Assembly (NCBI RefSeq): GCF_016919245.1 | Contig: NZ_JAFEJA010000001.1 | Span: 5,047,501 to 5,111,500 of the forward strand | DNA from: Streptomyces zhihengii | GTDB taxonomy: Bacteria; Actinomycetota; Actinomycetes; Streptomycetales; Streptomycetaceae | Direction of reading: 5' to 3' | DNA length: 64,000 bases | In this document: in pieces, positions 1 to 64,000 of the stretch | Numbering within the stretch: position 1 is the first letter of the stretch | Layout of the letters: every line of letters starts with the position of its first letter | Notes under the pieces: generated by a model | Database searches by the model: none | Told to the model about the DNA's origin: nothing | The model's input: only the letters and a program-made list of their open reading frames with translations | Translations under genes and position numbers: made by a program

Positions 1-2246
<2,246 letters not shown>

Positions 2247-2323
2247 AGTTGCTCGCGTCCACTGTGTTAGTTCTGAAGTAACGAACTCGCCTTTGCCGGC
2301 TGGTAGTTCGACATCTTCATAGT

Positions 2324-2442
2324 GTTTCGGTGGTCATAGCGTTAGGGAAACGCCCGGTTACATTCCGAACCCGGAAGCTAAGCCTTTCAGCGCCGATGGT
2401 ACTGCAGGGGGGACCCTGTGGGAGAGTAGGACGCCGCCGAAC
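2324..2442 (+). rRNA. rrf: 5S ribosomal RNA
   Basis: A 119-base segment begins GTTTCGGTGGTCATAGCG and ends ACGCCGCCGAAC. These complementary ends and the internal CCCGAACCCGGAAGCTAAG loop are diagnostic of actinobacterial 5S rRNA. It follows the 23S gene after about 77 bases, as expected for the distal gene of an rrn operon. Boundaries are good to within a couple of bases. Confidence 0.96.
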
Positions 2443-2456
2443 AATCATTGTGGGGA

Positions 2457-2484
2457 AGCCCCGGAACACTGTTCCGGGGCTTTT
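2457..2484 (+). terminator. rrn operon terminator
   Basis: AGCCCCGGAAC and GTTCCGGGGCT form a perfect 11-bp stem with a 3-base loop directly followed by a T run. It sits 15 bases after the 5S gene, so it is the intrinsic terminator of the rRNA operon. Confidence 0.92.
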
Positions 2485-2512
2485 CTGCGTTCACGGCCCG
2501 ATGAGGGCCGCA

Positions 2513-2564
2513 CGCATTCGTGCCCGGTCACCCTCAATGCGTGTGGCGACCAGGCACGAATGCG
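2513..2564. repeat. 12-bp inverted repeat between 5S and DUF58 gene
   Basis: CGCATTCGTGCC (2513-2524) is repeated exactly inverted as GGCACGAATGCG (2553-2564), with a 28-base spacer. It lies between the rrn terminator and the stop codon of the convergent DUF58 gene. It may end transcription from the minus-strand operon, although no T run follows on that strand. Confidence 0.6.
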
Positions 2565-2571
2565 CGGAGAG

Positions 2572-3882
2572 TCAGAGCCGGCCGGCCGCCTTGAGCGCCA
2601 GGTACACATCCGCCACCGCCGGTGCGAGCTTCTCCGGGGTGGCGTCGACGACCGTGACGCCATGCCGTTGCAGCAGCTCCGCTGTGCGCCGCCGCTGTGT
2701 GTGCGCCTGGGTGCCGGCGGCCGCCTCGTAGACGTTCTGGGCGCTGCCGCGCGACCGTGTCATCCGCTCGATGCGGGGATCGGCCACGGAAGCCACGACC
2801 ACCGTGTGGCGCCGGGTCAGCTGGGGCAGCACGGGCAGCAGGCCGTCCTCGACGGGGGCGGCGTCCAGGCTGGTGAGAAGGACGATCAACGAGCCACGCG
2901 GAGCGTTCCGCAGCGTGGCCGCACTCAGGCCCCGTGCATCCGTCTCCACCAGCTCCGCCTCCAGCGGAGCCATCGCGGTGACCATCGCCGGGAGCACGTC
3001 TCCCGCGGAACGGCCCTGCACATGCGCCCGTACCCGGCGGTCGTACGCCAGCAGGCCCACCCGGTCCCCTGCGCGGGACGCCAGGGCCGCCAGGAGGAGC
3101 GCGGCGTCCATGGAGGCGTCGAGGCGCGGAACGTCCCCCACACGGCCCGCCGCGGTGCGGCCGGTGTCCAGGACCACCAGGATGTGGCGGTCGCGTTCGG
3201 GGCGCCAGGTCCGGACGGCGACCGCGCTCCTGCGGGCGGTCGCGCGCCAGTCGATGGAGCGGGTGTCGTCGCCGGGGACGTAGTCCCGGAGGCTGTCGAA
3301 CTCCGTTCCCTGGCCCCGGACCAGGACACTGGTGCGGCCGTCGAGTTCACGGAGCCGGGCGAGACGGGACGGGAGGTGCTTGCGGCTCTCGAAGGCCGGC
3401 AGGACCCGTACCGTCCAGGGGATCCCGTGGTTGCCCTGCCGCGCGGCCAGACCCAGCGGGCCGTAGGAACGGACGGTGACCCGGGCCGAGTGCCGGTCGC
3501 CGCGTCGGGAGGGCCGCAGCAGGGTGGTGAGGCTGCGCCTCTCCCCGGCGGGGACCCGCACCCGGTGCCTGGATGCCTCCGTCGTCGCGTCGGCGGGCCA
3601 ACTGCTCGGCGGCCAGGCGTCGCGGAGGTCGGCGCGCAGCGGACGCGGCGAGGGATTGGTGACGGTCAGGTGCACCTGAGCCTCGTCACCGAGTCGAACT
3701 GATGTGTCACCGGATCGGGTGAAACGAAGCGTGCGCACTGGCGCGGCGAGTGCGTAGTCGCACAGGATTGCCAGTGAGAGCGGCGCGTTGACAGCGAGCA
3801 TCCCCGTCCAGCTGGGGGCGAGGATGCCTACGGGGAGTGAGCCGAGAGCCGCGAGCAGTGCGGTCCGTCCGGTGAGGGCCAT
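2572..3882 (-). CDS. DUF58 domain-containing membrane-associated protein
   Basis: A 436-residue protein with hydrophobic N-terminal segments (about residues 8-45) followed by a cytoplasmic region. The hallmark DUF58 motif GTEFDSLRDYVPGDD with RSIDWRATAR lies at residues 192-217. A VWA-like beginning (VVLDTGR, about 236-242) follows, so the C-terminal half probably adopts a von Willebrand A fold. DUF58 proteins usually sit next to MoxR AAA ATPases, and here the MoxR gene is 9 bases upstream; the pair likely acts as a chaperone-like or assembly system at the membrane. The substrate is unknown. It is the last gene of a five-gene minus-strand operon. Confidence 0.9.
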   Translation of the reverse strand: MALTGRTALLAALGSLPVGILAPSWTGMLAVNAPLSLAILCDYALAAPVRTLRFTRSGDTSVRLGDEAQVHLTVTNPSPRPLRADLRDAWPPSSWPADATTEASRHRVRVPAGERRSLTTLLRPSRRGDRHSARVTVRSYGPLGLAARQGNHGIPWTVRVLPAFESRKHLPSRLARLRELDGRTSVLVRGQGTEFDSLRDYVPGDDTRSIDWRATARRSAVAVRTWRPERDRHILVVLDTGRTAAGRVGDVPRLDASMDAALLLAALASRAGDRVGLLAYDRRVRAHVQGRSAGDVLPAMVTAMAPLEAELVETDARGLSAATLRNAPRGSLIVLLTSLDAAPVEDGLLPVLPQLTRRHTVVVASVADPRIERMTRSRGSAQNVYEAAAGTQAHTQRRRTAELLQRHGVTVVDATPEKLAPAVADVYLALKAAGRL

Positions 3883-3891
3883 CTGGACGCC

Positions 3892-4875
3892 TCAGCGGGG
3901 TACGGGGACGTGGGCGAGGATCGCGGTGATGACGGAGTCCGGGGTGACACCTTCCATCTCCGCCTCGGGCCGGAGCTGGACACGGTGGCGCAGCGTGGGG
4001 AGTGCGAGGGCCTTCACATCATCGGGGATGACGTAGTCGCGACCGGTGAGCCAGGCCCAGGCACGGGCGGTGGAGAGCAGTGCGGTCGCGCCACGGGGTG
4101 AGACGCCCAGGGTGAGTGACGGGGATTCACGGGTTGCGCGGCAGATGTCGACGACATAGCCGGCGATCTCGGCCGACACCGAGGTCTTGGCGACGGCGTC
4201 CCGGGCGGCCTCCAGGTCCTCGGGGCCGGCCACCGGGCGGACGCCCGCGGCCGTGAGGTCCCGCGGGTCGAAGCCGGCGGCGTGACGTGTGAGGACGCTG
4301 ATCTCGTCGTCGCGCGTGGGCAGGGGCACCGTGAGCTTGAGGAGGAAGCGGTCCAACTGGGCTTCGGGCAGCGGATATGTGCCCTCGTACTCGACGGGGT
4401 TCTGCGTCGCCGCCACCAGGAACGGCTCTGGCAGCGGGCGCGGTGTGCCGTCGACCGTCACCTGACGCTCCTCCATTGCCTCGAGGAGGGAGGACTGGGT
4501 CTTGGGAGGGGTGCGGTTGATCTCGTCGGCGAGAAGGAGGTTGGTGAAGACCGGCCCCTGCTGGAAGGAGAACTCCGAGGTGCGGGTGTCGTAGACCAGC
4601 GAGCCCGTGACATCGCTGGGCATGAGGTCGGGGGTGAACTGGACGCGCTTGGTGTCGAGTTCGAGGGATGCGGCGAGCGCGCGGACCAGGAGGGTCTTCG
4701 CGACACCGGGTACGCCTTCGAGCAGCACATGGCCCCGGCAGAGAAGGGCGACGACGAGACCGGTCACGGCGGGGTCCTGGCCGACCACGGCCTTCGCGAT
4801 CTCGGTGCGCAGGGCCTCGAGGGAGGTCCGGGCGCGGTCCGGGTGATCGGCGGTCTCGGGGGTCGAGGCGCTCAT
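3892..4875 (-). CDS. MoxR-family AAA+ ATPase
   Basis: A 327-residue AAA+ ATPase of the MoxR family. Visible motifs are Walker A GVPGVAKT (54-61), Walker B LLLADEIN (113-120) followed by the conserved RTPPKTQ, and the ATQNP sensor. The length is typical for stand-alone MoxR proteins, which are thought to act as chaperones for VWA-containing partners; the DUF58 product downstream is the obvious partner. The ATG overlaps the stop codon of the DUF4350 gene by four bases (ATGA), so translation is coupled. Confidence 0.93.
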   Translation of the reverse strand: MSASTPETADHPDRARTSLEALRTEIAKAVVGQDPAVTGLVVALLCRGHVLLEGVPGVAKTLLVRALAASLELDTKRVQFTPDLMPSDVTGSLVYDTRTSEFSFQQGPVFTNLLLADEINRTPPKTQSSLLEAMEERQVTVDGTPRPLPEPFLVAATQNPVEYEGTYPLPEAQLDRFLLKLTVPLPTRDDEISVLTRHAAGFDPRDLTAAGVRPVAGPEDLEAARDAVAKTSVSAEIAGYVVDICRATRESPSLTLGVSPRGATALLSTARAWAWLTGRDYVIPDDVKALALPTLRHRVQLRPEAEMEGVTPDSVITAILAHVPVPR

Positions 4876-6098
4876 GCGGTGCGTACCTCTCTTTCGAGGG
4901 CGTCGAGTTGGTCGGCCAGAAGGACGAGGGAGGTGTTGTCGGCCGGCGGAGGGCCGAACAGCAGATCGTGGATGTCCCGTTCGGGACGGTCCAGTTGGGC
5001 GGCGACGGCCGGGAGCAGGACGGCCGGTGTCTGGGCGTCGGCGGTGGACACGCCCAGTTGCGGAGCGAGGCGTGCGCGCGCCGCGGAACGGAGGGAGGCC
5101 GCGGCCCGGTCGCGGGCGTTCGCCTTGTGGTAGAGGCGGGCGCGTCCCTCGGTGGCCTCGGACGCGCGGACGGCGACCGGCAGGCGCTCGGTGACCAGCG
5201 GACCGAGCCGTCGGCCTCGCCAGACGGCGGCGAGTACGGCGGCGAGGGTGAGCTGGAGTGCCGCCCAGAGCCAGCCGGACGGGACGAGGTCGAGGAACGA
5301 CTGCTCGCCGTCGGTCTCCTCGCCGGGGGTCTCTCCGCTCTGCCCTGCCGCGGCGGGGTCGTTGAGAGACGGCATGTACCAGATCAGCTCGGGCCGGGAC
5401 CCGAGGAGTTGCAGGGCAAGGGAGGCGTTGCCGTGTTCGTCGAGATGTTCGTTGCGCAGCAGGTCGGAGGAGCCGAGGAGGACGGTGTCACCGCCGCTTG
5501 CCGTGTTCAGCCTGAGCAGGCTGGGCAGGCTGGGCAGGCTGGGCAGGCCGTCACCGGGGTAGCAGCCATCGGCTTCCGCCGCGTCGGTGGAGTAGCGCTC
5601 GCCGCCGAGGGTGACGTCACCGGCCCGCCGGGCGGGGGCGTAGTCGCACCGCGGGTCACGGGCCGAGATCCGAGCGGGGTCCTCGGCCGTCACGCCGGGG
5701 GCCAGGGCGTCCAGCGAGGCGGGGCCGGGGGAGAGGAGGACGGTGCGGCCGCTGGCGGATCCGGTGGCCGTGGCGAGCGTGGCCTGTTGGGAGCCGGTGA
5801 GGAGATCCGGATCGGTCAGCAGGATCGTGACGCCGGGGCCTGCGGCGTCCGAGGCGTCGCCCACCGTGGTGACGACGCGGATCGAGACGCCTTGCGCCTT
5901 GAGCAGCTCGGCGAGCGCACGGCTGCCGGCGGGGTCGGCCGAGCGGGGGTCCAGTGCGCCGTGATGCGTCCCCGAGCGCAGGGCGGCCATGGTGATGCCG
6001 GCGACGACGAGGAGCAGCACGGCCAGGAGCAGGCCCCGGGCGCGGGTCCAGACCTGGCGGCCGGTGAGGGACAGGGATGTGGCGGAGGTCCCGGTCAC
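4872..6098 (-). CDS. DUF4350 domain-containing membrane protein
   Basis: The GTG start at 6098 overlaps the upstream stop (GTGA) and gives 408 residues; the open frame runs further upstream only across the preceding gene. There is one membrane segment near residues 22-40 and a second near 275-293, with an extracellular DUF4350-like (GATase-like fold) region between them. A cytoplasmic C-terminal tail of about 115 residues is rich in Ala and Arg. Function is unknown; family members occur in MoxR-DUF58-DUF4129 operons. A GLPSLPSLPSLL stretch at 184-195 comes from a 9-bp tandem repeat in the DNA. Confidence 0.85.
   Translation of the reverse strand: MTGTSATSLSLTGRQVWTRARGLLLAVLLLVVAGITMAALRSGTHHGALDPRSADPAGSRALAELLKAQGVSIRVVTTVGDASDAAGPGVTILLTDPDLLTGSQQATLATATGSASGRTVLLSPGPASLDALAPGVTAEDPARISARDPRCDYAPARRAGDVTLGGERYSTDAAEADGCYPGDGLPSLPSLPSLLRLNTASGGDTVLLGSSDLLRNEHLDEHGNASLALQLLGSRPELIWYMPSLNDPAAAGQSGETPGEETDGEQSFLDLVPSGWLWAALQLTLAAVLAAVWRGRRLGPLVTERLPVAVRASEATEGRARLYHKANARDRAAASLRSAARARLAPQLGVSTADAQTPAVLLPAVAAQLDRPERDIHDLLFGPPPADNTSLVLLADQLDALEREVRTA
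5512..5547. repeat. 9-bp tandem repeat within DUF4350 gene
   Basis: Four consecutive 9-base units (CTGAGCAGG once, then CTGGGCAGG three times) lie in frame and encode the LPS-type repeats of the DUF4350 protein. Being a multiple of three, copy-number slippage would change protein length without frameshifting. Confidence 0.85.
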
Positions 6099-6781
6099 GA
6101 GGCGCCTCCCGGGCCGGCGTCCGCGAGGAGCGGCTTGGTGCCGTCGACGGCGTCGTCGAGGTGGCGTATGCGCTCGTACATCTGCTGGTCGCCGGTGCGG
6201 CCGCCGTATGTGACGTCGTCGAAGGAGCGGGCCGCGGCACGCAGTTCGCCGGCGTGGGAGGGGAGGGCGCGGCCTGCTTCGGCGGCGGCCTCGTCGGCGG
6301 TGCGGCCCGGGCGGGGGGTGAGCAGGGCGCGTTCCTCGAGAGCCCGGACGATGGCGCGCATCCGCTCCTGCACGGCCTGGTTCCAGCGGCCGGCGGAGGC
6401 ATGCTCCGCGGCCGCCGTGCGGTGTTCCGCGGCGCTGCGGGGGCCGTCGTGGAAGAGGGAGTCCGAGGCGGTGGCGCCGCGCCGCGGCGTGCCGAGCCGC
6501 CACCAGAGGCCGCCCACGAGGGCGGCGGCGAGGAGCACGACCACGATCAGACCGACGGTGCCGCCGGGCCCGCCGCCCACCCCTTCGAAGATGCCGCCGA
6601 CCCAGTCCCAGAAGCTGTCGAGAGCCCGCTGGAGCAGGTTCGGTTCGCCTTCGCCGTACTCCGGTCTGGACAGCTCGCGTTCCGCCGCCTCACGGGCGGG
6701 GACACGCGAGATGTCCACCGGTATGTCGTCCCTCGCCAGGACCGGCAGACGCCCTGCCGTCCCGCCCCCCGCGCCGGGCAC
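6095..6781 (-). CDS. DUF4129 domain-containing membrane protein
   Basis: A 228-residue protein with the GTG start placed at 6781, five bases past the end of the upstream stop codon. The frame stays open to 6847 but would then overlap the upstream gene by more than 60 bases. One clear membrane segment lies around residues 76-95 after an acidic N-terminal part. The cytoplasmic C-terminal region carries the DUF4129 signature (a charged helix-rich module with AAGRALPSHAGEL near 180). Such proteins accompany MoxR/DUF58 operons and, in other lineages, transglutaminase-like proteins. The biochemical role is unknown. Confidence 0.83.
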   Translation of the reverse strand: MPGAGGGTAGRLPVLARDDIPVDISRVPAREAAERELSRPEYGEGEPNLLQRALDSFWDWVGGIFEGVGGGPGGTVGLIVVVLLAAALVGGLWWRLGTPRRGATASDSLFHDGPRSAAEHRTAAAEHASAGRWNQAVQERMRAIVRALEERALLTPRPGRTADEAAAEAGRALPSHAGELRAAARSFDDVTYGGRTGDQQMYERIRHLDDAVDGTKPLLADAGPGGAS

Positions 6782-6785
6782 CGCA

Positions 6786-8000
6786 TCAGCCCCCGGTGGA
6801 GACGTTGCGGGGCGGCTCGGTCCCGTAGCCCGGCACACCCGCGGCACGGGCGAGTTCGAGGTCGAGGGCCTCGCGGCGGATGCGCTGGTCGACGTAGAGC
6901 AGCGCCGTCACCCCGGCCGAGATCGGGTACGTGATCGACGAGGCGATCACCGCGCCGATGCCGGTGATGATCAGGAAGGGCCAGCCGATCGCGGAGTCGC
7001 CGCCGTCGAGGAAGTCACCGAGGGAGACCCCGTCCACGGCGAAGCCCGCGATCGCGAAGGGGATGCCGATGACCATGCTCACGAGGAAGGAGATCAGCAC
7101 GGTCAGCGCGGTGATGCCGAAGATGCGCCACCACGTGCCCTGCACCAGCTTGGCCGAGCGCCGCAGGGAGGCGAACACGCCCTGGCGCTCCAGCACGAGC
7201 GCAGGCGGGGCGAGCGCGAAACGGATCATCAGCCAGACGACGACCACGATCGCACCGATGCCGCCGAGGACGGAGAGCAGCACACCGGCACCGCCGATGA
7301 GCAGGCCCGGAAGGATGCCGACGGTCATGATCGCCGCGCTGCCGAGGGGCAGCAGGAAGGTCAGACCGAGCAGGTGGGGCAGTCGGGGCCGGGCCTCGCG
7401 CCAGGCCTCGGACAGCGTGACCTGGCGGCCCAGCACGGACCGGCTGATGACCACGGTGAGCACGGCGGTGGTCAGCAGGGTGCCGATCAGCGTGATGAGC
7501 AGCGCCGGGCCCATGGCGATCATGCTGGACTGCAGGGACTCCAGCGACTGCTCGAGCGCCTCCTCGGGCGTCGCGTCGGGGTCGACGACCGGCGGTGCGG
7601 GGAGGAGATAGCGCTCCACGAGGATGCTGGCGATCTGCGTGATGACGGAGACGGTCACGGTCACCGCGAGGACGGTGCGCCAGTGGGTCCGCAGGGTCGC
7701 CACAGCGCCGTCGAGGATCTCCCCGACGCCGAGCGGGCGCAGCGGGATCACTCCGGGCTTCGCGGCGGCCGGCGGGCGTCCCCAGGCTCCCGGGGGCCGG
7801 CCCCCTCCCCAGCCGGGAGGAGGCGGCCCGGGCACGTGGCCCGGGCCGGTCGGCGCGGACCACTGCCCCGCGGGCGGCTGCTCCTTGGACCACTTCGCGG
7901 ACGGACCGTCCGCGGGCGCGGCTGGGCGCGGTACGCCCGGGGTCTGCCCGTCGGGGGAGGGAGCCGATCCGGGCGAGGCCCAGCCCGGAGAGTCGTTCAC
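6786..8000 (-). CDS. Polytopic membrane protein with glycerophosphoryl diester phosphodiesterase-type membrane domain
   Basis: A 404-residue protein. GTG at 8000 is chosen because an AGGTGG ribosome site lies about seven bases upstream; the ATG at 8015 would put that site inside the coding region. The first about 115 residues are Pro/Gly-rich and disordered (GPPPPGWGGGRPPG). A long polytopic membrane region follows, resembling the GDPD membrane domain (glycerophosphoryl diester phosphodiesterase-associated), with six or so predicted segments. No catalytic phosphodiesterase domain is present. It is the first gene of the DUF4129-DUF4350-MoxR-DUF58 operon. Confidence 0.83.
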   Translation of the reverse strand: MNDSPGWASPGSAPSPDGQTPGVPRPAAPADGPSAKWSKEQPPAGQWSAPTGPGHVPGPPPPGWGGGRPPGAWGRPPAAAKPGVIPLRPLGVGEILDGAVATLRTHWRTVLAVTVTVSVITQIASILVERYLLPAPPVVDPDATPEEALEQSLESLQSSMIAMGPALLITLIGTLLTTAVLTVVISRSVLGRQVTLSEAWREARPRLPHLLGLTFLLPLGSAAIMTVGILPGLLIGGAGVLLSVLGGIGAIVVVVWLMIRFALAPPALVLERQGVFASLRRSAKLVQGTWWRIFGITALTVLISFLVSMVIGIPFAIAGFAVDGVSLGDFLDGGDSAIGWPFLIITGIGAVIASSITYPISAGVTALLYVDQRIRREALDLELARAAGVPGYGTEPPRNVSTGG

Positions 8001-8182
8001 GGTCGTCCACCTCATGCGTTGGTCACGGGGCCGGAGTGGGGGACCGGCACCTTCACGGTGTGCGTCCGCCAGGCAGGGCGGCCGGTTGGCAGCCATCGTG
8101 CCACGCGCGGGCTGCCGGTGGGCGGGGGCCCGTATCTCGTTCGTGCCTTCTCTGCCGGAGCGGCGGCGGGCAGACTGGGCGG
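8001..8182. promoter_or_regulatory. Divergent promoter region, membrane operon / mtnA
   Basis: These 182 bases separate the divergently transcribed GDPD-membrane gene and mtnA and must carry both promoters. I see no confident -10/-35 pair or operator. Confidence 0.5.
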
Positions 8183-9325
8183 ATGGCTGATCAGCAGGTA
8201 CACGACGCCCCGGGTCCGGTACCACCGCAGCTTCCGGTGCTGCGCTGGGCACAACCGCCCGAAGGGCCGGTGCTGGTGCTTCTCGATCAGAGACGGCTGC
8301 CGGCGCACGAGACCGAACTGGTGTGCACCGACGTCCCGGCCCTGGTGCACGCCATCCAGACACTGGCCGTCCGCGGTGCGCCGCTGCTGGGCATCGCGGG
8401 GGCGTACGGGATCGCCCTCGCCGCCGCGCGGGGGTACGACGTCGTCGAGGCCGCCGGCCTGCTGGAGGTCGCGCGGCCCACCGCGGTGAATCTTCGGTAC
8501 GGGGTGCGGCTGGCGGCCGACGCCCACGGGCGGGCGGAGGCGGCGGGCGCGACACCGGAGCAGGCGGCGGGCGCCGCGCTGGAGGCCGCGCGGGCGCTGC
8601 ACCGGGCCGATGCCGAGGCCAGCCGTCGAATGGCCGCCCACGGGCTGGCGTTCCTCGGCGAGCTGCTGCCCGGAGGCGGGCACCGGATCCTGACCCACTG
8701 CAACACCGGGGCGCTGGTCTCCGGCGGGGAGGGCACGGCGTTCGCGGTCGCGCTGGCCGCGCACCGGGCCGGTGAGCTGCGGCACCTCTGGGTGGACGAG
8801 ACCCGGCCGCTGCTGCAGGGAGCCCGGCTGACGGCCTGGGAGGCGGCGCGCAACGGCATGCCGTACAGCCTGCTCTCCGACAACGCGGCGGGTTCCCTGT
8901 TCGCCGCGGGCGAGGTGGACGCGGTGATGATCGGCGCGGACCGGATCGCCGCCGACGGCTCGGTGGCGAACAAGGTCGGCAGCTACCCCCTCGCGGTGCT
9001 GGCGCGGTACCACCATGTGCCGTTCGTGGTCGTGGCGCCCACGACCACGCTGGACCTCACCACGCCGGACGGCTCGGCGATCGAGGTGGAGCAGCGCCCC
9101 GCCCGGGAGGTCACGGAGGTGCCCGTGCCCAGGGGAGCTGTTGCCGAGGCCGGAAGCGGGGTGTCCGTGGCGCCGCTCGGCACGAGGGCGTACAACCCGG
9201 CGTTCGATGTCACACCGCCCGAGCTGGTGACGGCCGTCGTCACCGAGGAGGGGGTACTGTCACCCGTCACCGGGGACGGCATCGCCCGGCTCTGTGCCGC
9301 TGCCCGGCGCGGGAGCGAGGGCTGA
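8183..9325 (+). CDS. mtnA: S-methyl-5-thioribose-1-phosphate isomerase
   Basis: A 380-residue homologue of MtnA/eIF2B-alpha-like isomerases, which convert 5-methylthioribose-1-phosphate to 5-methylthioribulose-1-phosphate in methionine salvage. The fold-specific stretches are visible: RGAPLLGIAGAYG near residue 53-65, the catalytic Cys in LTHCNTGAL (about 171-179), and the substrate-binding Asp in MIGADRIAADGS near 249-260 followed by NKVGSYPLAVLA. The ATG at 8183 gives a family-typical N-terminus; the ribosome site (CTGGGCGG) is weak. No other salvage genes are nearby. Confidence 0.93.
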   Translation: MADQQVHDAPGPVPPQLPVLRWAQPPEGPVLVLLDQRRLPAHETELVCTDVPALVHAIQTLAVRGAPLLGIAGAYGIALAAARGYDVVEAAGLLEVARPTAVNLRYGVRLAADAHGRAEAAGATPEQAAGAALEAARALHRADAEASRRMAAHGLAFLGELLPGGGHRILTHCNTGALVSGGEGTAFAVALAAHRAGELRHLWVDETRPLLQGARLTAWEAARNGMPYSLLSDNAAGSLFAAGEVDAVMIGADRIAADGSVANKVGSYPLAVLARYHHVPFVVVAPTTTLDLTTPDGSAIEVEQRPAREVTEVPVPRGAVAEAGSGVSVAPLGTRAYNPAFDVTPPELVTAVVTEEGVLSPVTGDGIARLCAAARRGSEG

Positions 9326-9511
9326 CCGGAGAGCACGACGGGGGCCTCGGCGCCGCGGCCGGACGAAGCGTTGCCTTCCGTCCGGGCCCGGCGACGGTCG
9401 GCGGCGGGCCCGAATCACCCGGACGGCGACGCTCCGGAGCCGGCCGGTCCCGCTGAGCGGCGGGAAACCCGGGCGGCGACCACGCACGGAAATCGGCCGG
9501 TACGACTATCG

Positions 9512-9525
9512 TCACTGGCCAGTGA
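9512..9525. promoter_or_regulatory. Perfect 14-bp palindrome upstream of mtrA
   Basis: TCACTGGCCAGTGA is a perfect palindrome 40 bases before the mtrA start. It is immediately followed by GTGAG-CTAC-CTCAC, which partly overlaps it as a second inverted repeat. It looks like a binding site for a dimeric regulator in the mtrA promoter; the protein is unknown. Confidence 0.5.
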
Positions 9526-9565
9526 GCTACCTCACCAGCACGTCGGACACTGTTACGAGAATGGG

Positions 9566-10255
9566 ATGATGTCGATTATGAAGGGACGAGTCCTTGTCGT
9601 CGACGACGACACCGCACTGGCCGAGATGCTCGGGATTGTGCTGCGTGGTGAGGGTTTCGAGCCGTCGTTCGTGGCGGACGGCGACAAGGCGCTGGCCGCC
9701 TTCCGCGAGGCCAAGCCCGACCTGGTGCTGCTCGACCTGATGCTGCCCGGCCGGGACGGCATCGAGGTGTGCCGGCTGATCAGGGCCGAGTCGGGTGTGC
9801 CGATCGTGATGCTCACGGCCAAGAGCGACACCGTCGATGTGGTGGTCGGGCTCGAATCCGGGGCCGACGACTACATCGTCAAGCCGTTCAAGCCGAAGGA
9901 GCTCGTGGCCCGCATCCGGGCACGGCTGCGCAGGTCGGAGGAGCCGGCGCCGGAGCAGCTCGCCATCGGTGACCTGGTCATCGACGTCGCAGGTCACTCG
10001 GTCAAGCGTGACGGCCAGTCGATAGCGCTGACGCCGCTGGAGTTCGACCTGCTGGTCGCGCTGGCCCGCAAGCCCTGGCAGGTGTTCACCCGCGAGGTGC
10101 TGCTGGAGCAGGTGTGGGGCTACCGCCACGCCGCCGACACCCGGCTGGTGAACGTGCACGTGCAGCGGCTGCGCTCCAAGGTCGAGAAGGACCCCGAGCG
10201 CCCGGAGATCGTGGTGACCGTGCGGGGCGTCGGTTACAAGGCGGGGCCGAGCTGA
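9566..10255 (+). CDS. mtrA: MtrA, OmpR-family response regulator
   Basis: A 229-residue response regulator of the MtrAB system. The receiver domain has the acidic pocket DDD at 13-15, phosphoacceptor Asp57 in LVLLDLMLPGRDG, the LTAKSD segment, and Lys in VKPFKPKEL. A C-terminal OmpR/PhoB winged helix (from about 135) ends in VTVRGVGYKAG. MtrA in Streptomyces represses development and nitrogen or antibiotic genes (established for the family). ATG codons at 9566, 9569 and 9578 are all possible; 9566 gives the usual MMS start. The neighbouring sensor kinase gene begins one base after the stop. Confidence 0.97.
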   Translation: MMSIMKGRVLVVDDDTALAEMLGIVLRGEGFEPSFVADGDKALAAFREAKPDLVLLDLMLPGRDGIEVCRLIRAESGVPIVMLTAKSDTVDVVVGLESGADDYIVKPFKPKELVARIRARLRRSEEPAPEQLAIGDLVIDVAGHSVKRDGQSIALTPLEFDLLVALARKPWQVFTREVLLEQVWGYRHAADTRLVNVHVQRLRSKVEKDPERPEIVVTVRGVGYKAGPS

Positions 10256-10256
10256 C

Positions 10257-12245
10257 ATGTCCGGTGGCAGCATTGCTCCGAAGCCCGGGGGTCCGGGAGT
10301 CCGTACGGGGCGGGCTGCCGGAGGGGGACGGGGACGCGCGCGGTTCGGGCGCCTCCTCCAGGACGGCGCGCAGGGCGCGCCGATACCGAGGCTCTTCATG
10401 CGCTGGCTGCGGCGCCCGTTGCTGCCCGCCCTGCGGCTGTGGCGGCGGAACATCCAGCTCAGGGTGGTCGCCAGCACGCTGCTGATGTCACTCGGCGTGG
10501 TGCTGCTGCTTGGTTTCGTGGTGATCGGCCAGGTCCGCAACGGTCTGCTGGACGCGAAGAGCAGGGCCGCCCAGAGCCAGGCCGCCGGCGGATTCGCCGT
10601 CGCCAGGGAGCTGGCCAACGCCCCCGCGGGCCCCGCCGGCCAGGACGGATCGGCCTCGGGTGCCAGGAACGCCAACTCGTGGCGCTCCGACCTCGTGGCC
10701 CAGCTCGCGAGCGGCGGGCAGGGCTCGTACAACGTCGTCGCGCTGAGCGCCGACTCGGAGCGGAACGGCCCCGGCCGCGCGCCGCGCACCTCGGGCCTGG
10801 TGGACCCGGCGTCCATCCCGCAGGTCCTGCGGGACGACGTGGGCCAGGGGACCGGGACGTACGAGACGTTCGTGAGCATCCGCTACTGGAACAACGCGTT
10901 CGACGCGGAGCCCGGGCTGGTCGTGGGCACCCGGCTCAACGACATCGAGGGCAAGCCCTACGAGCTGTACTACCTGTTCCCGCTGTCGCAGGAGGAGGAG
11001 TCGCTGACCCTGGTCCGCGGCACGCTCGCCACGGCGGGGCTGTTCGTCGTGGCGCTGCTGGGCGCGATCGCCTGGCTGGTGGTGCGCCAGATCGTCACAC
11101 CGGTGCGGATGGCCGCCGGGATCGCCGAGCGGCTGGCCGCGGGCAAGCTCCAGGAGCGGATGAAGGTCACCGGCGAGGACGACATCGCCCGCCTCGGCGA
11201 GGCCTTCAACAAGATGGCGCAGAACCTCCAGCTCAAGATCCAGCAGCTGGAGGAGCTGTCGCGGATGCAGCGCCGGTTCGTCTCCGACGTCTCGCACGAG
11301 CTGCGGACGCCGCTGACCACCGTGCGGATGGCGGCCGACGTCATCCACGAGGCGCGCCAGGACTTCGACCCGGTGACCGCGCGGTCCGCCGAGCTCCTCG
11401 GGGACCAGCTCGACCGATTCGAGTCGCTGCTGGCCGACCTGCTGGAGATCAGCAGGTTCGACGCCGGCGCCGCGGCGCTGGAGGCCGAGCCGATAGACCT
11501 GCGTGAAGTGGTGCGCCGGGTGATCGGCGGGGCCGAGCCGCTGGCCGAGCGCAAGGGTTCCCGGATCCGCGTCGTCGGCGACGAGCAGCCGGTGGTGGCC
11601 GAGGCCGACGCGCGCCGGGTGGAGCGCGTCCTGCGGAACCTGGTCGTCAACGCGGTGGAGCACGGCGACGGCAAGGACGTCGTGGTGCGCATGGCGGTCG
11701 CGGGCGGGGCGGTGGCCATCGCCGTGCGGGACTACGGCGTGGGCCTGAAGCCGGGAGAGGCGACCAGAGTGTTCAGCCGCTTCTGGCGGGCCGACCCGGC
11801 ACGGGCCAGGACCACCGGCGGTACCGGTCTCGGCCTGTCCATCGCGGTCGAGGACGCCCGTCTGCACGGCGGCTGGCTCCAGGCATGGGGCGAGCCGGGC
11901 GGCGGCTCGCAGTTCCGGCTGACGCTGCCGCGCACGGCGGACGAGCCGCTGCGGGGCTCCCCGATCCCGCTGGAGCCCGAGGACTCCCGCCAGAACCGGG
12001 AGCGTGCGCACGCGTCGGGTGATCCCGCTGCGAACGGGCACCGGCTGACGTCCGTGCCCGTGCAGCCCGCGCCGGACTTCTCCCGCCTGCCCGCACAGGC
12101 ACGCGGCGGCGCACCCCTCGGTGTCGACCCCGCGGCACTGCCGGGCAGCGGTTCCCGGGTGGTGCCCCGGTCCGCGGGGGAGCGGGCCGACGAGCCCGCG
12201 GAACACGTCTCATCGAAGCGGGAGGGCACGGATCGTGGGCGCTGA
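10257..12245 (+). CDS. mtrB: MtrB, sensor histidine kinase
   Basis: A 662-residue membrane sensor kinase partner of MtrA. After a Gly/Arg-rich N-terminus there is a membrane segment near residues 72-96 and an extracellular domain to about 255. A second membrane segment (GLFVVALLGAIAWLVV) leads into a HAMP domain, the H-box SDVSHELRTPLTT with phosphoacceptor His near 347, and an HATPase domain with NLVVNAVEHG and GGTGLGLSI. The tail beyond residue about 565 is Pro/Ala-rich and disordered. The ATG lies one base past the mtrA stop, indicating translational coupling. Confidence 0.96.
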   Translation: MSGGSIAPKPGGPGVRTGRAAGGGRGRARFGRLLQDGAQGAPIPRLFMRWLRRPLLPALRLWRRNIQLRVVASTLLMSLGVVLLLGFVVIGQVRNGLLDAKSRAAQSQAAGGFAVARELANAPAGPAGQDGSASGARNANSWRSDLVAQLASGGQGSYNVVALSADSERNGPGRAPRTSGLVDPASIPQVLRDDVGQGTGTYETFVSIRYWNNAFDAEPGLVVGTRLNDIEGKPYELYYLFPLSQEEESLTLVRGTLATAGLFVVALLGAIAWLVVRQIVTPVRMAAGIAERLAAGKLQERMKVTGEDDIARLGEAFNKMAQNLQLKIQQLEELSRMQRRFVSDVSHELRTPLTTVRMAADVIHEARQDFDPVTARSAELLGDQLDRFESLLADLLEISRFDAGAAALEAEPIDLREVVRRVIGGAEPLAERKGSRIRVVGDEQPVVAEADARRVERVLRNLVVNAVEHGDGKDVVVRMAVAGGAVAIAVRDYGVGLKPGEATRVFSRFWRADPARARTTGGTGLGLSIAVEDARLHGGWLQAWGEPGGGSQFRLTLPRTADEPLRGSPIPLEPEDSRQNRERAHASGDPAANGHRLTSVPVQPAPDFSRLPAQARGGAPLGVDPAALPGSGSRVVPRSAGERADEPAEHVSSKREGTDRGR

Positions 12246-14082
12246 GCGTCGTGGGGGCCGGGCGCGGGTGCTGCGCCTGACGGCGCTTCTCGGGTGCGCC
12301 GGTGTGGTGCTGACCGGCTGCGCGTCGATGCCGGACAGTGGTGACGTGCACCCGGTGAAGGCGTCGCAGCGCGGCGACTCGCAGGTGCGGGTCTACGCGG
12401 TGCAGCCGCGCAAGGGCGCGACACCGGACGAGATCGTCACCGGCTTCCTGGAGGCGATGACCAGCGACGACTCGAACTTCGCCACGGCCCGCTCGTATCT
12501 GACGGCCGAGGCGTCCAAGCGCTGGCAGCCGGAGGCGAGCACCACCGTGCTGACGGCCGCGCCCGACCCCGGTGCGCCGATCCTCGGCGGCCGGGACAAG
12601 CCGGGCCGCAGCTACCCCCTCTTCGGCCGGCAGATAGCCACCGTCGACGCCCAGCGCGCCTACCAGCCGGTGACGCCGACGGACTACCGCCGGACGATCC
12701 ACCTGTCCGAACAGAACGGTCCCGACGGCAAGGAGTGGCGCATCGACAGCCTGCCGCCCGGACTGCTGCTGGGCGCGTCCGACTTCGAGCGCAACTACGT
12801 GTCGGTCAACAAGTACTACTTCGCCTCGGGGCGCAGTGTCGTGGTCGCCGACCCCGTCTACATCCGCCAGCGGCAGGACCCGGTGACCCGTCAGGACCCG
12901 GTGACGCAGGCGGTCTCGGCATTGCTCGAAGGGCCGACGAACTGGCTGAAGCCGGTGGTCGAGTCACGGTTCCCGACCGGGACGGCGCTGAAGAAGGGCA
13001 CCCGCTCGCTGGAGTTCGACGACCGCAACGGGCTGAAGGTGCCGCTGAACGAGAAGGCGTCCTCGGTGGGCCGTCCGCAGTGCACCAAGATGGCGGCGCA
13101 GATCCTGTTCACGCTGAAGGACTTCTCGTCGGCCCGGGTCGACCAGGTGGAGCTGCTGAGGGCCAACGGCTCCCAGCTGTGCGTGCTCAGCAGCGGCCAG
13201 GCGGAGGAGTACGCGCCCGACCACGGTTCGGGCCGGCTCGACAGCCAGTACTTCGTCGACGAGCAGGACCGGCTCGCGCTGCTCGCGAGCGGATCCAAGG
13301 ACGCCGCCGAACCGCACAACGTGCCGGGCCCCTTCGGCGACGGCAGGCTGCGCATGAGCCGGGTGGCCGTCGCCCGCGACGAGCAGACCGCCGCCGCGGT
13401 GTCCAAGGACAGCAGCAAGCTGTACGTGGCGTCGATCCTCACCGGCTCGGAGCTGCGGAACGCGGTCGTCGGCAGCTCGGGCGGACAGGCGGAGAACCGT
13501 CTCTCCGCGCCGAGCTGGGACGGCAGGGGCGATCTGTGGGTCGCCGACCGCAACCCCTCGGACGCCGCGCTGATGCGGGTGCCGTCCGGGACGGGCACGC
13601 CGCAGGACGTACGGATCGTGCCGGGCATCGACGGTGCGCGGATCGAGGCGGTGAAGGTGTCGGCGGACGGCGTGCGCATCGCGCTGCTGCTCACCAAGGA
13701 CGGCACGACGACCCTGAAGATCGGGCGGGTGGAGCGGCACGGCCCCGAGGACGACCCCGCGGTGACCGTCACCGAACTGCGCCCGGCGGCACCGCACCTG
13801 GAGACCGTCACGGCGGTCTCCTGGGCGGGCCCCAGCAGGCTCGTGGTGGTCGGCAAGGAGTCCGGCGGGGTGCAGCAGGTGCGCTACATCCAGACGGACG
13901 GCTCGACCGCCCCCAACTCGATCCTGCCGGGTCTGAACCAGGTGCGGTCGGTCGCCGCGTCGGACGACGAGAGCCGGCCGCTGGTGGCGTACTCGCAGGA
14001 GGACGGCATCGTCCGGCTGCCCGCGGGCGCGAACTGGCAGACCCTGGTCAAGAGCGGTACCTCGCCGGTCTACCCGGGCTGA
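12235..14082 (+). CDS. lpqB: LpqB, lipoprotein of the MtrAB system
   Basis: A 615-residue secreted lipoprotein. The GTG start has a GGAGGG site nine bases upstream and overlaps the end of mtrB by 11 bases. The N-terminus has a positively charged segment, a hydrophobic core and the lipobox LTGC, with lipidated Cys29. A GerMN (sporulation/spore germination) domain occupies roughly residues 150-320 and an LpqB beta-propeller-type region follows. LpqB modulates MtrB signalling and cell-wall homeostasis in actinobacteria. The conserved three-gene order supports the assignment. Confidence 0.96.
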   Translation: MGAERRGGRARVLRLTALLGCAGVVLTGCASMPDSGDVHPVKASQRGDSQVRVYAVQPRKGATPDEIVTGFLEAMTSDDSNFATARSYLTAEASKRWQPEASTTVLTAAPDPGAPILGGRDKPGRSYPLFGRQIATVDAQRAYQPVTPTDYRRTIHLSEQNGPDGKEWRIDSLPPGLLLGASDFERNYVSVNKYYFASGRSVVVADPVYIRQRQDPVTRQDPVTQAVSALLEGPTNWLKPVVESRFPTGTALKKGTRSLEFDDRNGLKVPLNEKASSVGRPQCTKMAAQILFTLKDFSSARVDQVELLRANGSQLCVLSSGQAEEYAPDHGSGRLDSQYFVDEQDRLALLASGSKDAAEPHNVPGPFGDGRLRMSRVAVARDEQTAAAVSKDSSKLYVASILTGSELRNAVVGSSGGQAENRLSAPSWDGRGDLWVADRNPSDAALMRVPSGTGTPQDVRIVPGIDGARIEAVKVSADGVRIALLLTKDGTTTLKIGRVERHGPEDDPAVTVTELRPAAPHLETVTAVSWAGPSRLVVVGKESGGVQQVRYIQTDGSTAPNSILPGLNQVRSVAASDDESRPLVAYSQEDGIVRLPAGANWQTLVKSGTSPVYPG

Positions 14083-14084
14083 AT

Positions 14085-14125
14085 CACGCCTCCGGGAGGC
14101 CCCGGCGGTCGTCCCGGAGGCCGTG
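14085..14125 (+). terminator. Terminator-like stem after lpqB
   Basis: GCCTCCGGGA (14088-14097) pairs with TCCCGGAGGC (14112-14121), and the stem extends with a one-base bulge to CACG/CGTG. It starts a few bases after the lpqB stop. There is no T run, as is common for Streptomyces terminators. Confidence 0.6.
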
Positions 14126-14143
14126 TCGCCGAGGTCGCCGGCG

Positions 14144-14166
14144 TTGTCCACAGGGCGTTGTCCACA
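14144..14166 (+). promoter_or_regulatory. Two consensus DnaA boxes
   Basis: TTGTCCACA, the preferred Streptomyces DnaA box, occurs exactly at 14144-14152 and again at 14158-14166 in the same orientation, 14 bases apart, in the lpqB-comF gap. Two exact copies of a 9-mer this close are unlikely by chance. DnaA could regulate the comF-like gene or be titrated here. Confidence 0.6.
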
Positions 14167-14205
14167 GGGGTTGGCCCGGCTCCGGTGGCCGGGCACCCTG
14201 AGGTC

Positions 14206-14943
14206 ATGCGGGGATGGTGGTGGCGGGAGATCTCCGGCCTGGTGCTGCCCGCCGACTGCGCGGGGTGCGGGCGGCGGCGCACCCTCCTGTGCGAGAGGTG
14301 CGCGCGGGTGCTGCACGGCGGGCCGGTGCGCCGGGCGAGACCGGTGCCGGAGCTTGCGGGGCTGCCCGCGGTCCACGCGGCCGCGGCGTACGGGGACGCG
14401 GTACGGGCCGTGATCCTGGCCCACAAGGAGCGGGGAGCCATGGGGCTGGCGGCGCCGCTGGGGCGGGCGCTGGCGGGAGCGGTGCGGGCGGCGGCGCCCG
14501 GGAGCGCGGGCGGTGCGGGGCCGCTGCTGCTGGTGCCGGTGCCGTCGGCGCGCCGGGCGGTCCGGGCCCGGGGCCACGACGCCGCCCGGCGCATCGCGTG
14601 CTCCGCCGCCGCCGAGCTGCGGCGCTCGGGGCGCTCCGCGGCGGTGCTGCCGTTGCTCCGCCAGGTGCGTCCGGTGGCGGACCAGGCCGGTCTCGGGGTG
14701 CCCGAGAGGCTGGCCAACGTGTCCGGCTCGATGCGGGCGCGGGACGCCGCGGTACGACTGCCGGCCTGCGGTGTGCCGGTACTGGTCGACGATGTGATGA
14801 CGACGGGTGCGTCGCTGGCGGAGGCGGCCAGGGCACTGCGTGCCGCGGGCGGCGGCGGGCATCCGGATTTCCCTGGATTCGCACAGGTGAGCGCGGCGGT
14901 CGTCGCAACTGTTCCGCTTCCTTCGGTCATAAACCGGAACTGA
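14206..14943 (+). CDS. ComF-family phosphoribosyltransferase-like protein
   Basis: A 245-residue protein of the ComF/GntX family. The N-terminal zinc-ribbon cysteines occur as CAGC and CERC (about residues 18-37). The PRTase-type phosphate-binding motif VLVDDVMTTGASL lies near 190-202. In naturally competent bacteria ComF assists DNA uptake; in Streptomyces the role is not established. The ATG at 14206 is preceded by GAGG only three bases away, so the in-frame GTG at 14188 or a leaderless start are alternatives. Two DnaA boxes lie 40 bases upstream. Confidence 0.85.
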   Translation: MRGWWWREISGLVLPADCAGCGRRRTLLCERCARVLHGGPVRRARPVPELAGLPAVHAAAAYGDAVRAVILAHKERGAMGLAAPLGRALAGAVRAAAPGSAGGAGPLLLVPVPSARRAVRARGHDAARRIACSAAAELRRSGRSAAVLPLLRQVRPVADQAGLGVPERLANVSGSMRARDAAVRLPACGVPVLVDDVMTTGASLAEAARALRAAGGGGHPDFPGFAQVSAAVVATVPLPSVINRN

Positions 14944-15167
14944 CGGGGAACTCGCAACGTTGCAGGTAGTGAGAGGGCAAAAACGCCTGATCGGAGGTAC
15001 CTTCGGGTAGCGGGTGCCGACAGTGGCCCGCTGGGACTATGTTCGGTTGTAAGGAATGGTGAATCCGTTCCGAGCCGAATGCAGTGCCGTGTTTTCCGGC
15101 CAGGGTTTCGGGACAGAGACCTCTCTGAATTGGGTGGGTGGAGATCTTGTCGACTGGGGAGGAGGAG

Positions 15168-15197
15168 GTGAAACTCACCGAGTCCGCGCCCCGGTGA
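15168..15197 (+). CDS. Candidate leader peptide ORF upstream of hpf
   Basis: GTG at 15168 follows a GGGGAGGAGGAG ribosome site and opens a nine-codon frame (V-K-L-T-E-S-A-P-R) ending in TGA at 15195-15197. The stop lies inside the hairpin at 15188-15207. It is out of frame with hpf. It could be a translated leader that controls hpf by attenuation or reinitiation. This rests only on the ribosome site and geometry. Confidence 0.3.
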   Translation: MKLTESAPR

Positions 15198-15207
15198 CCA
15201 CCGGGGC
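15188..15207 (+). promoter_or_regulatory. Hairpin in the hpf leader
   Basis: GCCCCGGT and ACCGGGGC form an 8-bp stem around GACC, 72 bases before the hpf start. It overlaps the stop codon of the candidate leader peptide, so ribosomes on that ORF would melt it. Confidence 0.4.
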
Positions 15208-15279
15208 CTGGTGCCAGAAATTGGGAGAAGCTCCGCGGCCGAGGAGAAGCGGCGGGGCGATCCGGGAACGGAGTTCTGC

Positions 15280-15969
15280 GTGGACATCGTCGTCAAGGGC
15301 CGCAAGACCGAGGTGCCCGAGCGGTTCCGCAAGCACGTGGCCGAGAAGCTGAAGCTGGACAAGATCCAGAAGCTCGACGGCAAGGTGATCAGCCTCGACG
15401 TCGAGGTGTCCAAGGAGCACAACCCGCGGCAGGCCGACCGTTCCGACCGTGTGGAGATCACGCTGCGTTCGCGCGGCCCGGTGATCCGCGCGGAGGCGTC
15501 CGCCGCCGATCCCTACGCAGCGCTCGACCTCGCCACCGGAAAGCTGGAGGCAAGGCTCCGGAAGGAGCACGACAAGCGCCACACGCGGCGGGGCAACGGG
15601 CGTCTCTCGGCGGCCGAGGTCGCCGACGTCGTCCCGGGCGTCGCCGAACTGAACGCCAACGGCCAGCCGGTCGCCCTGGAGGAGACGGACGCCGTTCCCA
15701 CCACCAGGATCGGCTCGCTCGAAGTGCAGGGCGAGGGACCGCTGGTGGTCCGCGAGAAGCTGCATACGGCAGCCCCCATGACGCTCGACCAGGCCCTCTA
15801 CGAGATGGAACTGGTCGGTCACGACTTCTACCTCTTCGTCGACGCCGAGACGAAGCAGCCCAGTGTCGTCTACCGGCGGCACGCGTACGACTACGGCGTG
15901 ATCCACCTGGAGACCGACCCGCTGGCCGGGGCCGAGGCCGGCGGTGCCGGGGGCGCGCTCGGAGGCTGA
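15280..15969 (+). CDS. hpf: Ribosome hibernation promoting factor (long form)
   Basis: A 229-residue long-form HPF. The N-terminal ribosome-binding domain (VDIVVKGRKTEVPERFR, then the beta-alpha module to about 100) is joined by a charged linker to the C-terminal dimerisation domain around residues 165-220 (MTLDQALYEMELVGHDFYLF). Long HPFs form 100S ribosome dimers in stationary phase or stress. GTG at 15280 matches homologues; the frame extends to 15211, so a longer N-terminus cannot be excluded. Expression may be leader-controlled, given the upstream ORF and hairpin. Confidence 0.94.
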   Translation: MDIVVKGRKTEVPERFRKHVAEKLKLDKIQKLDGKVISLDVEVSKEHNPRQADRSDRVEITLRSRGPVIRAEASAADPYAALDLATGKLEARLRKEHDKRHTRRGNGRLSAAEVADVVPGVAELNANGQPVALEETDAVPTTRIGSLEVQGEGPLVVREKLHTAAPMTLDQALYEMELVGHDFYLFVDAETKQPSVVYRRHAYDYGVIHLETDPLAGAEAGGAGGALGG

Positions 15970-16144
15970 CACCCCGCCTCGCACGCCCGAAGCGGCCGTC
16001 GCCGGCCCCGAGCCCATCGCGCTCCGGCCGGCGCTGGCCCCCGGTGGCCGGTTCCGCACCGGCCCCCTGCCAGGGTCAACAGGCCCCGGACACGCACCCG
16101 TCGGGGGCACGTCCGGGTGAATCGGGAACAGCAGCAAGGAGTCA

Positions 16145-16182
16145 GGTGCCCCTGGAGCGCCCCGTGCGCCCCCAGGGGCACC
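16145..16182 (+). terminator. Strong hairpin terminator after hpf
   Basis: GGTGCCCCTGG (16145-16155) pairs perfectly with CCAGGGGCACC (16172-16182), with an inner GCGC/GCGC extension. It lies in the 346-base hpf to response-regulator gap; the rest of that gap (15970-16315) shows no gene. Confidence 0.75.
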
Positions 16183-16315
16183 ATCGTGCGACCGCGGGAT
16201 CACCCCTTCGCCGTCCCGGCATGAAAGCATGACCCGGCAAGCCAACGGATGTGCGGCGCACTGAGGTTGGCAGACCAGACATGATCTCGGGCCACGGCCT
16301 TCAGGGGGAGGAACG

Positions 16316-17074
16316 ATGGCGGACAGCTTCGGGCCGATGCACGGCGAAGCGGGCCGATCCGGTCGGCCGCTCGCCGTCGACACCGGCGAGGAGCCGGCCG
16401 GTCCCCACGCGGCGGAGCCGATCAGGGTGCTCGTCGTGGACGACCACGCGCTCTTCCGGCGAGGACTGGAGATCGTCCTCAAGCAGGAGGAGGACATCCA
16501 GGTCGTCGGCGAGGCCGGCGACGGGGCGGAGGCGGTGGACAAGGCGGCGGACCTGCTGCCGGACATCGTGCTGATGGACGTACGGATGCCCAAGCGCGGC
16601 GGCATCGAGGCCTGCACCTCCATCAAGGAGGTCGCCCCCAGCGCGAAGATCATCATGCTGACGATCAGCGACGAGGAGGCGGACCTCTACGACGCGATCA
16701 AGGCGGGCGCCACGGGCTACCTCCTCAAGGAGATCTCCACCGACGAGGTCGCGACCGCCATCCGCGCGGTGGCGGACGGGCAGTCGCAGATCAGCCCCTC
16801 GATGGCGTCCAAGCTGCTCACCGAGTTCAAGTCGATGATCCAGCGCACGGACGAGCGCAGGCTGGTGCCCGCGCCCCGGCTGACCGACCGGGAGCTGGAG
16901 GTGCTCAAGCTGGTCGCCACCGGGATGAACAACCGGGACATCGCCAAGGAGCTCTTCATCTCCGAGAACACCGTGAAGAACCATGTGCGCAACATCCTGG
17001 AGAAGCTCCAGCTCCACTCCCGGATGGAGGCCGTGGTCTACGCGATGCGCGAGAAGATCCTGGAGATCCGCTGA
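16316..17074 (+). CDS. NarL/LuxR-family response regulator
   Basis: A 252-residue regulator with an excellent AGGGGGAGGA site before the ATG. After a 35-residue variable N-terminus comes a receiver domain with DD at 42-43, phosphoacceptor Asp88 in DIVLMDVRMP, and the conserved Lys in GYLLKEIS. A LuxR-type helix-turn-helix follows at about 190-245 (LTDRELEVLKLVATGMNNRDIAKEL). No cognate kinase is adjacent, so it is an orphan here. The target genes are unknown. Confidence 0.93.
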   Translation: MADSFGPMHGEAGRSGRPLAVDTGEEPAGPHAAEPIRVLVVDDHALFRRGLEIVLKQEEDIQVVGEAGDGAEAVDKAADLLPDIVLMDVRMPKRGGIEACTSIKEVAPSAKIIMLTISDEEADLYDAIKAGATGYLLKEISTDEVATAIRAVADGQSQISPSMASKLLTEFKSMIQRTDERRLVPAPRLTDRELEVLKLVATGMNNRDIAKELFISENTVKNHVRNILEKLQLHSRMEAVVYAMREKILEIR

Positions 17075-17095
17075 CGGCCGCCCGGGCGGGCTCGC

Positions 17096-18256
17096 TCAGT
17101 CGAGGGCCTTGACCAGGTCCGCGGCGAGCCCCGGGTGGTCGAACCGCTCCACCCGCACCGTGTCGCAGCCCACCCAGGAGGCGGCCTCGCGCAGCGCCTG
17201 GGCCATCGGGGCCACGGCCCGGGGGCCCGCCAGCGACACCTGACGTGCGACCAGCGTGGTTCCCTCCCGTGCCGGGTCCACCCGGCCGAGCAGCCTGCCC
17301 CCGGCGAGCAGCGGCATCGCGAAGTACCCGTGCACCCGCTTCGGCTTCGGCACGTACGCCTCCAGCCGGTGGGTGAAGCCGAAGATCCGCTCGGTGCGGG
17401 CGCGTTCCCAGATCAGGGAGTCGAAGGGGGACAGCAGGGTGGTGCGGTGCCGGCCGCGCGGCACGGACGCCAGCGCCTCGGGGTCGGCCCAGGCAGGCTT
17501 CGCCCAGCCCTCCACCGTGACCGGCACCAGTCCGGAGTCGGCGACCACCGCGTCGAACTGCTCGCCCTTGATGCGGTGGTAGTCGGCGATGTCCGACCGG
17601 GTGCCCACGCCCAGCGCCTGCCCGGCCAGCCGGACCAGCCTGCGCAGGCACTCGGTGTCATCCAGGTCGTCGTGGAGCACCGCGTCGGGGATGGCGCGCT
17701 CGGCCAGGTCGTAGACCCGCTTCCAGCCCCTGCGCTCGGTGCACACCACCTCGCCGTACATCAGCGCGCGCTCCACGGCGACCTTCGAGGCGGACCAGTC
17801 CCACCACTCGCCGCCGTTCTTCGCGCCGCCCAGCTCGGTGGCGGTCAGCGGGCCCTCGGCGCGGAGCTGGCCGATGACCGCGTCGTACGCGCCGTCGGGG
17901 AGGTCGTGGTGCCACTGGGGGCGGGCCCGGTAGGCGCGGCGGCGGAACGCGAAGTGCGGCCACTCCTCGACGGGCAGGATGCACGCGGCGTGCGACCAGT
18001 ACTCGAAGCTGTGGCCCTCGGTCCAGTAGGCGTCCTCGACCGTCCGGCGGCCCACGGCGCCGAGCCGCGCGTACGGGATCAGCTCATGGGAGCGGGCGAG
18101 CACCGAGATGGTGTCGAGCTGCACCGCGCCGAGGCCGCGCAGCACGCCCCGGACGCCGCCCCGGCGGTCGGGGGCCCCGAGGAATCCCTGGGCGCGCAGG
18201 GCGATGCGACGCGCCTCGTCGGCGGAGAGGGTGGCGGAGGGCGGCACAGTGGTCAT
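17096..18256 (-). CDS. YcaQ-like winged-helix DNA glycosylase family protein
   Basis: A 386-residue protein of the DUF1006/YcaQ family (winged-helix DNA-binding proteins including interstrand-crosslink glycosylases such as E. coli YcaQ and Streptomyces AlkX-type enzymes). Supporting segments are GLGAVQLDTISVLARSHEL (about 45-63), EYWSHAACILP (85-95), LLSPFDSLIWERARTERIF near 290 and the YVPKPKRVHGYFAMPLL stretch after it. Homologues remove alkylated or crosslinked bases. It converges with the response regulator gene, with only a 21-base gap. Confidence 0.88.
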   Translation of the reverse strand: MTTVPPSATLSADEARRIALRAQGFLGAPDRRGGVRGVLRGLGAVQLDTISVLARSHELIPYARLGAVGRRTVEDAYWTEGHSFEYWSHAACILPVEEWPHFAFRRRAYRARPQWHHDLPDGAYDAVIGQLRAEGPLTATELGGAKNGGEWWDWSASKVAVERALMYGEVVCTERRGWKRVYDLAERAIPDAVLHDDLDDTECLRRLVRLAGQALGVGTRSDIADYHRIKGEQFDAVVADSGLVPVTVEGWAKPAWADPEALASVPRGRHRTTLLSPFDSLIWERARTERIFGFTHRLEAYVPKPKRVHGYFAMPLLAGGRLLGRVDPAREGTTLVARQVSLAGPRAVAPMAQALREAASWVGCDTVRVERFDHPGLAADLVKALD

Positions 18257-18342
18257 GCCCGCACCTTAGAGCCCGCCACCGACAGTGCGGGACGCCCCCG
18301 GGGGGTTCCGGAACCGGCCGGGAGGCGGCGGCCCGGTGGGGT

Positions 18343-18918
18343 TCAGGGACCGGCAGGGAGGTAGGCGTGGGTGCCGGTCAGCCCGAGGTCGGACGGGAGC
18401 AGGGAGCCGACCCAGGTGTCCCGCAGGGTGTCCTTGTTCAGCAGCGCGGCCCGCAGACAGCCCTCCACCCGGAATCCGGTCTTCTCGGCCACCGCGCGGG
18501 AGCCCGTGTTGCCCACCTCGGCCCGCCATTCCAGCCGGGTGGCGCCCAGGCGCATGAAGGACCAGTGCGAGACGGCGGTCACGGCCTCGGCCATCACCCC
18601 GCGGCCGCGGTGCTCCTTCCCCGTCCAGAAGCCGATCTCCCAGGTGCCCGAGAAGGTGCGCAGCGTCACGCTGACCGACGCCATGAGCGGCCCGCCCTCG
18701 CGGGGCAGCACGGCGAAGGTGCACATCGTGCTGTTGCGCCAGCCGTCGGGGACCATGTGTTCGGTGAACTCGGCGGCGTGCTGCCACTCGTACGGGGAGG
18801 GAACCGTTGTCCACCGCTGGATGTCCGGGTCCTGGCAGGACCGGTACACGGCTTCGGTGTCCTCGGCCGTGAACGTCCGCAGCAGAAGGCGCTCGGTGGT
18901 CAGTGTGATCGGCTCCAT
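18343..18918 (-). CDS. GNAT-family N-acetyltransferase
   Basis: A 191-residue RimJ/RimL-type acetyltransferase. It starts METP-like ([14 protein letters not shown]) and continues with the acetyl-CoA-binding segment [12 protein letters not shown] near 102-113 and the late [20 protein letters not shown]. Such enzymes acetylate ribosomal-protein N-termini, antibiotics or amino acids; the substrate here cannot be told. The frame remains open to 19089, but the ATG at 18918 gives the family start. It is divergent from secA. Confidence 0.9.
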
Positions 18919-19159
18919 GCGGGGATTGTGGTCAGGTCCCGCGTGCGATGCGAGCACTTTTGCGGCCTTCCCGGCACCTTCCGCGCGCCTTGTGCGTTCT
19001 CCTGATGGCGGACAGCGGGGCCTCGATGGCCATGGACCTCCCGGCGCGGCGGGGTCCTCGCTTACGATGGCCGATGCGGTGGGGCCCACCTGCCGTGCCC
19101 GCGCCAGTGTCCGTCACACGACCCAGTGCCAGGCCCGACCGGCAAGGAGACCAGCCTCA
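18919..19159. promoter_or_regulatory. Divergent GNAT / secA promoter region
   Basis: A 241-base gap between the divergent acetyltransferase and secA genes. The only certain element is the AAGGAGA ribosome site (19144-19150) for secA. Confidence 0.45.
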
Positions 19160-21979
19160 GTGTCCGTCTTCAACAAGCTCATGCGTGCAGGCGAAGGCAA
19201 GATCCTGCGCAAACTGCACCGCATCGCGGACCAGGTCAACTCCATCGAAGAGGACTTCGTCAACCTCTCCGACGCCGAGTTGCGGGCGCTCACCGAGGAG
19301 TACAAGCAGCGCTACGCCGACGGCGAGAGCCTCGACGACCTGATGCCCGAGGCGTTCGCCACCGTCCGCGAGGCCGCCAAGCGCGTGCTGGGCCAGCGCC
19401 ACTACGACGTCCAGCTCATGGGCGGCGCCGCCCTGCACCTCGGCTATGTCGCCGAGATGAAGACCGGTGAGGGCAAGACCCTCGTCGGCACCCTCCCCGC
19501 CTATCTGAACGCGCTGTCCGGCAAGGGCGTCCACCTGATCACGGTGAACGACTACCTGGCCGAGCGCGACTCCGAGATGATGGGCCGGGTCCACAAGTTC
19601 CTCGGCCTCGAGGTCGGCTGCATCCTGGCGAACATGACGCCGGCGCAGCGCCGCGAGCAGTACAGCTGCGACATCACCTACGGCACGAACAACGAGTTCG
19701 GCTTCGACTACCTCCGCGACAACATGGCGTGGTCCAAGGACGAGCTCGTCCAGCGCGGCCACAACTTCGCCTGTGTCGACGAGGTCGACTCGATCCTCGT
19801 CGACGAGGCCCGTACGCCGCTGATCATCTCCGGCCCCGCCGACCAGGCCACCAAGTGGTACGGCGACTTCGCCAAGCTGGTGACCCGGCTCGCCAAGGGC
19901 GAGGCGGGCAACCCGCTCAAGGGCATCGAGGAGACCGGCGACTACGAGGTCGACGAGAAGAAGCGCACGGTCGCCATCCACGAGGCCGGTGTCGCCAAGG
20001 TCGAGGACTGGCTCGGCATCGACAACCTCTACGAGTCGGTCAACACTCCTCTCGTCGGCTACCTGAACAACGCCATCAAGGCGAAGGAGCTGTTCAAGAA
20101 GGACAAGGACTACGTCGTCATGGACGGCGAAGTCATGATCGTCGACGAGCACACCGGCCGTATCCTCGCCGGCCGCCGCTACAACGAGGGCATGCACCAG
20201 GCGATCGAGGCGAAGGAGGGGGTGGACATCAAGGACGAGAACCAGACCCTCGCCACGATCACCCTCCAGAACTTCTTCCGCCTCTACGACAAGCTCTCCG
20301 GCATGACCGGTACGGCCATGACCGAGGCGGCGGAGTTCCACCAGATCTACAAGCTGGGCGTCGTGCCGATCCCGACGAACAAGCCGATGGTCCGCCTCGA
20401 CCAGTCCGACCTGATCTACCGCACCGAGGTCGCCAAGTTCGCGGCCGTCGTCGACGACATCGCCGAGAAGCACGAGAAGGGCCAGCCGATCCTGGTCGGC
20501 ACCACCTCGGTCGAGAAGTCCGAGTACCTCTCGCAGCAGCTCAACAAGCGCGGCGTCCAGCACGAGGTGCTGAACGCGAAGAACCACGAGCGCGAGGCGA
20601 CGATCGTCGCCCAGGCCGGCCGCCGCGGAGCGGTCACCGTCGCCACGAACATGGCCGGCCGCGGTACCGACATCAAGCTCGGCGGCAACCCGGACGACCT
20701 CGCCGAGGCGGAGCTGCGCCAGCGCGGTCTCGACCCGGTCGAGCACGTCGAGGAGTGGGCTGCGGCGCTGCCGGACGCGCTGGAGCGCGCCGAGGCGGCC
20801 GTGAAGGCGGAGCACGACGAGGTCAAGGACCTCGGCGGGCTCTACGTCCTCGGCACCGAGCGCCACGAGTCGCGCCGTATCGACAACCAGCTCCGCGGCC
20901 GCAGCGGCCGTCAGGGCGACCCGGGCGAGTCCCGCTTCTACCTCTCGCTGGGCGACGACCTGATGCGCCTGTTCAAGGCCGCGATGGTCGAGCGCGTGAT
21001 GGCCATGGCGAACGTCCCCGACGACGTCCCGATCGAGAACAAGATGGTCACCCGGGCGATCGCCTCCGCGCAGTCGCAGGTCGAGCAGCAGAACTTCGAG
21101 ACGCGTAAGAACGTCCTCAAGTACGACGAGGTCCTCAACCGCCAGCGCGAGGTCATCTACGGCGAGCGCCGCCGGGTGCTGGAGGGCGAGGACCTCCACG
21201 AGCAGGTCGTCCACTTCATGGACGACACCATCGACGCGTACATCCAGGCCGAGACGGTCGAGGGCTTCGCCGAGGAGTGGGACCTGGACCGCCTGTGGGG
21301 CGCGTTCAAGCAGCTCTACCCGGTGAAGGCGACGATCGAGGACCTGGAGGACGCGGTCGGCGACCGCGCCGGCATCACCGGCGAGTTCATCGCCGAGTCG
21401 ATCAAGGACGACATCCACGCGCAGTACGAGGAGCGCGAGAAGCAGCTCGGCTCGGAGATCATGCGCGAGCTGGAGCGCCGTGTGGTCCTGTCGGTCCTCG
21501 ACCGCAAGTGGCGCGAGCACCTCTACGAGATGGACTACCTCCAGGAGGGCATCGGCCTGCGCGCGATGGCCCAGAAGGACCCGCTGGTCGAGTACCAGCG
21601 CGAGGGCTTCGACATGTTCACCGCGATGATGGAGGGCATCAAGGAGGAGTCCGTCGGCTACCTGTTCAACCTGGAGGTCCAGGTCGAGCAGCAGGTCGAG
21701 GAGGTCCCGGTGCAGGACGCGGCCGAGAAGACCTCGCTCTCCAAGGAGGACGCCGTGCCGGCCGGCACCGGGCGCCCCGAGATCCGCGCCAAGGGCCTGG
21801 AGGCGCCGCAGCGCCCCGACCGGCTGCACTTCTCCGCCCCGACGGTGGACGGTGAGGGCGGTGTCGTCGAGGGCGACTTCGACAACGACGGCGGCGAGTC
21901 GGCGTCGGGCTCGGACGGCATGACGCGTGCCGAGCGCCGCAAGGCCGCGAAGGGCGGCGGGCGCCGCCGCAAGAAGTAA
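19160..21979 (+). CDS. secA: SecA, preprotein translocase ATPase
   Basis: A 939-residue SecA motor that drives Sec-dependent export with SecYEG. Key parts are Walker A MKTGEGKT near 98-107, the DEAD-type [14 protein letters not shown] near 208-221, the second nucleotide fold with [14 protein letters not shown] near 497-510, and [11 protein letters not shown] near 578. The GTG start with AAGGAGA upstream gives the conserved [15 protein letters not shown]-terminus. It ends in a basic [16 protein letters not shown] tail and lacks the C-terminal zinc-binding (CxCxSGx8CH) motif, as in other actinobacterial SecA1 proteins. Confidence 0.98.
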
Positions 21980-22016
21980 CCGCCCCGGCCACGCCGCACG
22001 TGGCCACCGGGCGTCC

Positions 22017-22053
22017 CGCGGGGCCGGACACACACGCTGTGTCCGGCCCCGCG
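22017..22053 (+). terminator. secA terminator
   Basis: A perfect 16-bp stem (left arm 22017-22032, right arm 22038-22053) with a 5-base loop, 38 bases after the secA stop codon. It is among the strongest hairpins in the window. Confidence 0.85.
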
Positions 22054-22792
22054 CGCTTGCCCGACCGCGTGCTTGCCTCCGCATGGGCGGCGGGCCGGGC
22101 GCGTTCCTGTCGGGGGAGCGGCGGCGTGCCGGGGCGCGTTCCCGTCGGGGGAGCGGGGGCCGAGGGGCGCCTGCTGCTGGGTGCGCTGGGGTGCGGGGCT
22201 CCGGTGCGCGTGCCGGCGGGGTGCCGGAGCCGCCCGTAGCAGGCGCCGTGAGGGCGCTGGGCCGGGTGCACTCCGGGGCACGTGCGCACAGGCGGCGCCG
22301 AGGCTGCCCGCAGCCGCTGTGAGGGCGCCGGGGCCTGCTGGAGGAGCCCTCGGGCACTCCCGGCCGCACAAGCCCCGTCCTGCGGCGTTTGCTGGGGTGT
22401 CCTGGCGCCCGGTGGCCCCGGGGCTGCTCGGTGCGCGCCACGGCCGCGCAAGCCTGCGCTGCGGCGCTTGCCGGGGCGTCCTGGCGCCCGGCGGGCGGCG
22501 GCCCGTCCCGAGGCAGGCCGCGCGGGCGGGCCCGGCCCCCCGGCTCTGCGGCCGTGTGTGCGCGTGCCCAGGTGTCGCGGAACCCGCGTCGGGCCAGGGC
22601 GGCTCCCCGGCAGGGGCGGCCGTCCCGCGTCGCCGCGCGTTCGGCCCGGCTGCGCCCCGAGAGGGGGCGGGACCCCGGTCGACGCGGGCCGGGCGGCGGG
22701 TGCGGCGCAGCCGACGAGGGCCGCCCGGTGGGCGGCGGGCCGCCGGAGGCGGCCCTACCCGTCGGGCCGGGCCCCGGTCACCGGCCCCGTCC
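22054..22792. other. Gene-free, extremely GC-rich repeat-bearing region
   Basis: About 740 bases between the secA terminator and the Rv3235-family gene have no credible gene. All long open frames here are the stop-poor by-product of very high GC and encode low-complexity Gly/Ala/Arg/Pro text. The stretch contains at least two imperfect duplications: a 23-base unit at 22099-22121 and 22134-22156, and a 54-base unit at 22362-22415 and 22442-22494. It may be a decayed gene or an expanding noncoding spacer. Confidence 0.6.
22362..22494. repeat. Imperfect 54-base direct duplication
   Basis: The segments 22362-22415 and 22442-22494 agree at about 45 positions with one gap, at an 80-base period; both include GGCGCTTGCCGGGG-like and CCTGGCGCCCGG blocks. 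They lie inside the gene-free region downstream of secA. Confidence 0.7.
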
Positions 22793-23218
22793 TCAGGGGG
22801 CCGGGGTGCGTTCGCCGCCGAGTTCGACGGCGGCACAGCGCCAGCGGTGGTCCGGGCCCTGTTCGAGGCGGAAGGCCATGGCCGCGACGCGTTCGCCGGA
22901 GCCGATGCGGGCGAAGGCCTCGATCACGCCGGGGCCGGGGTGGAACTCGCCGCAGTGGCGGACCACCGGTGTCGCGTGGTCGGCCGGCCGCAGCGGCGTC
23001 CCCGGGGCGAGGCGGACCAGTTGCTCGTACGCCTCGCCGATGGTGTGCCCGAGCATCCAGTGCACGGGCCGCCGGCCGCTGAGGACCGCCAGCAGGCGGT
23101 CGGCGAACCAGTAGTGCGGTTTGTGCTGCCTGCCGCGGGCCCGGGTCAGCGCCGCCGCGGCCGCCGCCGGCCTGCGCTGGTCGTGCCGTCCTGCGGGCCT
23201 GGTCCTGTCCATGCGCAT
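22793..23218 (-). CDS. Rv3235-family protein
   Basis: A 141-residue protein resembling the small actinobacterial Rv3235 family, which is found next to secA in many genomes. Characteristic parts are WFADRLLAVLSGRRPVHWMLGHT (about 42-64), the middle CGEFHPGPGVIEAFARI and the final RWRCAAVELG strand. The N-terminal 30 residues are Arg/Ala-rich. Function is unknown; the location suggests a link to secretion or envelope biology, but that is inference. ATG codons at 23218 and 23212 are both possible. Confidence 0.85.
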   Translation of the reverse strand: MRMDRTRPAGRHDQRRPAAAAAALTRARGRQHKPHYWFADRLLAVLSGRRPVHWMLGHTIGEAYEQLVRLAPGTPLRPADHATPVVRHCGEFHPGPGVIEAFARIGSGERVAAMAFRLEQGPDHRWRCAAVELGGERTPAP

Positions 23219-23491
23219 CGCCCCGATGTGCCGGTCCCGGGCTGAGTACCGGGAAGTAGCTTCGACGGGGGAACTTCTATGGCGTGCGCCGCGGCACCCG
23301 CAACGTGCCCCGAGGCCCCCGGGGCCCCTCGGTCGATGTCACCTATCAGGGTGAACAGGCCCATGGGGCGCCAGGGAAGGAGGCGGACGCCGATCGTGCC
23401 GGGTGGACGCCGTGAAGCCGGGGACGGGCACCTCGATCGGGGACGTCGCACGTATCCTGAGGGCGCATTTCCGACTACGAAAGCGGCCCGC

Positions 23492-23998
23492 ATGCGCGTC
23501 TACGTCCCCCTGACCCTTCCCGGTCTCGCAGCGGCGCACCAGGCGGGCGAGCTCGGGCCCGGCCCGCTCACCGCCTACGCGGTCACCCCCGGGCTGCGCG
23601 AGTGGTACGTCTCCGACGACATCGAGGAGCTGGAGTACGCCGCGCTGAACCGTGCCGCCGCCGCCTCGCTGCGGCTGCTCGCGGGAGCCGTCGGCGCCCC
23701 CCGCCGGCGTGTGGTCGTCGCCGTCGACGTGCCCGACCGGGACGCGGTGGCCGACCCCGGCCAGCCGCTCGACGCGAGCGCGCTCGGTGAGGTCCGGATC
23801 GCCGGAGCCGTCCCGCTGACCCGGGCCGCGGCCGTCCACGCGGACGCCGACGACGCCGTGGAGGACGTGTCCGCCGCGGTCGACGCGCTGGGTGCCGCCG
23901 ACCACGGCGACGACGACGCGCAGTTCGTCGTCGACGGGGCGGAGGACCACGAGCTGCTCTGGTTCGGCGTGCAGGAGATCCCCGCCCTCGTGGGCTGA
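23492..23998 (+). CDS. Hypothetical protein, DUF6912-like
   Basis: A 168-residue acidic protein starting MRVYVPLTLPGLAAAHQAGEL. Homologues with this start (DUF6912) are widespread in Streptomyces near secA. It is predicted soluble, with no signal peptide and no cysteines; the C-terminal half is very rich in Asp and Glu and ends LLWFGVQEIPALVG. No catalytic motif is visible and the function is unknown. A patch TATCCT-like at 23455 might be its -10. Confidence 0.75.
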   Translation: MRVYVPLTLPGLAAAHQAGELGPGPLTAYAVTPGLREWYVSDDIEELEYAALNRAAAASLRLLAGAVGAPRRRVVVAVDVPDRDAVADPGQPLDASALGEVRIAGAVPLTRAAAVHADADDAVEDVSAAVDALGAADHGDDDAQFVVDGAEDHELLWFGVQEIPALVG

Positions 23999-24061
23999 CC
24001 CCGCTCCGGTGACCCCGCGCCAAACGCACCGGCCGGCACCGCCCCCGCACCAGCCGCCCCC

Positions 24062-24130
24062 GGGCCGGCACCGGTATCGCCCCCGGGCCGGCACCGGTAT
24101 CGCCCCCGGGCCGTCACCGGTACCGACCCC
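24062..24130. repeat. Three tandem 23-bp repeats
   Basis: Units GGGCCGGCACCGGTATCGCC plus CCC at 24062-24084 and 24085-24107 are identical, and 24108-24130 is a diverged third copy. Each unit contains the ACCGGT palindrome. They lie 44 bases upstream of the HAD-like gene. Confidence 0.85.
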
Positions 24131-24173
24131 GCGCCGGGAGCGCTGTCGGACCCTGCCGGTACCGTTTGCCGAC

Positions 24174-24845
24174 ATGGGGAAGACGGGGAATCACGGCGCC
24201 CACCTGGTCTGGGACTGGAACGGCACACTGCTCGACGACATCACCGCGGTCATCGGGGCCACCAACGCGGCCTTCGCCGAGGCGGGTGTCGCGCCGATCA
24301 CGCTGGAGCGCTACCGCGATCTCTACTGCGTGCCGATCCCGCTCTTCTACGAGCGGCTGATGGGCCGCCGCCCCAGCGAGGCCGAGTGGGAGGTCATGGA
24401 CGCCGCCTTCCACCGCTACTACACCGAGCGCCGCTCCGGCTGCGGGCTGACCGCCGGGGTGGAGGAGCTGCTGCGCGACTGGCAGCTCGCCGGGCGCAGC
24501 CAGTCGCTGCTGAGCATGTACGGGCACGAGGAGCTGGTCCCCGTCGTGCGCGGCTACGGCATAGAGAGCCGCTTCCTGCGGGTCGACGGGCGCACCGGGC
24601 CGTCCGGCGGGTCCAAGGCCCGCCACATGGAGCGCCATCTGGCGGCCCTGGAGGGCGCCGACCCGCGGCGCACGGTCGTGATCGGTGACGCGGTCGACGA
24701 CGCGGTGGCCGCCGCGCACGTCGGTGCCCACGCGGTCCTCTACACGGGCGGCTCGCACAGCCGGGCCAGCCTGGAGGCGGTCGGCGTCCCGGTCGTCGAC
24801 ACCCTGGCCGACGCGGTGCGGGAGGCCCTGCGGCTGGCGTCCTGA
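24174..24845 (+). CDS. HAD-superfamily protein with Asn in motif I
   Basis: A 223-residue HAD-like protein. Motif I reads DWNGTLLDD (nucleophile Asp14), with Asn16 where most phosphatases have the general acid/base Asp. Motif II is near LLSMYGHEE (about 106-114), the Lys of motif III is in GGSKARHMERH, and motif IV is VVIGDAVDDAVAA (about 165-177). The cap region is alpha-helical, as in phosphoglycolate-phosphatase-like enzymes. The Asn may lower hydrolysis or indicate a different chemistry. It starts 44 bases after a 23-bp tandem repeat array. Confidence 0.87.
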   Translation: MGKTGNHGAHLVWDWNGTLLDDITAVIGATNAAFAEAGVAPITLERYRDLYCVPIPLFYERLMGRRPSEAEWEVMDAAFHRYYTERRSGCGLTAGVEELLRDWQLAGRSQSLLSMYGHEELVPVVRGYGIESRFLRVDGRTGPSGGSKARHMERHLAALEGADPRRTVVIGDAVDDAVAAAHVGAHAVLYTGGSHSRASLEAVGVPVVDTLADAVREALRLAS

Positions 24846-24914
24846 GCGCGGGGCGCGGGGAGCGGGCCGCCCCCGGCGGAACGGCCCGTCACACGGCGTG
24901 AGGCCCGCCCGGGC

Positions 24915-25481
24915 TCAGGTCGGCGGAGCCGTCGTGCGCAGCAGCTCGACGAAGGCGCGCATCCACGCCGAGTGGTCCGGCCAGGCGCGGGCGGAGACGA
25001 GGGTGCCGTCGACCACGGCCTCCGCGTCCTTGAAGGTGGCCCCCGCCGCCTGCATGTCGAGTTCCAGCGCCGGGTAGGCCGTGACCCTGCGGCCCTCCAG
25101 CCCGCCGATCGCGGCCGTCAGCAGCGGACCGTGGCAGATCTGGGCGACGGGCTTGTCGGCGTCGAAGAACGCCTTGAGGATCTTGCGCAGCTCGCCGTCG
25201 TTGCGCAGATACTCCGGCGCGCGGCCGCCGGGGATGACGACGGCGGCGTAGTCCCCCGCGTCGACCTCGGAGAAGGCCAGGTCGGCGGGCCAGGTGTAGC
25301 CCGGCTTCTCGGTGTAGGTGTCGAAGCCCGGCTCGAAGTCGTGCACGACGAACCGGAGCTGTTTGCGGCTGGGGGCGGCGATGTGCACCTCGTAGCCCTC
25401 CTCCACCAGCCGCTGGTACGGATAGAGGACTTCGAGGGACTCCGCGGCGTCGCCCGTGACGATCAGGATCTTCGTGGTCAT
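24915..25481 (-). CDS. DJ-1/PfpI family protein
   Basis: A 188-residue class I glutamine-amidotransferase-like protein of the DJ-1/PfpI family. It begins MTTKILIVTGDAAES; the nucleophile elbow AQICHGPLL carries Cys116, and GGRAPEYLRND (about 85-95) holds the family acidic/Arg segment. Family members act as glyoxalases, protein deglycases, isonitrile hydratases or stress proteins; the exact activity cannot be read. It is convergent with the HAD-like gene. Confidence 0.9.
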   Translation of the reverse strand: MTTKILIVTGDAAESLEVLYPYQRLVEEGYEVHIAAPSRKQLRFVVHDFEPGFDTYTEKPGYTWPADLAFSEVDAGDYAAVVIPGGRAPEYLRNDGELRKILKAFFDADKPVAQICHGPLLTAAIGGLEGRRVTAYPALELDMQAAGATFKDAEAVVDGTLVSARAWPDHSAWMRAFVELLRTTAPPT

Positions 25482-25878
25482 GGCTGCTCCCGGTGGTTGG
25501 TTGCCATGAGGGCCTGTGTCGCTGTCCAGAGTGTCAAACTTCGGGCCCCTCTTTTGTACACATACGGCTCATGACGGCGCGGGGGGCAAGGGCGATAGCC
25601 TGGGGGCGTGATCAGCGCGATACGCCGTGGGGGCAGCGAAGCCCCCGGCGGCCACCGCCCAGCCACGGCTGGGGGAACGCGCCCGGAGCGCCACAGCGTC
25701 CGGGCGGTGCCTGATCATCTTCCCGGTCCGGCCCTTCCGCCTCAATCGGCTCGAAAGCGCCCGGACATCTCTCATCGCGGCATAACGTCGACAGCGACCG
25801 GACACCCCGCGTCGTGGCGTTGCGTCGCAGCATCTTTCACCTACGTCACGCAACGGCGCGCGACAGGAGCCAGAGGAC
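25482..25878. other. Divergent intergenic region with nested inverted repeats, upstream of gdh
   Basis: A 397-base gap between the PfpI gene and the glutamate dehydrogenase gene. Around 25624-25673 three inverted repeats are nested: GCCGTGG/CCACGGC (25624-25630 with 25663-25669), GGGGGC/GCCCCC, and CCCAGCC-AC-GGCTGGG (25658-25673). A/T-richer stretches near 25530-25560 and 25820-25850 could hold the two promoters. I see no coding region. Confidence 0.55.
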
Positions 25879-28800
25879 ATGCAGACCAAGCTGGACGAAG
25901 CCAAGGCCGAGCTGCTCGCACGGGCCGCCCGGGTAGCTGAGAACAGCCCGCTCGGGGGGAATCTTCCGACCGGGGCCGAGCAGGGGAAGCGACCCGACCG
26001 GGACCTTCTGCTCACCTACCTCCAGCGCTACTACCTGCACACCGCTCCCGAGGACCTCACGGACCGTGACCCGGTCGATGTCTTCGGTGCGGCGCTTTCC
26101 CACTACCGGCTCGCCGAGAACCGCCCGCAGGGCACGGCGAACGTGCGGGTCCACACGCCGACCGTCGAGGAGAACGGCTGGACGTGCAGCCACTCCGTGG
26201 TCGAGGTGGTCACCGACGACATGCCGTTCCTGGTGGACTCGGTCACCAACGAGCTCTCGCGCCAGAGCCGCGGCATCCATGTCGTGATCCACCCGCAGGT
26301 CGTCGTCCGCCGTGACGTGACCGGCCGGCTGATCGAGGTGCTGCCCGAGGGCACCGGCCTCAAGAAGCTGCCGCACGACGCGCTCGTCGAGTCCTGGATC
26401 CATGTCGAGATCGACCGGGAGACCGACCGCGCCGACCTCAAGCAGATCACCGCCGATCTGCTGCGGGTGCTGTCCGACGTCCGCGAGGCCGTCGAGGACT
26501 GGGAGAAGATGCGCGACTCCGCGCTGCGCATCGCCGACGGCCTGGCCGACGAGCCGACCGCCGAGGACCTGTCCGCGCAGGAGGTCGAGGAGGCCCGCGA
26601 GCTGCTGCGCTGGCTCGCCGCCGACCACTTCACCTTCCTCGGCTACCGCGAGTACGAGCTCACCGAGAACGACGCGCTCGCCGCCGTCGCCGGCACCGGG
26701 CTCGGCATACTGCGCTCGGACCCGCAGCACTCGACCGACGAGGACCACCCCGTCAGCCCGTCGTTCAGCCGGCTGCCCGCCGACGCGCGCGCCAAGGCCC
26801 GTGAGCACAAGCTGCTGGTGCTCACCAAGGCCAACAGCCGGGCCACCGTCCACCGCCCGAGCTACCTGGACTACATCGGCGTCAAGAAGTTCGACGCCGA
26901 GGGCAACGTGATCGGTGAGCGCCGCTTCCTCGGCCTGTTCTCCTCGGCCGCGTACACCGAGTCGGTGCGCCGGGTGCCGGTGATCCGCCGCAAGGTCGCC
27001 GAGGTCCTCCAGGGCGCCGGCTTCTCGCCGAACAGCCACGACGGGCGCGACCTGCTCCAGATCCTGGAGACGTACCCGCGCGACGAGCTGTTCCAGACGC
27101 CCGCCGACCAGCTCCGCTCCATCGTCACCAGCGTGCTCTACCTCCAGGAGCGCCGCCGGCTGCGGCTGTACCTGCGCCAGGACGAGTACGGGCGCTACTA
27201 CTCCGCGCTGATCTACCTGCCCCGGGACCGCTACACCACCGGTGTGCGGCTGCGCATGATCGACATCCTGAAGGAGGAGCTCGGCGGCACCAGCGTCGAC
27301 TTCACCGCCTGGAACACCGAATCGATTCTGTCCCGGCTGCACTTCGTCGTCCGGGTCCCGGCGGGCACCGAGCTGCCCGACCTCACCGACGCCGACGCCG
27401 ACCGGGTCGAGGCCCGGCTGGTCGAGGCCGCCCGGTCCTGGGCCGACGGCTTCGGCGAGGCGCTCAACGCGGAGTTCGGCGAGGAGCGCGCAGCCGAGCT
27501 GCTCCGCCGCTACCAGCACGCCTTCACCGAGGGCTACAAGGCCGACCACTCGCCGCGCTCGGCCGTGGCCGACCTGGTGCGCCTCGAGCAGCTCACCCAC
27601 TCCGACAAGGAGTTCCAGCTCTCCCTCTACGAGCCGGTCGGCGCCGCGCCCGGCGAGCGCCGCTTCAAGATCTACCGGACGGGCGAGCAGGTCTCGCTCT
27701 CCGCGGTGCTGCCGGTGCTCCAGCGGCTCGGCTGCGAGGTCGTCGACGAGCGCCCCTACGAGCTGCGCTGCGAGGACTCCACGCACGCGTGGATCTACGA
27801 CTTCGGCCTGCGGATGCCGCTGGCCGGGGGCAACGGCGACTACCTCGCCGACGACGCGCGCGAGCGCTTCCAGGACGCCTTCGCCGCGGTGTGGACCGGC
27901 CAGGCCGAGAACGACGGCTTCAACGCGCTGGTCCTCGGCGCCGGGCTGGACTGGCGCGAGGCCATGGTGCTGCGCGCCTACGCCAAGTACCTCCGCCAGG
28001 CAGGGTCGACTTTCAGCCAGGACTACATGGAGGACACCCTCCGCAACAACGTCCACACCACCCGGCTGCTGGTCTCCCTGTTCGAGGCCCGGATGTCGCC
28101 GGACCGCCAGCGCGCCGGCACCGAGCTGACCGACGGCCTGCTGGAGGAGCTGGACGGCGCGCTCGACCAGGTCGCCTCCCTCGACGAGGACCGCATCCTG
28201 CGCTCCTTCCTCACCGTCATCAAGGCGACGCTGCGCACCAACTTCTTCCAGACCACCAAGGACGGCGGCCGGCACGGCTACGTGTCGATGAAGTTCGACC
28301 CGCAGGCCATCCCCGACCTGCCGGCCCCGCGTCCCGCCTTCGAGATCTGGGTGTACTCGCCGCGGGTCGAGGGCGTGCACCTGCGCTTCGGCAAGGTCGC
28401 GCGCGGCGGTCTGCGCTGGTCCGACCGGCGCGAGGACTTCCGTACCGAGATCCTCGGCCTGGTCAAGGCGCAGATGGTCAAGAACACCGTCATCGTGCCG
28501 GTCGGCGCCAAGGGCGGCTTCGTCGCCAAGCAGCTCCCCGACCCGTCCGTCGACCGTGACGCCTGGATGGCCGAGGGCATCGCCTGCTACCGCACCTTCA
28601 TCTCGGCGCTGCTCGACATCACCGACAACATGGTCGCGGGCGAGGTCGTCCCGCCGGAGCGGGTGGTCCGCCACGACGAGGACGACACCTACCTCGTGGT
28701 CGCGGCCGACAAGGGCACCGCGTCCTTCTCGGACATCGCCAACGAGGTCGCGGTCGCCTACGACTTCTGGCTCGGCGACGCCTTCGCGTCCGGCGGTTCG

Positions 28801-30813
28801 GCCGGCTACGACCACAAGGGCATGGGCATCACCGCCCGCGGCGCGTGGGAATCCGTGAAGCGGCACTTCCGCGAGCTGGGCCACGACACCCAGACCGAGG
28901 ACTTCACGGTCGTCGGCGTCGGCGACATGTCCGGCGACGTGTTCGGCAACGGCATGCTGCTCAGCGAGCACATCCGGCTGGTGGCGGCCTTCGACCACCG
29001 GCACATCTTCGTCGACCCCGCCCCCGAGGCGGCGGCCTCCTACGCCGAGCGCCGGCGCCTGTTCGAGCTGCCGCGCTCCTCGTGGGCCGACTACGACACC
29101 GGCCTGATCTCGCAGGGCGGCGGCGTCTTCCCGCGCAGCGCCAAGTCGATCCCGGTCAGCTCCGCGATGCGCACGGCCCTCGGCATCGAGCCGGGCATCG
29201 CCAAGATGACCCCGGCCGAGCTGATGCAGACCATCCTCGAGGCGCCGGTCGACCTGCTGTGGAACGGCGGCATCGGCACCTATGTGAAGTCGGCCGCCGA
29301 GACCCACGCCGACGTCGGCGACAAGGCGAACGACGCCATCCGCGTCAACGGCGAGGACCTGCGGGTCCGTGTCGTCGGCGAGGGCGGCAACCTGGGCTGC
29401 ACCCAGCTCGGGCGCATCGAGTTCGACCGCACGGGCGGGAAGATCAACACCGACGCGATCGACAACAGCGCCGGTGTGGACACCTCCGACCACGAGGTCA
29501 ACATCAAGATCCTGCTCAACGGGCTGGTCGCCGAGGGCGACATGACCGTCAAGCAGCGCAACAAGCTGCTGGCGCAGATGACCGACGAGGTCGGCTCGCT
29601 GGTGCTGCGCAACAACTACGCGCAGAACACCGCCCTCGCCAACGCCGTCGCGCAGTCGCCCTCCCTGCTCCACGCCCACCAGCGCTTCATGCGGCGGCTG
29701 GAGCGGGACGGATTCCTGGACCGGGGCCTGGAGTTCCTGCCCAGCGACCGGCAGATCCGCGAACTGCTGAGCGGCGGGCGCGGGCTGAGCCAGCCGGAGC
29801 TGGCCGTTCTGCTGGCCTACACCAAGATCACGGTGGCCCAGAACCTGATCGGCACGGACCTGCCGGACGACCCGTACCTGCGCCGGCTGCTGCACGCCTA
29901 CTTCCCGAAGCCGCTGCGGGAGAAGTTCGCCGAGGCGATCGACGGGCACGCGCTGCGCCGGGAGATCGTGACGACCGTCCTGGTCAACGACACCGTGAAC
30001 ACCGGTGGTTCGACCTTCCTGCACCGGCTGCGGGAGGAGACCGGCGCCTCGCTGGAGGAGATCGTGCGGGCGCAGACCGCGGCGCGCGAGATCTTCGGTC
30101 TGAGCGCGGTCTGGGACGCCGTCGAGGACCTGGACAACAAGGTCGACGCGGGCGTCCAGACCCGGGTGCGGCTGCACTCGCGCCGGCTCGTCGAGCGCGG
30201 CACCCGCTGGCTGCTCGGCAACCGGCCGCAGCCGCTGGAACTGGCCGGGACGATCGAGTTCTTCGCGGAGCGCGTGGAGCAGGTCTGGGCCTCGCTGCCG
30301 AAGATGCTGCGCGGCGCGGACCTGGAGTGGTACCAGGGCATCGTGGACGAGCTCACGTCGGCCGGTGTGTCGGAGGACCTGGCGCTGCGGGTCGCGGGCT
30401 TCTCGTCCGCCTTCCCGACGCTCGACATCGTGGCGATCGCGGACCGCACGGGCCAGGAGCCGCTGGCGGTGGCCGAGGTCTACTACGACCTGGCCGACCG
30501 GCTGTCCATCACCCAGCTCATGGACCGCATCATCGAGCTGCCGCGGGCCGACCGCTGGCAGTCGATGGCCCGCGCCTCCATCCGCGAGGACCTGTACGCG
30601 GCCCATGCCGCGCTGACGGCGGACGTGCTGTCGGTCGGCAACGGCTCGTCCACGCCGGAGGAGCGCTTCAAGGACTGGGAGCAGAAGAACGCGGCGCTGC
30701 TGGGACGGGCGCGGACCACCCTGGACGAGATCCACGGGTCGGACACGTTCGACCTGGCGAACCTGTCGGTGGCGATGCGGACGATGCGCCAGCTCCTGCG
30801 GGCGCACAGCTGA
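25879..30813 (+). CDS. gdh: NAD-specific glutamate dehydrogenase, 180-kDa class
   Basis: A 1644-residue cytoplasmic enzyme catalysing oxidative deamination of glutamate to 2-oxoglutarate with NAD. This class was first characterised in Streptomyces clavuligerus. ACT-like N-terminal modules carry MPFLVDSV and FLGYREYELTEND. The catalytic region around 820-1000 has KVARGGLRWSDR, VPVGAKGGFVAKQ with the catalytic Lys, and DITDNMVAGEV. The NAD-binding part contains GVGDMSGDVFGNGMLLS (about 1013-1029) and VVGEGGNLGCTQLGR. The long C-terminal tail is helical. The gene is complete and monocistronic, with a strong terminator. In most Streptomyces it supports amino-acid catabolism. Confidence 0.96.
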   Translation: MQTKLDEAKAELLARAARVAENSPLGGNLPTGAEQGKRPDRDLLLTYLQRYYLHTAPEDLTDRDPVDVFGAALSHYRLAENRPQGTANVRVHTPTVEENGWTCSHSVVEVVTDDMPFLVDSVTNELSRQSRGIHVVIHPQVVVRRDVTGRLIEVLPEGTGLKKLPHDALVESWIHVEIDRETDRADLKQITADLLRVLSDVREAVEDWEKMRDSALRIADGLADEPTAEDLSAQEVEEARELLRWLAADHFTFLGYREYELTENDALAAVAGTGLGILRSDPQHSTDEDHPVSPSFSRLPADARAKAREHKLLVLTKANSRATVHRPSYLDYIGVKKFDAEGNVIGERRFLGLFSSAAYTESVRRVPVIRRKVAEVLQGAGFSPNSHDGRDLLQILETYPRDELFQTPADQLRSIVTSVLYLQERRRLRLYLRQDEYGRYYSALIYLPRDRYTTGVRLRMIDILKEELGGTSVDFTAWNTESILSRLHFVVRVPAGTELPDLTDADADRVEARLVEAARSWADGFGEALNAEFGEERAAELLRRYQHAFTEGYKADHSPRSAVADLVRLEQLTHSDKEFQLSLYEPVGAAPGERRFKIYRTGEQVSLSAVLPVLQRLGCEVVDERPYELRCEDSTHAWIYDFGLRMPLAGGNGDYLADDARERFQDAFAAVWTGQAENDGFNALVLGAGLDWREAMVLRAYAKYLRQAGSTFSQDYMEDTLRNNVHTTRLLVSLFEARMSPDRQRAGTELTDGLLEELDGALDQVASLDEDRILRSFLTVIKATLRTNFFQTTKDGGRHGYVSMKFDPQAIPDLPAPRPAFEIWVYSPRVEGVHLRFGKVARGGLRWSDRREDFRTEILGLVKAQMVKNTVIVPVGAKGGFVAKQLPDPSVDRDAWMAEGIACYRTFISALLDITDNMVAGEVVPPERVVRHDEDDTYLVVAADKGTASFSDIANEVAVAYDFWLGDAFASGGSAGYDHKGMGITARGAWESVKRHFRELGHDTQTEDFTVVGVGDMSGDVFGNGMLLSEHIRLVAAFDHRHIFVDPAPEAAASYAERRRLFELPRSSWADYDTGLISQGGGVFPRSAKSIPVSSAMRTALGIEPGIAKMTPAELMQTILEAPVDLLWNGGIGTYVKSAAETHADVGDKANDAIRVNGEDLRVRVVGEGGNLGCTQLGRIEFDRTGGKINTDAIDNSAGVDTSDHEVNIKILLNGLVAEGDMTVKQRNKLLAQMTDEVGSLVLRNNYAQNTALANAVAQSPSLLHAHQRFMRRLERDGFLDRGLEFLPSDRQIRELLSGGRGLSQPELAVLLAYTKITVAQNLIGTDLPDDPYLRRLLHAYFPKPLREKFAEAIDGHALRREIVTTVLVNDTVNTGGSTFLHRLREETGASLEEIVRAQTAAREIFGLSAVWDAVEDLDNKVDAGVQTRVRLHSRRLVERGTRWLLGNRPQPLELAGTIEFFAERVEQVWASLPKMLRGADLEWYQGIVDELTSAGVSEDLALRVAGFSSAFPTLDIVAIADRTGQEPLAVAEVYYDLADRLSITQLMDRIIELPRADRWQSMARASIREDLYAAHAALTADVLSVGNGSSTPEERFKDWEQKNAALLGRARTTLDEIHGSDTFDLANLSVAMRTMRQLLRAHS

Positions 30814-30826
30814 TCCGGTGACACCG

Positions 30827-30857
30827 GGGCGGGGCGGGGATCCTCCCCGCCCCGCCC
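30827..30857 (+). terminator. gdh terminator
   Basis: A perfect 14-bp stem (30827-30840 with 30844-30857) around a TCC loop, 14 bases after the gdh stop codon. The convergent kinase gene ends at 30894, so it may serve both strands. Confidence 0.85.
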
Positions 30858-30893
30858 TTCGTCGTCTCCGCCCGGCCGCCGCCGCGCGGGCGG

Positions 30894-31838
30894 TCAGGGG
30901 CGCAGGCGCAGCCAGGGGAAGGTGCGGGGGTCGGTGGCGCGGGCCAGGGCGGTGATCGCGGAGGCCAGCGGCCGGGGCAGCCAGTCGCGGGCCGGGGCCG
31001 CGGCGGCGAGGGCGTCGCAGAGGGACGCCGTCTCCGCCGCCGTCGGGCGGTCGGCGGGCCGCGGGGCGAGCGTCGCCGCGATCAGCTCCCGCAGCGGGGC
31101 GGGGTGGGCGCCGAGGTCCGGCGGGTCGTGCTCGGTGCCCGCGATCCGGGTGGCCACGACCAGACCGCCGCCCTCGCCGTAGGGGTGGCGCCCCGTGACG
31201 GCCTCGGCGGCGACCAGGCCCAGGGTGAACACGTCCGAGGCGGAGGTCAGGTCGCGGCCGAGGGCGTGCTCGGGCGACATGTACCGGGGGGTGCCCACCA
31301 TCCGCCCCACCGTGGTCAGGGCGGAGGTGTTGCCGGTGTCACGGGCGATCCCGAGGTCCATCAGCCAGGGCCCCTCGGCGGCCAGCAGCACATTGGCCGG
31401 TTTCACATCCCGGTGGACCAGCCCCGCCGTGTGCACCGCGGCCAGCGCGTGGGCCGCGCCCGCCGTCAGGCGCAGCGCCGCGCCCACCGGCAGCGGCCCG
31501 AACTCCCGCAGCGCCTCGTCGAGCGGCACCCCCGGTACGTAACGGGTGGCCAGCCAGGGCAGTTCGGCCTCCGCGTCATGGTCGACGACCGGGACGAGAT
31601 GGGGCCCCTGGACGGAGCGGGCCACCTGGACCTCGCGGGCGAAGCGGCGGCGGAACCGCTCGTTCTGCGCATGCTCGCGCCGGATCAGCTTCAGGGCGAC
31701 GGGCCGCCGCCCGTCCCGCTCCCGGGTGAGGAAGACGGTCCCCATGCCGCCCTCGCCGATCCTGGCCCGCAGCGTGTATCCCGCGACCTCGCGCGGATCG
31801 TCCTCGCGCAGCGGCTGTGGCCCCCGTGTCCCGCTCAT
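30894..31838 (-). CDS. Soluble serine/threonine protein kinase
   Basis: A 314-residue Hanks-type kinase without a membrane segment. Present are the glycine loop GEGGMGTVF (29-37), ATP-anchoring Lys50 in VALKL, catalytic loop HRDVKPANVLL (Asp144), a DLG instead of DFG magnesium motif at 161-163, and SPEH as the P+1/APE equivalent. The domain fills nearly the whole protein, so the sensor must be another polypeptide or a small C-terminal tail (about 280-314). It lies beside the glycopolymer exporter genes but has its own start 55 bases from the TagH gene end, in the same direction. Confidence 0.92.
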   Translation of the reverse strand: MSGTRGPQPLREDDPREVAGYTLRARIGEGGMGTVFLTRERDGRRPVALKLIRREHAQNERFRRRFAREVQVARSVQGPHLVPVVDHDAEAELPWLATRYVPGVPLDEALREFGPLPVGAALRLTAGAAHALAAVHTAGLVHRDVKPANVLLAAEGPWLMDLGIARDTGNTSALTTVGRMVGTPRYMSPEHALGRDLTSASDVFTLGLVAAEAVTGRHPYGEGGGLVVATRIAGTEHDPPDLGAHPAPLRELIAATLAPRPADRPTAAETASLCDALAAAAPARDWLPRPLASAITALARATDPRTFPWLRLRP

Positions 31839-31892
31839 TGACTCCCCCTCGGTCGACGGCAGCAGGGGAGCCTACCCGGATCGGCCGCCGGA

Positions 31893-32678
31893 TCAGCGCC
31901 GCCCGGCCGGTGGGCCGGTGAACTCCTCGTACGCCGCCACCACCTCCCTCGCGGGCCCGTCCATCCGCAGCCGCCCCGCCTCCAGCCAGATCGCCCGGTC
32001 GCAGGTCTCGGTGACGGCCGAGTTGCTGTGGCTGACCAGGAAGACCGTGCCGGCCAGCGCCCGGAGTTCGTCGATGCGCTCCCGGCTGCGGCGGCGGAAG
32101 CGGGCGTCGCCGGTGGACAGCGCCTCGTCGACGAGCAGCACGTCGTGGTCCTTGGCGGCGGCGATCGAGAAGCGCAGCCGGGCGCCCATGCCGGAGGAGT
32201 AGGTGCGCATGGGCAGCGAGATGAAGTCGCCCTTCTCGTTGATGCCGGAGAACTCGACGATGCCGTCGTAGCGTTCGCGGACCTGCTGCCGGCTCATGCC
32301 CATCGCGAGAGAGCCGAGCACCACGTTCCGTTCGCCGGTGAGGTCCGACATCAGCGCGGCGTCGACACCGAGCAGCGAGGGCCGGCCGTGCGTCCAGACC
32401 GTGCCCCGGGCGGTCGGCAGCAGACCGGCGATCGCCTTGAGCAGCGTCGACTTGCCGGAGCCGTTGGATCCGATCAGCCCGATCGACTCCCCCCGGTAGG
32501 CGGCGAAACTGACGCCCTTGACGGCGTGCACCTCGCGTACGCCGGGCGCGGCACGGCGGGAGACGATCCGGCTGAGCGCCGAGGTGGCGCTGCCGCGCCC
32601 GGTGCGCCCGCCGTTGACCCGGTAGGTGATGTGGACGCCGTCGACGACGACGGTCGGGACCCGCTCGGTGTCAGCCAC
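31893..32678 (-). CDS. Polysaccharide/teichoic-acid ABC exporter ATPase (TagH/Wzt type)
   Basis: A 261-residue ATPase with Walker A GSNGSGKST (70-78), signature SSGMG (161-165) in place of LSGGQ, and Walker B VLLVDEAL (180-187). The SSGM signature and the STGDARF D-loop are typical of O-antigen and teichoic acid exporters. It lacks the C-terminal carbohydrate-binding domain found in long Wzt proteins. The GTG start overlaps the permease stop by eight bases. With the permease it should flip an undecaprenyl-linked glycopolymer across the membrane. Confidence 0.92.
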   Translation of the reverse strand: MADTERVPTVVVDGVHITYRVNGGRTGRGSATSALSRIVSRRAAPGVREVHAVKGVSFAAYRGESIGLIGSNGSGKSTLLKAIAGLLPTARGTVWTHGRPSLLGVDAALMSDLTGERNVVLGSLAMGMSRQQVRERYDGIVEFSGINEKGDFISLPMRTYSSGMGARLRFSIAAAKDHDVLLVDEALSTGDARFRRRSRERIDELRALAGTVFLVSHSNSAVTETCDRAIWLEAGRLRMDGPAREVVAAYEEFTGPPAGRR

Positions 32679-33690
32679 GGCCGTACCTCTCCTCCGCCTT
32701 CCAGAACCAGACGAACCCGGCGGCCGCGCACCCCACGGCCCACAGCGCCGCGGCGGCCCAGACGTGCGGGGGCAGCCGGTCGGCGGTGAACGACCCGATG
32801 AACGCGAAGCGCGTCAGATCGATGTAGAGCGCGGCCGGGTTGTAGCGGATGAGGGCCGCCACGGCCCCGGGCACCCGCCCGTCGGCGAGCACCGTGTCGA
32901 TCGACCACATGACCCCCGAGGCGTACATCCAGGTCCGCAGCAGGAACGGCATGAGCTGCGCGATGTCCGGGATGGCGGCGGCGATCCGGGCCATGGCGAG
33001 GGCGACGCCGGTGACGAAGAGCGCCTGGAGCGCCAGCGCGGGGACGGCCAGCAGCCAGGAGGCGCGCGGGAACTCGCCGAAGCAGCACAGGATCACCGCC
33101 AGCGCGCCCAGCGAGAACAGCAGCTGCTGCACCTGCTGGAGGGCGAGCGCGAGGGGCAGCGAGGCGCGCGGGAAGTGCAGCGCGCGCACCAGGCCGAGGT
33201 TGCCCGAGACGGCACGGGTCCCTGCCATCACCGAGTTCGCGGTGAAGGTCCAGATGAAGACGCCGGTGACCAGGAAGGGGACGAAGTCGGGCACGTCGTC
33301 GCCGGTGCCGAGCAGGACGCCGAAGATCAGGTAGTAGACGGCCGCGTTGAGCAGCGGTGTCGCCAGTTGCCAGACCTGGCCGAGGCGGGCCTGGCTGTAC
33401 TGCGCGGTGAGCCGGGCCGTCGCGAACGCGGCGATGAAGTGACGCCGCGACCAGAGGCTGCCGATGTACACCCCGAGGGAGGGGCGGGCGCCGCTCACGC
33501 CGAGCACGTGCCGGGCCGCGAGCGCCGCGAGGTCCACCGGCGGCGCGGGCTCCGCAGCGGGTGACGGCGACGGAGGCGGCGCGGACTCGGCAGGGGGCGG
33601 CGGCGGTGCGGGCTTGCCCGGCGGTGACGGCGGGGGTGGAGCGGCCTGAGGGCGTCCGGGGGCCGCGGGGGCGGTGGGGGCTGTGGTCAC
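32671..33690 (-). CDS. Polysaccharide/teichoic-acid ABC exporter permease (TagG/Wzm type)
   Basis: An ABC-2 permease of 339 residues from GTG at 33690. The frame opens further to 33819, but that extension would run across the operator candidate at 33821, and the shorter form already has an 85-residue Pro/Ala-rich cytoplasmic N-terminus. Six membrane segments fit the Wzm/TagG fold, with GQVWQLATPLLNAAVYYLIFG (about 130-150) and the FPRASLPLALALQQ loop. It is co-transcribed with the ATPase gene and divergent from a TetR regulator. Start uncertain. Confidence 0.87.
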   Translation of the reverse strand: MTTAPTAPAAPGRPQAAPPPPSPPGKPAPPPPPAESAPPPSPSPAAEPAPPVDLAALAARHVLGVSGARPSLGVYIGSLWSRRHFIAAFATARLTAQYSQARLGQVWQLATPLLNAAVYYLIFGVLLGTGDDVPDFVPFLVTGVFIWTFTANSVMAGTRAVSGNLGLVRALHFPRASLPLALALQQVQQLLFSLGALAVILCCFGEFPRASWLLAVPALALQALFVTGVALAMARIAAAIPDIAQLMPFLLRTWMYASGVMWSIDTVLADGRVPGAVAALIRYNPAALYIDLTRFAFIGSFTADRLPPHVWAAAALWAVGCAAAGFVWFWKAEERYGRG

Positions 33691-33820
33691 GCGAGGTCGC
33701 TTTCGGTGGCGGTGGTCAGGGCCTGAAGCGGTGACGGTGCGGCCGGTGACGCGGTGCCGGGGCGGCTCCGGACGGACGGGAGCCGTGCCCGGGCGACGCG
33801 GGGCGGCGGTGGTCTCCACG

Positions 33821-33889
33821 ACGGAACGGGACCGTTTCGTCGCTACGGTGACACTAGGACGCTCGCACGTCGGGACGCAACCGTTTCGT
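33821..33889. promoter_or_regulatory. Two operator-like palindromes in the TetR / ABC exporter divergent promoter
   Basis: At 33821-33840, ACGGAACGG and CCGTTTCGT are inverted arms with one mismatch and a GA spacer. At 33875-33889, ACGCAAC-C-GTTTCGT is a second, tighter inverted repeat. Both share the half-site ACCGTTTCGTCG, repeated 49 bases apart. The geometry suits binding by the divergent TetR regulator, which may control itself and the exporter. Confidence 0.55.
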
Positions 33890-33911
33890 CGTCGCGGGTA
33901 TGCTTCCGGGC

Positions 33912-34517
33912 ATGGCCGAGACCCCGGGAACCACCCGCCGAGCCCCCGCCGGAGCCGCCGTGCTCCGGGAGGACGTCACCGACGCGATCCGGACCGCCGT
34001 GTTCGAGGAACTCGCCGCCGTCGGCTTCGCCCGGATGTCGATCGAGGGCATCGCCCGCCGGGCCGGCGTCGGCAAGACGGCCGTCTACCGGCGCTGGAAG
34101 TCCAAGCTCGCCCTGGTGCTCGACCTGGTGACGGCGGTCGCCGTGCAGGGGCTGCCCGCGCCCGCGACCGGGTCGCTCCACGGGGACGTGCGCGCGCTGC
34201 TGGAGGTCGCGGCGCACGCGCTGCGCCACCCCGTGGCCTCGCAGGTCATCCCGGACCTGCTGGTGGAGGCCGCGCGCAGCCCCGAGATCGCCGACGCCGT
34301 CAAGGCCGCCCTGCTCGACGGCCGGCAGGGCGTGGCCGCCGTCGTCGTGCGCGAGGCGGTGGCCCGCGGCGAACTGCCCGAGGGCGCCGACCCGGACCGT
34401 GCCCTGGACCTCATCGTGGGACCGCTGTACTGGCGGCTGGTGGTGGTACGCGGCGACCTGCCGAAGGGCTACCTGGACGGCCTGGCGGCCTCGGCGGTGG
34501 CCGCGCTCAAGGCCTGA
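33912..34517 (+). CDS. TetR/AcrR-family transcriptional regulator
   Basis: A 201-residue regulator from the ATG at 33912 (another ATG lies four codons upstream). The helix-turn-helix spans about 41-62 (MSIEGIARRAGVGKTAVYRRWKSK). The C-terminal ligand domain has the TetR_C-type ending with DLIVGPLYWRLVV. Two palindromic sites sit just upstream, in the promoter shared with the TagGH-like exporter, so local repression is likely. The ligand is unknown. Confidence 0.9.
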   Translation: MAETPGTTRRAPAGAAVLREDVTDAIRTAVFEELAAVGFARMSIEGIARRAGVGKTAVYRRWKSKLALVLDLVTAVAVQGLPAPATGSLHGDVRALLEVAAHALRHPVASQVIPDLLVEAARSPEIADAVKAALLDGRQGVAAVVVREAVARGELPEGADPDRALDLIVGPLYWRLVVVRGDLPKGYLDGLAASAVAALKA

Positions 34518-34739
34518 CCGCGGCCGCCCAGGGCCCGCGGCCCCCTCCCGCCCCGGGCCTCTCCCCGCCGCCTCCCCGCCCGTCCGTGTCCGGCGGCGCA
34601 TGGGTGGCGGACCCTCGGCCGTCCGGGTGATTCGCGCGCCGCGGCCCCGCCGGGAATCGCGGTGAAGTCCCCCTGGAGACCGTCCGGTGTGATGGTCGGT
34701 CCGCCTGATCCGCGGCGTCCGTTGCTACGTTCGGCCGCC

Positions 34740-36005
34740 ATGGACCAGCGGACCGGGACGGCATCGGCGGTGGAGACGGGGACGTCCGGCGTGCGCCGGG
34801 CGAGAGCCGTCGTCCTCGCCGCCGCGGTGGCCGCCCTCGTCGCCAAGACCGTCATCGCGGCGGTGACCCGGGGACCGGCCGACGTCCGGATCTTCGACGC
34901 CTTCGCCGCCGCGATCGCCCGGGTCGGCCCGCTGCGGATCTACGAGCACCCGATGCCGCAGCAGCCGGTCTACAACCATCCGCCGCTCACCGGCTGGATG
35001 CTGCTGGGCTTCGACGAACTCCGGCAGCTCGGCATCCCCTTCGGCAGCCTGATCCGCGCCCCCGCCACGCTCGCCGACCTCGTCTCCGCGCTGCTGGTGC
35101 TGGAGATCCTGCGCCGCCGCAGGAGCCTCGGGTCCGCCACCGCCTGCGCGGTGGGATGCGCCCTCAGCCCGGTGCTCCTCGCGACCTCCGGGCACCACGG
35201 CAACACCGACTCCGTCGCCGTGATGTTCGCCGTGCTCGCCGCGTACCTCCTCGCCGACCGGCGGCGTCCGCTCGCCGCCGGTGTCGCCGCCGCCGTGGCG
35301 GTCGGCGTCAAGCTGATCCCCGTCGTCGCCGTCCCCGCGCTCCTGGTGGCCGCCGCGCGCGGCGGCCGTCCCGTCCTGGTGCGCTTCGCCGCCGGGCTGA
35401 CCGCCGCGCTGGCCGTGGTGTGGGGACCGGCGGTGGCCACCGTGCCCGAAGGGCTGTGGCACAACGTCCTCGCCTACGAGGGCGGCAGCGCACGGCTCTG
35501 GGGCCTCGTCCGGTTCGCCGACTGGGCGGGCGCGTCCGACGGGTTCACCGAGGCCCTGCACGCCGACTTCCCGCTGCTGTTCGTCGGCGTCTGCGCGGCG
35601 GCCGGCGTCTGGTGCGCCTGGGTACGGCCGGCCTCGCCCGCGTACGCCGTGGCGCTCTCCACCACGCTGCTGCTCCTGCTGTCCACCGCGTCCGCCGTCC
35701 AGTACCTGGCCTGGCCGGTGGTGGGGCTCTTCCTGTTCGGCGCGGTGGGGGGCTGGCTGTACTCCGCCGTCGCCGGCGCCGCCGCGGTCGTCGTCTACGC
35801 CGGTGCCAGTGCCGTCCGCTGGGACGACTGGGCGCTGCACCTCGCCGAGGCCGCCTGGCTGCTGCTCGCCGCCGGGATCGCGACCGGGCTGCGCCGGGTC
35901 CTCGCGGAGCCGCCGCCGGGCGCGGACGGCAGACCCCCGGCCGTCGTCCCCCGGGCCGCGACGGAGTCCGCCCCGCGGTCCGCGCCCACCGCGCCCGTGC
36001 CCTGA
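34740..36005 (+). CDS. Polytopic membrane glycosyltransferase, GT87/ArnT-like
   Basis: A 421-residue membrane protein with about ten hydrophobic segments. An early extracytoplasmic loop carries DVRIFDAFAAAIARVGPLRIYEHP and QPVYNHPPLTGWML, resembling GT-C polyprenyl-phosphate-sugar transferases (GT87-like). A GHHGNTDSVAVMFAVLAAYLLA stretch near 170-190 fits that fold, where acidic residues in the first loop are catalytic. The tail is Pro/Ala-rich. It starts 222 bases after the TetR gene, precedes the GT2-methyltransferase fusion and probably decorates an exported glycan; the sugar is unknown. Confidence 0.8.
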   Translation: MDQRTGTASAVETGTSGVRRARAVVLAAAVAALVAKTVIAAVTRGPADVRIFDAFAAAIARVGPLRIYEHPMPQQPVYNHPPLTGWMLLGFDELRQLGIPFGSLIRAPATLADLVSALLVLEILRRRRSLGSATACAVGCALSPVLLATSGHHGNTDSVAVMFAVLAAYLLADRRRPLAAGVAAAVAVGVKLIPVVAVPALLVAAARGGRPVLVRFAAGLTAALAVVWGPAVATVPEGLWHNVLAYEGGSARLWGLVRFADWAGASDGFTEALHADFPLLFVGVCAAAGVWCAWVRPASPAYAVALSTTLLLLLSTASAVQYLAWPVVGLFLFGAVGGWLYSAVAGAAAVVVYAGASAVRWDDWALHLAEAAWLLLAAGIATGLRRVLAEPPPGADGRPPAVVPRAATESAPRSAPTAPVP

Positions 36006-36167
36006 CGTCCGGCTCCCCGCCCCGGGACGGCCGCCGCACCGCACCCCCGTCCCGCCCCCGCCGCGTCCGGCGCCGTCCCCCAGCACCGCGTCACCGCACC
36101 GCCTCGCGCCCACCGCACCGACCCGAACCGCACCCGTCCCCGACGAGGGAGAGTGGAGAACCCCGTG

Positions 36168-37742
36168 ATGGAGAGCCACGCCGACAGCCCGCCCCGGGGC
36201 CGGCCCGCCCTGCCCGCCCAGGGGGCGGGGCCGCGCATCGGCATCCTCGTCGTGGCCTACAACGCCGAGGCCACCCTGGAGAGGACGCTCGACCGCATCC
36301 CGAAGGACTTCCGCTCCCGGATCGCGGAGATCCTCATCCTCGACGACGCCAGCAGCGACGGGACGTTCACGGCCGGCTGCCGGTGGTCGCAGCTGGAGGG
36401 CATGCCGCCCACCGTCGTCATGCGCCACACCAAGAACCTCGGCTACGGCGGCAACCAGAAGGCGGGGTACGCCCTGGCCGCCGAGCGCGGCCTCGACATC
36501 GTCGTGCTCCTCCACGGCGACGGCCAGTACGCCCCCGAGCTGCTGCCCGAGATGGTCGCCCCCATCGAACGCGGCGAGTGCGAGGCGGTCTTCGGCTCCC
36601 GGATGAAGGATCCCGGCGGGGCGCTGGGGGGCGGCATGCCGCTCTACAAATGGCTCGGCAACCGCGTGCTCACCCGGATCGAGAACGGCCTGCTCGGCTC
36701 CTCGCTCAGCGAGTTCCACTCCGGCTACCGGGCCTACAGCGTCGCCGCCCTGCGCCGGCTGCCGATCGACCGCAACACCGACGCCTTCGACTTCGACACC
36801 CAGATCATCGTCCAGCTCCTCGACGCGGGCATGCGGATCCGGGAGATCCCCGTCCCGACCTACTACGGCGACGAGATCTGCTACGTCAACGGCCTGCGCT
36901 ACGCCAAGGACGTGGTCAAGGACGTGCTGGAGTACCGGCTGGCGCTCAAGGGCTTCGGCACCTGCCCGTGGATCCCCAAGCCGGCCGAGTACGCCTTCAA
37001 GGAGGGCGACGGCTCCTCGCACGCGGCCGTGCTGCGCGTCATGCGCACGATGCCGCCCGGGCGGGTGCTCGACGTCGGCTGCTCCGGCGGGGAGTTCGCG
37101 GCCCGGCTGGAGGAACTCGGGCACACCGTCACCGGGCTGGACTTCATCGAGGTCCCCGGTGTGCGGGAGCGGTGCAGCCGGTTCGTCCTCGCCGACCTGG
37201 AGCAGGGCCTGCCGGCGGAGATCGGCGAGGAGTACGACTACGTGGTGGCCGCCGACGTCATCGAGCACCTCTCGCGGCCCGAGGAGGTGCTGCGCGGACT
37301 GCGGGACGTGCTCGTCCCCGGGGGCCGGCTGCTGCTGTCCGTGCCGAACTTCAGCCACTGGTACGCGCGGCTGCGGGTCGCCGTGGGCGCCTTCGGCTAC
37401 GACCGGCGCGGCATCCTCGACGAGACCCATCTGCGCTTCTTCACCCGGGCCGGTCTGCGCCGCACGATCCGCGCGTCGGGCTTCGACGAGCTGCGGCTGA
37501 CCTCGACCGGCTCGCCGTTCTGGTCGGTGCTCGGCGCGGGCCCGGTCGCCGGCGGCCTGGGCGCGGCCTCCCGGCTGCTGACCCGGGTGCGGCCGACCCT
37601 CTTCGGCTACCAGTACGTCGCGGTGCTCACCCCGCACGCGGCGCAGACCATCGTCGCGGGGGAGCACGTCGATGTCCAGGACATCCTCAACCGCCAGTAC
37701 GCCCCCGCCGAGCGAGCCGGACGCGTGGGTGCGCCGTCCTGA
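36168..37742 (+). CDS. Fused GT2 glycosyltransferase and SAM-dependent methyltransferase
   Basis: A 524-residue two-domain protein. Residues about 22-250 are a dolichyl-phosphate-mannose-synthase-like GT2 domain (GILVVAYNAE, DDASSDGT at 59-66, LLHGDGQYAPELLP near 115-128, VFGSRM). Residues about 290-480 are a class I methyltransferase with VLDVGCSGGEF near 300-310, AADVIEHL and PGGRLLLSVPNF. The ATG at 36168 has GGAG nine bases upstream; GTG at 36153 is also in frame. It could make a polyprenyl-phosphate sugar and methylate the lipid-linked product. The following EmrE-like gene starts 80 bases later. Confidence 0.88.
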   Translation: MESHADSPPRGRPALPAQGAGPRIGILVVAYNAEATLERTLDRIPKDFRSRIAEILILDDASSDGTFTAGCRWSQLEGMPPTVVMRHTKNLGYGGNQKAGYALAAERGLDIVVLLHGDGQYAPELLPEMVAPIERGECEAVFGSRMKDPGGALGGGMPLYKWLGNRVLTRIENGLLGSSLSEFHSGYRAYSVAALRRLPIDRNTDAFDFDTQIIVQLLDAGMRIREIPVPTYYGDEICYVNGLRYAKDVVKDVLEYRLALKGFGTCPWIPKPAEYAFKEGDGSSHAAVLRVMRTMPPGRVLDVGCSGGEFAARLEELGHTVTGLDFIEVPGVRERCSRFVLADLEQGLPAEIGEEYDYVVAADVIEHLSRPEEVLRGLRDVLVPGGRLLLSVPNFSHWYARLRVAVGAFGYDRRGILDETHLRFFTRAGLRRTIRASGFDELRLTSTGSPFWSVLGAGPVAGGLGAASRLLTRVRPTLFGYQYVAVLTPHAAQTIVAGEHVDVQDILNRQYAPAERAGRVGAPS

Positions 37743-37821
37743 CCCCGCGGCCCGCCCGGACGTGCGGGCGCCCGGCACCCGGGCCGCACCGGCCGGGCCG
37801 CCGCAGCCGAGGAGGACCACC

Positions 37822-38196
37822 GTGACCCTGCCGAGCCTGGCGCTGCTGCTCTTCGCGGTGTTCTCGTCCGCCGCCGGGCAGATCATGCTGAAGCACGGGA
37901 TGCGTTCGGCGTCCGCCGCGGCCCCCGACGGCGGTGTCCCGCTCGCGATGCGGGCGGCGACCACCCCGTGGGTCGTCCTCGGGCTGACGGTGTTCGCCCT
38001 CTCCGCGGTGGCGTGGATGTCCACCCTGGCCCGGGTGCCGCTGAGCACGGCGTACCCGTTCAACGCCCTCGGCTATCTGCTGATCGTGATCGCCGCCTCC
38101 ACCGTGCTGCACGAGCGGACGTCCCTGTGGACCTGGGCCGGTTCGCTGGTGGTGGTGGCCGGGCTGCTGATGGTCATGGCGGGCCGCCAGGGCTGA
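37822..38196 (+). CDS. Small EamA/SMR-type transporter, ArnE-like flippase candidate
   Basis: A 124-residue protein with four predicted membrane helices and a GAGGAGGA ribosome site before its GTG. It resembles half-size drug/metabolite transporters, with GQIMLKHGMR near the N-terminus, PLSTAYPFNALGYLL (about 76-90) and WTWAGSLVVVAGLLMVMAG at the end. In polymyxin-resistance and arabinogalactan-type pathways such proteins flip undecaprenyl-phosphate sugars. Its place directly behind a GT2 and a GT-C protein supports that role by context. A drug/cation transporter is the alternative. Confidence 0.8.
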   Translation: MTLPSLALLLFAVFSSAAGQIMLKHGMRSASAAAPDGGVPLAMRAATTPWVVLGLTVFALSAVAWMSTLARVPLSTAYPFNALGYLLIVIAASTVLHERTSLWTWAGSLVVVAGLLMVMAGRQG

Positions 38197-38264
38197 GCCC
38201 GCCGGGGCGCGGTCCGGCCCACCCGCCCGCGTCCGTGCCCGCCGGGGGCGCGGTCCGGCCCACC
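38197..38264. repeat. Imperfect 27-base direct repeat before the terminator
   Basis: 38197-38223 and 38237-38264 are nearly identical copies of a GCCGGGGCGCGGTCCGGCCC-containing unit, differing by one inserted G, at a 40-base period. They lie in the short gap between the convergent EmrE-like and ABC permease genes. Confidence 0.75.
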
Positions 38265-38278
38265 TGCCCCACCCGTCC

Positions 38279-38312
38279 CCGCCGGGGGCGCGCGCCGGCG
38301 CGCCCCCGGCGG
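38279..38312. terminator. Bidirectional terminator between EmrE-like gene and sugar ABC permease
   Basis: CCGCCGGGGGCGCG (38279-38292) pairs perfectly with CGCGCCCCCGGCGG (38299-38312). It lies between convergent genes, five bases from the permease stop. Confidence 0.8.
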
Positions 38313-38316
38313 TCCG

Positions 38317-39240
38317 TCACTTGACGGCGCCCGCCATCACTCCGTTGACGAACTGCCGCTGGAAGGCGAAGAACACCACCAGCGGAATGATCATCGACAC
38401 GAAGGCCCCGGGCGCCAGCACGTCGATGTTGTTGCCGAACTGCCGGACCTGCCGCTGGAGCGCCACCGTGATCGGCGCCGACTCGGAGTCCGCGAAGATC
38501 AGCGCCACCAGCATGTCGTTCCACACCCACAGGAACTGGAAGATGCCGAGCGAGGCGATCGCCGGGCCGCCGAGCGGCAGCACCACCCGGGTGAACAGCC
38601 GCAGCTCACCCGCCCCGTCGAGCCGGGCCGCCTCCAGCAGCTCCCGCGGGATCTCCGCGAAGAAGTTCCGCAGCAGGAAGATCGCGAACGGCAGCCCGAA
38701 CGCGACGTGGAACAGGACCACCCCGAGCGTGGTCTCGAAGACGCCGATCGCGCCGAACAGCTCCGAGACCGGTACCAGCGCCACCTGCACCGGCACCACC
38801 AGCAGGCCCACCACGACGATGAACCACCAGTCGCGGCCCGGGAAGTCCATCCACGCGAAGGCGTATCCGGCGAGCGCGCCGATCACCACGACCAGCACGG
38901 TGGCCGGGAGGGTGATCATCAGGGTGGAGACCAGGGAGTCGGTGATCGCCTCGTTCTCCAGCAGCCGGGTGTAGTTCTCGGTGGTGAGCTGCGCGGGCGC
39001 CGACAGCACCTCCCACCAGCCGCTCTCCGCGATGTCCCCCGGGCTGCGCAGCGAGGAGAGCAGCAGCCCCACGGTCGGCATCAGCCAGAACAGCGCCGCG
39101 AGGACGAGGAAGACCCGCAGCGCGCCGCCGCCGGTGCGGGCGGCGAGCCGGGAGCCCAGGGACCGCCGGGGCCGGGCCCCGGTCCGCGCGGGACCGCCCC
39201 CGGCGCGGGGCCGGCCGGCCTTCGCCGTCGTCGTGCTCAT
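38317..39240 (-). CDS. Carbohydrate ABC transporter permease, MalG type
   Basis: A 307-residue inner permease starting MSTTTAKAGRP. It has six membrane segments and the EAA loop EIPRELLEAARLDGAGELRLFTRVVLPL (about 214-241). It ends QFVNGVMAGAVK, typical of CUT1-family MalG homologues. Its ATG overlaps the upstream permease stop by four bases. No ATPase gene is nearby, so the shared MsiK-type ATPase used by many Streptomyces sugar importers probably energises it. Confidence 0.93.
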   Translation of the reverse strand: MSTTTAKAGRPRAGGGPARTGARPRRSLGSRLAARTGGGALRVFLVLAALFWLMPTVGLLLSSLRSPGDIAESGWWEVLSAPAQLTTENYTRLLENEAITDSLVSTLMITLPATVLVVVIGALAGYAFAWMDFPGRDWWFIVVVGLLVVPVQVALVPVSELFGAIGVFETTLGVVLFHVAFGLPFAIFLLRNFFAEIPRELLEAARLDGAGELRLFTRVVLPLGGPAIASLGIFQFLWVWNDMLVALIFADSESAPITVALQRQVRQFGNNIDVLAPGAFVSMIIPLVVFFAFQRQFVNGVMAGAVK

Positions 39241-40583
39241 CGCCGGCCCTCCCTTCGCATCCTGCGGATGTTGAGGATCATCACCGGCAGCACCAGCAGG
39301 AGCAGCAGCACCGCGATCGCGCTGCCGAGACCGAGGTTCGCGTCGGTGCCGAACGACGACCGGTAGAGCTGGAGCGCCAGGACGTTGGCGTCGTCCTGCG
39401 AGGAGCCCGGCGCGATGACGAACACCAGGTCGAAGATCTTCAGGACGTTGATCATCAAGGTCACCAGGACGACCGCGAGCACCGGCGCCAGCAGCGGCAC
39501 GGTCACCCTGCGGAAGACCTGCCACTCGTTGGCGCCGTCCACCCGGGCGGCCTCCAGCAGTTCGCGGGGCATGCCGGCCAGACCGGCGGCGATCAGCACC
39601 ATCGCGAAGCCCGCCCACATCCACACGTAGCTGCCGATGACGGCGGGCGTGACCAGGCTCGGGCCGAGCCAGTTCACGCCGTTGTAGGGCTCCCGGAAGT
39701 TCTCCGCCGGCAGCCGCAGCAGCGCGCCGTCGGCCGCCGCGGGCAGGGTGAAGGAGCCGTCGGGGCCGGCCCGGGTGGCGGCCACCACCCTGCCGTCCTT
39801 GACGGCCTCCACCAGGAGGCCGGCGAGGCCGAGTTCCGCCGGGTCGACGGTGTTCGGCCGGCCGCCCCCGCCCCGGGTGAAGTCCAGCCAGGCCGTTCCC
39901 GCGATCCCGTCGCCGGACGGCTCGGGGGGCCGGGCCGGCCGGGCGTCGGACGGCATGCTGCCCGGTGCCACCCCGACCAGCGGCAGCAGCGCGGGGCTGC
40001 CCGCCCTGACCGGCTCCTCGGTGACGAACGTCCCGCCGCCGCCCGCCTTCAGCGGGTGCACCGGCAGCGGGCGGGCCCTGGGGAAGCCGGCCGACTCGTC
40101 GAAGGTGTCGTGCACCCCGACCCAGACGGCGTTCGCGACCCCGCGCTGCGGGTCCTGCTCGTAGACCAGCCGGAAGATGATCCCGGCGGCGAGCATCGAG
40201 ATCGCCATCGGCATGAAGACGATCAGCTTGAACGCCGTGCCCCAGCGGACGCGTTCGGTGAGCACCGCGAAGATCAGGCCGAGTGCGGTGGCGACGGTCG
40301 GGGCGACCACCACCCAGACCGCGTTGTTGCGCACCGCGGTCAGGATGGTGTCGTCGGTGAAGATCTCCGTGTAGTTGTCCAGCCCGGCGAAGCCCCCGGA
40401 CCCGTCGAGGAAGGACCGGTGGACCGAGTACCCGATGGGGTAGACCACGAGCGCGCCGAGCAGCACCAGGGCGGGCAGCAGGAACGCCGCCGCCACCGCC
40501 TTGCGTGTGCCCGTGACGCTCCTGCGCTTGTCGGCGGGGGGCGCCGGACGGTCCGGCCGTCCCCCCGCGGTCGCGGCGGTCAC
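39237..40583 (-). CDS. Carbohydrate ABC transporter permease, MalF type, with extracellular insertion
   Basis: A 448-residue permease, about 140 longer than usual. Membrane segments surround residues 30-52 and 88-142, then an insertion of about 150 residues (roughly 150-305) separates them from the rest. The EAA loop GMPRELLEAARVDGANEWQVF is near 337-357. Within the insertion, 226-292 looks like an SdrD-B/Cna-B Ig-like module: GIAGTAWLDF, VDPAELGLAGLLVEA, then a short repeat of ATRAGPDGSFTLP. This domain should face the cell wall and might receive substrate from the binding protein. The GTG start is four bases past the upstream stop codon. Confidence 0.9.
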   Translation of the reverse strand: MTAATAGGRPDRPAPPADKRRSVTGTRKAVAAAFLLPALVLLGALVVYPIGYSVHRSFLDGSGGFAGLDNYTEIFTDDTILTAVRNNAVWVVVAPTVATALGLIFAVLTERVRWGTAFKLIVFMPMAISMLAAGIIFRLVYEQDPQRGVANAVWVGVHDTFDESAGFPRARPLPVHPLKAGGGGTFVTEEPVRAGSPALLPLVGVAPGSMPSDARPARPPEPSGDGIAGTAWLDFTRGGGGRPNTVDPAELGLAGLLVEAVKDGRVVAATRAGPDGSFTLPAAADGALLRLPAENFREPYNGVNWLGPSLVTPAVIGSYVWMWAGFAMVLIAAGLAGMPRELLEAARVDGANEWQVFRRVTVPLLAPVLAVVLVTLMINVLKIFDLVFVIAPGSSQDDANVLALQLYRSSFGTDANLGLGSAIAVLLLLLVLPVMILNIRRMRREGRR

Positions 40584-40587
40584 GCGG

Positions 40588-41946
40588 TCAGTCCCTGTAC
40601 GCCTTGGCCGCCTCGGACTCCAGCGCGCGCTGGGTCCCGGCGACGTCCTTCGGGTTCTTCAGGAAGTCCTGGAGCGCCTTCCACTCGCCCTTGCCCGGCG
40701 TGCCGCCGAACGACTGGGGCATCTGGTCCGACATGTCGAAGCGGAAGTCGTCGCCCGCCGCGATCAGCGCCTCGGCGATGTCGCGCTGCACGTCGTTCGG
40801 GTAGACCGAGGTGTCCAGAGCCTTGTTGGGCGAGATGAAGCCGCCCGCGGCCGCCGAGATCGCCGCGGCGTCGGGCGAGGCCAGGAAGGTGAGCAGCGCC
40901 TGCGCCCCCTTGCCGTCCTTCAGCGCCACGGCGGCGTCGCCGCCGGTCACCACGGGCGGCTCGGCGCCGACCGCCGGGAACGGGAACACCTTGGCGTCCT
41001 TGCCGATCTCCGCGTCCGTCTGGGCGATGTTGACGGTGACGAAGTCGCCCTCGAACACCATCGCGCCCTTGGGCTGGTCGCCGCCGGTGAACGTCTGCGT
41101 GACGGAGGCGGGGAACTCCGTCTGGAGCGCGCCGTCCGCGCCGCCCGCGATCAGCGAGGCGTTGCCGAAGAGCTGGCCGAGGGTGGTGAGGGCGTCCTTC
41201 ACGGACGGGTCGGTCCACGGGATCTCGTGCCGGGCGAGCCGGTCGTACTTCTCGGGGCCCGCCTGCGAGAGGTAGACGTTCTCGAACCAGTCGGTCAGGG
41301 TCCAGCCGTCGGCACCCGCGACCGAGACCGGGGTGACGCCCGATGCGGAGATCGTCTCCGCCGTCGACAGGAAGTCCTTCCAGGTCGCCGGCGCACTCGC
41401 GCCCGCGTTCTCGAAGACGGTGTCGTTGTACCAGACCAGGGACTTGTTGGCGGCCTTGTAGTAGACGCCGTACTGGGTGCCGTCCACGGCGCCGAGGTCC
41501 TGCCAGCCCTTGGCGTAGTTCTTCGTCAACTGGGCCGTGGCCTCGGGGCCGGCGGGCTTGGCCCACCCCCGTTCCACCGCCTGCCGGATCGCGCCGACCT
41601 GCGGCAGCATCGCGACATCGGGCGGGCTGCCGCCCGCGATCTTCGTGCCGAGGAAGTTGACGATCGGGTCCTGCGCGGGGACGAAGGTGACCTCCGCGCC
41701 GGTGCGCTTCTCGAACTCGTCGAGGACCTTGGTGAAGTTCTCCTGCTCCGGACCGCTCCAGACCGCGGCGACCTGTAACTTCTCGCCCTCCAGTCCGGGC
41801 AGTCGCACGCTCGCGGCCGGTGCCTTGCTCCCGCCGTCCCCGGGTGCCGGTTCGTCGTCGCCGCCGCTGCCGCATCCGGCGAGGGCGAGTGCGCCGATCG
41901 CGGCGAACACCGTGGCGGCCCTGCCCGTACGAAGAGTTGTGCGCAT
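40588..41946 (-). CDS. Sugar ABC transporter substrate-binding lipoprotein
   Basis: A 452-residue extracellular solute-binding protein, family 1. The signal peptide ends in the lipobox LAGC (22-25), so Cys25 is lipidated. Mature features include EEKRTG-like FEKRTGAEVTFVPAQD (about 80-95), YGVYYKAANKSLVWYN and the WKDFLSTAETI region typical of CUT1 binding proteins. It heads the three-gene importer operon. The sugar is not identifiable from sequence, and no glycoside hydrolase or LacI regulator is adjacent. Confidence 0.93.
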   Translation of the reverse strand: MRTTLRTGRAATVFAAIGALALAGCGSGGDDEPAPGDGGSKAPAASVRLPGLEGEKLQVAAVWSGPEQENFTKVLDEFEKRTGAEVTFVPAQDPIVNFLGTKIAGGSPPDVAMLPQVGAIRQAVERGWAKPAGPEATAQLTKNYAKGWQDLGAVDGTQYGVYYKAANKSLVWYNDTVFENAGASAPATWKDFLSTAETISASGVTPVSVAGADGWTLTDWFENVYLSQAGPEKYDRLARHEIPWTDPSVKDALTTLGQLFGNASLIAGGADGALQTEFPASVTQTFTGGDQPKGAMVFEGDFVTVNIAQTDAEIGKDAKVFPFPAVGAEPPVVTGGDAAVALKDGKGAQALLTFLASPDAAAISAAAGGFISPNKALDTSVYPNDVQRDIAEALIAAGDDFRFDMSDQMPQSFGGTPGKGEWKALQDFLKNPKDVAGTQRALESEAAKAYRD

Positions 41947-42328
41947 CGCTGCCCCGTCTCTCCCGTGCGCTGCTGCCCCGTGACAGAAGGTGTACGCCCG
42001 TGCACCGGGAGTCGCAATACCGCCCTCGGCGTCGACCGGACTTTCGTGATGGCCTTGTGACGCTGTGTCAGAAACCGCTGGTGCGAGCGGGTCGCCCGTG
42101 GCGGCGGTGCCGGCAGGGGATGCCGTGGCGGGGCGGGTGCCCGCCGGTTCCGGGCGGGGATCAGGGGCGGACCTCGGTCCGGTCCGGGCGGGGATCAGGG
42201 GCGGACCTCGGTCCGGTCCGGGCGGGGATCAGGGGCAGGTGGGCCCTCGGGTCCGGGCGGGGATCAGGGGCGGACGTCGGTCGGGTCCGGGCGGGGCCGG
42301 CTCGGGCATCCGGGCGGGCGGGTGTCCG
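41947..42328. other. Intergenic region carrying a 34-bp tandem array
   Basis: A 382-base gap between the sugar-binding protein gene start and the 3' end of the FHA/FtsK-like gene. The first half presumably holds the sugar operon promoter near 41960-42060. The second half (42152-42328) is the repeat array described separately. No gene is seen. Confidence 0.6.
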
Positions 42329-42353
42329 TCAGGTCTGGGCGGGGATCAGGGGC
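42152..42353. repeat. Tandem array derived from the 3' end of the adjacent gene
   Basis: GGGCGGGGATCAGGGGC occurs at 42152-42168, 42186-42202, 42220-42236, 42255-42271 and 42337-42353, at a 34-35 base period for the first four. The last copy is coding: read on the minus strand it specifies the end PLIPAQT of the FHA/FtsK-like protein. The others lie beyond the stop codon. Further partial GGGCGGG units occur between 42286 and 42322. Confidence 0.9.
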
Positions 42354-45300
42354 GGCAGCGGACCGGCGTCGACCGACTGCGCGGCGCGCTGGAGGGCGCT
42401 CGCGAGCAGCGCGAGGTCCGTGGGGCCGTTGCCGAGTTCACGGACGGGGCGGCGGGTGGGCGGGTCGCCCATCCGCTCCCACTCCAGCGGGACCACGGTG
42501 GGACGCAGGGTCGCCGTGCGCGGGATCCTTCCGGAGACGCGGCCGGTCTGGAACGCCGTCACCCGCCCGTCCGGATGTCCGAGCCGGCCCCGGCCCGGTG
42601 CGGGGTCGTCCGGCCCCGGAGAGACGGGCGGGGCCTGGAGCACCACCCGCAGCCGCGCGCCCTCGGCGAGCCGGGTGTCGGCCGTCCGGTCCGGGCGGGA
42701 CGACGTCGCGATCAGATGGACCCCGAGCCGTCCGCCGTCCCGGGCGACCGCCTCCAGGGCCCGCACCACGGAACCGGCCGCCGGGCGGCCCGGGCTGCCG
42801 AGCGCGGGGGCGACCAGCGCGTCGTAGTCGTCCACCAGGACCACCAGCCGCGGCAGCGGATCGGGCCCCGGCCGCTGGGTGCGGCCGCCGGGGCGCAGCC
42901 GGAGCGTCCCCGACGAGGGCGAGTGGAGGTCGCCCCGCTGGTCGGTGCCGTCCGGCGCGGTGCGCTGGCCGACCATGCGGTCCGACACCTCGCGGCGCGC
43001 GTGCCACTCGGCGAAGTCGGTGCCGTCGAGCAGTTCCGCGCGGCGCTTCAGCTCGCCGCCCAGGGCCTGTGCGAAGACCCGCATCCGCACCGGGTCGCTC
43101 GCCACCAGATGCTCGGTGACATGGGGCAGTTCCGTGCACGCGGCGAGACCCTCGCCGCGTTCGCCGCCCGCGCCGTCCACCAGCAGCAGGCCCAGCCGGT
43201 CGGGGCGGCCCGCGGAGGCGAGGGAGGCGGCGAGCGCGCGCAGCAGCTCCGTCCGGCCGCTGCCCGCGGGGCCCTCGACCAGCAGGTGCGGGCCCTCGGC
43301 CGTGAGGTCCACGGAGAGCGGGCCGTGCGGACCGGCTCCGAGGACGACCGTGCCCTCCGTCGCCGACGCCCAGCGGGCCATCAGGGAGGCCGGTGTGGCC
43401 CGCGCCAGGCCCAGTTCGTCCAGCAGCCGGGCGGTGCCCGGCAGTGCGGTGGCCCGGCCCGGTGCCGTCTGCGATCCCTCGGTGCGCAGCGGTGCCAGGG
43501 CGCGGCCGAACCGCTCGGCCCACGCGGCGGACACCGCGTCCACCGAGCCGACCGTGCCGTGCCCCGCGGCCCGGCCCCCGGCCACCCGCAGCACCCGCAG
43601 CGCGGTCGCCACGTCACCGCTCAGCAGCGCGACGGCGCCGCACTCGCGGAACGGCAGCGACGCCGCGCAGGCGGCCTCGTAGGTGGCGGCGACGGGCGAC
43701 ACGGGGGACGCCGACGGCGTCTCGGCGAGGCAGATCAGATGGATACCGGCCGCGGGCCCGGCGCCCGCGAGGCGCGCCGTCGTCTCGCGCAGCGCCGCCG
43801 AGCCGGGGTCCCCGTCGACGACGACGACCGTGCGCGGGCCGGTGTGGCGTGCGGCGGCCTCCGCCACCGCCGTGCGGTCGGCACTCGGCCAGCCCGGGCC
43901 GAGCGGCCCGTCGTCCAGCCGCCGGGTCAGCTCGGCCGTCCGCGCGGTGGCCTGGTCGCGGTCGTAGGCGAGCAGCAGCCGGCAGTCCTGGCCGTGCGCG
44001 GGACGCAGATGGGGCAGCCAGCCCAGCCACGCCCAGTCGCCCCTGCGGGCGTCGAGGCCGTGGGCCCGGTCCGTGCTGATCAGCACGATCTCCAGATCGG
44101 ACGGCGCGTGCAGCGCGGCGAGCTGCGCCACGGCGGAACGCGCCAGCCCCAGCAGCCGTGGCCGCGGCCCGGCGAGCCCCAGCGAACCCGCCTCCGGCAG
44201 GGCGACCGTGACCGGGACCGAGGGCAGTTCGGCGCGGTCGGCCGTGCCCAGCCGGATCACCAGCGACTCGGGGTGACCGGGGGCGCGCTCCCACAGCCGG
44301 GGGCCCGGTCCTATGGCGGTCAGCAGGACGGCGGCCGGGTCGGGCCAGCTCTCGCCGCCCGGGCCGGGGTCCGCCGCCCCGGGAGCGGCCGCCGCCGGGG
44401 CCTGGGCGGCGCCGGTGTCCCGGCCGCCGGTCAGCCGGCGGGCCCAGGCGCCTATGCCGCGCCGCCGTGGGGCGTCGGCCGCGGGCGGTTCCGCGGGGGC
44501 GTCGTCCGCCGCGCGTGTGCCGCGTTCCCCGGGGGCGTCGGGCCGCAGGTCGATGGGGCGGCCGTGGGTGGCGCCGGGAGCGGGCGCGTACTGCGCGGGC
44601 ACCCGCGGGGGCGCGCCCGCGGCGCGGTCGCCCTGACCGGGAGCCTCCGGCCACGGGGCGGTGCCGGGGGTGCCGGCGTCGTGCGGGTGCGGCCACGGGG
44701 CGGCGCCGCGGCCGTCCCCGGGGGCGCCCGGCGCGCGGTCGTCCGCGCCGGGGTAGCCGGTGCCCGGTGCTTCGGGGGTACGGCCGTGGCCCGTCGGCCA
44801 GGGGGCCTGCTCGTGTTCGGCGGATCCGGTGCGGGCGTGCGGCCACGGGGCGGTCCCGCCGTCGCTCCCGGAGGTGCGGGCGCCGCCCTGCCCGGCCGCG
44901 GTGCGGCCGGACGGATCGCGATGGCCATGACCGTCCGTGCCCTGCGCCGCTGCGGTGCGGCCGTGACCGGCCCCAGCCGAGCCGGCCGCGCCCGATGCCG
45001 GGCTTCCGGAGGAGGCGGGGCCACCGGAGGCCGCCCCACCCGGGTACGCCGCCCCACCGGGGGAGCCTGCCGTGGGGGAGCCCGCCCGCCCGGGGACCGA
45101 ACCCCGGCCGGAGGCAGCGCCGCCGGAAGCGGCGCTCCCGGGGAACGTCCGCTCGCCGGAAGGCGGCCGCTGGGAGCCCGCGTCCCCCGGGAACGCACCC
45201 GGGGCGGAGCCCGTCCCGCCCGAGGTCACCCCGCCGGGGTACGCCGGGGCACCCCCACCGGGTGCGCCTGCCGCGGGGGAGCCCGCCCGCTCGGGGAACG

Positions 45301-46003
45301 AACCCCCGCCGGAGCCCACCCCACCGGCGCCCCCGCCCGCGGCGGGGAACGCGTCGCGGGGTGGGACCGGTACGCGGAGGTGGCCCTCGCCGTCCGGGGT
45401 GGTGGCGGGGCCCGCGGGGGCGGGGCCGGCGGCGAGCCGCAGCGCGGACTCGCCCACGCGCAGCAGCGCGCCGGCCGGCAGCCGCACCGGACGGGTGCCC
45501 ACGGGGGCGCCGTCGACGGTCGTGCCGTTGGTCGAGTCGAGGTCGGCGACGGTGACCCGGCCGTCCTCCGAGACCGTCACCTCGCAGTGCAGGCGCGAGA
45601 CGTCCGGGTCGTCCAGGGGCACGTCGGCGTCGGCCGAGCGGCCGACGCTGATCCGGCCCCCGTGCAGCAGATGGACGCCGCCCGCGTCGGGCCCGGCGAC
45701 GACGTGCAGTTCGGCCGGGACGTCCGCGTCGTGCGGCTCCTCGCCGGCCGGGGTCTGGAGGGCGAGCACCGCGCCGTCCACCAGGGGCGGTTCGCCGAGG
45801 GTGCGCCGCTGGAGGTCGAGCCGCTCCTGGCCGGCCCAGAGCACCACGGCCCCCGAGGCGTCGGGGCCGCAGGCGGCCGACGCGAGGGCGGAGGCCACGG
45901 CGGCGAGCGCCGTGCCCGCGGGCGCGGTGACCAGGACGTCGCAGGCGCGCCCGGGCGCGGACTGTCCGCCGCGCGGCGCGAGCACCGTGAGCCGGATCTG
46001 CAT
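42329..46003 (-). CDS. FHA domain / FtsK-EccC-like ATPase-fold protein
   Basis: A 1224-residue cytoplasmic protein starting MQIRLTVLAPRGG. A ubiquitin-like N-terminal part precedes an FHA domain (GRS 121-123, SRLHC 136-140, STNG 157-160) that should bind phosphothreonine. Residues about 195-500 are a Gly/Pro/Ala-rich linker. The C-terminal half is FtsK/EccC-like: a Walker A-like GPAGSGRTE near 911-919, where Arg replaces Lys, and a Walker B VVLVDDYD near 1054-1061. The Arg suggests weak or no ATP hydrolysis, as in degenerate EccC domains. It is divergent from the Ser/Thr kinases pkaA and pkaB, which are likely to phosphorylate its ligands. Confidence 0.88.
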   Translation of the reverse strand: MQIRLTVLAPRGGQSAPGRACDVLVTAPAGTALAAVASALASAACGPDASGAVVLWAGQERLDLQRRTLGEPPLVDGAVLALQTPAGEEPHDADVPAELHVVAGPDAGGVHLLHGGRISVGRSADADVPLDDPDVSRLHCEVTVSEDGRVTVADLDSTNGTTVDGAPVGTRPVRLPAGALLRVGESALRLAAGPAPAGPATTPDGEGHLRVPVPPRDAFPAAGGGAGGVGSGGGSFPERAGSPAAGAPGGGAPAYPGGVTSGGTGSAPGAFPGDAGSQRPPSGERTFPGSAASGGAASGRGSVPGRAGSPTAGSPGGAAYPGGAASGGPASSGSPASGAAGSAGAGHGRTAAAQGTDGHGHRDPSGRTAAGQGGARTSGSDGGTAPWPHARTGSAEHEQAPWPTGHGRTPEAPGTGYPGADDRAPGAPGDGRGAAPWPHPHDAGTPGTAPWPEAPGQGDRAAGAPPRVPAQYAPAPGATHGRPIDLRPDAPGERGTRAADDAPAEPPAADAPRRRGIGAWARRLTGGRDTGAAQAPAAAAPGAADPGPGGESWPDPAAVLLTAIGPGPRLWERAPGHPESLVIRLGTADRAELPSVPVTVALPEAGSLGLAGPRPRLLGLARSAVAQLAALHAPSDLEIVLISTDRAHGLDARRGDWAWLGWLPHLRPAHGQDCRLLLAYDRDQATARTAELTRRLDDGPLGPGWPSADRTAVAEAAARHTGPRTVVVVDGDPGSAALRETTARLAGAGPAAGIHLICLAETPSASPVSPVAATYEAACAASLPFRECGAVALLSGDVATALRVLRVAGGRAAGHGTVGSVDAVSAAWAERFGRALAPLRTEGSQTAPGRATALPGTARLLDELGLARATPASLMARWASATEGTVVLGAGPHGPLSVDLTAEGPHLLVEGPAGSGRTELLRALAASLASAGRPDRLGLLLVDGAGGERGEGLAACTELPHVTEHLVASDPVRMRVFAQALGGELKRRAELLDGTDFAEWHARREVSDRMVGQRTAPDGTDQRGDLHSPSSGTLRLRPGGRTQRPGPDPLPRLVVLVDDYDALVAPALGSPGRPAAGSVVRALEAVARDGGRLGVHLIATSSRPDRTADTRLAEGARLRVVLQAPPVSPGPDDPAPGRGRLGHPDGRVTAFQTGRVSGRIPRTATLRPTVVPLEWERMGDPPTRRPVRELGNGPTDLALLASALQRAAQSVDAGPLPPLIPAQT

Positions 46004-46512
46004 CGCCGTCAGCAATCCCTTCTGCGCGGGGCACCCGGCCAGGGACCGCCCCGATCGCCCCCGCCCGGCAGGTCGGCACGAGCCATGGGATCCGGGCCCT
46101 CGCCGAAGGCGCGCCGGAGGGAACCGTCCACACGGCTGTGTGCTGAGGGCATCCTCGCACCTGCCGCCGACAACACGCCCGGGACCCACCCTCAAGTGAT
46201 CTTGAATGGTCGGCTCTGGACCCAAAAATGCCTGCTTGGGAACCGGCCCCTGATCGAGCCCGTCCGAAAAGTGAGCTTCGCTGCACTTGCGACCGGCAAC
46301 CATCCGTACGGGAGTCGCGTCTCCATTCGAGAGGACCCGGGCGGCACCGGGCGGATTGGGGCGGCGCCCGCCAGGAAAGAGATGGGCGGCGAGGCCGCCG
46401 GTGATCCGTGCCACGGCATTACAGTGGGCCGGACACGCGGGCGGCCGTCAGGATCAAAGGATCATCGGCGGGCCCGGACCATGTGAGGACCCCTATCAGC
46501 AGGGAGCGCGAC
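46004..46512. promoter_or_regulatory. Divergent control region, FHA/FtsK-like gene / pkaA
   Basis: A 509-base gap. It is less GC-rich than its surroundings around 46195-46300. It holds a small inverted repeat AAGTG/CACTT near 46270 and a direct repeat GGATCA-AA-GGATCA near 46451. The AGGGAG site at 46501-46506 serves pkaA. I see no gene that I would defend; a 75-codon minus-strand frame lacks support. Confidence 0.5.
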
Positions 46513-48171
46513 GTGCGGCCGGTAGGCAGCAAGTACCTGCTCGAGGAGCCGCTCGGACGCGGCGCCACGGGCACCGTCTGGCGAGCGCGCCAGCGGGAGA
46601 CCGCGGGCGCCGAGGCGGCCGTACCCGGCCAGCCCGGCGAGACCGTCGCGATCAAGGTCCTCAAGGAGGAGCTCGCGAACGACGCGGACGTCGTCATGCG
46701 CTTCCTGCGGGAGCGCTCGGTCCTGCTGCGGCTGACCCACCCGAACATCGTGCGCACCCGCGACCTCGTCGTCGAGGGCGATCTGCTCGCCCTGGTGATG
46801 GACCTGGTCGACGGCCCCGACCTGCACCACTACCTGCGCGACAACGGTCCCCTCTCACCGGTCGCCGCCTCGCTGCTGACCGCGCAGATCGCGGACGCGC
46901 TCGCCGCCAGCCACTCCGACGGCGTCGTCCACCGCGACCTCAAGCCGGCGAACGTCCTGCTGAAGACCGACGCCGACGGCCAGATGCACCCGATGCTGAC
47001 CGACTTCGGCATCGCGCGTCTCGCGGACTCCCCGGGCCTGACCCGCACCCACGAGTTCGTCGGCACCCCGGCGTACGTCGCCCCGGAGTCCGCCGAGGGC
47101 CGGCCGCAGACCTCCGCCGTCGACATCTACGGCGCGGGCATCCTGCTGTACGAGCTGGTCACCGGCAGGCCCCCGTTCGCCGGCGGCACCGCCCTCGAGG
47201 TGCTCCACCGCCACCTGAGCGAGGAGCCGCGCCGCCCCAGCACCGTCCCCGAGCCGCTGTGGACGGTCATCGAGCGCTGCCTGCGCAAGGAGCCGGGCGA
47301 GCGCCCCAGCGCCGAGAACCTGGCCCGGGGGCTGCGCACGGTCGCCGCGGGCATCGGTGTGCACGCCAACTCCGCCCAGATCGACGCCGCCCTCGGGGTC
47401 GCCGCGCTGCTCGCGCCCGACCCCTCGCCCGCCCCCGTGCCGGACACCCCCGGCGCCGCCGACCCGACCCAGGTCCTGCCGAACACCGGACCGGGCGGCG
47501 CCTCCGCCTACGACCCGTCCGCGGCGACCAGCGTCATGCCGCAGACCGGGCCGCGCGGCGGCGGGGCCGACCCGACGTCCGTGATGCCCCCGGTGCCCGG
47601 CCCCGAGGAGCCGCACCCCTGGCAGTCGCAGCTCCGCGCCGCCCGCGACCGCAACGAGCAGACGCAGGTCCAGTACCTGGACCCGAACCAGGACCCGCTG
47701 CGCCGCCGCCCCCAGCGGCAGCCGCAGCAGCCGCCCCAGCGCCAGCAGCCCCCGCAGCGCCAGCAGCCGTACCCGCCGGCGCCGCAGCCCTACGCCGCCC
47801 CCCAGCAGCCGCAGCGCAGGCAGCCGCCCCAGCGCCAGCAGCACCAGCCGCAGCCCTACGCGCCGGCGCAGCAGCCGTACGCCCCGCAGCAGCCGCCGCC
47901 CCAGCAGCCCCCGCAGCGCGAGCCGCGCCGGCGCAGCGCCAACCCGGTGCGCATCCCCGGCCTCGGCTGCCTCAAGGGCTGCCTGGTCATGGTCGTGCTG
48001 TTCGTCGTCGGCGGCTGGCTGATCTGGGAGCTCACCCCGCTCCAGGACTGGATCGCCCAGGGCAAGAGCTACTGGGAGGCGATCGGCGACGGCATCTCCA
48101 CCGTCACCGACTGGATCTCCACGATCGGCGACGCCAAGGACACCGCCGACCAGATCACCGAACCGCAGTAG
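46513..48171 (+). CDS. pkaA: PkaA, membrane-anchored serine/threonine protein kinase
   Basis: A 552-residue Hanks kinase. GTG at 46513 has an AGGGAG site six bases upstream; the frame runs upstream to 46408, but the kinase fold starts at VGSKYLLEEPLGRG. ATP-anchoring Lys48 (VAIKVL), catalytic HRDLKPANVLL (Asp142), TDFGIARL and GTPAYVAPES are intact. Residues about 285-480 are a Pro/Gln-rich linker, followed by one membrane segment (about 493-510) and a short extracellular tail of about 40 residues with no PASTA repeats. PkaA of S. coelicolor is the evident orthologue by order and architecture. Confidence 0.92.
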   Translation: MRPVGSKYLLEEPLGRGATGTVWRARQRETAGAEAAVPGQPGETVAIKVLKEELANDADVVMRFLRERSVLLRLTHPNIVRTRDLVVEGDLLALVMDLVDGPDLHHYLRDNGPLSPVAASLLTAQIADALAASHSDGVVHRDLKPANVLLKTDADGQMHPMLTDFGIARLADSPGLTRTHEFVGTPAYVAPESAEGRPQTSAVDIYGAGILLYELVTGRPPFAGGTALEVLHRHLSEEPRRPSTVPEPLWTVIERCLRKEPGERPSAENLARGLRTVAAGIGVHANSAQIDAALGVAALLAPDPSPAPVPDTPGAADPTQVLPNTGPGGASAYDPSAATSVMPQTGPRGGGADPTSVMPPVPGPEEPHPWQSQLRAARDRNEQTQVQYLDPNQDPLRRRPQRQPQQPPQRQQPPQRQQPYPPAPQPYAAPQQPQRRQPPQRQQHQPQPYAPAQQPYAPQQPPPQQPPQREPRRRSANPVRIPGLGCLKGCLVMVVLFVVGGWLIWELTPLQDWIAQGKSYWEAIGDGISTVTDWISTIGDAKDTADQITEPQ

Positions 48172-48254
48172 CGGGCGGCGTCCGGCCCCGCCGGACGCGG
48201 GCGCGGCGGCGGGAGCCGTCCGCCGCGCCGCACGCGACTCTGTGTATTTGTCGA

Positions 48255-48283
48255 CTTCCGCGGGCTGATTTATCCCGCAGAAG
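48255..48283. repeat. Inverted repeat in the pkaA-pkaB gap
   Basis: CTTCCGCGGG (48255-48264) and CCCGCAGAAG (48274-48283) are inverted copies with one mismatch and a 9-base A/T-rich loop (CTGATTTAT). It lies about 80 bases upstream of the pkaB TTG start and could be an operator or a weak transcription-termination hairpin. Confidence 0.5.
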
Positions 48284-48365
48284 TGAAGGTCGGCGACATC
48301 CGGGGCACACACCTCCCCGATGCCCGCGTACTTTGGGGGCAACGCCAGCCGCTGAGGGAGCAGTC

Positions 48366-49637
48366 TTGGCACGGAACATCGGCAGCCGGTACACGGCGCA
48401 TCAGATCCTGGGGCGGGGCAGCGCGGGCACGGTGTGGCTCGGCGAAGGCCCCGAAGGGCCCGTCGCGATCAAGCTGTTGCGCGAGGACCTCGCCAGCGAC
48501 CAGGAGCTCGTGGGCCGCTTCGTCCAGGAGCGCACGGCGCTGCTCGGACTCGACCACCCGCGGGTCGTCGGCGTCCGCGACCTCGTCGTCGACGGCAACG
48601 ACCTCGCACTCGTCATGGACCTGGTGCGCGGCACCGACCTGCGCACCCGCCTCGACCGCGAGCGGCGGCTCGCGCCCGAGGCCGCGGTCGCGATCATCGC
48701 GGACGTCGCCGACGGCCTGGCCGCCGCGCACGCCGCCGGGATCGTGCACCGCGACGTGAAGCCGGAGAACATCCTGCTCGACATGGAGGGGCCGCTCGGG
48801 CCCGCCGGGTCCCACCCGGCGCTGCTCACCGACTTCGGCGTCGCCAAGCTGATCGACACCCCGCGCCGCACCAAGGCCACCCGGTCCGCCGGCGGCGGCG
48901 CCCCGAACGCCTCGGGCATCATCGGCACCCCCGACTACATCGCCCCCGAGATCGTCGAGGGACTGCCGCCCCGCGCCGCCGTGGACATCTACGCGCTGGC
49001 CACCGTCCTCTACGAACTCCTGGCCGGGTTCACGCCCTTCGGCGGCGGTCACCCCGGCGCGGTCCTGCGCCGGCACGTCACCGAGACGGTAGTGCCGCTG
49101 CCCGGCATCCCCGACGAGCTGTGGCAGCTCATCGTCCAGTGCCTGGCCAAGGCGCCGGCCTCCCGGCTCCGGGCGTCCGAGCTGGCCCAGCGGCTGCACG
49201 ACCTGCTGCCGCTGCTGCGCGGCATGCCCCCGCTGGACGTCGACGAACCCGACGCCGAGCCGGCCGCGGAGGTCCACGAGGACACCGAGCCCGAGCAGGC
49301 CGACCGGCCCCGCCGCAAGGGCGCCGTCTCGCTGGTCCCCGGCGCCGCCTCCGCGGACTCCAACCGGGACACCCACACCTCGATGCGCGTCCCGGCGCCC
49401 GACGAGCTCGCGGGCGGCGCCCACGGCACGGCCCGCGCGCCCCGCGCGCCGGGGCAGCGGCGCCCCGGCTCTGCCCGCAACAAGGCGGCCGCGGTCCGTA
49501 AGCGCCGGATCACGCTGGGCGCGGCCGCGGTGGCCGTCGCAGCGGTCGTCGGTGTCGGCGGCTGGCTCGTCGCCGGCGGCGACGACGGCGACAGCAGGCC
49601 CCACGACCAGCGGCAGTCCGCCCCCTCGGAGCCCTGA
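48366..49637 (+). CDS. pkaB: PkaB, membrane-anchored serine/threonine protein kinase
   Basis: A 423-residue kinase whose natural start seems to be TTG at 48366, with GAGGGAG five bases upstream; this gives the conserved ARNIGSRYTAHQILGRG start. Catalytic parts are Lys36 (VAIKLL), HRDVKPENILL (Asp130), TDFGVAKL and GTPDYIAPE. A disordered region follows, then one membrane segment near 381-404 and a short extracellular end of about 20 residues, without PASTA domains. Paired with pkaA and separated by 194 bases that contain an inverted repeat. A TTG start suggests modest expression. Confidence 0.92.
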   Translation: MARNIGSRYTAHQILGRGSAGTVWLGEGPEGPVAIKLLREDLASDQELVGRFVQERTALLGLDHPRVVGVRDLVVDGNDLALVMDLVRGTDLRTRLDRERRLAPEAAVAIIADVADGLAAAHAAGIVHRDVKPENILLDMEGPLGPAGSHPALLTDFGVAKLIDTPRRTKATRSAGGGAPNASGIIGTPDYIAPEIVEGLPPRAAVDIYALATVLYELLAGFTPFGGGHPGAVLRRHVTETVVPLPGIPDELWQLIVQCLAKAPASRLRASELAQRLHDLLPLLRGMPPLDVDEPDAEPAAEVHEDTEPEQADRPRRKGAVSLVPGAASADSNRDTHTSMRVPAPDELAGGAHGTARAPRAPGQRRPGSARNKAAAVRKRRITLGAAAVAVAAVVGVGGWLVAGGDDGDSRPHDQRQSAPSEP

Positions 49638-49641
49638 GCCG

Positions 49642-49668
49642 CCGGAGCCCCGCGCGGCGGGGCTCCGG
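49642..49668 (+). terminator. pkaB terminator
   Basis: CCGGAGCCCCG and CGGGGCTCCGG form a perfect 11-bp stem around a 5-base loop, four bases after the pkaB stop codon. Confidence 0.8.
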
Positions 49669-49754
49669 GCCCCGCCGGCCCCGGCTCCGGCCGCCGGAGC
49701 AGGGGTGGACGGCCGCCAGCACGGTCTCCTCCGCTCAGCCGTTACGCTGGACCC

Positions 49755-50861
49755 GTGGCAGTCGTCGATGTTTCCGAAGAGCTGAAGTCCCTTTCCTCGA
49801 CCATGGGGTCGATCGAGGCCGTTCTGGACCTCGACAGGATGAGGGCAGACATCGCCGTGCTCGAGGAGCAGGCGGCGGCACCGTCCCTGTGGGACGACCC
49901 CGAGGCGGCGCAGAAGATCACCAGCAAGCTTTCGCACCTCCAGGCCGAGGTCCGCAAGGCCGAGGCCCTGCGCGGCCGGATCGACGACCTCGAGGTGCTC
50001 TTCGAGCTCGCCGAGGCCGAGGACGACCCGGACACCCGCGCCGAGGCCGAGACCGAGTTGGAGGCCGTGCGCAAGGCGCTGGACGAGATGGAGGTCCGCA
50101 CCCTCCTGTCCGGCGAGTACGACGAGCGCGAGGCCCTGGTCAACATCCGCGCCGAGGCCGGCGGCGTCGACGCCGCGGACTTCGCCGAGCAGCTCCAGCG
50201 CATGTACCTGCGCTGGGCCGAGCGCCACGGCTACGGCACCGAGGTCTACGAGACGTCCTACGCGGAGGAGGCCGGCATCAAGTCGACCACCTTCGTGGTG
50301 AAGGCCCCGTACGCCTACGGCACCCTCTCCGTCGAGCAGGGCACCCACCGGCTGGTGCGCATCTCGCCCTTCGACAACCAGGGCCGCCGCCAGACCTCCT
50401 TCGCCGGCGTCGAGATCCTGCCGGTCGTCGAGCAGTCCGACCACGTCGAGATCGACGAGTCCGAACTGCGCGTGGACGTCTACCGTGCCTCCGGCCCGGG
50501 CGGCCAGGGCGTCAACACGACCGACTCCGCGGTCCGCATCACCCACCTCCCGACCGGCATCGTCGTCTCCTGCCAGAACGAGCGCTCCCAGATCCAGAAC
50601 AAGGCCAGCGCGATGAACGTCCTCCAGGCGAAGCTGCTGGAGCGTCAGCGCCAGGAGGAGCGGGCCAGGATGGACGCCCTCAAGGGCGACGGCGGCAGCT
50701 CCTGGGGCAACCAGATGCGTTCGTACGTCCTCCACCCGTACCAGATGGTCAAGGACCTGCGGACGGACTTCGAGGTGGGCAACCCGCAGTCGGTGCTGGA
50801 CGGGGAGATCGACGGCTTCCTTGAAGCCGGAATTCGCTGGCGCAAGCAGCAGGACAAGTAG
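49755..50861 (+). CDS. prfB: Peptide chain release factor 2
   Basis: A 368-residue RF2 that reads UGA and UAA. The stop-codon-recognising SPF tripeptide lies at 204-206 and the catalytic GGQ at 249-251, followed by [15 protein letters not shown]. The GTG start gives [13 protein letters not shown]. The frame is continuous from residue 1, so the autoregulatory +1 frameshift known from E. coli prfB is absent, as in other actinobacteria. It is monocistronic, with a strong terminator 20 bases later. Confidence 0.97.
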
Positions 50862-50880
50862 TCCGGCGCTTTGTCGACAA

Positions 50881-50915
50881 GGGAACTGCCGCCCCCGGGG
50901 CGGCAGTTCCCTTTT
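50881..50915 (+). terminator. prfB terminator
   Basis: A perfect 15-bp stem (50881-50895 with 50897-50911) followed by TTTTAT: a textbook intrinsic terminator, rare in this genome type. Confidence 0.9.
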
Positions 50916-51129
50916 ATGTCACAGTTGCATCCCCGCAGGTCAGGCAACTGACAGCATTTCGGGCATCGCGCCCGCAACGACCTTGACGGTCCTGCGAAAA
51001 CTCGGAAGGGTGACGGGCGGCATGCGTGTTTCCGGGGCGTGTGCGAGCGGGGGAGTCACGACGGATCCGAGCCTGCTGTAGCTCCGGACGCTGCTCCAAT
51101 GACGAGAAGCTACTGGGGGTAGCAGCCAG

Positions 51130-51987
51130 ATGACGAAGAAGACGCGGATTCGCGTCGCGCGTATAGCCGCCGGCGCTGTGATCGCCGCGGGTGCGTCGCT
51201 GACCGCCGCAGGTGCCGCGCAGGCGCTCGACATCAACGTGGGCCCGCTCCAGGTGTCCGCCAACGCCGACGAGAACGGCATCGACGCCGGCATCGGCATC
51301 CAGGGCGACGGCGACCCGGGCGGTGTCGACGGTGGCGCCGATGGTGGTGCTGACGGTGGTGCTGACGGTGGTGCTGACGGCGGTGCCGATGGTGGTGCTG
51401 ACGGTGGTGCTGACGGTGGCGCCGATGGTGGTGCTGACGGTGGCGCCGATGGTGGTGCTGACGGCGGTGCTGACGGCGGTGCTGACGGTGGCGCCGATGG
51501 TGGTGCTGACGGCGGTGCCGACGGCGGTGCCGATGGTGGCGCTGACGGCGGTGCCGACGGCGGTGCTGACGGTGGTGCCGACGGCGGTGCCGATGGTGGC
51601 GCCGATGGTGGTGCTGATGGTGGTGCCGATGGTGGTGCCGATGGTGGTGCTGACGGTGGCGCCGATGGTGGCAACGACAACGGTGGCAACCAGAACGGTG
51701 GCACCGACGGCGGTAACGACAACGGCGGCAACGGCAACGGTGGCGGCAACGGTGGCAACGACACCGACCCCAACGGTGGCGTGATCGACGGTGACGCCGG
51801 CACGGGCACCGACACCGACAGTGCGGGCTCGCAGCCGGTCGAGCAGGGCGAGGCCAAGGAGGAGCTGGCGGAGACCGGCGCCGCCGAGACCACGTTCCTG
51901 CTGCTGGGCGCCGCGACCATGATCGCGGGTGGCATCGGCTTCCGTATGCTGCCGCGCCTCGTGGGTGGCGGACGCACCGTCGCCTGA
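51130..51987 (+). CDS. Secreted GGAD-repeat protein with LAETG sortase signal
   Basis: A 285-residue surface protein. An N-terminal signal peptide (MTKKTRIRVARIAAGAVIAAG, cleavage near Ala32 after AQA) is followed by a 35-residue acidic segment. Then come 28 exact Gly-Gly-Ala-Asp tetrapeptides (residues 68-179), a GGN/GGT-rich stretch, and a sortase signal: LAETG at 246-250, a membrane segment and the final RLVGGGRTVA. LAxTG is the class E sortase motif that anchors chaplins in Streptomyces, so this product is probably cell-wall linked. The repeat is highly acidic and may bind cations. No sortase gene is adjacent. Function is not known. Confidence 0.9.
   Translation: MTKKTRIRVARIAAGAVIAAGASLTAAGAAQALDINVGPLQVSANADENGIDAGIGIQGDGDPGGVDGGADGGADGGADGGADGGADGGADGGADGGADGGADGGADGGADGGADGGADGGADGGADGGADGGADGGADGGADGGADGGADGGADGGADGGADGGADGGADGGADGGADGGNDNGGNQNGGTDGGNDNGGNGNGGGNGGNDTDPNGGVIDGDAGTGTDTDSAGSQPVEQGEAKEELAETGAAETTFLLLGAATMIAGGIGFRMLPRLVGGGRTVA
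51331..51666 (+). repeat. 28 tandem 12-bp units encoding GGAD
   Basis: The 336 bases divide exactly into 28 units of the form GGYGGYGCYGAY. Third positions vary among copies while the amino acids do not, so protein sequence is conserved beyond simple DNA slippage. Runs of identical larger units (for example GGTGGTGCTGACGGT) show repeated duplication. Confidence 0.95.
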
Positions 51988-52007
51988 CACGCACAGTGAC
52001 ACGGTGA

Positions 52008-52036
52008 AGGCCCGGGGTGCCGAGCACCCCGGGCCT
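52008..52036 (+). terminator. Terminator after the GGAD-repeat gene
   Basis: AGGCCCGGGGTGC and GCACCCCGGGCCT form a perfect 13-bp stem around CGA, followed by TT. It sits 20 bases after the stop. Confidence 0.85.
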
Positions 52037-52066
52037 TTCCGTGTCCGCAGTTCTCCGCGCCGCGCC

Positions 52067-52249
52067 CTACACGGCCAGCAGCGCCACCGCGGCCACCAGC
52101 AGCACCAGGAGGGCGAGCAGGGCCGCGGGGCTCACACCCGCGAGAGGTCCGTCCTGCTGGAGGCGCTCACGGTTGGCCCGGCAGACCGGGCAGCGGCCCT
52201 CGGCCACAGGTGCCGCGCAGTTCGCGCACACCAGTCGGTCGTAGGTCAT
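52067..52249 (-). CDS. Small membrane protein with two CxxC zinc-ribbon motifs
   Basis: A 60-residue protein starting [18 protein letters not shown]; the GGAGAG ribosome site and ATG at 52249 fix the start within a longer open frame. Two CxxC pairs (CANC at 8-11 and CPVC at 20-23) suggest a zinc ribbon. The C-terminal 20 residues form one hydrophobic helix ([18 protein letters not shown]). The zinc-finger end should be cytoplasmic or the protein tail-anchored. It lies alone between the repeat-protein terminator and ftsE on the opposite strand. Function is unknown. Confidence 0.7.
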
Positions 52250-52497
52250 GCGCTCTCCTTTCCGCGCGCCGAAGCCGCAGGCGCGGACCGTCAGCACAGT
52301 TCTCTTCCGACAACGCACAGGGAAACGCGACTGTTCCCCTACCACTGTGCCAGCTCGGGCGCTTTTCGGCGCGCCCCGTCGGATTACGCCCGATCCGTGA
52401 CCGGACAAAACGCGCAACTCAGGAGCGCGACTGCACGGCCTGTGCCGGTTCGCGTATGGTCACGCTCACCTACTCCCGGCCTACCCGTGGTGCACCC

Positions 52498-53187
52498 GTG
52501 ATCCGATTCGACAACGTCTCCAAGAGCTACCCCAAGCAGAACCGACCTGCCCTGCGCGACGTCTCCCTCGAAATCGAGAAGGGGGAGTTCGTCTTCCTCG
52601 TGGGGTCGTCCGGTTCCGGCAAGTCGACGTTCCTGCGGCTGCTGCTGCGCGAGGAGCGCGCCAGCCAGGGGTTGGTCCACGTCCTCGGCAAGGACCTGGC
52701 CCGGCTGTCCAACTGGAAGGTGCCCCACATGCGCCGCCAGCTCGGCACCGTCTTCCAGGACTTCCGCCTGCTGCCCAACAAGACCGTCGCGGAGAACGTG
52801 GCGTTCGCCCAGGAGGTCATCGGCAAGCCGCGCGGCGAGATCCGCAAGGCCGTGCCGCAGGTCCTCGACCTCGTCGGCCTCGGCGGCAAGGAGGACCGGA
52901 TGCCCGGTGAGCTCTCCGGTGGTGAGCAGCAGCGGGTGGCCATCGCGCGTGCCTTCGTCAACCGCCCGATGCTGCTGATCGCGGACGAGCCGACGGGCAA
53001 CCTCGACCCGCAGACGTCCGTCGGCATCATGAAGCTGCTCGACCGGATCAACCGCACCGGTACGACCGTGGTGATGGCGACCCACGACCAGAACATCGTC
53101 GACCAGATGCGCAAGCGCGTCATCGAGCTCGAGAAGGGCCGTCTCGTACGCGACCAGGCGCGCGGCGTCTACGGCTACCAGCACTGA
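52498..53187 (+). CDS. ftsE: FtsE, cell division ABC ATPase
   Basis: A 229-residue ATPase with Walker A GSSGSGKS (36-43), signature LSGGEQQ (139-145) and Walker B LLIADEPT (about 159-166). With FtsX it forms the membrane complex that activates peptidoglycan hydrolases at the septum. GTG at 52498 gives the conserved [14 protein letters not shown]; an in-frame ATG at 52456 would add 14 residues. ftsX follows after 32 bases. Confidence 0.96.
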
Positions 53188-53219
53188 GCCCGGACAGACT
53201 GAAAGGCTGAAAGCACGCC

Positions 53220-54137
53220 ATGCGCGCCCAGTTCGTCATGTCGGAGATCGGTGTCGGTCTCCGTCGCAACCTCACGATGACGTTCGCCGTCGTCGTCTCC
53301 GTCGCCCTCTCGCTCGCCCTCTTCGGTGGCGCCCTGCTGATGAACAAGCAGGTGAACACCATGAAGGACTTCTGGTACGACAAGGTCAACGTCTCCATCT
53401 TCCTGTGCAACAAGAACGACGCGGCCACCTCGCCCCAGTGCGCCAAGGGGGCCGTCACGTCGGCGCAGAAGGAGCAGATCCAGGGCGACCTGAAGAAGCT
53501 GGACGTCGTCGACACCGTCCAGCACGAGACGGCGGAGGAGGCGTACAAGCACTACAAGGAGCAGTACGGCGACACCCCCATCGCGTCGACGATCACGCCG
53601 GACCAGATGCAGGAGTCGTTCCGGGTCAAGCTGCACGACCCGGAGAAGTACGAGGTGGTGGCCACCGCGTTCGCCGGCCGTGACGGTGTGCAGTCCGTCC
53701 AGGACCAGCGCGGCATCCTCCAGAACCTCTTCGACCTGATGGAGGGCATGCGGATCGCCGCGCTCTGCGTGATGGGTCTGATGCTGGTGATCGCGATGAT
53801 GCTGATCGTCAACACGGTGCGGGTGTCGGCGTTCAGCCGCCGGCGCGAGACCGGGATCATGCGGCTGGTCGGCGCGTCCAGCTTCTACATCCAGACGCCG
53901 TTCATCGCGGAGGCCGCGTTCGCCGGGCTCCTCGGCGGCGCGCTCGCCTGCGTCATGCTGCTGGGCGGGCGGTACTTCCTGATCGACAACGGCCTGGCGC
54001 TCGCCGAGAAGATGAAGTTGGTCAACTTCATCGGCTGGGACGCCGTGCTGACGCAGCTCCCGCTGATCCTGGCGATCAGCCTGCTGATGCCCGCAGTTGC
54101 GGCTCTGCTCGCGCTGCGCAAGTACCTCAGGGTGTGA
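53220..54137 (+). CDS. ftsX: FtsX, cell division ABC permease
   Basis: A 305-residue permease with the FtsX topology. A cytoplasmic start and first membrane segment (about 20-42) lead to an extracellular domain with paired cysteines (FLCNKND...SPQC, about 61-77). Three further membrane segments follow, the second cytoplasmic region containing SAFSRRRETGIMRLVGAS. In mycobacteria the extracellular domain recruits the RipC hydrolase. It is paired with ftsE and followed by a stem-loop and an S41 protease gene. Confidence 0.96.
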   Translation: MRAQFVMSEIGVGLRRNLTMTFAVVVSVALSLALFGGALLMNKQVNTMKDFWYDKVNVSIFLCNKNDAATSPQCAKGAVTSAQKEQIQGDLKKLDVVDTVQHETAEEAYKHYKEQYGDTPIASTITPDQMQESFRVKLHDPEKYEVVATAFAGRDGVQSVQDQRGILQNLFDLMEGMRIAALCVMGLMLVIAMMLIVNTVRVSAFSRRRETGIMRLVGASSFYIQTPFIAEAAFAGLLGGALACVMLLGGRYFLIDNGLALAEKMKLVNFIGWDAVLTQLPLILAISLLMPAVAALLALRKYLRV

Positions 54138-54148
54138 CAAACGCCCCC

Positions 54149-54179
54149 GGCGCCGTGCGGTCAACCTCCGTACGGCGCC
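54149..54179 (+). terminator. Stem-loop after ftsX
   Basis: GGCGCCGTGCGG (54149-54160) and CCGTACGGCGCC (54168-54179) form a 12-bp stem with one G-T pair and a 7-base loop. There is no strong T run, so it may be a partial terminator. Confidence 0.65.
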
Positions 54180-54191
54180 CTTCGCTTGTCC

Positions 54192-54204
54192 TAGACTCGT
54201 CGCC
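54192..54204 (+). promoter_or_regulatory. Candidate -10 element for a leaderless S41 protease mRNA
   Basis: TAGACT at 54192-54197 is a good -10 hexamer and lies 7 bases before the ATG at 54205, where transcription would start at or within a base or two of the start codon. No ribosome site precedes the ATG, which fits a leaderless transcript, common in Streptomyces. Confidence 0.45.
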
Positions 54205-55362
54205 ATGTCGGACCCCGATACCAGTCCCCGCCCCCACGGCAGCCGCCGTGGGGCGGCGCTGACGCTGGTCTTCGCGACCGTGCTCGCCACGGCGGCCGCC
54301 ACCGGCGGCCTGCCCCGCGCCGAGGAGCGGCCCGACGACACCGCACCCGCCGTGCGTTCCGCCGCGGCCACCCTGGACCGCGAGGACGTCGCCCGTGCCG
54401 CGGCCGAGGCGATGGCGGACGGGAAGTCCGGTACGGAAGCGGCCGAGCAGTTCGTCAGCCGCAGCGGCGACCGCTGGTCGGCGGTGTACGACAGCGAGGA
54501 GTACGAGGAGTTCGAGGACGCCCTCGACGGCGAGTACACCGGCGTCGGCCTCGGCGCCCGGCGCACCCGCGACGGCGGGGTGGAGGTCTCCCAGGTGCAG
54601 CCGGGCGGGCCGGCCGCCGGTGCGGGGATCCGGCCCGGTGACCGGCTGCGCACCGTCGACGGGCAGGACGTCGCCATGCGCCCGGTGACCGAGGTGGTGG
54701 GGCTGCTGCGCGGCGAGGCCGGCTCGCGGGTGGCCGTCGGCCTGGAGCGGGGCGACCGGACGTGGACCGCCGCCCTCACCCGTGCGCGGCTGACGACGCA
54801 GTCCGTCACCGTGCGCCGGGTCGACGGCGCCGTGGTGATCAAGGTCGACTCCTTCACCAAGGGCACCGGCGCCCAGGTGCGGGACGCGGTGCGCGGCGCC
54901 CCCGAGGGCGCGGGCGTCCTGCTGGACCTGCGGGGCAACGCGGGCGGGCTGGTCGCCGAGGCCGTCACCGCGGCCTCCGCCTTCCTCGACGGCGGCCTGG
55001 TCGCCACCTACGACGTCCGCGGCGACCAGCAGGCCCTCTACGCGGAGGCCGGCGGGGACACCGCGCGGCCGCTGGTCGCGCTGGTCGACGGGGGCACCAT
55101 GAGCGCGGCCGAGCTGCTGACCGGGGCGCTCAAGGACCGCGGCCGTGCGGTCACCGTCGGATCGCGGACCTTCGGCAAGGGCTCGGTGCAGATGCCCAGC
55201 CGGCTCCCCGACGGCTCGGTCGCCGAGCTGACCGTGGGCCACTACCGCACACCGGCCGGTCACAGCGTCGACGGACAGGGGATCACCCCCGACCTGGTGG
55301 CGGCCGAGAGCGCGGAGAAGCGGGCCCGGACGGTATTGGGTGGCCTCAAGGGGGCCCCGTAG
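54205..55362 (+). CDS. S41-family (CtpA-like) PDZ serine peptidase
   Basis: A 385-residue secreted or membrane-anchored carboxyl-terminal processing protease. A signal or anchor segment (about 15-32, ALTLVFATVLATAAATGG) precedes a PDZ domain near 115-205 (YTGVGLGARR, AGAGIRPGDRL). The S41 core has nucleophile Ser300 in GGTMSAAELL and general base Lys325 in FGKGSVQ, within the usual spacing. Such proteases mature envelope proteins. Its position between ftsX and smpB is conserved; the mRNA may be leaderless. Confidence 0.93.
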   Translation: MSDPDTSPRPHGSRRGAALTLVFATVLATAAATGGLPRAEERPDDTAPAVRSAAATLDREDVARAAAEAMADGKSGTEAAEQFVSRSGDRWSAVYDSEEYEEFEDALDGEYTGVGLGARRTRDGGVEVSQVQPGGPAAGAGIRPGDRLRTVDGQDVAMRPVTEVVGLLRGEAGSRVAVGLERGDRTWTAALTRARLTTQSVTVRRVDGAVVIKVDSFTKGTGAQVRDAVRGAPEGAGVLLDLRGNAGGLVAEAVTAASAFLDGGLVATYDVRGDQQALYAEAGGDTARPLVALVDGGTMSAAELLTGALKDRGRAVTVGSRTFGKGSVQMPSRLPDGSVAELTVGHYRTPAGHSVDGQGITPDLVAAESAEKRARTVLGGLKGAP

Positions 55363-55380
55363 TGCGAAAATGACCGCACT

Positions 55381-55860
55381 ATGGCAAAGGAAACAGGGCG
55401 CAAGCTGATCGCCCAGAACAAGAAGGCGCGGCACGACTACCACATCCTCGACACCTACGAGTGCGGTCTGGTGCTGACGGGGACCGAGGTGAAGTCGCTG
55501 CGCCAGGGGCGGGCCTCGCTGGCCGACGGCTTCGTCCAGATCGACGGCGGCGAGGCGTGGCTGCACAACGTGCACGTCCCGGAGTACGCGCAGGGCACGT
55601 GGACCAACCACAGCGCGCGCCGCAAGCGGAAGCTGCTGCTGCACCGCGAGGAGATCGACAAGCTGGAGGCGAAGTCGCAGGAGACGGGGCACACCATCGT
55701 GCCCCTCGCCCTGTACTTCACGAACGGCCGGGCGAAGGTCGAGATCGCGCTGGCGAAGGGCAAGAAGGAGTACGACAAGCGGCAGACGCTGCGCGAGAAG
55801 CAGGACCGCCGCGAGGCGGACCGGGCGATGTCGGCGGTCCGCCGCAAGCAGCGCGCCTGA
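55381..55860 (+). CDS. smpB: SmpB, SsrA-binding protein
   Basis: A 159-residue SmpB, which binds tmRNA and delivers it to stalled ribosomes. It shows [39 protein letters not shown] and the basic C-terminal tail [27 protein letters not shown] helix that enters the mRNA channel. The tmRNA gene itself begins 98 bases downstream, so the two partners sit together. Confidence 0.97.
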
Positions 55861-55927
55861 TCGCGGCCCTGCCGGGCCCGGCGGAATACGCTGGCATCGG
55901 CGTGCGTTGGTCACGTACGATGGCAAC

Positions 55928-55943
55928 GCCCCCCGAGGGGGGC
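55928..55943 (+). promoter_or_regulatory. Hairpin in the tmRNA precursor leader
   Basis: GCCCCCC and GGGGGGC form a 7-bp stem 15 bases before the mature tmRNA 5' end, followed by TTGAAAAATC. It may terminate smpB readthrough or be a processing signal. A possible tmRNA -10 (TACGAT at 55916-55921) lies just upstream. Confidence 0.45.
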
Positions 55944-55958
55944 TTGAAAAATCAACAT

Positions 55959-56350
55959 GGGGATGATCGGTTTCGACAGCGGATGTCGAGGCAGGGGAAG
56001 CGTGTCGAGGAAGCGGCAATGATCTCGTAAACCATATGTCGCAACCAATAATCGCCGATTCCAAGCGCGATAACTCCGAAGCCTTCGCCCTCGCTGCCTG
56101 ATAAGCAGTAGAGACGAACCTTCACTCATGGAGCGTCAGCCCGGGGCTGTTCCCGACCCGGTTCCTGGCGTCAACTAGGGAACTAAACCTCTAGACCCGG
56201 TCACGGGGTCCGGAGGGAAATCAAACAGTGACTGAGCCCGTCGGAGACTTGTCCGCGTGATCTCCGGGGCTGAGAAAATCGCAGCGGACTGCACACGGAG
56301 AAGCCCTGGTTCTGCACCGTTGGACGCGGGTTCGATTCCCGCCATCTCCA
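55959..56350 (+). ncRNA. ssrA: tmRNA (10Sa RNA)
   Basis: The 5' GGGGATGATCGGTTTCGACA and 3' GACGCGGGTTCGATTCCCGC are the tRNA-like ends, and GGGGAUG pairs with CAUCUCC to make the acceptor stem. CCA is not encoded (the gene continues CCG). The message part encodes a tag ADSKRDNSEAFALAA (56054-56098) followed by TGA TAA, if the resume codon is GCC at 56054. The tag end FALAA is the usual ClpXP-type degron. Length is about 392 bases, typical for Streptomyces. Confidence 0.95.
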
Positions 56351-56398
56351 CCGATGGAGCCCGGAGGCCACGGCCCCCGGTTCCGCATCCCATGTGGG

Positions 56399-56432
56399 CG
56401 AAGGCCCGCCGGCACCTGCCGGCGGGCCTTCG
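56399..56432. terminator. Bidirectional terminator between ssrA and the MFS gene
   Basis: CGAAGGCCCGCCGGCA (56399-56414) and TGCCGGCGGGCCTTCG (56417-56432) form a perfect 16-bp stem. It abuts the stop codon of the convergent MFS gene at 56433, so both transcripts can end here. Confidence 0.88.
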
Positions 56433-57752
56433 TCATGCCCGGCCTCCCGCGTGCCCGGACGCCGAGCCCGGCGCCCTGCCGCGCCCTGCCGTGGCGGCCG
56501 CCAGTGCCAGGGCCAGTGCCGCCGCGCAGACCGGGACGCCGTATCCGGCCACCGGGCCGAGGTGCTCCACCGTCCAGCCGCCGCTCGCCGACCCCGCGGC
56601 GATGCCGCCGAGCAGGGCCGTGACGGCCAGGGTCATGCCCTCGTTCGCGCGGCCCCCCGGGGTGAGCTTCTGCACCCGGGTCATCCCCGTCACCATCGTC
56701 GGCGCCGTCGCCATGCCCGCCACCAGCAGCGCCGCCGCCACCGCCCAGACCGCGCCGGTGCCCGCCGCGGCCAGCAGCGGCAGGGACATCAGGACGGTCA
56801 TCGCGGCCAGGCAGACCACCAGCCCGGCGGACCGCCGGACCCTGCCGTAGACCAGCCCCGCGGCGCAGGAGCCCGCGGCCTGGAGGGCGAGCACCGCGCC
56901 GGCGGCCGGCCCGTCGACGAACGCGAGGGTGACGACCTCCATGGAGCCGAAGACCGCCCCCGTCGCCAGGAACACGGCGAGCAGCGGCCGCATGCCCGGG
57001 GCGCGCAGCGGTGCGCCGGAGGCTGTGCGCGGGGCGGGCGGCGGCTCCGTCGCCCGCTGGGCGGCGAACACCAGCACCCCGGTGAGCAGCAGGAACGCTC
57101 CGCCCAGGGTGCCCGCCTGCGGGAAGAGGGCCGAGCACAGGAACGCGGCGAGCACCGGGCCGAGCATGAAGCACAGCTCGTCGACGGCCTGCTCGAAGGA
57201 GTTCGCCGTGTGCAGGGCGGCGGGGTCGTCCCGGTACAGATGGGCCCAGCGGGCCCGGGACATGCCGCCGGTGTTGGGGCAGGTCGCGGTGGCCGCGTAG
57301 GCGGCGAACAGCGTCCAGGCCGGGGCCTCGCGCCAGACGCACACCACCAGCGCGAGCTGGCCGAGGACGGCGAGCGCCGCCGCCGGCACCGCGATCCGCG
57401 CCTGGCCGTACCGGTCGACGAGCCGTGCGGTCCAGGGCGCCACCAGGGCGGTCACCGCGAGCCCCGCCGCCGTCACCGAGCCCGCCAGGGCGTACGAGCC
57501 GTAGGCGCCGGCGATCATCACGACGGCGCTGACCCCGAACATGCCCATGGGCAGCCGGGCGAGCAGGTTCCCCGCCGTGAAGGCCCGGGTGCCGGGGATG
57601 TCGAACAGCCGCCGGTACGGGCCCGCCGGACGCCGCCGGGCCGCCGGCCGCCCGGGACCGGGGCCGAAGCGCGGTGCGAAGGCGGGGGCGCCGGGCGGTA
57701 TCGCGGGCGGCGCGGGTCGTGGCGCCGTCGTCGGCGGGGAGGTCCGGTGCAT
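56433..57752 (-). CDS. MFS transporter
   Basis: A 439-residue major facilitator with 12 predicted membrane segments and a Pro-rich N-terminus (about 45 residues). The family motif between helices 2 and 3 reads APWTARLVDRYGQAR. The ATG at 57752 is the first start beyond the divergent LysR gene that leaves a normal 83-base promoter; a longer frame to 57812 would overlap the LysR control region. It is divergent from the LysR gene and probably controlled by it. The substrate is unknown; such pairs often export antibiotics or metabolites. Confidence 0.88.
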   Translation of the reverse strand: MHRTSPPTTAPRPAPPAIPPGAPAFAPRFGPGPGRPAARRRPAGPYRRLFDIPGTRAFTAGNLLARLPMGMFGVSAVVMIAGAYGSYALAGSVTAAGLAVTALVAPWTARLVDRYGQARIAVPAAALAVLGQLALVVCVWREAPAWTLFAAYAATATCPNTGGMSRARWAHLYRDDPAALHTANSFEQAVDELCFMLGPVLAAFLCSALFPQAGTLGGAFLLLTGVLVFAAQRATEPPPAPRTASGAPLRAPGMRPLLAVFLATGAVFGSMEVVTLAFVDGPAAGAVLALQAAGSCAAGLVYGRVRRSAGLVVCLAAMTVLMSLPLLAAAGTGAVWAVAAALLVAGMATAPTMVTGMTRVQKLTPGGRANEGMTLAVTALLGGIAAGSASGGWTVEHLGPVAGYGVPVCAAALALALAAATAGRGRAPGSASGHAGGRA

Positions 57753-57805
57753 GGTCCCCACCCTGGTCCGCGCGCCCGCGAGCGGTCCAACACCTGCTCG
57801 ATGGC

Positions 57806-57831
57806 CATTCACGCATCCGTGTTGTTGAATG
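57806..57831. promoter_or_regulatory. LysR-type operator candidate
   Basis: CATTCA (57806-57811) and TGAATG (57826-57831) are perfect inverted half-sites with 14 bases between, directly in front of the LysR start and inside the 83-base divergent promoter shared with the MFS gene. Confidence 0.5.
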
Positions 57832-57835
57832 CGCT

Positions 57836-58849
57836 GTGACCCGAGACCTGGACCCCCGGCTGCTGCGCGCCTTCGTCGCCGTGGCCGAGGAACTGCACTT
57901 CACCCGTGCCGCCGCCCGGCTCTACGTCGCCCAGCAGGCCCTCAGCCGCGACATCCGCCGGCTGGAGCGGGAGCTCGGCGTCGAGCTGTTCGTCCGGACC
58001 ACCCGGCAGGTCACGCCGACCGCCGACGCCGAACGGCTGCTGCCCTACGCGCGGCGGCTGCTCCTCGCCCAGGACGAGCTGCTCGCCGCCGCCGCGGGCA
58101 CCGGGCGTCCGCTCCTCGTCGATCTCAACTCGGCGGGCATGACCTCCGGCCGGGTGCTCGCCCTCGCGCGCGAACTGGCCCCGGAGTGCGAGCTGATGGC
58201 GCGCTACGAGAGCGGCCTGACGGGGGCGGCGGCGGAGATCGCGGCGGGCCGCCTCGACGTGTCGTTCGGCCGCGTCGCCGGTCTCGCCCCGGCCGCCCGG
58301 GCCGCCCTGGCCCACCAGCCCGTCCGGCTGGAGCCGATGGCCGTCCTGCTGCCCGAGGACCATCCGCTCGCCGCCCGGGAGAGCGTGCCGCTGGACGCCC
58401 TGGCGGGGGAGAGCGTCTACGCAGGGGCCGGCAACCCGCGCACCCGCGAGTGGACCGACCTCGCGGGCCTGCTGTTCGAGGGGCGGGGCATCGCCGTGGC
58501 CCCGCCCGCGCCGATGGCGGTGGGGGCGGAGGAGTTCCGGCGGGTGATGGCCAAGAGCCGCACCCCGGTCCTCGCCGTGGTGGACTTCCCCGCCATGCCC
58601 GGCACGGTGCGCCGGCCGATCACCGCCCCCGTGCCGCTGTCCCCGCTGTCCATGGTCTGGCGCGCGGGGCTGCGGCACCCCGGCCTCGACGCCCTGCGGA
58701 CGGCCGCCGCCCGGCTCGCGGCCGAGGAGGGCTGGCTGCGCAGGATCCCGGGGGACTGGCTGCCCGACCAGGACACCGCCGTGATGCGCGCCCCCGAGCG
58801 CGCGGGCGCCCGCGCCGGGGCCCTCACCACGCGGGCCTCCGCCGAGTGA
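57836..58849 (+). CDS. LysR-family transcriptional regulator
   Basis: A 337-residue regulator with an N-terminal winged helix (LRAFVAVAEELHFTRAAARLYVAQQALSRDI, about 10-40) and the periplasmic-binding-protein-like effector domain from about 90. The GTG at 57836 gives a typical LysR start; the long upstream frame has no support. An inverted repeat lies five bases before it. It most likely controls the divergent MFS gene, sensing an unknown ligand. Confidence 0.92.
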   Translation: MTRDLDPRLLRAFVAVAEELHFTRAAARLYVAQQALSRDIRRLERELGVELFVRTTRQVTPTADAERLLPYARRLLLAQDELLAAAAGTGRPLLVDLNSAGMTSGRVLALARELAPECELMARYESGLTGAAAEIAAGRLDVSFGRVAGLAPAARAALAHQPVRLEPMAVLLPEDHPLAARESVPLDALAGESVYAGAGNPRTREWTDLAGLLFEGRGIAVAPPAPMAVGAEEFRRVMAKSRTPVLAVVDFPAMPGTVRRPITAPVPLSPLSMVWRAGLRHPGLDALRTAAARLAAEEGWLRRIPGDWLPDQDTAVMRAPERAGARAGALTTRASAE

Positions 58850-58943
58850 GAGCAACGTTCCGCACCGGTCACCTCGTGCCACCGGGCTGAAACGAGCTGT
58901 CCCTACCGTCGTGCCCACGACCAGACCCAGGTGGAGGCGCACG

Positions 58944-60296
58944 ATGGCAGGCCGGTGGATCGACGAGTGGGACCCCGAGGACGAGACCTTCTGGCGGACG
59001 AAGGGGGAGCGGATCGCCCGGCGGAACCTCGCCTTCTCCGTCCTCAGTGAGCACATCGGCTTCTCGATCTGGAGCCTGTGGTCCGTGATGGTCCTCTTCA
59101 TGGGGCCCGAGTACGGCATCGACCCGGCGGGCAAGTTCTTCCTGATCGGGACCGCGACCCTGGTCGGCGCCGTGATCCGGGTGCCGTACACCTTCGCCGT
59201 CGCCCGCTTCGGCGGCCGGAACTGGACGATCTTCAGCGCCCTGCTCCTGCTGCTGCCGACCGGCGCAGCCTTCGCCGTGATGGAGCCGGGCACCTCCTAC
59301 GGGACGTTCCTCCTGGTGGCCGCCCTCACCGGCGTCGGCGGCGGCAACTTCGCCTCGTCGATGACCAACATCAACGCCTTCTTCCCGCTGCGCAGGAAGG
59401 GCTGGGCCCTGGGCCTCAACGCGGGCGGCGGCAACATCGGCGTCCCCGTGATCCAGCTCGTGGCGCTGCTGATCATCGGCACCGCGGGCGCGGCCCACCC
59501 GCGGATCGTGCTCGGCGTGTACCTCCCGCTGATCGTCGTCGCCGCGCTCTGCTCGGCGCTGTGGATGGACAACCTGACCCCGGTGAAGAACGACACCGGT
59601 GCGTTCAAGGCGGCCTCCGGGGACGGCCACACCTGGATCATGGCCTTCCTCTACATCGGCACCTTCGGCTCCTTCATCGGCTACAGCTTCGCCTTCGGCC
59701 TGGTGCTCCAGACCCAGTTCGGGCGCACCCCGCTCCAGGCCGCCTCGCTCACCTTCATCGGTCCGCTGCTGGGCTCGCTGATCCGGCCGGTGGGCGGTCT
59801 GCTCGCCGACCGCTTCGGCGGCGCCCGCATCACGCTGTGGAACTTCGTCGCGATGGCGGGGGCGACCGGCGTGGTGATCGCCGCCTCGCTGGCCGAGTCC
59901 CTGCCGGTCTTCCTGGTCGGCTTCACGGCGCTGTTCGTGCTCAGCGGGCTCGGCAACGGGTCGACCTTCAAGATGATCCCGGGCATCTTCCAGAACAAGG
60001 CCCTCGCGCAGGGCATGACCGGTGAGGCGGCCGCGGCCTACGGGCGCCGGCTCTCGGGCGGTTCGATGGGGCTCATCGGGGCGGTGGGCGGCATCGGCGG
60101 CCTCGCCATCAACCTGGCCTTCCGCCAGTCCTTCCAGACGGCGGGCACCGGCACCGCCGCCTTCGTCGCCTTCCTCGCCTACTACGCGGTCTGCTGCCTG
60201 GTCACCTGGGCGGTATACCTTCGCCGGCCCGTCGTGGTCCCGGTCCGCGCCGCGCGGGACGAGACGGCGCCGCAGCCCGAGTACGCCCGGGTGTGA
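58944..60296 (+). CDS. narK: NarK-type nitrate/nitrite MFS transporter
   Basis: A 450-residue NNP-family transporter with 12 membrane helices. The nitrate signature GGGNFASSMTNINAFFP is near 131-147, and a second GxxxG-rich segment GLGNGSTFKMIPGIF near 337-351. It starts with the characteristic WIDEWDPEDETFW. The ATG has a GGTGGAGG site seven bases upstream. It lies directly before nnaR, the nitrate-assimilation regulator, so it is probably under NnaR/GlnR control. GTCAC and GAAAC half-sites at 58868 and 58889 are weak GlnR-box candidates. Confidence 0.93.
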   Translation: MAGRWIDEWDPEDETFWRTKGERIARRNLAFSVLSEHIGFSIWSLWSVMVLFMGPEYGIDPAGKFFLIGTATLVGAVIRVPYTFAVARFGGRNWTIFSALLLLLPTGAAFAVMEPGTSYGTFLLVAALTGVGGGNFASSMTNINAFFPLRRKGWALGLNAGGGNIGVPVIQLVALLIIGTAGAAHPRIVLGVYLPLIVVAALCSALWMDNLTPVKNDTGAFKAASGDGHTWIMAFLYIGTFGSFIGYSFAFGLVLQTQFGRTPLQAASLTFIGPLLGSLIRPVGGLLADRFGGARITLWNFVAMAGATGVVIAASLAESLPVFLVGFTALFVLSGLGNGSTFKMIPGIFQNKALAQGMTGEAAAAYGRRLSGGSMGLIGAVGGIGGLAINLAFRQSFQTAGTGTAAFVAFLAYYAVCCLVTWAVYLRRPVVVPVRAARDETAPQPEYARV

Positions 60297-60467
60297 CACA
60301 CCCGGCCGCGCTGGCCCGGTCGGGGCCGTCCGCGTAACAGCAGGGAAATATGAGCGATCCGGGCCTGTCACGCGCCTTTGACAGGCTCGGTCGCCAGTTC
60401 ACCGCCCCGTGGGGCACCGCCCGCGAGGGCGGGCCGCGACGGGGCACATCCAGTGGGGACGACTGAG

Positions 60468-61613
60468 ATGCACGACCACGGCCAACCGCACGGCCCGCTC
60501 GCGGGCTTCACCGTCGGCGTCACCGCCGCCCGCCGCGCCGACGAGCTCGGCGCGCTGCTCCAGCGGCGGGGAGCGGCCGTCGTGCACGCGCCCGCCCTGC
60601 GCATCGTGCCGCTGGCGGACGACGCCGAACTGCTCGCCGCCACCAGGGAACTGATCGACCACGCGCCCGACGTCGTCGTCGCCACCACCGCGATCGGCTT
60701 CCGGGGCTGGGTGGAGGCAGCGGACGGCTGGGGCATCGGCGAGCAGCTGCTGAACCGGCTGCGCGGGGTCGAACTGCTGGCCCGCGGGCCCAAGGTGAAG
60801 GGCGCCATCCGGGCCGCCGGACTGACGGAGGAGTGGTCCCCGGCCTCCGAGTCCATGGCCGAGGTCCTCGACCGGCTGCTGGAGCAGGGCGTGGCGGGCC
60901 GCCGGGTCGCCCTCCAGCTGCACGGCGAGCCGCTGCCCGGCTTCGTCGAGTCGCTGCGGGCCGCCGGCGGCGACGTGGTCCTCGTGCCCGTCTACCGCTG
61001 GATGGCGCCGGAGGACATCGGCCCGCTCGACCGGCTGCTGGACGCCACCCTCGCCCGCGCCCTCGACGCGGTGACCTTCACCAGCGCCCCCGCCGCGGTC
61101 TCGCTGCTCTCCCGGGCGGAGAGCCGGGGCGTGCTGCCGGAGCTGCTGCACACCCTCGACCACGGCGTGCTGGCGGCGTGCGTCGGCCCCGTCACCGCCC
61201 TGCCGCTCCAGGCCGCCGGGGTCAACACCGTGCAGCCGGAGCGGTTCCGGCTCGGACCGCTCGTGCAGCTCCTCGGCACCGAACTGCCCGCCCGGGCACG
61301 GGTGCTGCCGGTGTCGGGGCACCGGGTGGAGATCCGCGGCCACGCCGTCCTCGTCGGCGAGGAGCTGCGCCCGGTGCCGCCCGCCGGGATGGCCCTGATG
61401 CGGGCCCTGTCCGACCGCCCCGGCTGGGTCGTCTCCCGGGCCGACCTGCTGCGCGCGCTGCCCGGCGCCGGCAAGGACGAGCACGCCGTCGAGACGGCCA
61501 TGGCCCGGCTGCGCACGGCGCTGGGCACGCCCAAGCTGATCCAGACCGTCGTCAAGCGCGGCTACCGGCTGGCCCTGGACCCGGCGGCGGCCACCAAGTA
61601 CGACGGCCCCTGA
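60468..61613 (+). CDS. nnaR: NnaR, HemD-winged-helix nitrate assimilation regulator
   Basis: A 381-residue fusion. Residues about 12-260 form a uroporphyrinogen-III synthase (HemD)-like domain (GFTVGVTAARRADEL, VVVATTAIGFRGW, TFTSAPAAVSLL). Residues about 285-375 form an OmpR-type winged helix (PPAGMALMRALSDRPGWVVSR, LIQTVVKRGYRLAL). NnaR of S. coelicolor, described as a co-activator of nitrate/nitrite genes with GlnR, has this architecture and the same neighbour narK. Whether the HemD domain is active or a sensor is not known. The ATG at 60468 lacks a strong ribosome site. Confidence 0.9.
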   Translation: MHDHGQPHGPLAGFTVGVTAARRADELGALLQRRGAAVVHAPALRIVPLADDAELLAATRELIDHAPDVVVATTAIGFRGWVEAADGWGIGEQLLNRLRGVELLARGPKVKGAIRAAGLTEEWSPASESMAEVLDRLLEQGVAGRRVALQLHGEPLPGFVESLRAAGGDVVLVPVYRWMAPEDIGPLDRLLDATLARALDAVTFTSAPAAVSLLSRAESRGVLPELLHTLDHGVLAACVGPVTALPLQAAGVNTVQPERFRLGPLVQLLGTELPARARVLPVSGHRVEIRGHAVLVGEELRPVPPAGMALMRALSDRPGWVVSRADLLRALPGAGKDEHAVETAMARLRTALGTPKLIQTVVKRGYRLALDPAAATKYDGP

Positions 61614-61744
61614 CCGGGCGCCCCGCGCCCGCCCCCGGCAGCGGGCGGAAGGCGGCGCGGGGGGAGGTCTTCCGGGCGTCACCGCGGACGGGCACTCTGG
61701 GAGGAGACACCCGGCGGTGGGACGACCGAGGCGGTGACAGGGAC

Positions 61745-62392
61745 ATGGCGGTCGGTGCGGGCCCTCCCCGGACCAAGCGGCAGCGCGGCACACCGTGGCG
61801 GTTCGACTCCGGACGCGTGTGCCTCGACCTCGTCGCCACGGCGCCCGGCCCCGACACCCCCGGCGGACCGGGCGAACCGCTCGCCGGAGCGGACCGGCTC
61901 GCCCGCTGGCTGATCGGCGCCGGACTGGTGCCCGCCGCCACCCGGCTCACCGGACTGGGCGCCGAATGGGTCGACGGCTTCGTCGAACTGCGCCGCTGCG
62001 TCACCCAGTTGGTGGGCGCCGCACTCGACGGGGACGCCCCCGGGCCGGCCGCCGAGCCCGTCCTCGCCACCGTCAACGCCCTCGCCGGTGAACCCCCGCC
62101 CGGGATCAGGGCGGTACGGGACGTGGACGGCACCCTCGTCCGCGCCCTGTGCGCGGCACCCGGCCTCGACGCGCTGCTCGCCGCCGTGGCCCGGGACGCC
62201 GTCGAACTGCTCACCGACCCCGTCGCCCGCGGTCGCCTGAGGCGCTGCGAGGGCGACGGCTGCGACCGCGTCTACCTCGACACCTCCCGTGGCAGGCGCC
62301 GCCGTTGGTGCTCCAGCGAGGTGTGCGGCAACCGCGAGCGGGTCGCACGCCACCGGCGGCGGACGACCGCCCCGTCCGGCGGCCGCCCCTGA
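61745..62392 (+). CDS. CGNR zinc-finger domain protein (ABATE-CGNR family)
   Basis: A 215-residue protein. The N-terminal ABATE-type region starts WRFDSGRVCLDLVAT, and the C-terminal CGNR zinc finger (about 165-205) has RCEGDGCDRVYLDTSRGRRR and CSSEVCGNRERVARH. CGNR proteins are considered stress-related transcription regulators. The ATG is in GGGACATGG with a weak ribosome site. It precedes the sigma factor gene by 160 bases. Confidence 0.88.
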   Translation: MAVGAGPPRTKRQRGTPWRFDSGRVCLDLVATAPGPDTPGGPGEPLAGADRLARWLIGAGLVPAATRLTGLGAEWVDGFVELRRCVTQLVGAALDGDAPGPAAEPVLATVNALAGEPPPGIRAVRDVDGTLVRALCAAPGLDALLAAVARDAVELLTDPVARGRLRRCEGDGCDRVYLDTSRGRRRRWCSSEVCGNRERVARHRRRTTAPSGGRP

Positions 62393-62552
62393 CGGGACGG
62401 CCGGGAAGCCGCGCGCGACCGCCGAAACCTCCGCCGCCGAAAAGATCTTGAAGTTTCTCCCCCGCGCGTTGAGTGATCCTCCGGCCGCCCCCGTAGTGGA
62501 GGGGGACAAGCAGCAGCCGTGCAGTGAGCAGGGTCTCGACCGGGAGGTTCAG

Positions 62553-63173
62553 GTGCGCAAGGATGCCGCCGTGGCCGATGACCGTCCGCAACGGGCCCGC
62601 CATCGCAGAGGGCATCTCCCTCGTCCCGGTGACACCGGGGAGGAGAAGCCGCGCACCGACACCTCCGTCCCGGACGAGGAGTTGATGCGCGCGCTCTACC
62701 GCGAACACGCCGGACCGTTGCTCGCCTACGTACTGCGCCTCGTCGCCGGCGACCGCCAGCGCGCCGAGGACGTCGTACAGGAGACGCTCATCCGTGCCTG
62801 GAAGAACGCCGGCCGGCTCAACCGGGCCACCGGCTCTGTCCGACCCTGGCTGGTGACGGTCGCCCGGCGCATCGTCATCGACGCTCACCGCAGCCGGCAG
62901 GCCCGGCCGCAGGAGGTCGACCCGTCGCCGCTGGAGGTCATGCCCGCGGAGGACGAGATCGACAAGGCGTTGTGGCTCATGACGCTCTCGGATGCGCTCG
63001 ACGATTTGACACCCGCTCACCGGGAAGTCCTTGTCGAGACGTATTTCAAGGGGCGTACGGTCAATGAGGCGGCCGAAACGCTCGGCATACCCAGCGGGAC
63101 CGTGCGGTCCCGCGTGTTCTACGCACTGCGTTCCATGAAGCTCGCACTGGAGGAGAGGGGGGTCTCGGCGTGA
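62553..63173 (+). CDS. ECF sigma factor (SigU/SigL-like)
   Basis: A 206-residue sigma-70 family factor with an excellent CGGGAGG site and GTG start. Region 2 (MRALYREHAGPLLAYVLRLVAGDRQRAEDVVQETLIRAW, about 45-84) is followed by region 4 with LTPAHREVLVETYFKGRTVNEAAETLGIP (about 152-180). The next gene is its anti-sigma factor, overlapping by four bases. In S. coelicolor, sigU and its anti-sigma rsuA lie at the corresponding place (recalled order), so this may be sigU, linked to differentiation and secretion stress. The identity is not certain from sequence alone. Confidence 0.9.
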   Translation: MRKDAAVADDRPQRARHRRGHLPRPGDTGEEKPRTDTSVPDEELMRALYREHAGPLLAYVLRLVAGDRQRAEDVVQETLIRAWKNAGRLNRATGSVRPWLVTVARRIVIDAHRSRQARPQEVDPSPLEVMPAEDEIDKALWLMTLSDALDDLTPAHREVLVETYFKGRTVNEAAETLGIPSGTVRSRVFYALRSMKLALEERGVSA

Positions 63174-63991
63174 CCAGGTACGAGCAGGAGTCCGTGCACG
63201 ACGCCGTCGGCGCGTACGTGCTCGGAGTGCTCGACGAAGCGGACGCCTCCGCCTTCGAGGCGCATCTGGCCGGCTGCGACCTGTGTGCCGCCCGTCTCGA
63301 CGAGTTCTCCGGCATGGAACCGATGCTGGCGATGCTGGCCGACGCGCCCGCCGCGGCACCCCCGCCGCAGGGCGACCCCTGGGGCATGCCGGGCGCGACG
63401 GACTTCCCGCCGCCGCGGCCCGCGCCCGTGGTCCCGTCCTCGCCCAGCCCCCGGGTGCTCGACGGCCTGCTGAACGAGGTCGCCGTGAAGCGCGCGGCGA
63501 AGCGCCGGCGCGGGATGTACCTGCTGGCCGCCGTCGCCGCGCTGATCATCGGCGGCCCGGCGGTCGCCGTCGTGGTCACGGCCGACGACACCACCGGCAG
63601 CCAGGCGGCCGACCCGCACCCGACCAGCCCGGCCGAGGACGCCTTCTTCAACCACATGGAGGAGAAGGTCGAGGGCACCGACGCGACGACCCGGGTCAGC
63701 GCGGTCGTGGGCATGGAGAAGAAGGGCTGGGGCACCCACACGGTCCTGGAGCTGAAGAACGTCAAGGGCCCCCTCAAGTGCAGCCTGGTCGCCGTCTCCA
63801 CCACGGGCGAGGAGGAGGTCGTCACCTCCTGGGCCGTCCCCGCGTGGGGGTACGGCATCGCCGACAGCCCCCACGAGGCGGCCAAGAACCCGCTCTACGT
63901 CCACGGCGGAGCCGCCATGGACCGCGACGACATCGACCGCTTCGAGGTCCGCACCTTCGACGGCACCCGCCTGGTGGAGGTCGACGCGTAG
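63170..63991 (+). CDS. Membrane anti-sigma factor with zinc-binding (ZAS) domain
   Basis: A 273-residue anti-sigma factor coupled to the sigma gene by a GTGA overlap. The ZAS motif is His32-x3-Cys36-x2-Cys39 (FEAHLAGCDLC), with the leading helix VGAYVLGVLDE. A Pro-rich linker leads to one membrane helix (about 116-136), and an extracellular domain of about 135 residues (MEEKVEGTDATTRVSAVVG, ELKNVKGPLKC) should sense the envelope signal. It sequesters the sigma factor until that signal arrives. The gene is complete, stopping nine bases before the window ends. Confidence 0.93.
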   Translation: MTRYEQESVHDAVGAYVLGVLDEADASAFEAHLAGCDLCAARLDEFSGMEPMLAMLADAPAAAPPPQGDPWGMPGATDFPPPRPAPVVPSSPSPRVLDGLLNEVAVKRAAKRRRGMYLLAAVAALIIGGPAVAVVVTADDTTGSQAADPHPTSPAEDAFFNHMEEKVEGTDATTRVSAVVGMEKKGWGTHTVLELKNVKGPLKCSLVAVSTTGEEEVVTSWAVPAWGYGIADSPHEAAKNPLYVHGGAAMDRDDIDRFEVRTFDGTRLVEVDA

Positions 63992-64000
63992 GCACCCCGG

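Follow-up and report, generated by a model that had tools for sequence, protein, structure and literature searches.

A predicted sortase-anchored repeat protein encoded beside ftsEX in Streptomyces, with conserved ends, exchanged repeats and a chain length linked to composition

The window analyzed here, a 64,000-nucleotide stretch of Streptomyces zhihengii DNA, contains at positions 51130–51987 of the forward strand an ATG-initiated gene for a predicted secreted LAETG repeat protein of 285 amino acids, which lies between two conserved neighbors on the same strand, prfB, encoding RF2 (49755–50861; Pfam PF03462/PF00472 and synteny), and ftsE (52498–53187; Pfam and synteny), the latter followed by ftsX (53220–54137). 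The precursor begins with a strongly conserved predicted signal peptide (51130–51225, +; residues 1–32, MTKKTRIRVARIAAGAVIAAGASLTAAGAAQA), which was called by reading from a basic n-region, a hydrophobic stretch and an A-x-A motif that also indicates the probable cleavage site. The mature chain would start with residues 33–67 (51226–51330, +; LDINVGPLQVSANADENGIDAGIGI...), a short segment resembled by one in some orthologues (27 of 115 chains fit a loose pattern), and would continue with 28 copies of the tetrapeptide GGAD (51331–51666, +; residues 68–179), a Gly-Asn-rich stretch and acidic linker read from the sequence (51667–51864, +), the class E type sorting motif LAETG (51865–51879, +; residues 246–250), and a strongly conserved hydrophobic membrane segment with an Arg-containing tail (51880–51984, +; ..GAATMIAGGIGFRMLPRLVGGGRTVA). 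Behind the gene, a likely intrinsic terminator hairpin was read from the sequence (52009–52039, +), and a small gene on the opposite strand (52067–52249, −), which encodes a head with CxxC...CxxC and a single hydrophobic segment, lies between the repeat gene and ftsE; it was matched in all 78 named loci. A WhiA target table lists S. venezuelae ftsE/sven2728, and sven2728 may be this small gene.

In the translated open reading frame the 28 GGAD units follow one another without interruption. The sequence-only reading had called these repeats exact, which holds for the protein and not for the DNA: the units comprise 9 distinct 12-mers, and every difference among them is a C/T exchange at a third codon position. 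Departures from the consensus occur in 40 of 112 cells at codon position 3 and in 0 of 224 at positions 1 and 2, which supports the earlier proposal that selection acts on the array at the level of the protein. Tandem Repeats Finder gave the array the highest two scores among its 26 rows for the window (471 at period 36 and 406 at period 12). When 33 arrays of at least eight copies were pooled, positions 1 and 2 differed in 166 of 6434 cells (2.6%) and position 3 in 906 of 3217 (28%), a contrast that is inflated by the preselection of these arrays for a protein purity of at least 95%; some of the 2.6% must reflect swaps between the two Ser codon families, as L044 and L068 are protein-pure yet differ at these positions. 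Copy number varies with the amino acids kept, which the sequence-only reading had named as support for a selected structural repeat; the nearest relative (L002) carries 38 GGAD units.

The earlier proposal of a sortase substrate is upheld as a prediction, of the class E type. The sorting motif of 87 orthologues is LAETG in 83, LADTG in 2, LAKTG in 1 and LAQTG in 1, and the same genome contains two adjacent genes that score 261.6 and 236.2 bits with the class E sortase model NF033747 (cut-off, 160 bits), along with three further matches below this cut-off; cleavage of LAXTG by SrtE is described in PMC5148588. Among 64 named loci, pairwise amino acid identity is 90.2% for residues 1–32 and 86.7% for the 28-residue tail, the regular expression of the search having partly predetermined the tail columns and five non-matching named loci having been inspected singly. 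The corresponding values are 90.6% for prfB, 94.5% for ftsE, 78.2% for ftsX and 88.1% for smpB, so that the conservation of the signal peptide and the tail is similar to that of RF2 and SmpB, whereas the middles have an aligned identity of 36%, as compared with 25% for shuffled middles. Within the signal peptide, identity at third codon positions is no higher than 57.5% in 86 sequences, and the constraint on this segment therefore acts on the protein. A second sorting-like motif (LTDTG, LAGTG or LAQTG) precedes the last one in L005, L025, L029, L067 and L091. Codon 12 (51163–51165) is ATA (Ile) in 46 of 86 orthologue signal peptides; ATA is a rare codon in Streptomyces.

Pfam assigned no family to the window protein at E ≤ 0.001, and its NCBIfam matches were confined to Sdr/Clf adhesins, the best being SdrC at 38.7 bits against a cut-off of 1700, which is put down to low complexity. 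With the known SrtE LAXTG substrates, namely chaplins ChpA–C and the SCO1860 family (NF041527), the protein shares LAETG, a membrane segment, an Arg-containing tail and an SrtE pair in the genome. It differs from them in having neither the SCO1860 nor a Pfam domain, in a mature chain of low-complexity repeats and in a tail more conserved than that of the SCO1860 LAETG family (83.9% versus 71.3% identity in 12 shared genomes). The NF041527 model did not match the window protein at E ≤ 1, the SCO1860 member of the same genome is located elsewhere, and the orthologue P0086 reached 18.6 bits against the NF041527 cut-off of 200. By the sequence features tested, the protein is a predicted class E sortase substrate of no named subfamily found. 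Sdr/Clf adhesins carry a wall-anchored stalk of short acidic repeats in variable copy number, together with N-terminal adhesin domains and an SD unit that is kept; here, in contrast, no head is recognizable and different species have different units. Periscope proteins, as reviewed in PMC9704523, are sortase-anchored proteins with near-identical tandem repeats and length variation, which are defined by individually folding repeats that form rods and typically project a functional domain, whereas here no head is recognizable; the short units rich in Gly, Pro, Thr and Asp and the lack of a Pfam match argue against individual folding of the repeats.

A model covering 61 positions at the C-terminus matched 183 of 199 Streptomyces genomes, and 182 of these 183 gave a single match among the 31 first-look candidates scored per genome; several other LAXTG-type tails are present in the genomes besides this match. 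Across Streptomycetaceae, the model matched 79 of 121 genomes in 13 of 17 genera, some of them weakly, and in other families of the order it matched none of 15 genomes. The order prfB–gene–ftsE was found in all 123 loci with both flanks visible, some genomes being represented twice (18 and 3 further loci showed one flank only); the ftsE neighbor follows partly from the choice of probe in loci collected with ftsX, and 57 of the 123 came via other probes. Of the 78 named Streptomyces loci of the ftsX probe, 73 hold the gene, a piece of it at a contig edge or a broken copy upstream of ftsE. In the other five (L056, L058, L064, L066 and L078) the gene is absent and the prfB–ftsE gap is only 513–597 bp; these loci form a single clade and therefore represent one change on the tree. 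This clade, together with the 16 of 199 genomes without a match, indicates that the gene is dispensable in some species, and on the whole it appears to be a core component of the Streptomycetaceae envelope. The FtsX match is longer in the gene-less L056, L058, L066 and L078 (933–972 nucleotides versus 915 in most; L064 is cut by a contig end), and in L057 and L061 a long FtsX occurs yet the gene is kept.

Upstream of the gene, an alignment of 130 upstream regions revealed two conserved elements, CTTGACG, a likely −35 box (50982–50988, +), and the strongly conserved CTACTGGGGGTAG, which covers the likely ribosome-binding site (51110–51122, +), occurs once in the 9.7-Mb genome and is conserved in other Streptomycetaceae genera as well. 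CTACTGGGGGTAG can fold into a hairpin whose loop contains the likely ribosome-binding site. This 5-bp hairpin, GCUAC[UGGGG]GUAGC, is nearly invariant, the outer pair being G–C in 120, G–U in 7, A–U in 2 and C–C in 1 sequence and the second pair C–G in 126 and C–C in 4. A riboswitch or structured leader was considered and rejected, given these few pair changes and the result from Rfam, where all 12 matches of the leader at E ≤ 10 fell below the gathering score. Identity of the 100 nucleotides upstream in 42 loci is 58.7% for the repeat gene, 64.6% for ftsE, 56.8% for ftsX, 53.4% for smpB and 43.6% for prfB; the value is within the range of the control genes, and no special leader is therefore claimed. 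Since conserved elements of its own precede the gene and a terminator-like hairpin follows it, linkage with ftsEX need not mean co-transcription.

Between species, the repeat unit is usually replaced. A search of complete chains for arrays with periods of 2–14 and at least four copies, some of them imperfect, found 61 distinct consensus units in 77 arrays, and sister loci can carry unrelated units, as in L030 (PGDGGDTPGD) and L075 (EPEEPT), L003 (GGAD) and L005 (DPG), and L010 (TQPTDPGPT) and L023 (TGT). L044 (EGTS) belongs to the same clade as L031 and L038 (GGAD). Among some relatives the unit is kept, such as GGENP in L025, L034, L051 and L052, and GGAD arrays occur in separate clades (the window, L002 and L003; L031 and L038; L076) and also in L081 and L145. 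The arrays clearly turn over fast.

The middles nevertheless keep to certain limits of composition. All 115 distinct complete mature chains have net acidic middles, with an acidic fraction of 4–38% and 2–17% hydrophobic residues, and the number of cysteines is always even (2 in 68 chains, 0 in 31 and 4 in 16); in two overlapping parses of new chains, an even cysteine count and a negative net charge were found in 46 of 46 and 51 of 51. A loop of the form C-x5-8-C lies near the N-terminus in 44 of the 115 chains and a loop further on, often CTVDLDGAEC, in 56; the window protein has no cysteine loop. A folded head domain was looked for and not found, the window protein containing no Pfam domain and the orthologues at most a short cysteine loop or a 25-residue segment.

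Chain length differs between two classes of composition. When the 115 chains were divided at a proline content of 10%, classes and cut-off both having been picked after these chains had been viewed, the 53 Pro-rich chains (P ≥ 10%) had a median length of 158 residues (5–95%, 125–194; range, 121–221) and the 62 Pro-poor chains, rich in Gly, Thr and Asp, a median of 241 (5–95%, 203–309; range, 185–371). On a tree of prfB, ftsE, ftsX and smpB built with a quick method, from which 13 tips were left out (5 gene-less and 8 incomplete), the class changes 16 times. In 12 independent pairs on well-supported branches, an average of 10.2 differed in the same direction, 0 in the opposite direction and 1.8 not at all (median p 0.002), and independent contrasts gave r = −0.78 with opposite signs in 56 of 65. 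A cut of 199.5 residues was set beforehand and applied to fresh orthologues, comprising 60 fetched loci and three earlier ones. Three parses of these 63 loci gave 46, 40 and 51 usable chains, of which 42, 37 and 48 lay on the predicted side; in the union of the 46- and 51-chain parses, which omits three chains identical to earlier ones as well as L209 and L235 for want of an in-frame signal, this was true of 54 of 58 (28 Pro-rich, median 160; 30 Pro-poor, median 228.5). The four rule-breakers are L203, L220, L225 and L226, of which L225 (199 residues) and L226 (139 residues, 9% Pro) are borderline.

The physical size of such chains can be estimated from the relation Rh = 2.16 N^(0.503−0.11 ln(1−fPPII)), equation 6 of PMC4699819. 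Calculated in this way, with propensity values for R, S, T, V, W and Y supplied from outside that source, the predicted hydrodynamic radius has a coefficient of variation of 0.096 as compared with 0.160 when compositions are permuted among chains, a permutation that ignores kinship and gave 0 of 5000 values as low; a version with a charge term, its coefficients likewise from outside that source, pointed in the same direction (0.105 versus 0.207). The correction is partial, since the mean predicted radius still differs by class (37.7 versus 41.9 Å). Within the classes, length showed no relation to predicted stiffness (rho −0.03 and 0.10); therefore, any compensation is between the two classes and not continuous, and the length difference may have a mutational origin.

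We consider it moderately probable that the gene encodes a class-E-sortase-anchored, acidic, disordered spacer that is selected for its physical size and not for its sequence. The precursor would be exported by its signal peptide in a Sec-type manner and inserted into the membrane via its tail, a class E sortase would cut LAETG and join the chain to peptidoglycan, and what is left in the wall would be an unfolded acidic chain with no recognizable folded head, serving as a pliable spacer or brush that lies within the wall or passes through it; the disorder is suggested by composition and the size by the predicted radii. Selection would maintain disorder, acidity, the absence of unpaired cysteine and a certain size of the chain, and the repeat unit, which happens to be GGAD in this species, would be freely replaceable; a similar coil could be made of fewer, stiffer Pro-rich residues or of more, floppier Gly/Thr-rich ones. 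The selected property might be a distance or an exclusion effect. A bolder version, which we put forward tentatively as a sizeable possibility, is that of a sequence-free spacer that has exchanged its whole polymer chemistry many times over, changing between the Pro-rich and the Pro-poor class at least 16 times on the tree, with its length readjusted so that the coil size was roughly kept; the signal peptide and the sortase C-peptide, both of which are cut away, would then be the only long, strictly selected stretches and might act on SrtE or the division machinery. The role of wall spacer proposed by the sequence-only reading is plausible, whereas anything specific to GGAD, to the spacing of Asp or to calcium finds no support.

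A purely mutational account, to which we give a clearly smaller though still serious chance, holds that unequal recombination expands Gly/Thr/Ala units easily and Pro units not, for instance owing to slowed translation, and that the chain is tolerated low-complexity filler with no selection on size. It would accommodate the fast turnover of arrays, the lack of correlation between length and predicted stiffness inside each class and the greater length of Pro-poor arrays (median 117 versus 49 residues), and in both classes larger arrays do go with somewhat greater chain length (167 versus 143 residues in Pro-rich chains and 251.5 versus 221 in Pro-poor chains), which means that size is not tightly held. 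Filler should, however, sometimes be short, and the shortest of the 62 Pro-poor chains has 185 residues with a 5th percentile of 203, the only clearly shorter one in the further set being L226 with its 9% Pro; moreover, the 19 Pro-rich chains with little array (<40 residues) still fall in the narrow range of 121–167. The lengths inside and outside the array are also negatively correlated within each class (r −0.58 and −0.63; 0 of 5000 permutations), which is weak separate evidence because decay of arrays gives the same sign. Selection is further suggested by the acidity common to all chains and by the even number of their cysteines. Drifting low-complexity DNA had been named as the conclusion to be drawn if orthologues without the repeat or with broken frames were found. 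Such copies do exist: there are orthologues in which other repeats stand in place of GGAD, in L013, L073 and L209 the signal peptide and the tail lie in different frames with no sequence gaps, and in L235 an in-frame signal peptide was looked for and was absent. In L073 the length of the ftsX match is likewise no multiple of three, which suggests sequencing errors there. The conclusion itself does not follow, because many arrays are clean at the protein level, all chains examined are net acidic with an even number of cysteines and chain length goes with the class of composition; drifting DNA was rejected on the purity at the protein level and the length relation.

The possibility that the ends are the active parts, with the membrane-left C-peptide (GAATMIAGGIGFR.LPRL) or the signal peptide regulating the sortase, the translocon or FtsEX and the mature chain as a mere carrier, appears unlikely. 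It would fit their RF2- and SmpB-like conservation, a tail more conserved than that of SCO1860 in the same genomes and the single tail-model match in nearly every matching genome (among the candidates scored) despite several other LAXTG-type tails, but it leaves the length–composition link, the acidity and the paired cysteines unexplained and has no known partner, and the terminator-like hairpin and the opposite-strand gene separate ftsE from the gene. We regard as very improbable that GGAD is a specific calcium- or metal-binding or elastic element of the wall, as the sequence-only reading had suggested. The precursor contains 43 Asp and 7 Glu versus 9 Lys/Arg and all orthologues examined are net acidic, yet the orthologous genes at this locus encode TGT, PPVTT, DTP, GGENP, DQGGTG, GSDQ and other repeats, units such as TGT, STGT and PPVTT have no acidic residue, the acidic fraction varies widely and sister species differ. 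The RTX nonapeptide is GGxGxDxUx (Pfam HemolysinCabind); in GGADGGADG an Asp occupies the place of a required Gly and the large hydrophobic residue is missing, and in the absence of an RTX or other Pfam match this reading was rejected.

For the spacer selected for size, the nearest concept is conformational buffering, in which the sequence and length of the adenovirus E1A linker reportedly vary and the dimensions of the chain are kept; the present case differs in that it concerns a bacterial wall protein, its units are replaced wholesale, length differs about 1.5-fold by class and the dimensions are predicted only. A literature search conducted mostly outside subscription journals recognized no study of the repeat-protein family and found no paper on SCO2971 or on signaling by sortase C-peptides; SCO2970 was mentioned once, as one of the genes that sigma-E and BldC probably control, and the main text of an S. 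coelicolor glycoproteome paper contains no LAETG, sortase or SCO1860 and, as its only SCO29xx gene, SCO2963. If the size reading is correct, hundreds of genomes would constitute a natural experiment in polymer physics, in which one spacer has been rebuilt from unrelated repeats and its length re-tuned, and would offer a testable case of selection on the size of a chain rather than on its sequence. The main antibiotic-producing genus would then have a nearly universal envelope protein encoded beside ftsEX, and its orthologues would be available at once as wall-anchored linkers of known length that could be exchanged for one another.

Codons that are very rare in the host are frequent in the GGAD array, where GCT encodes 14 of 28 Ala residues (1 of 215 in five neighboring genes), GAT 12 of 28 Asp (3 of 112) and GGT 41 of 56 Gly (13 of 157). 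A low array GC3 (0.38–0.50) is also seen in L002, L003, L031, L038 and L042, and it is less low in L076 (0.69) and L081 (0.60). Avoidance of mRNA structure was considered as the cause of these rare T-ending codons and is not general, the direction being mixed in eight arrays: relative to random synonymous versions, for which the codon usage of the window genes was applied to all eight arrays including those of other species, predicted mRNA structure is stronger in three (z −4.3, −2.9 and −2.0) and weaker in five, namely four of the GGAD/GGAGAD type (z 1.7 to 3.1) and GSDQ (z 5.8).
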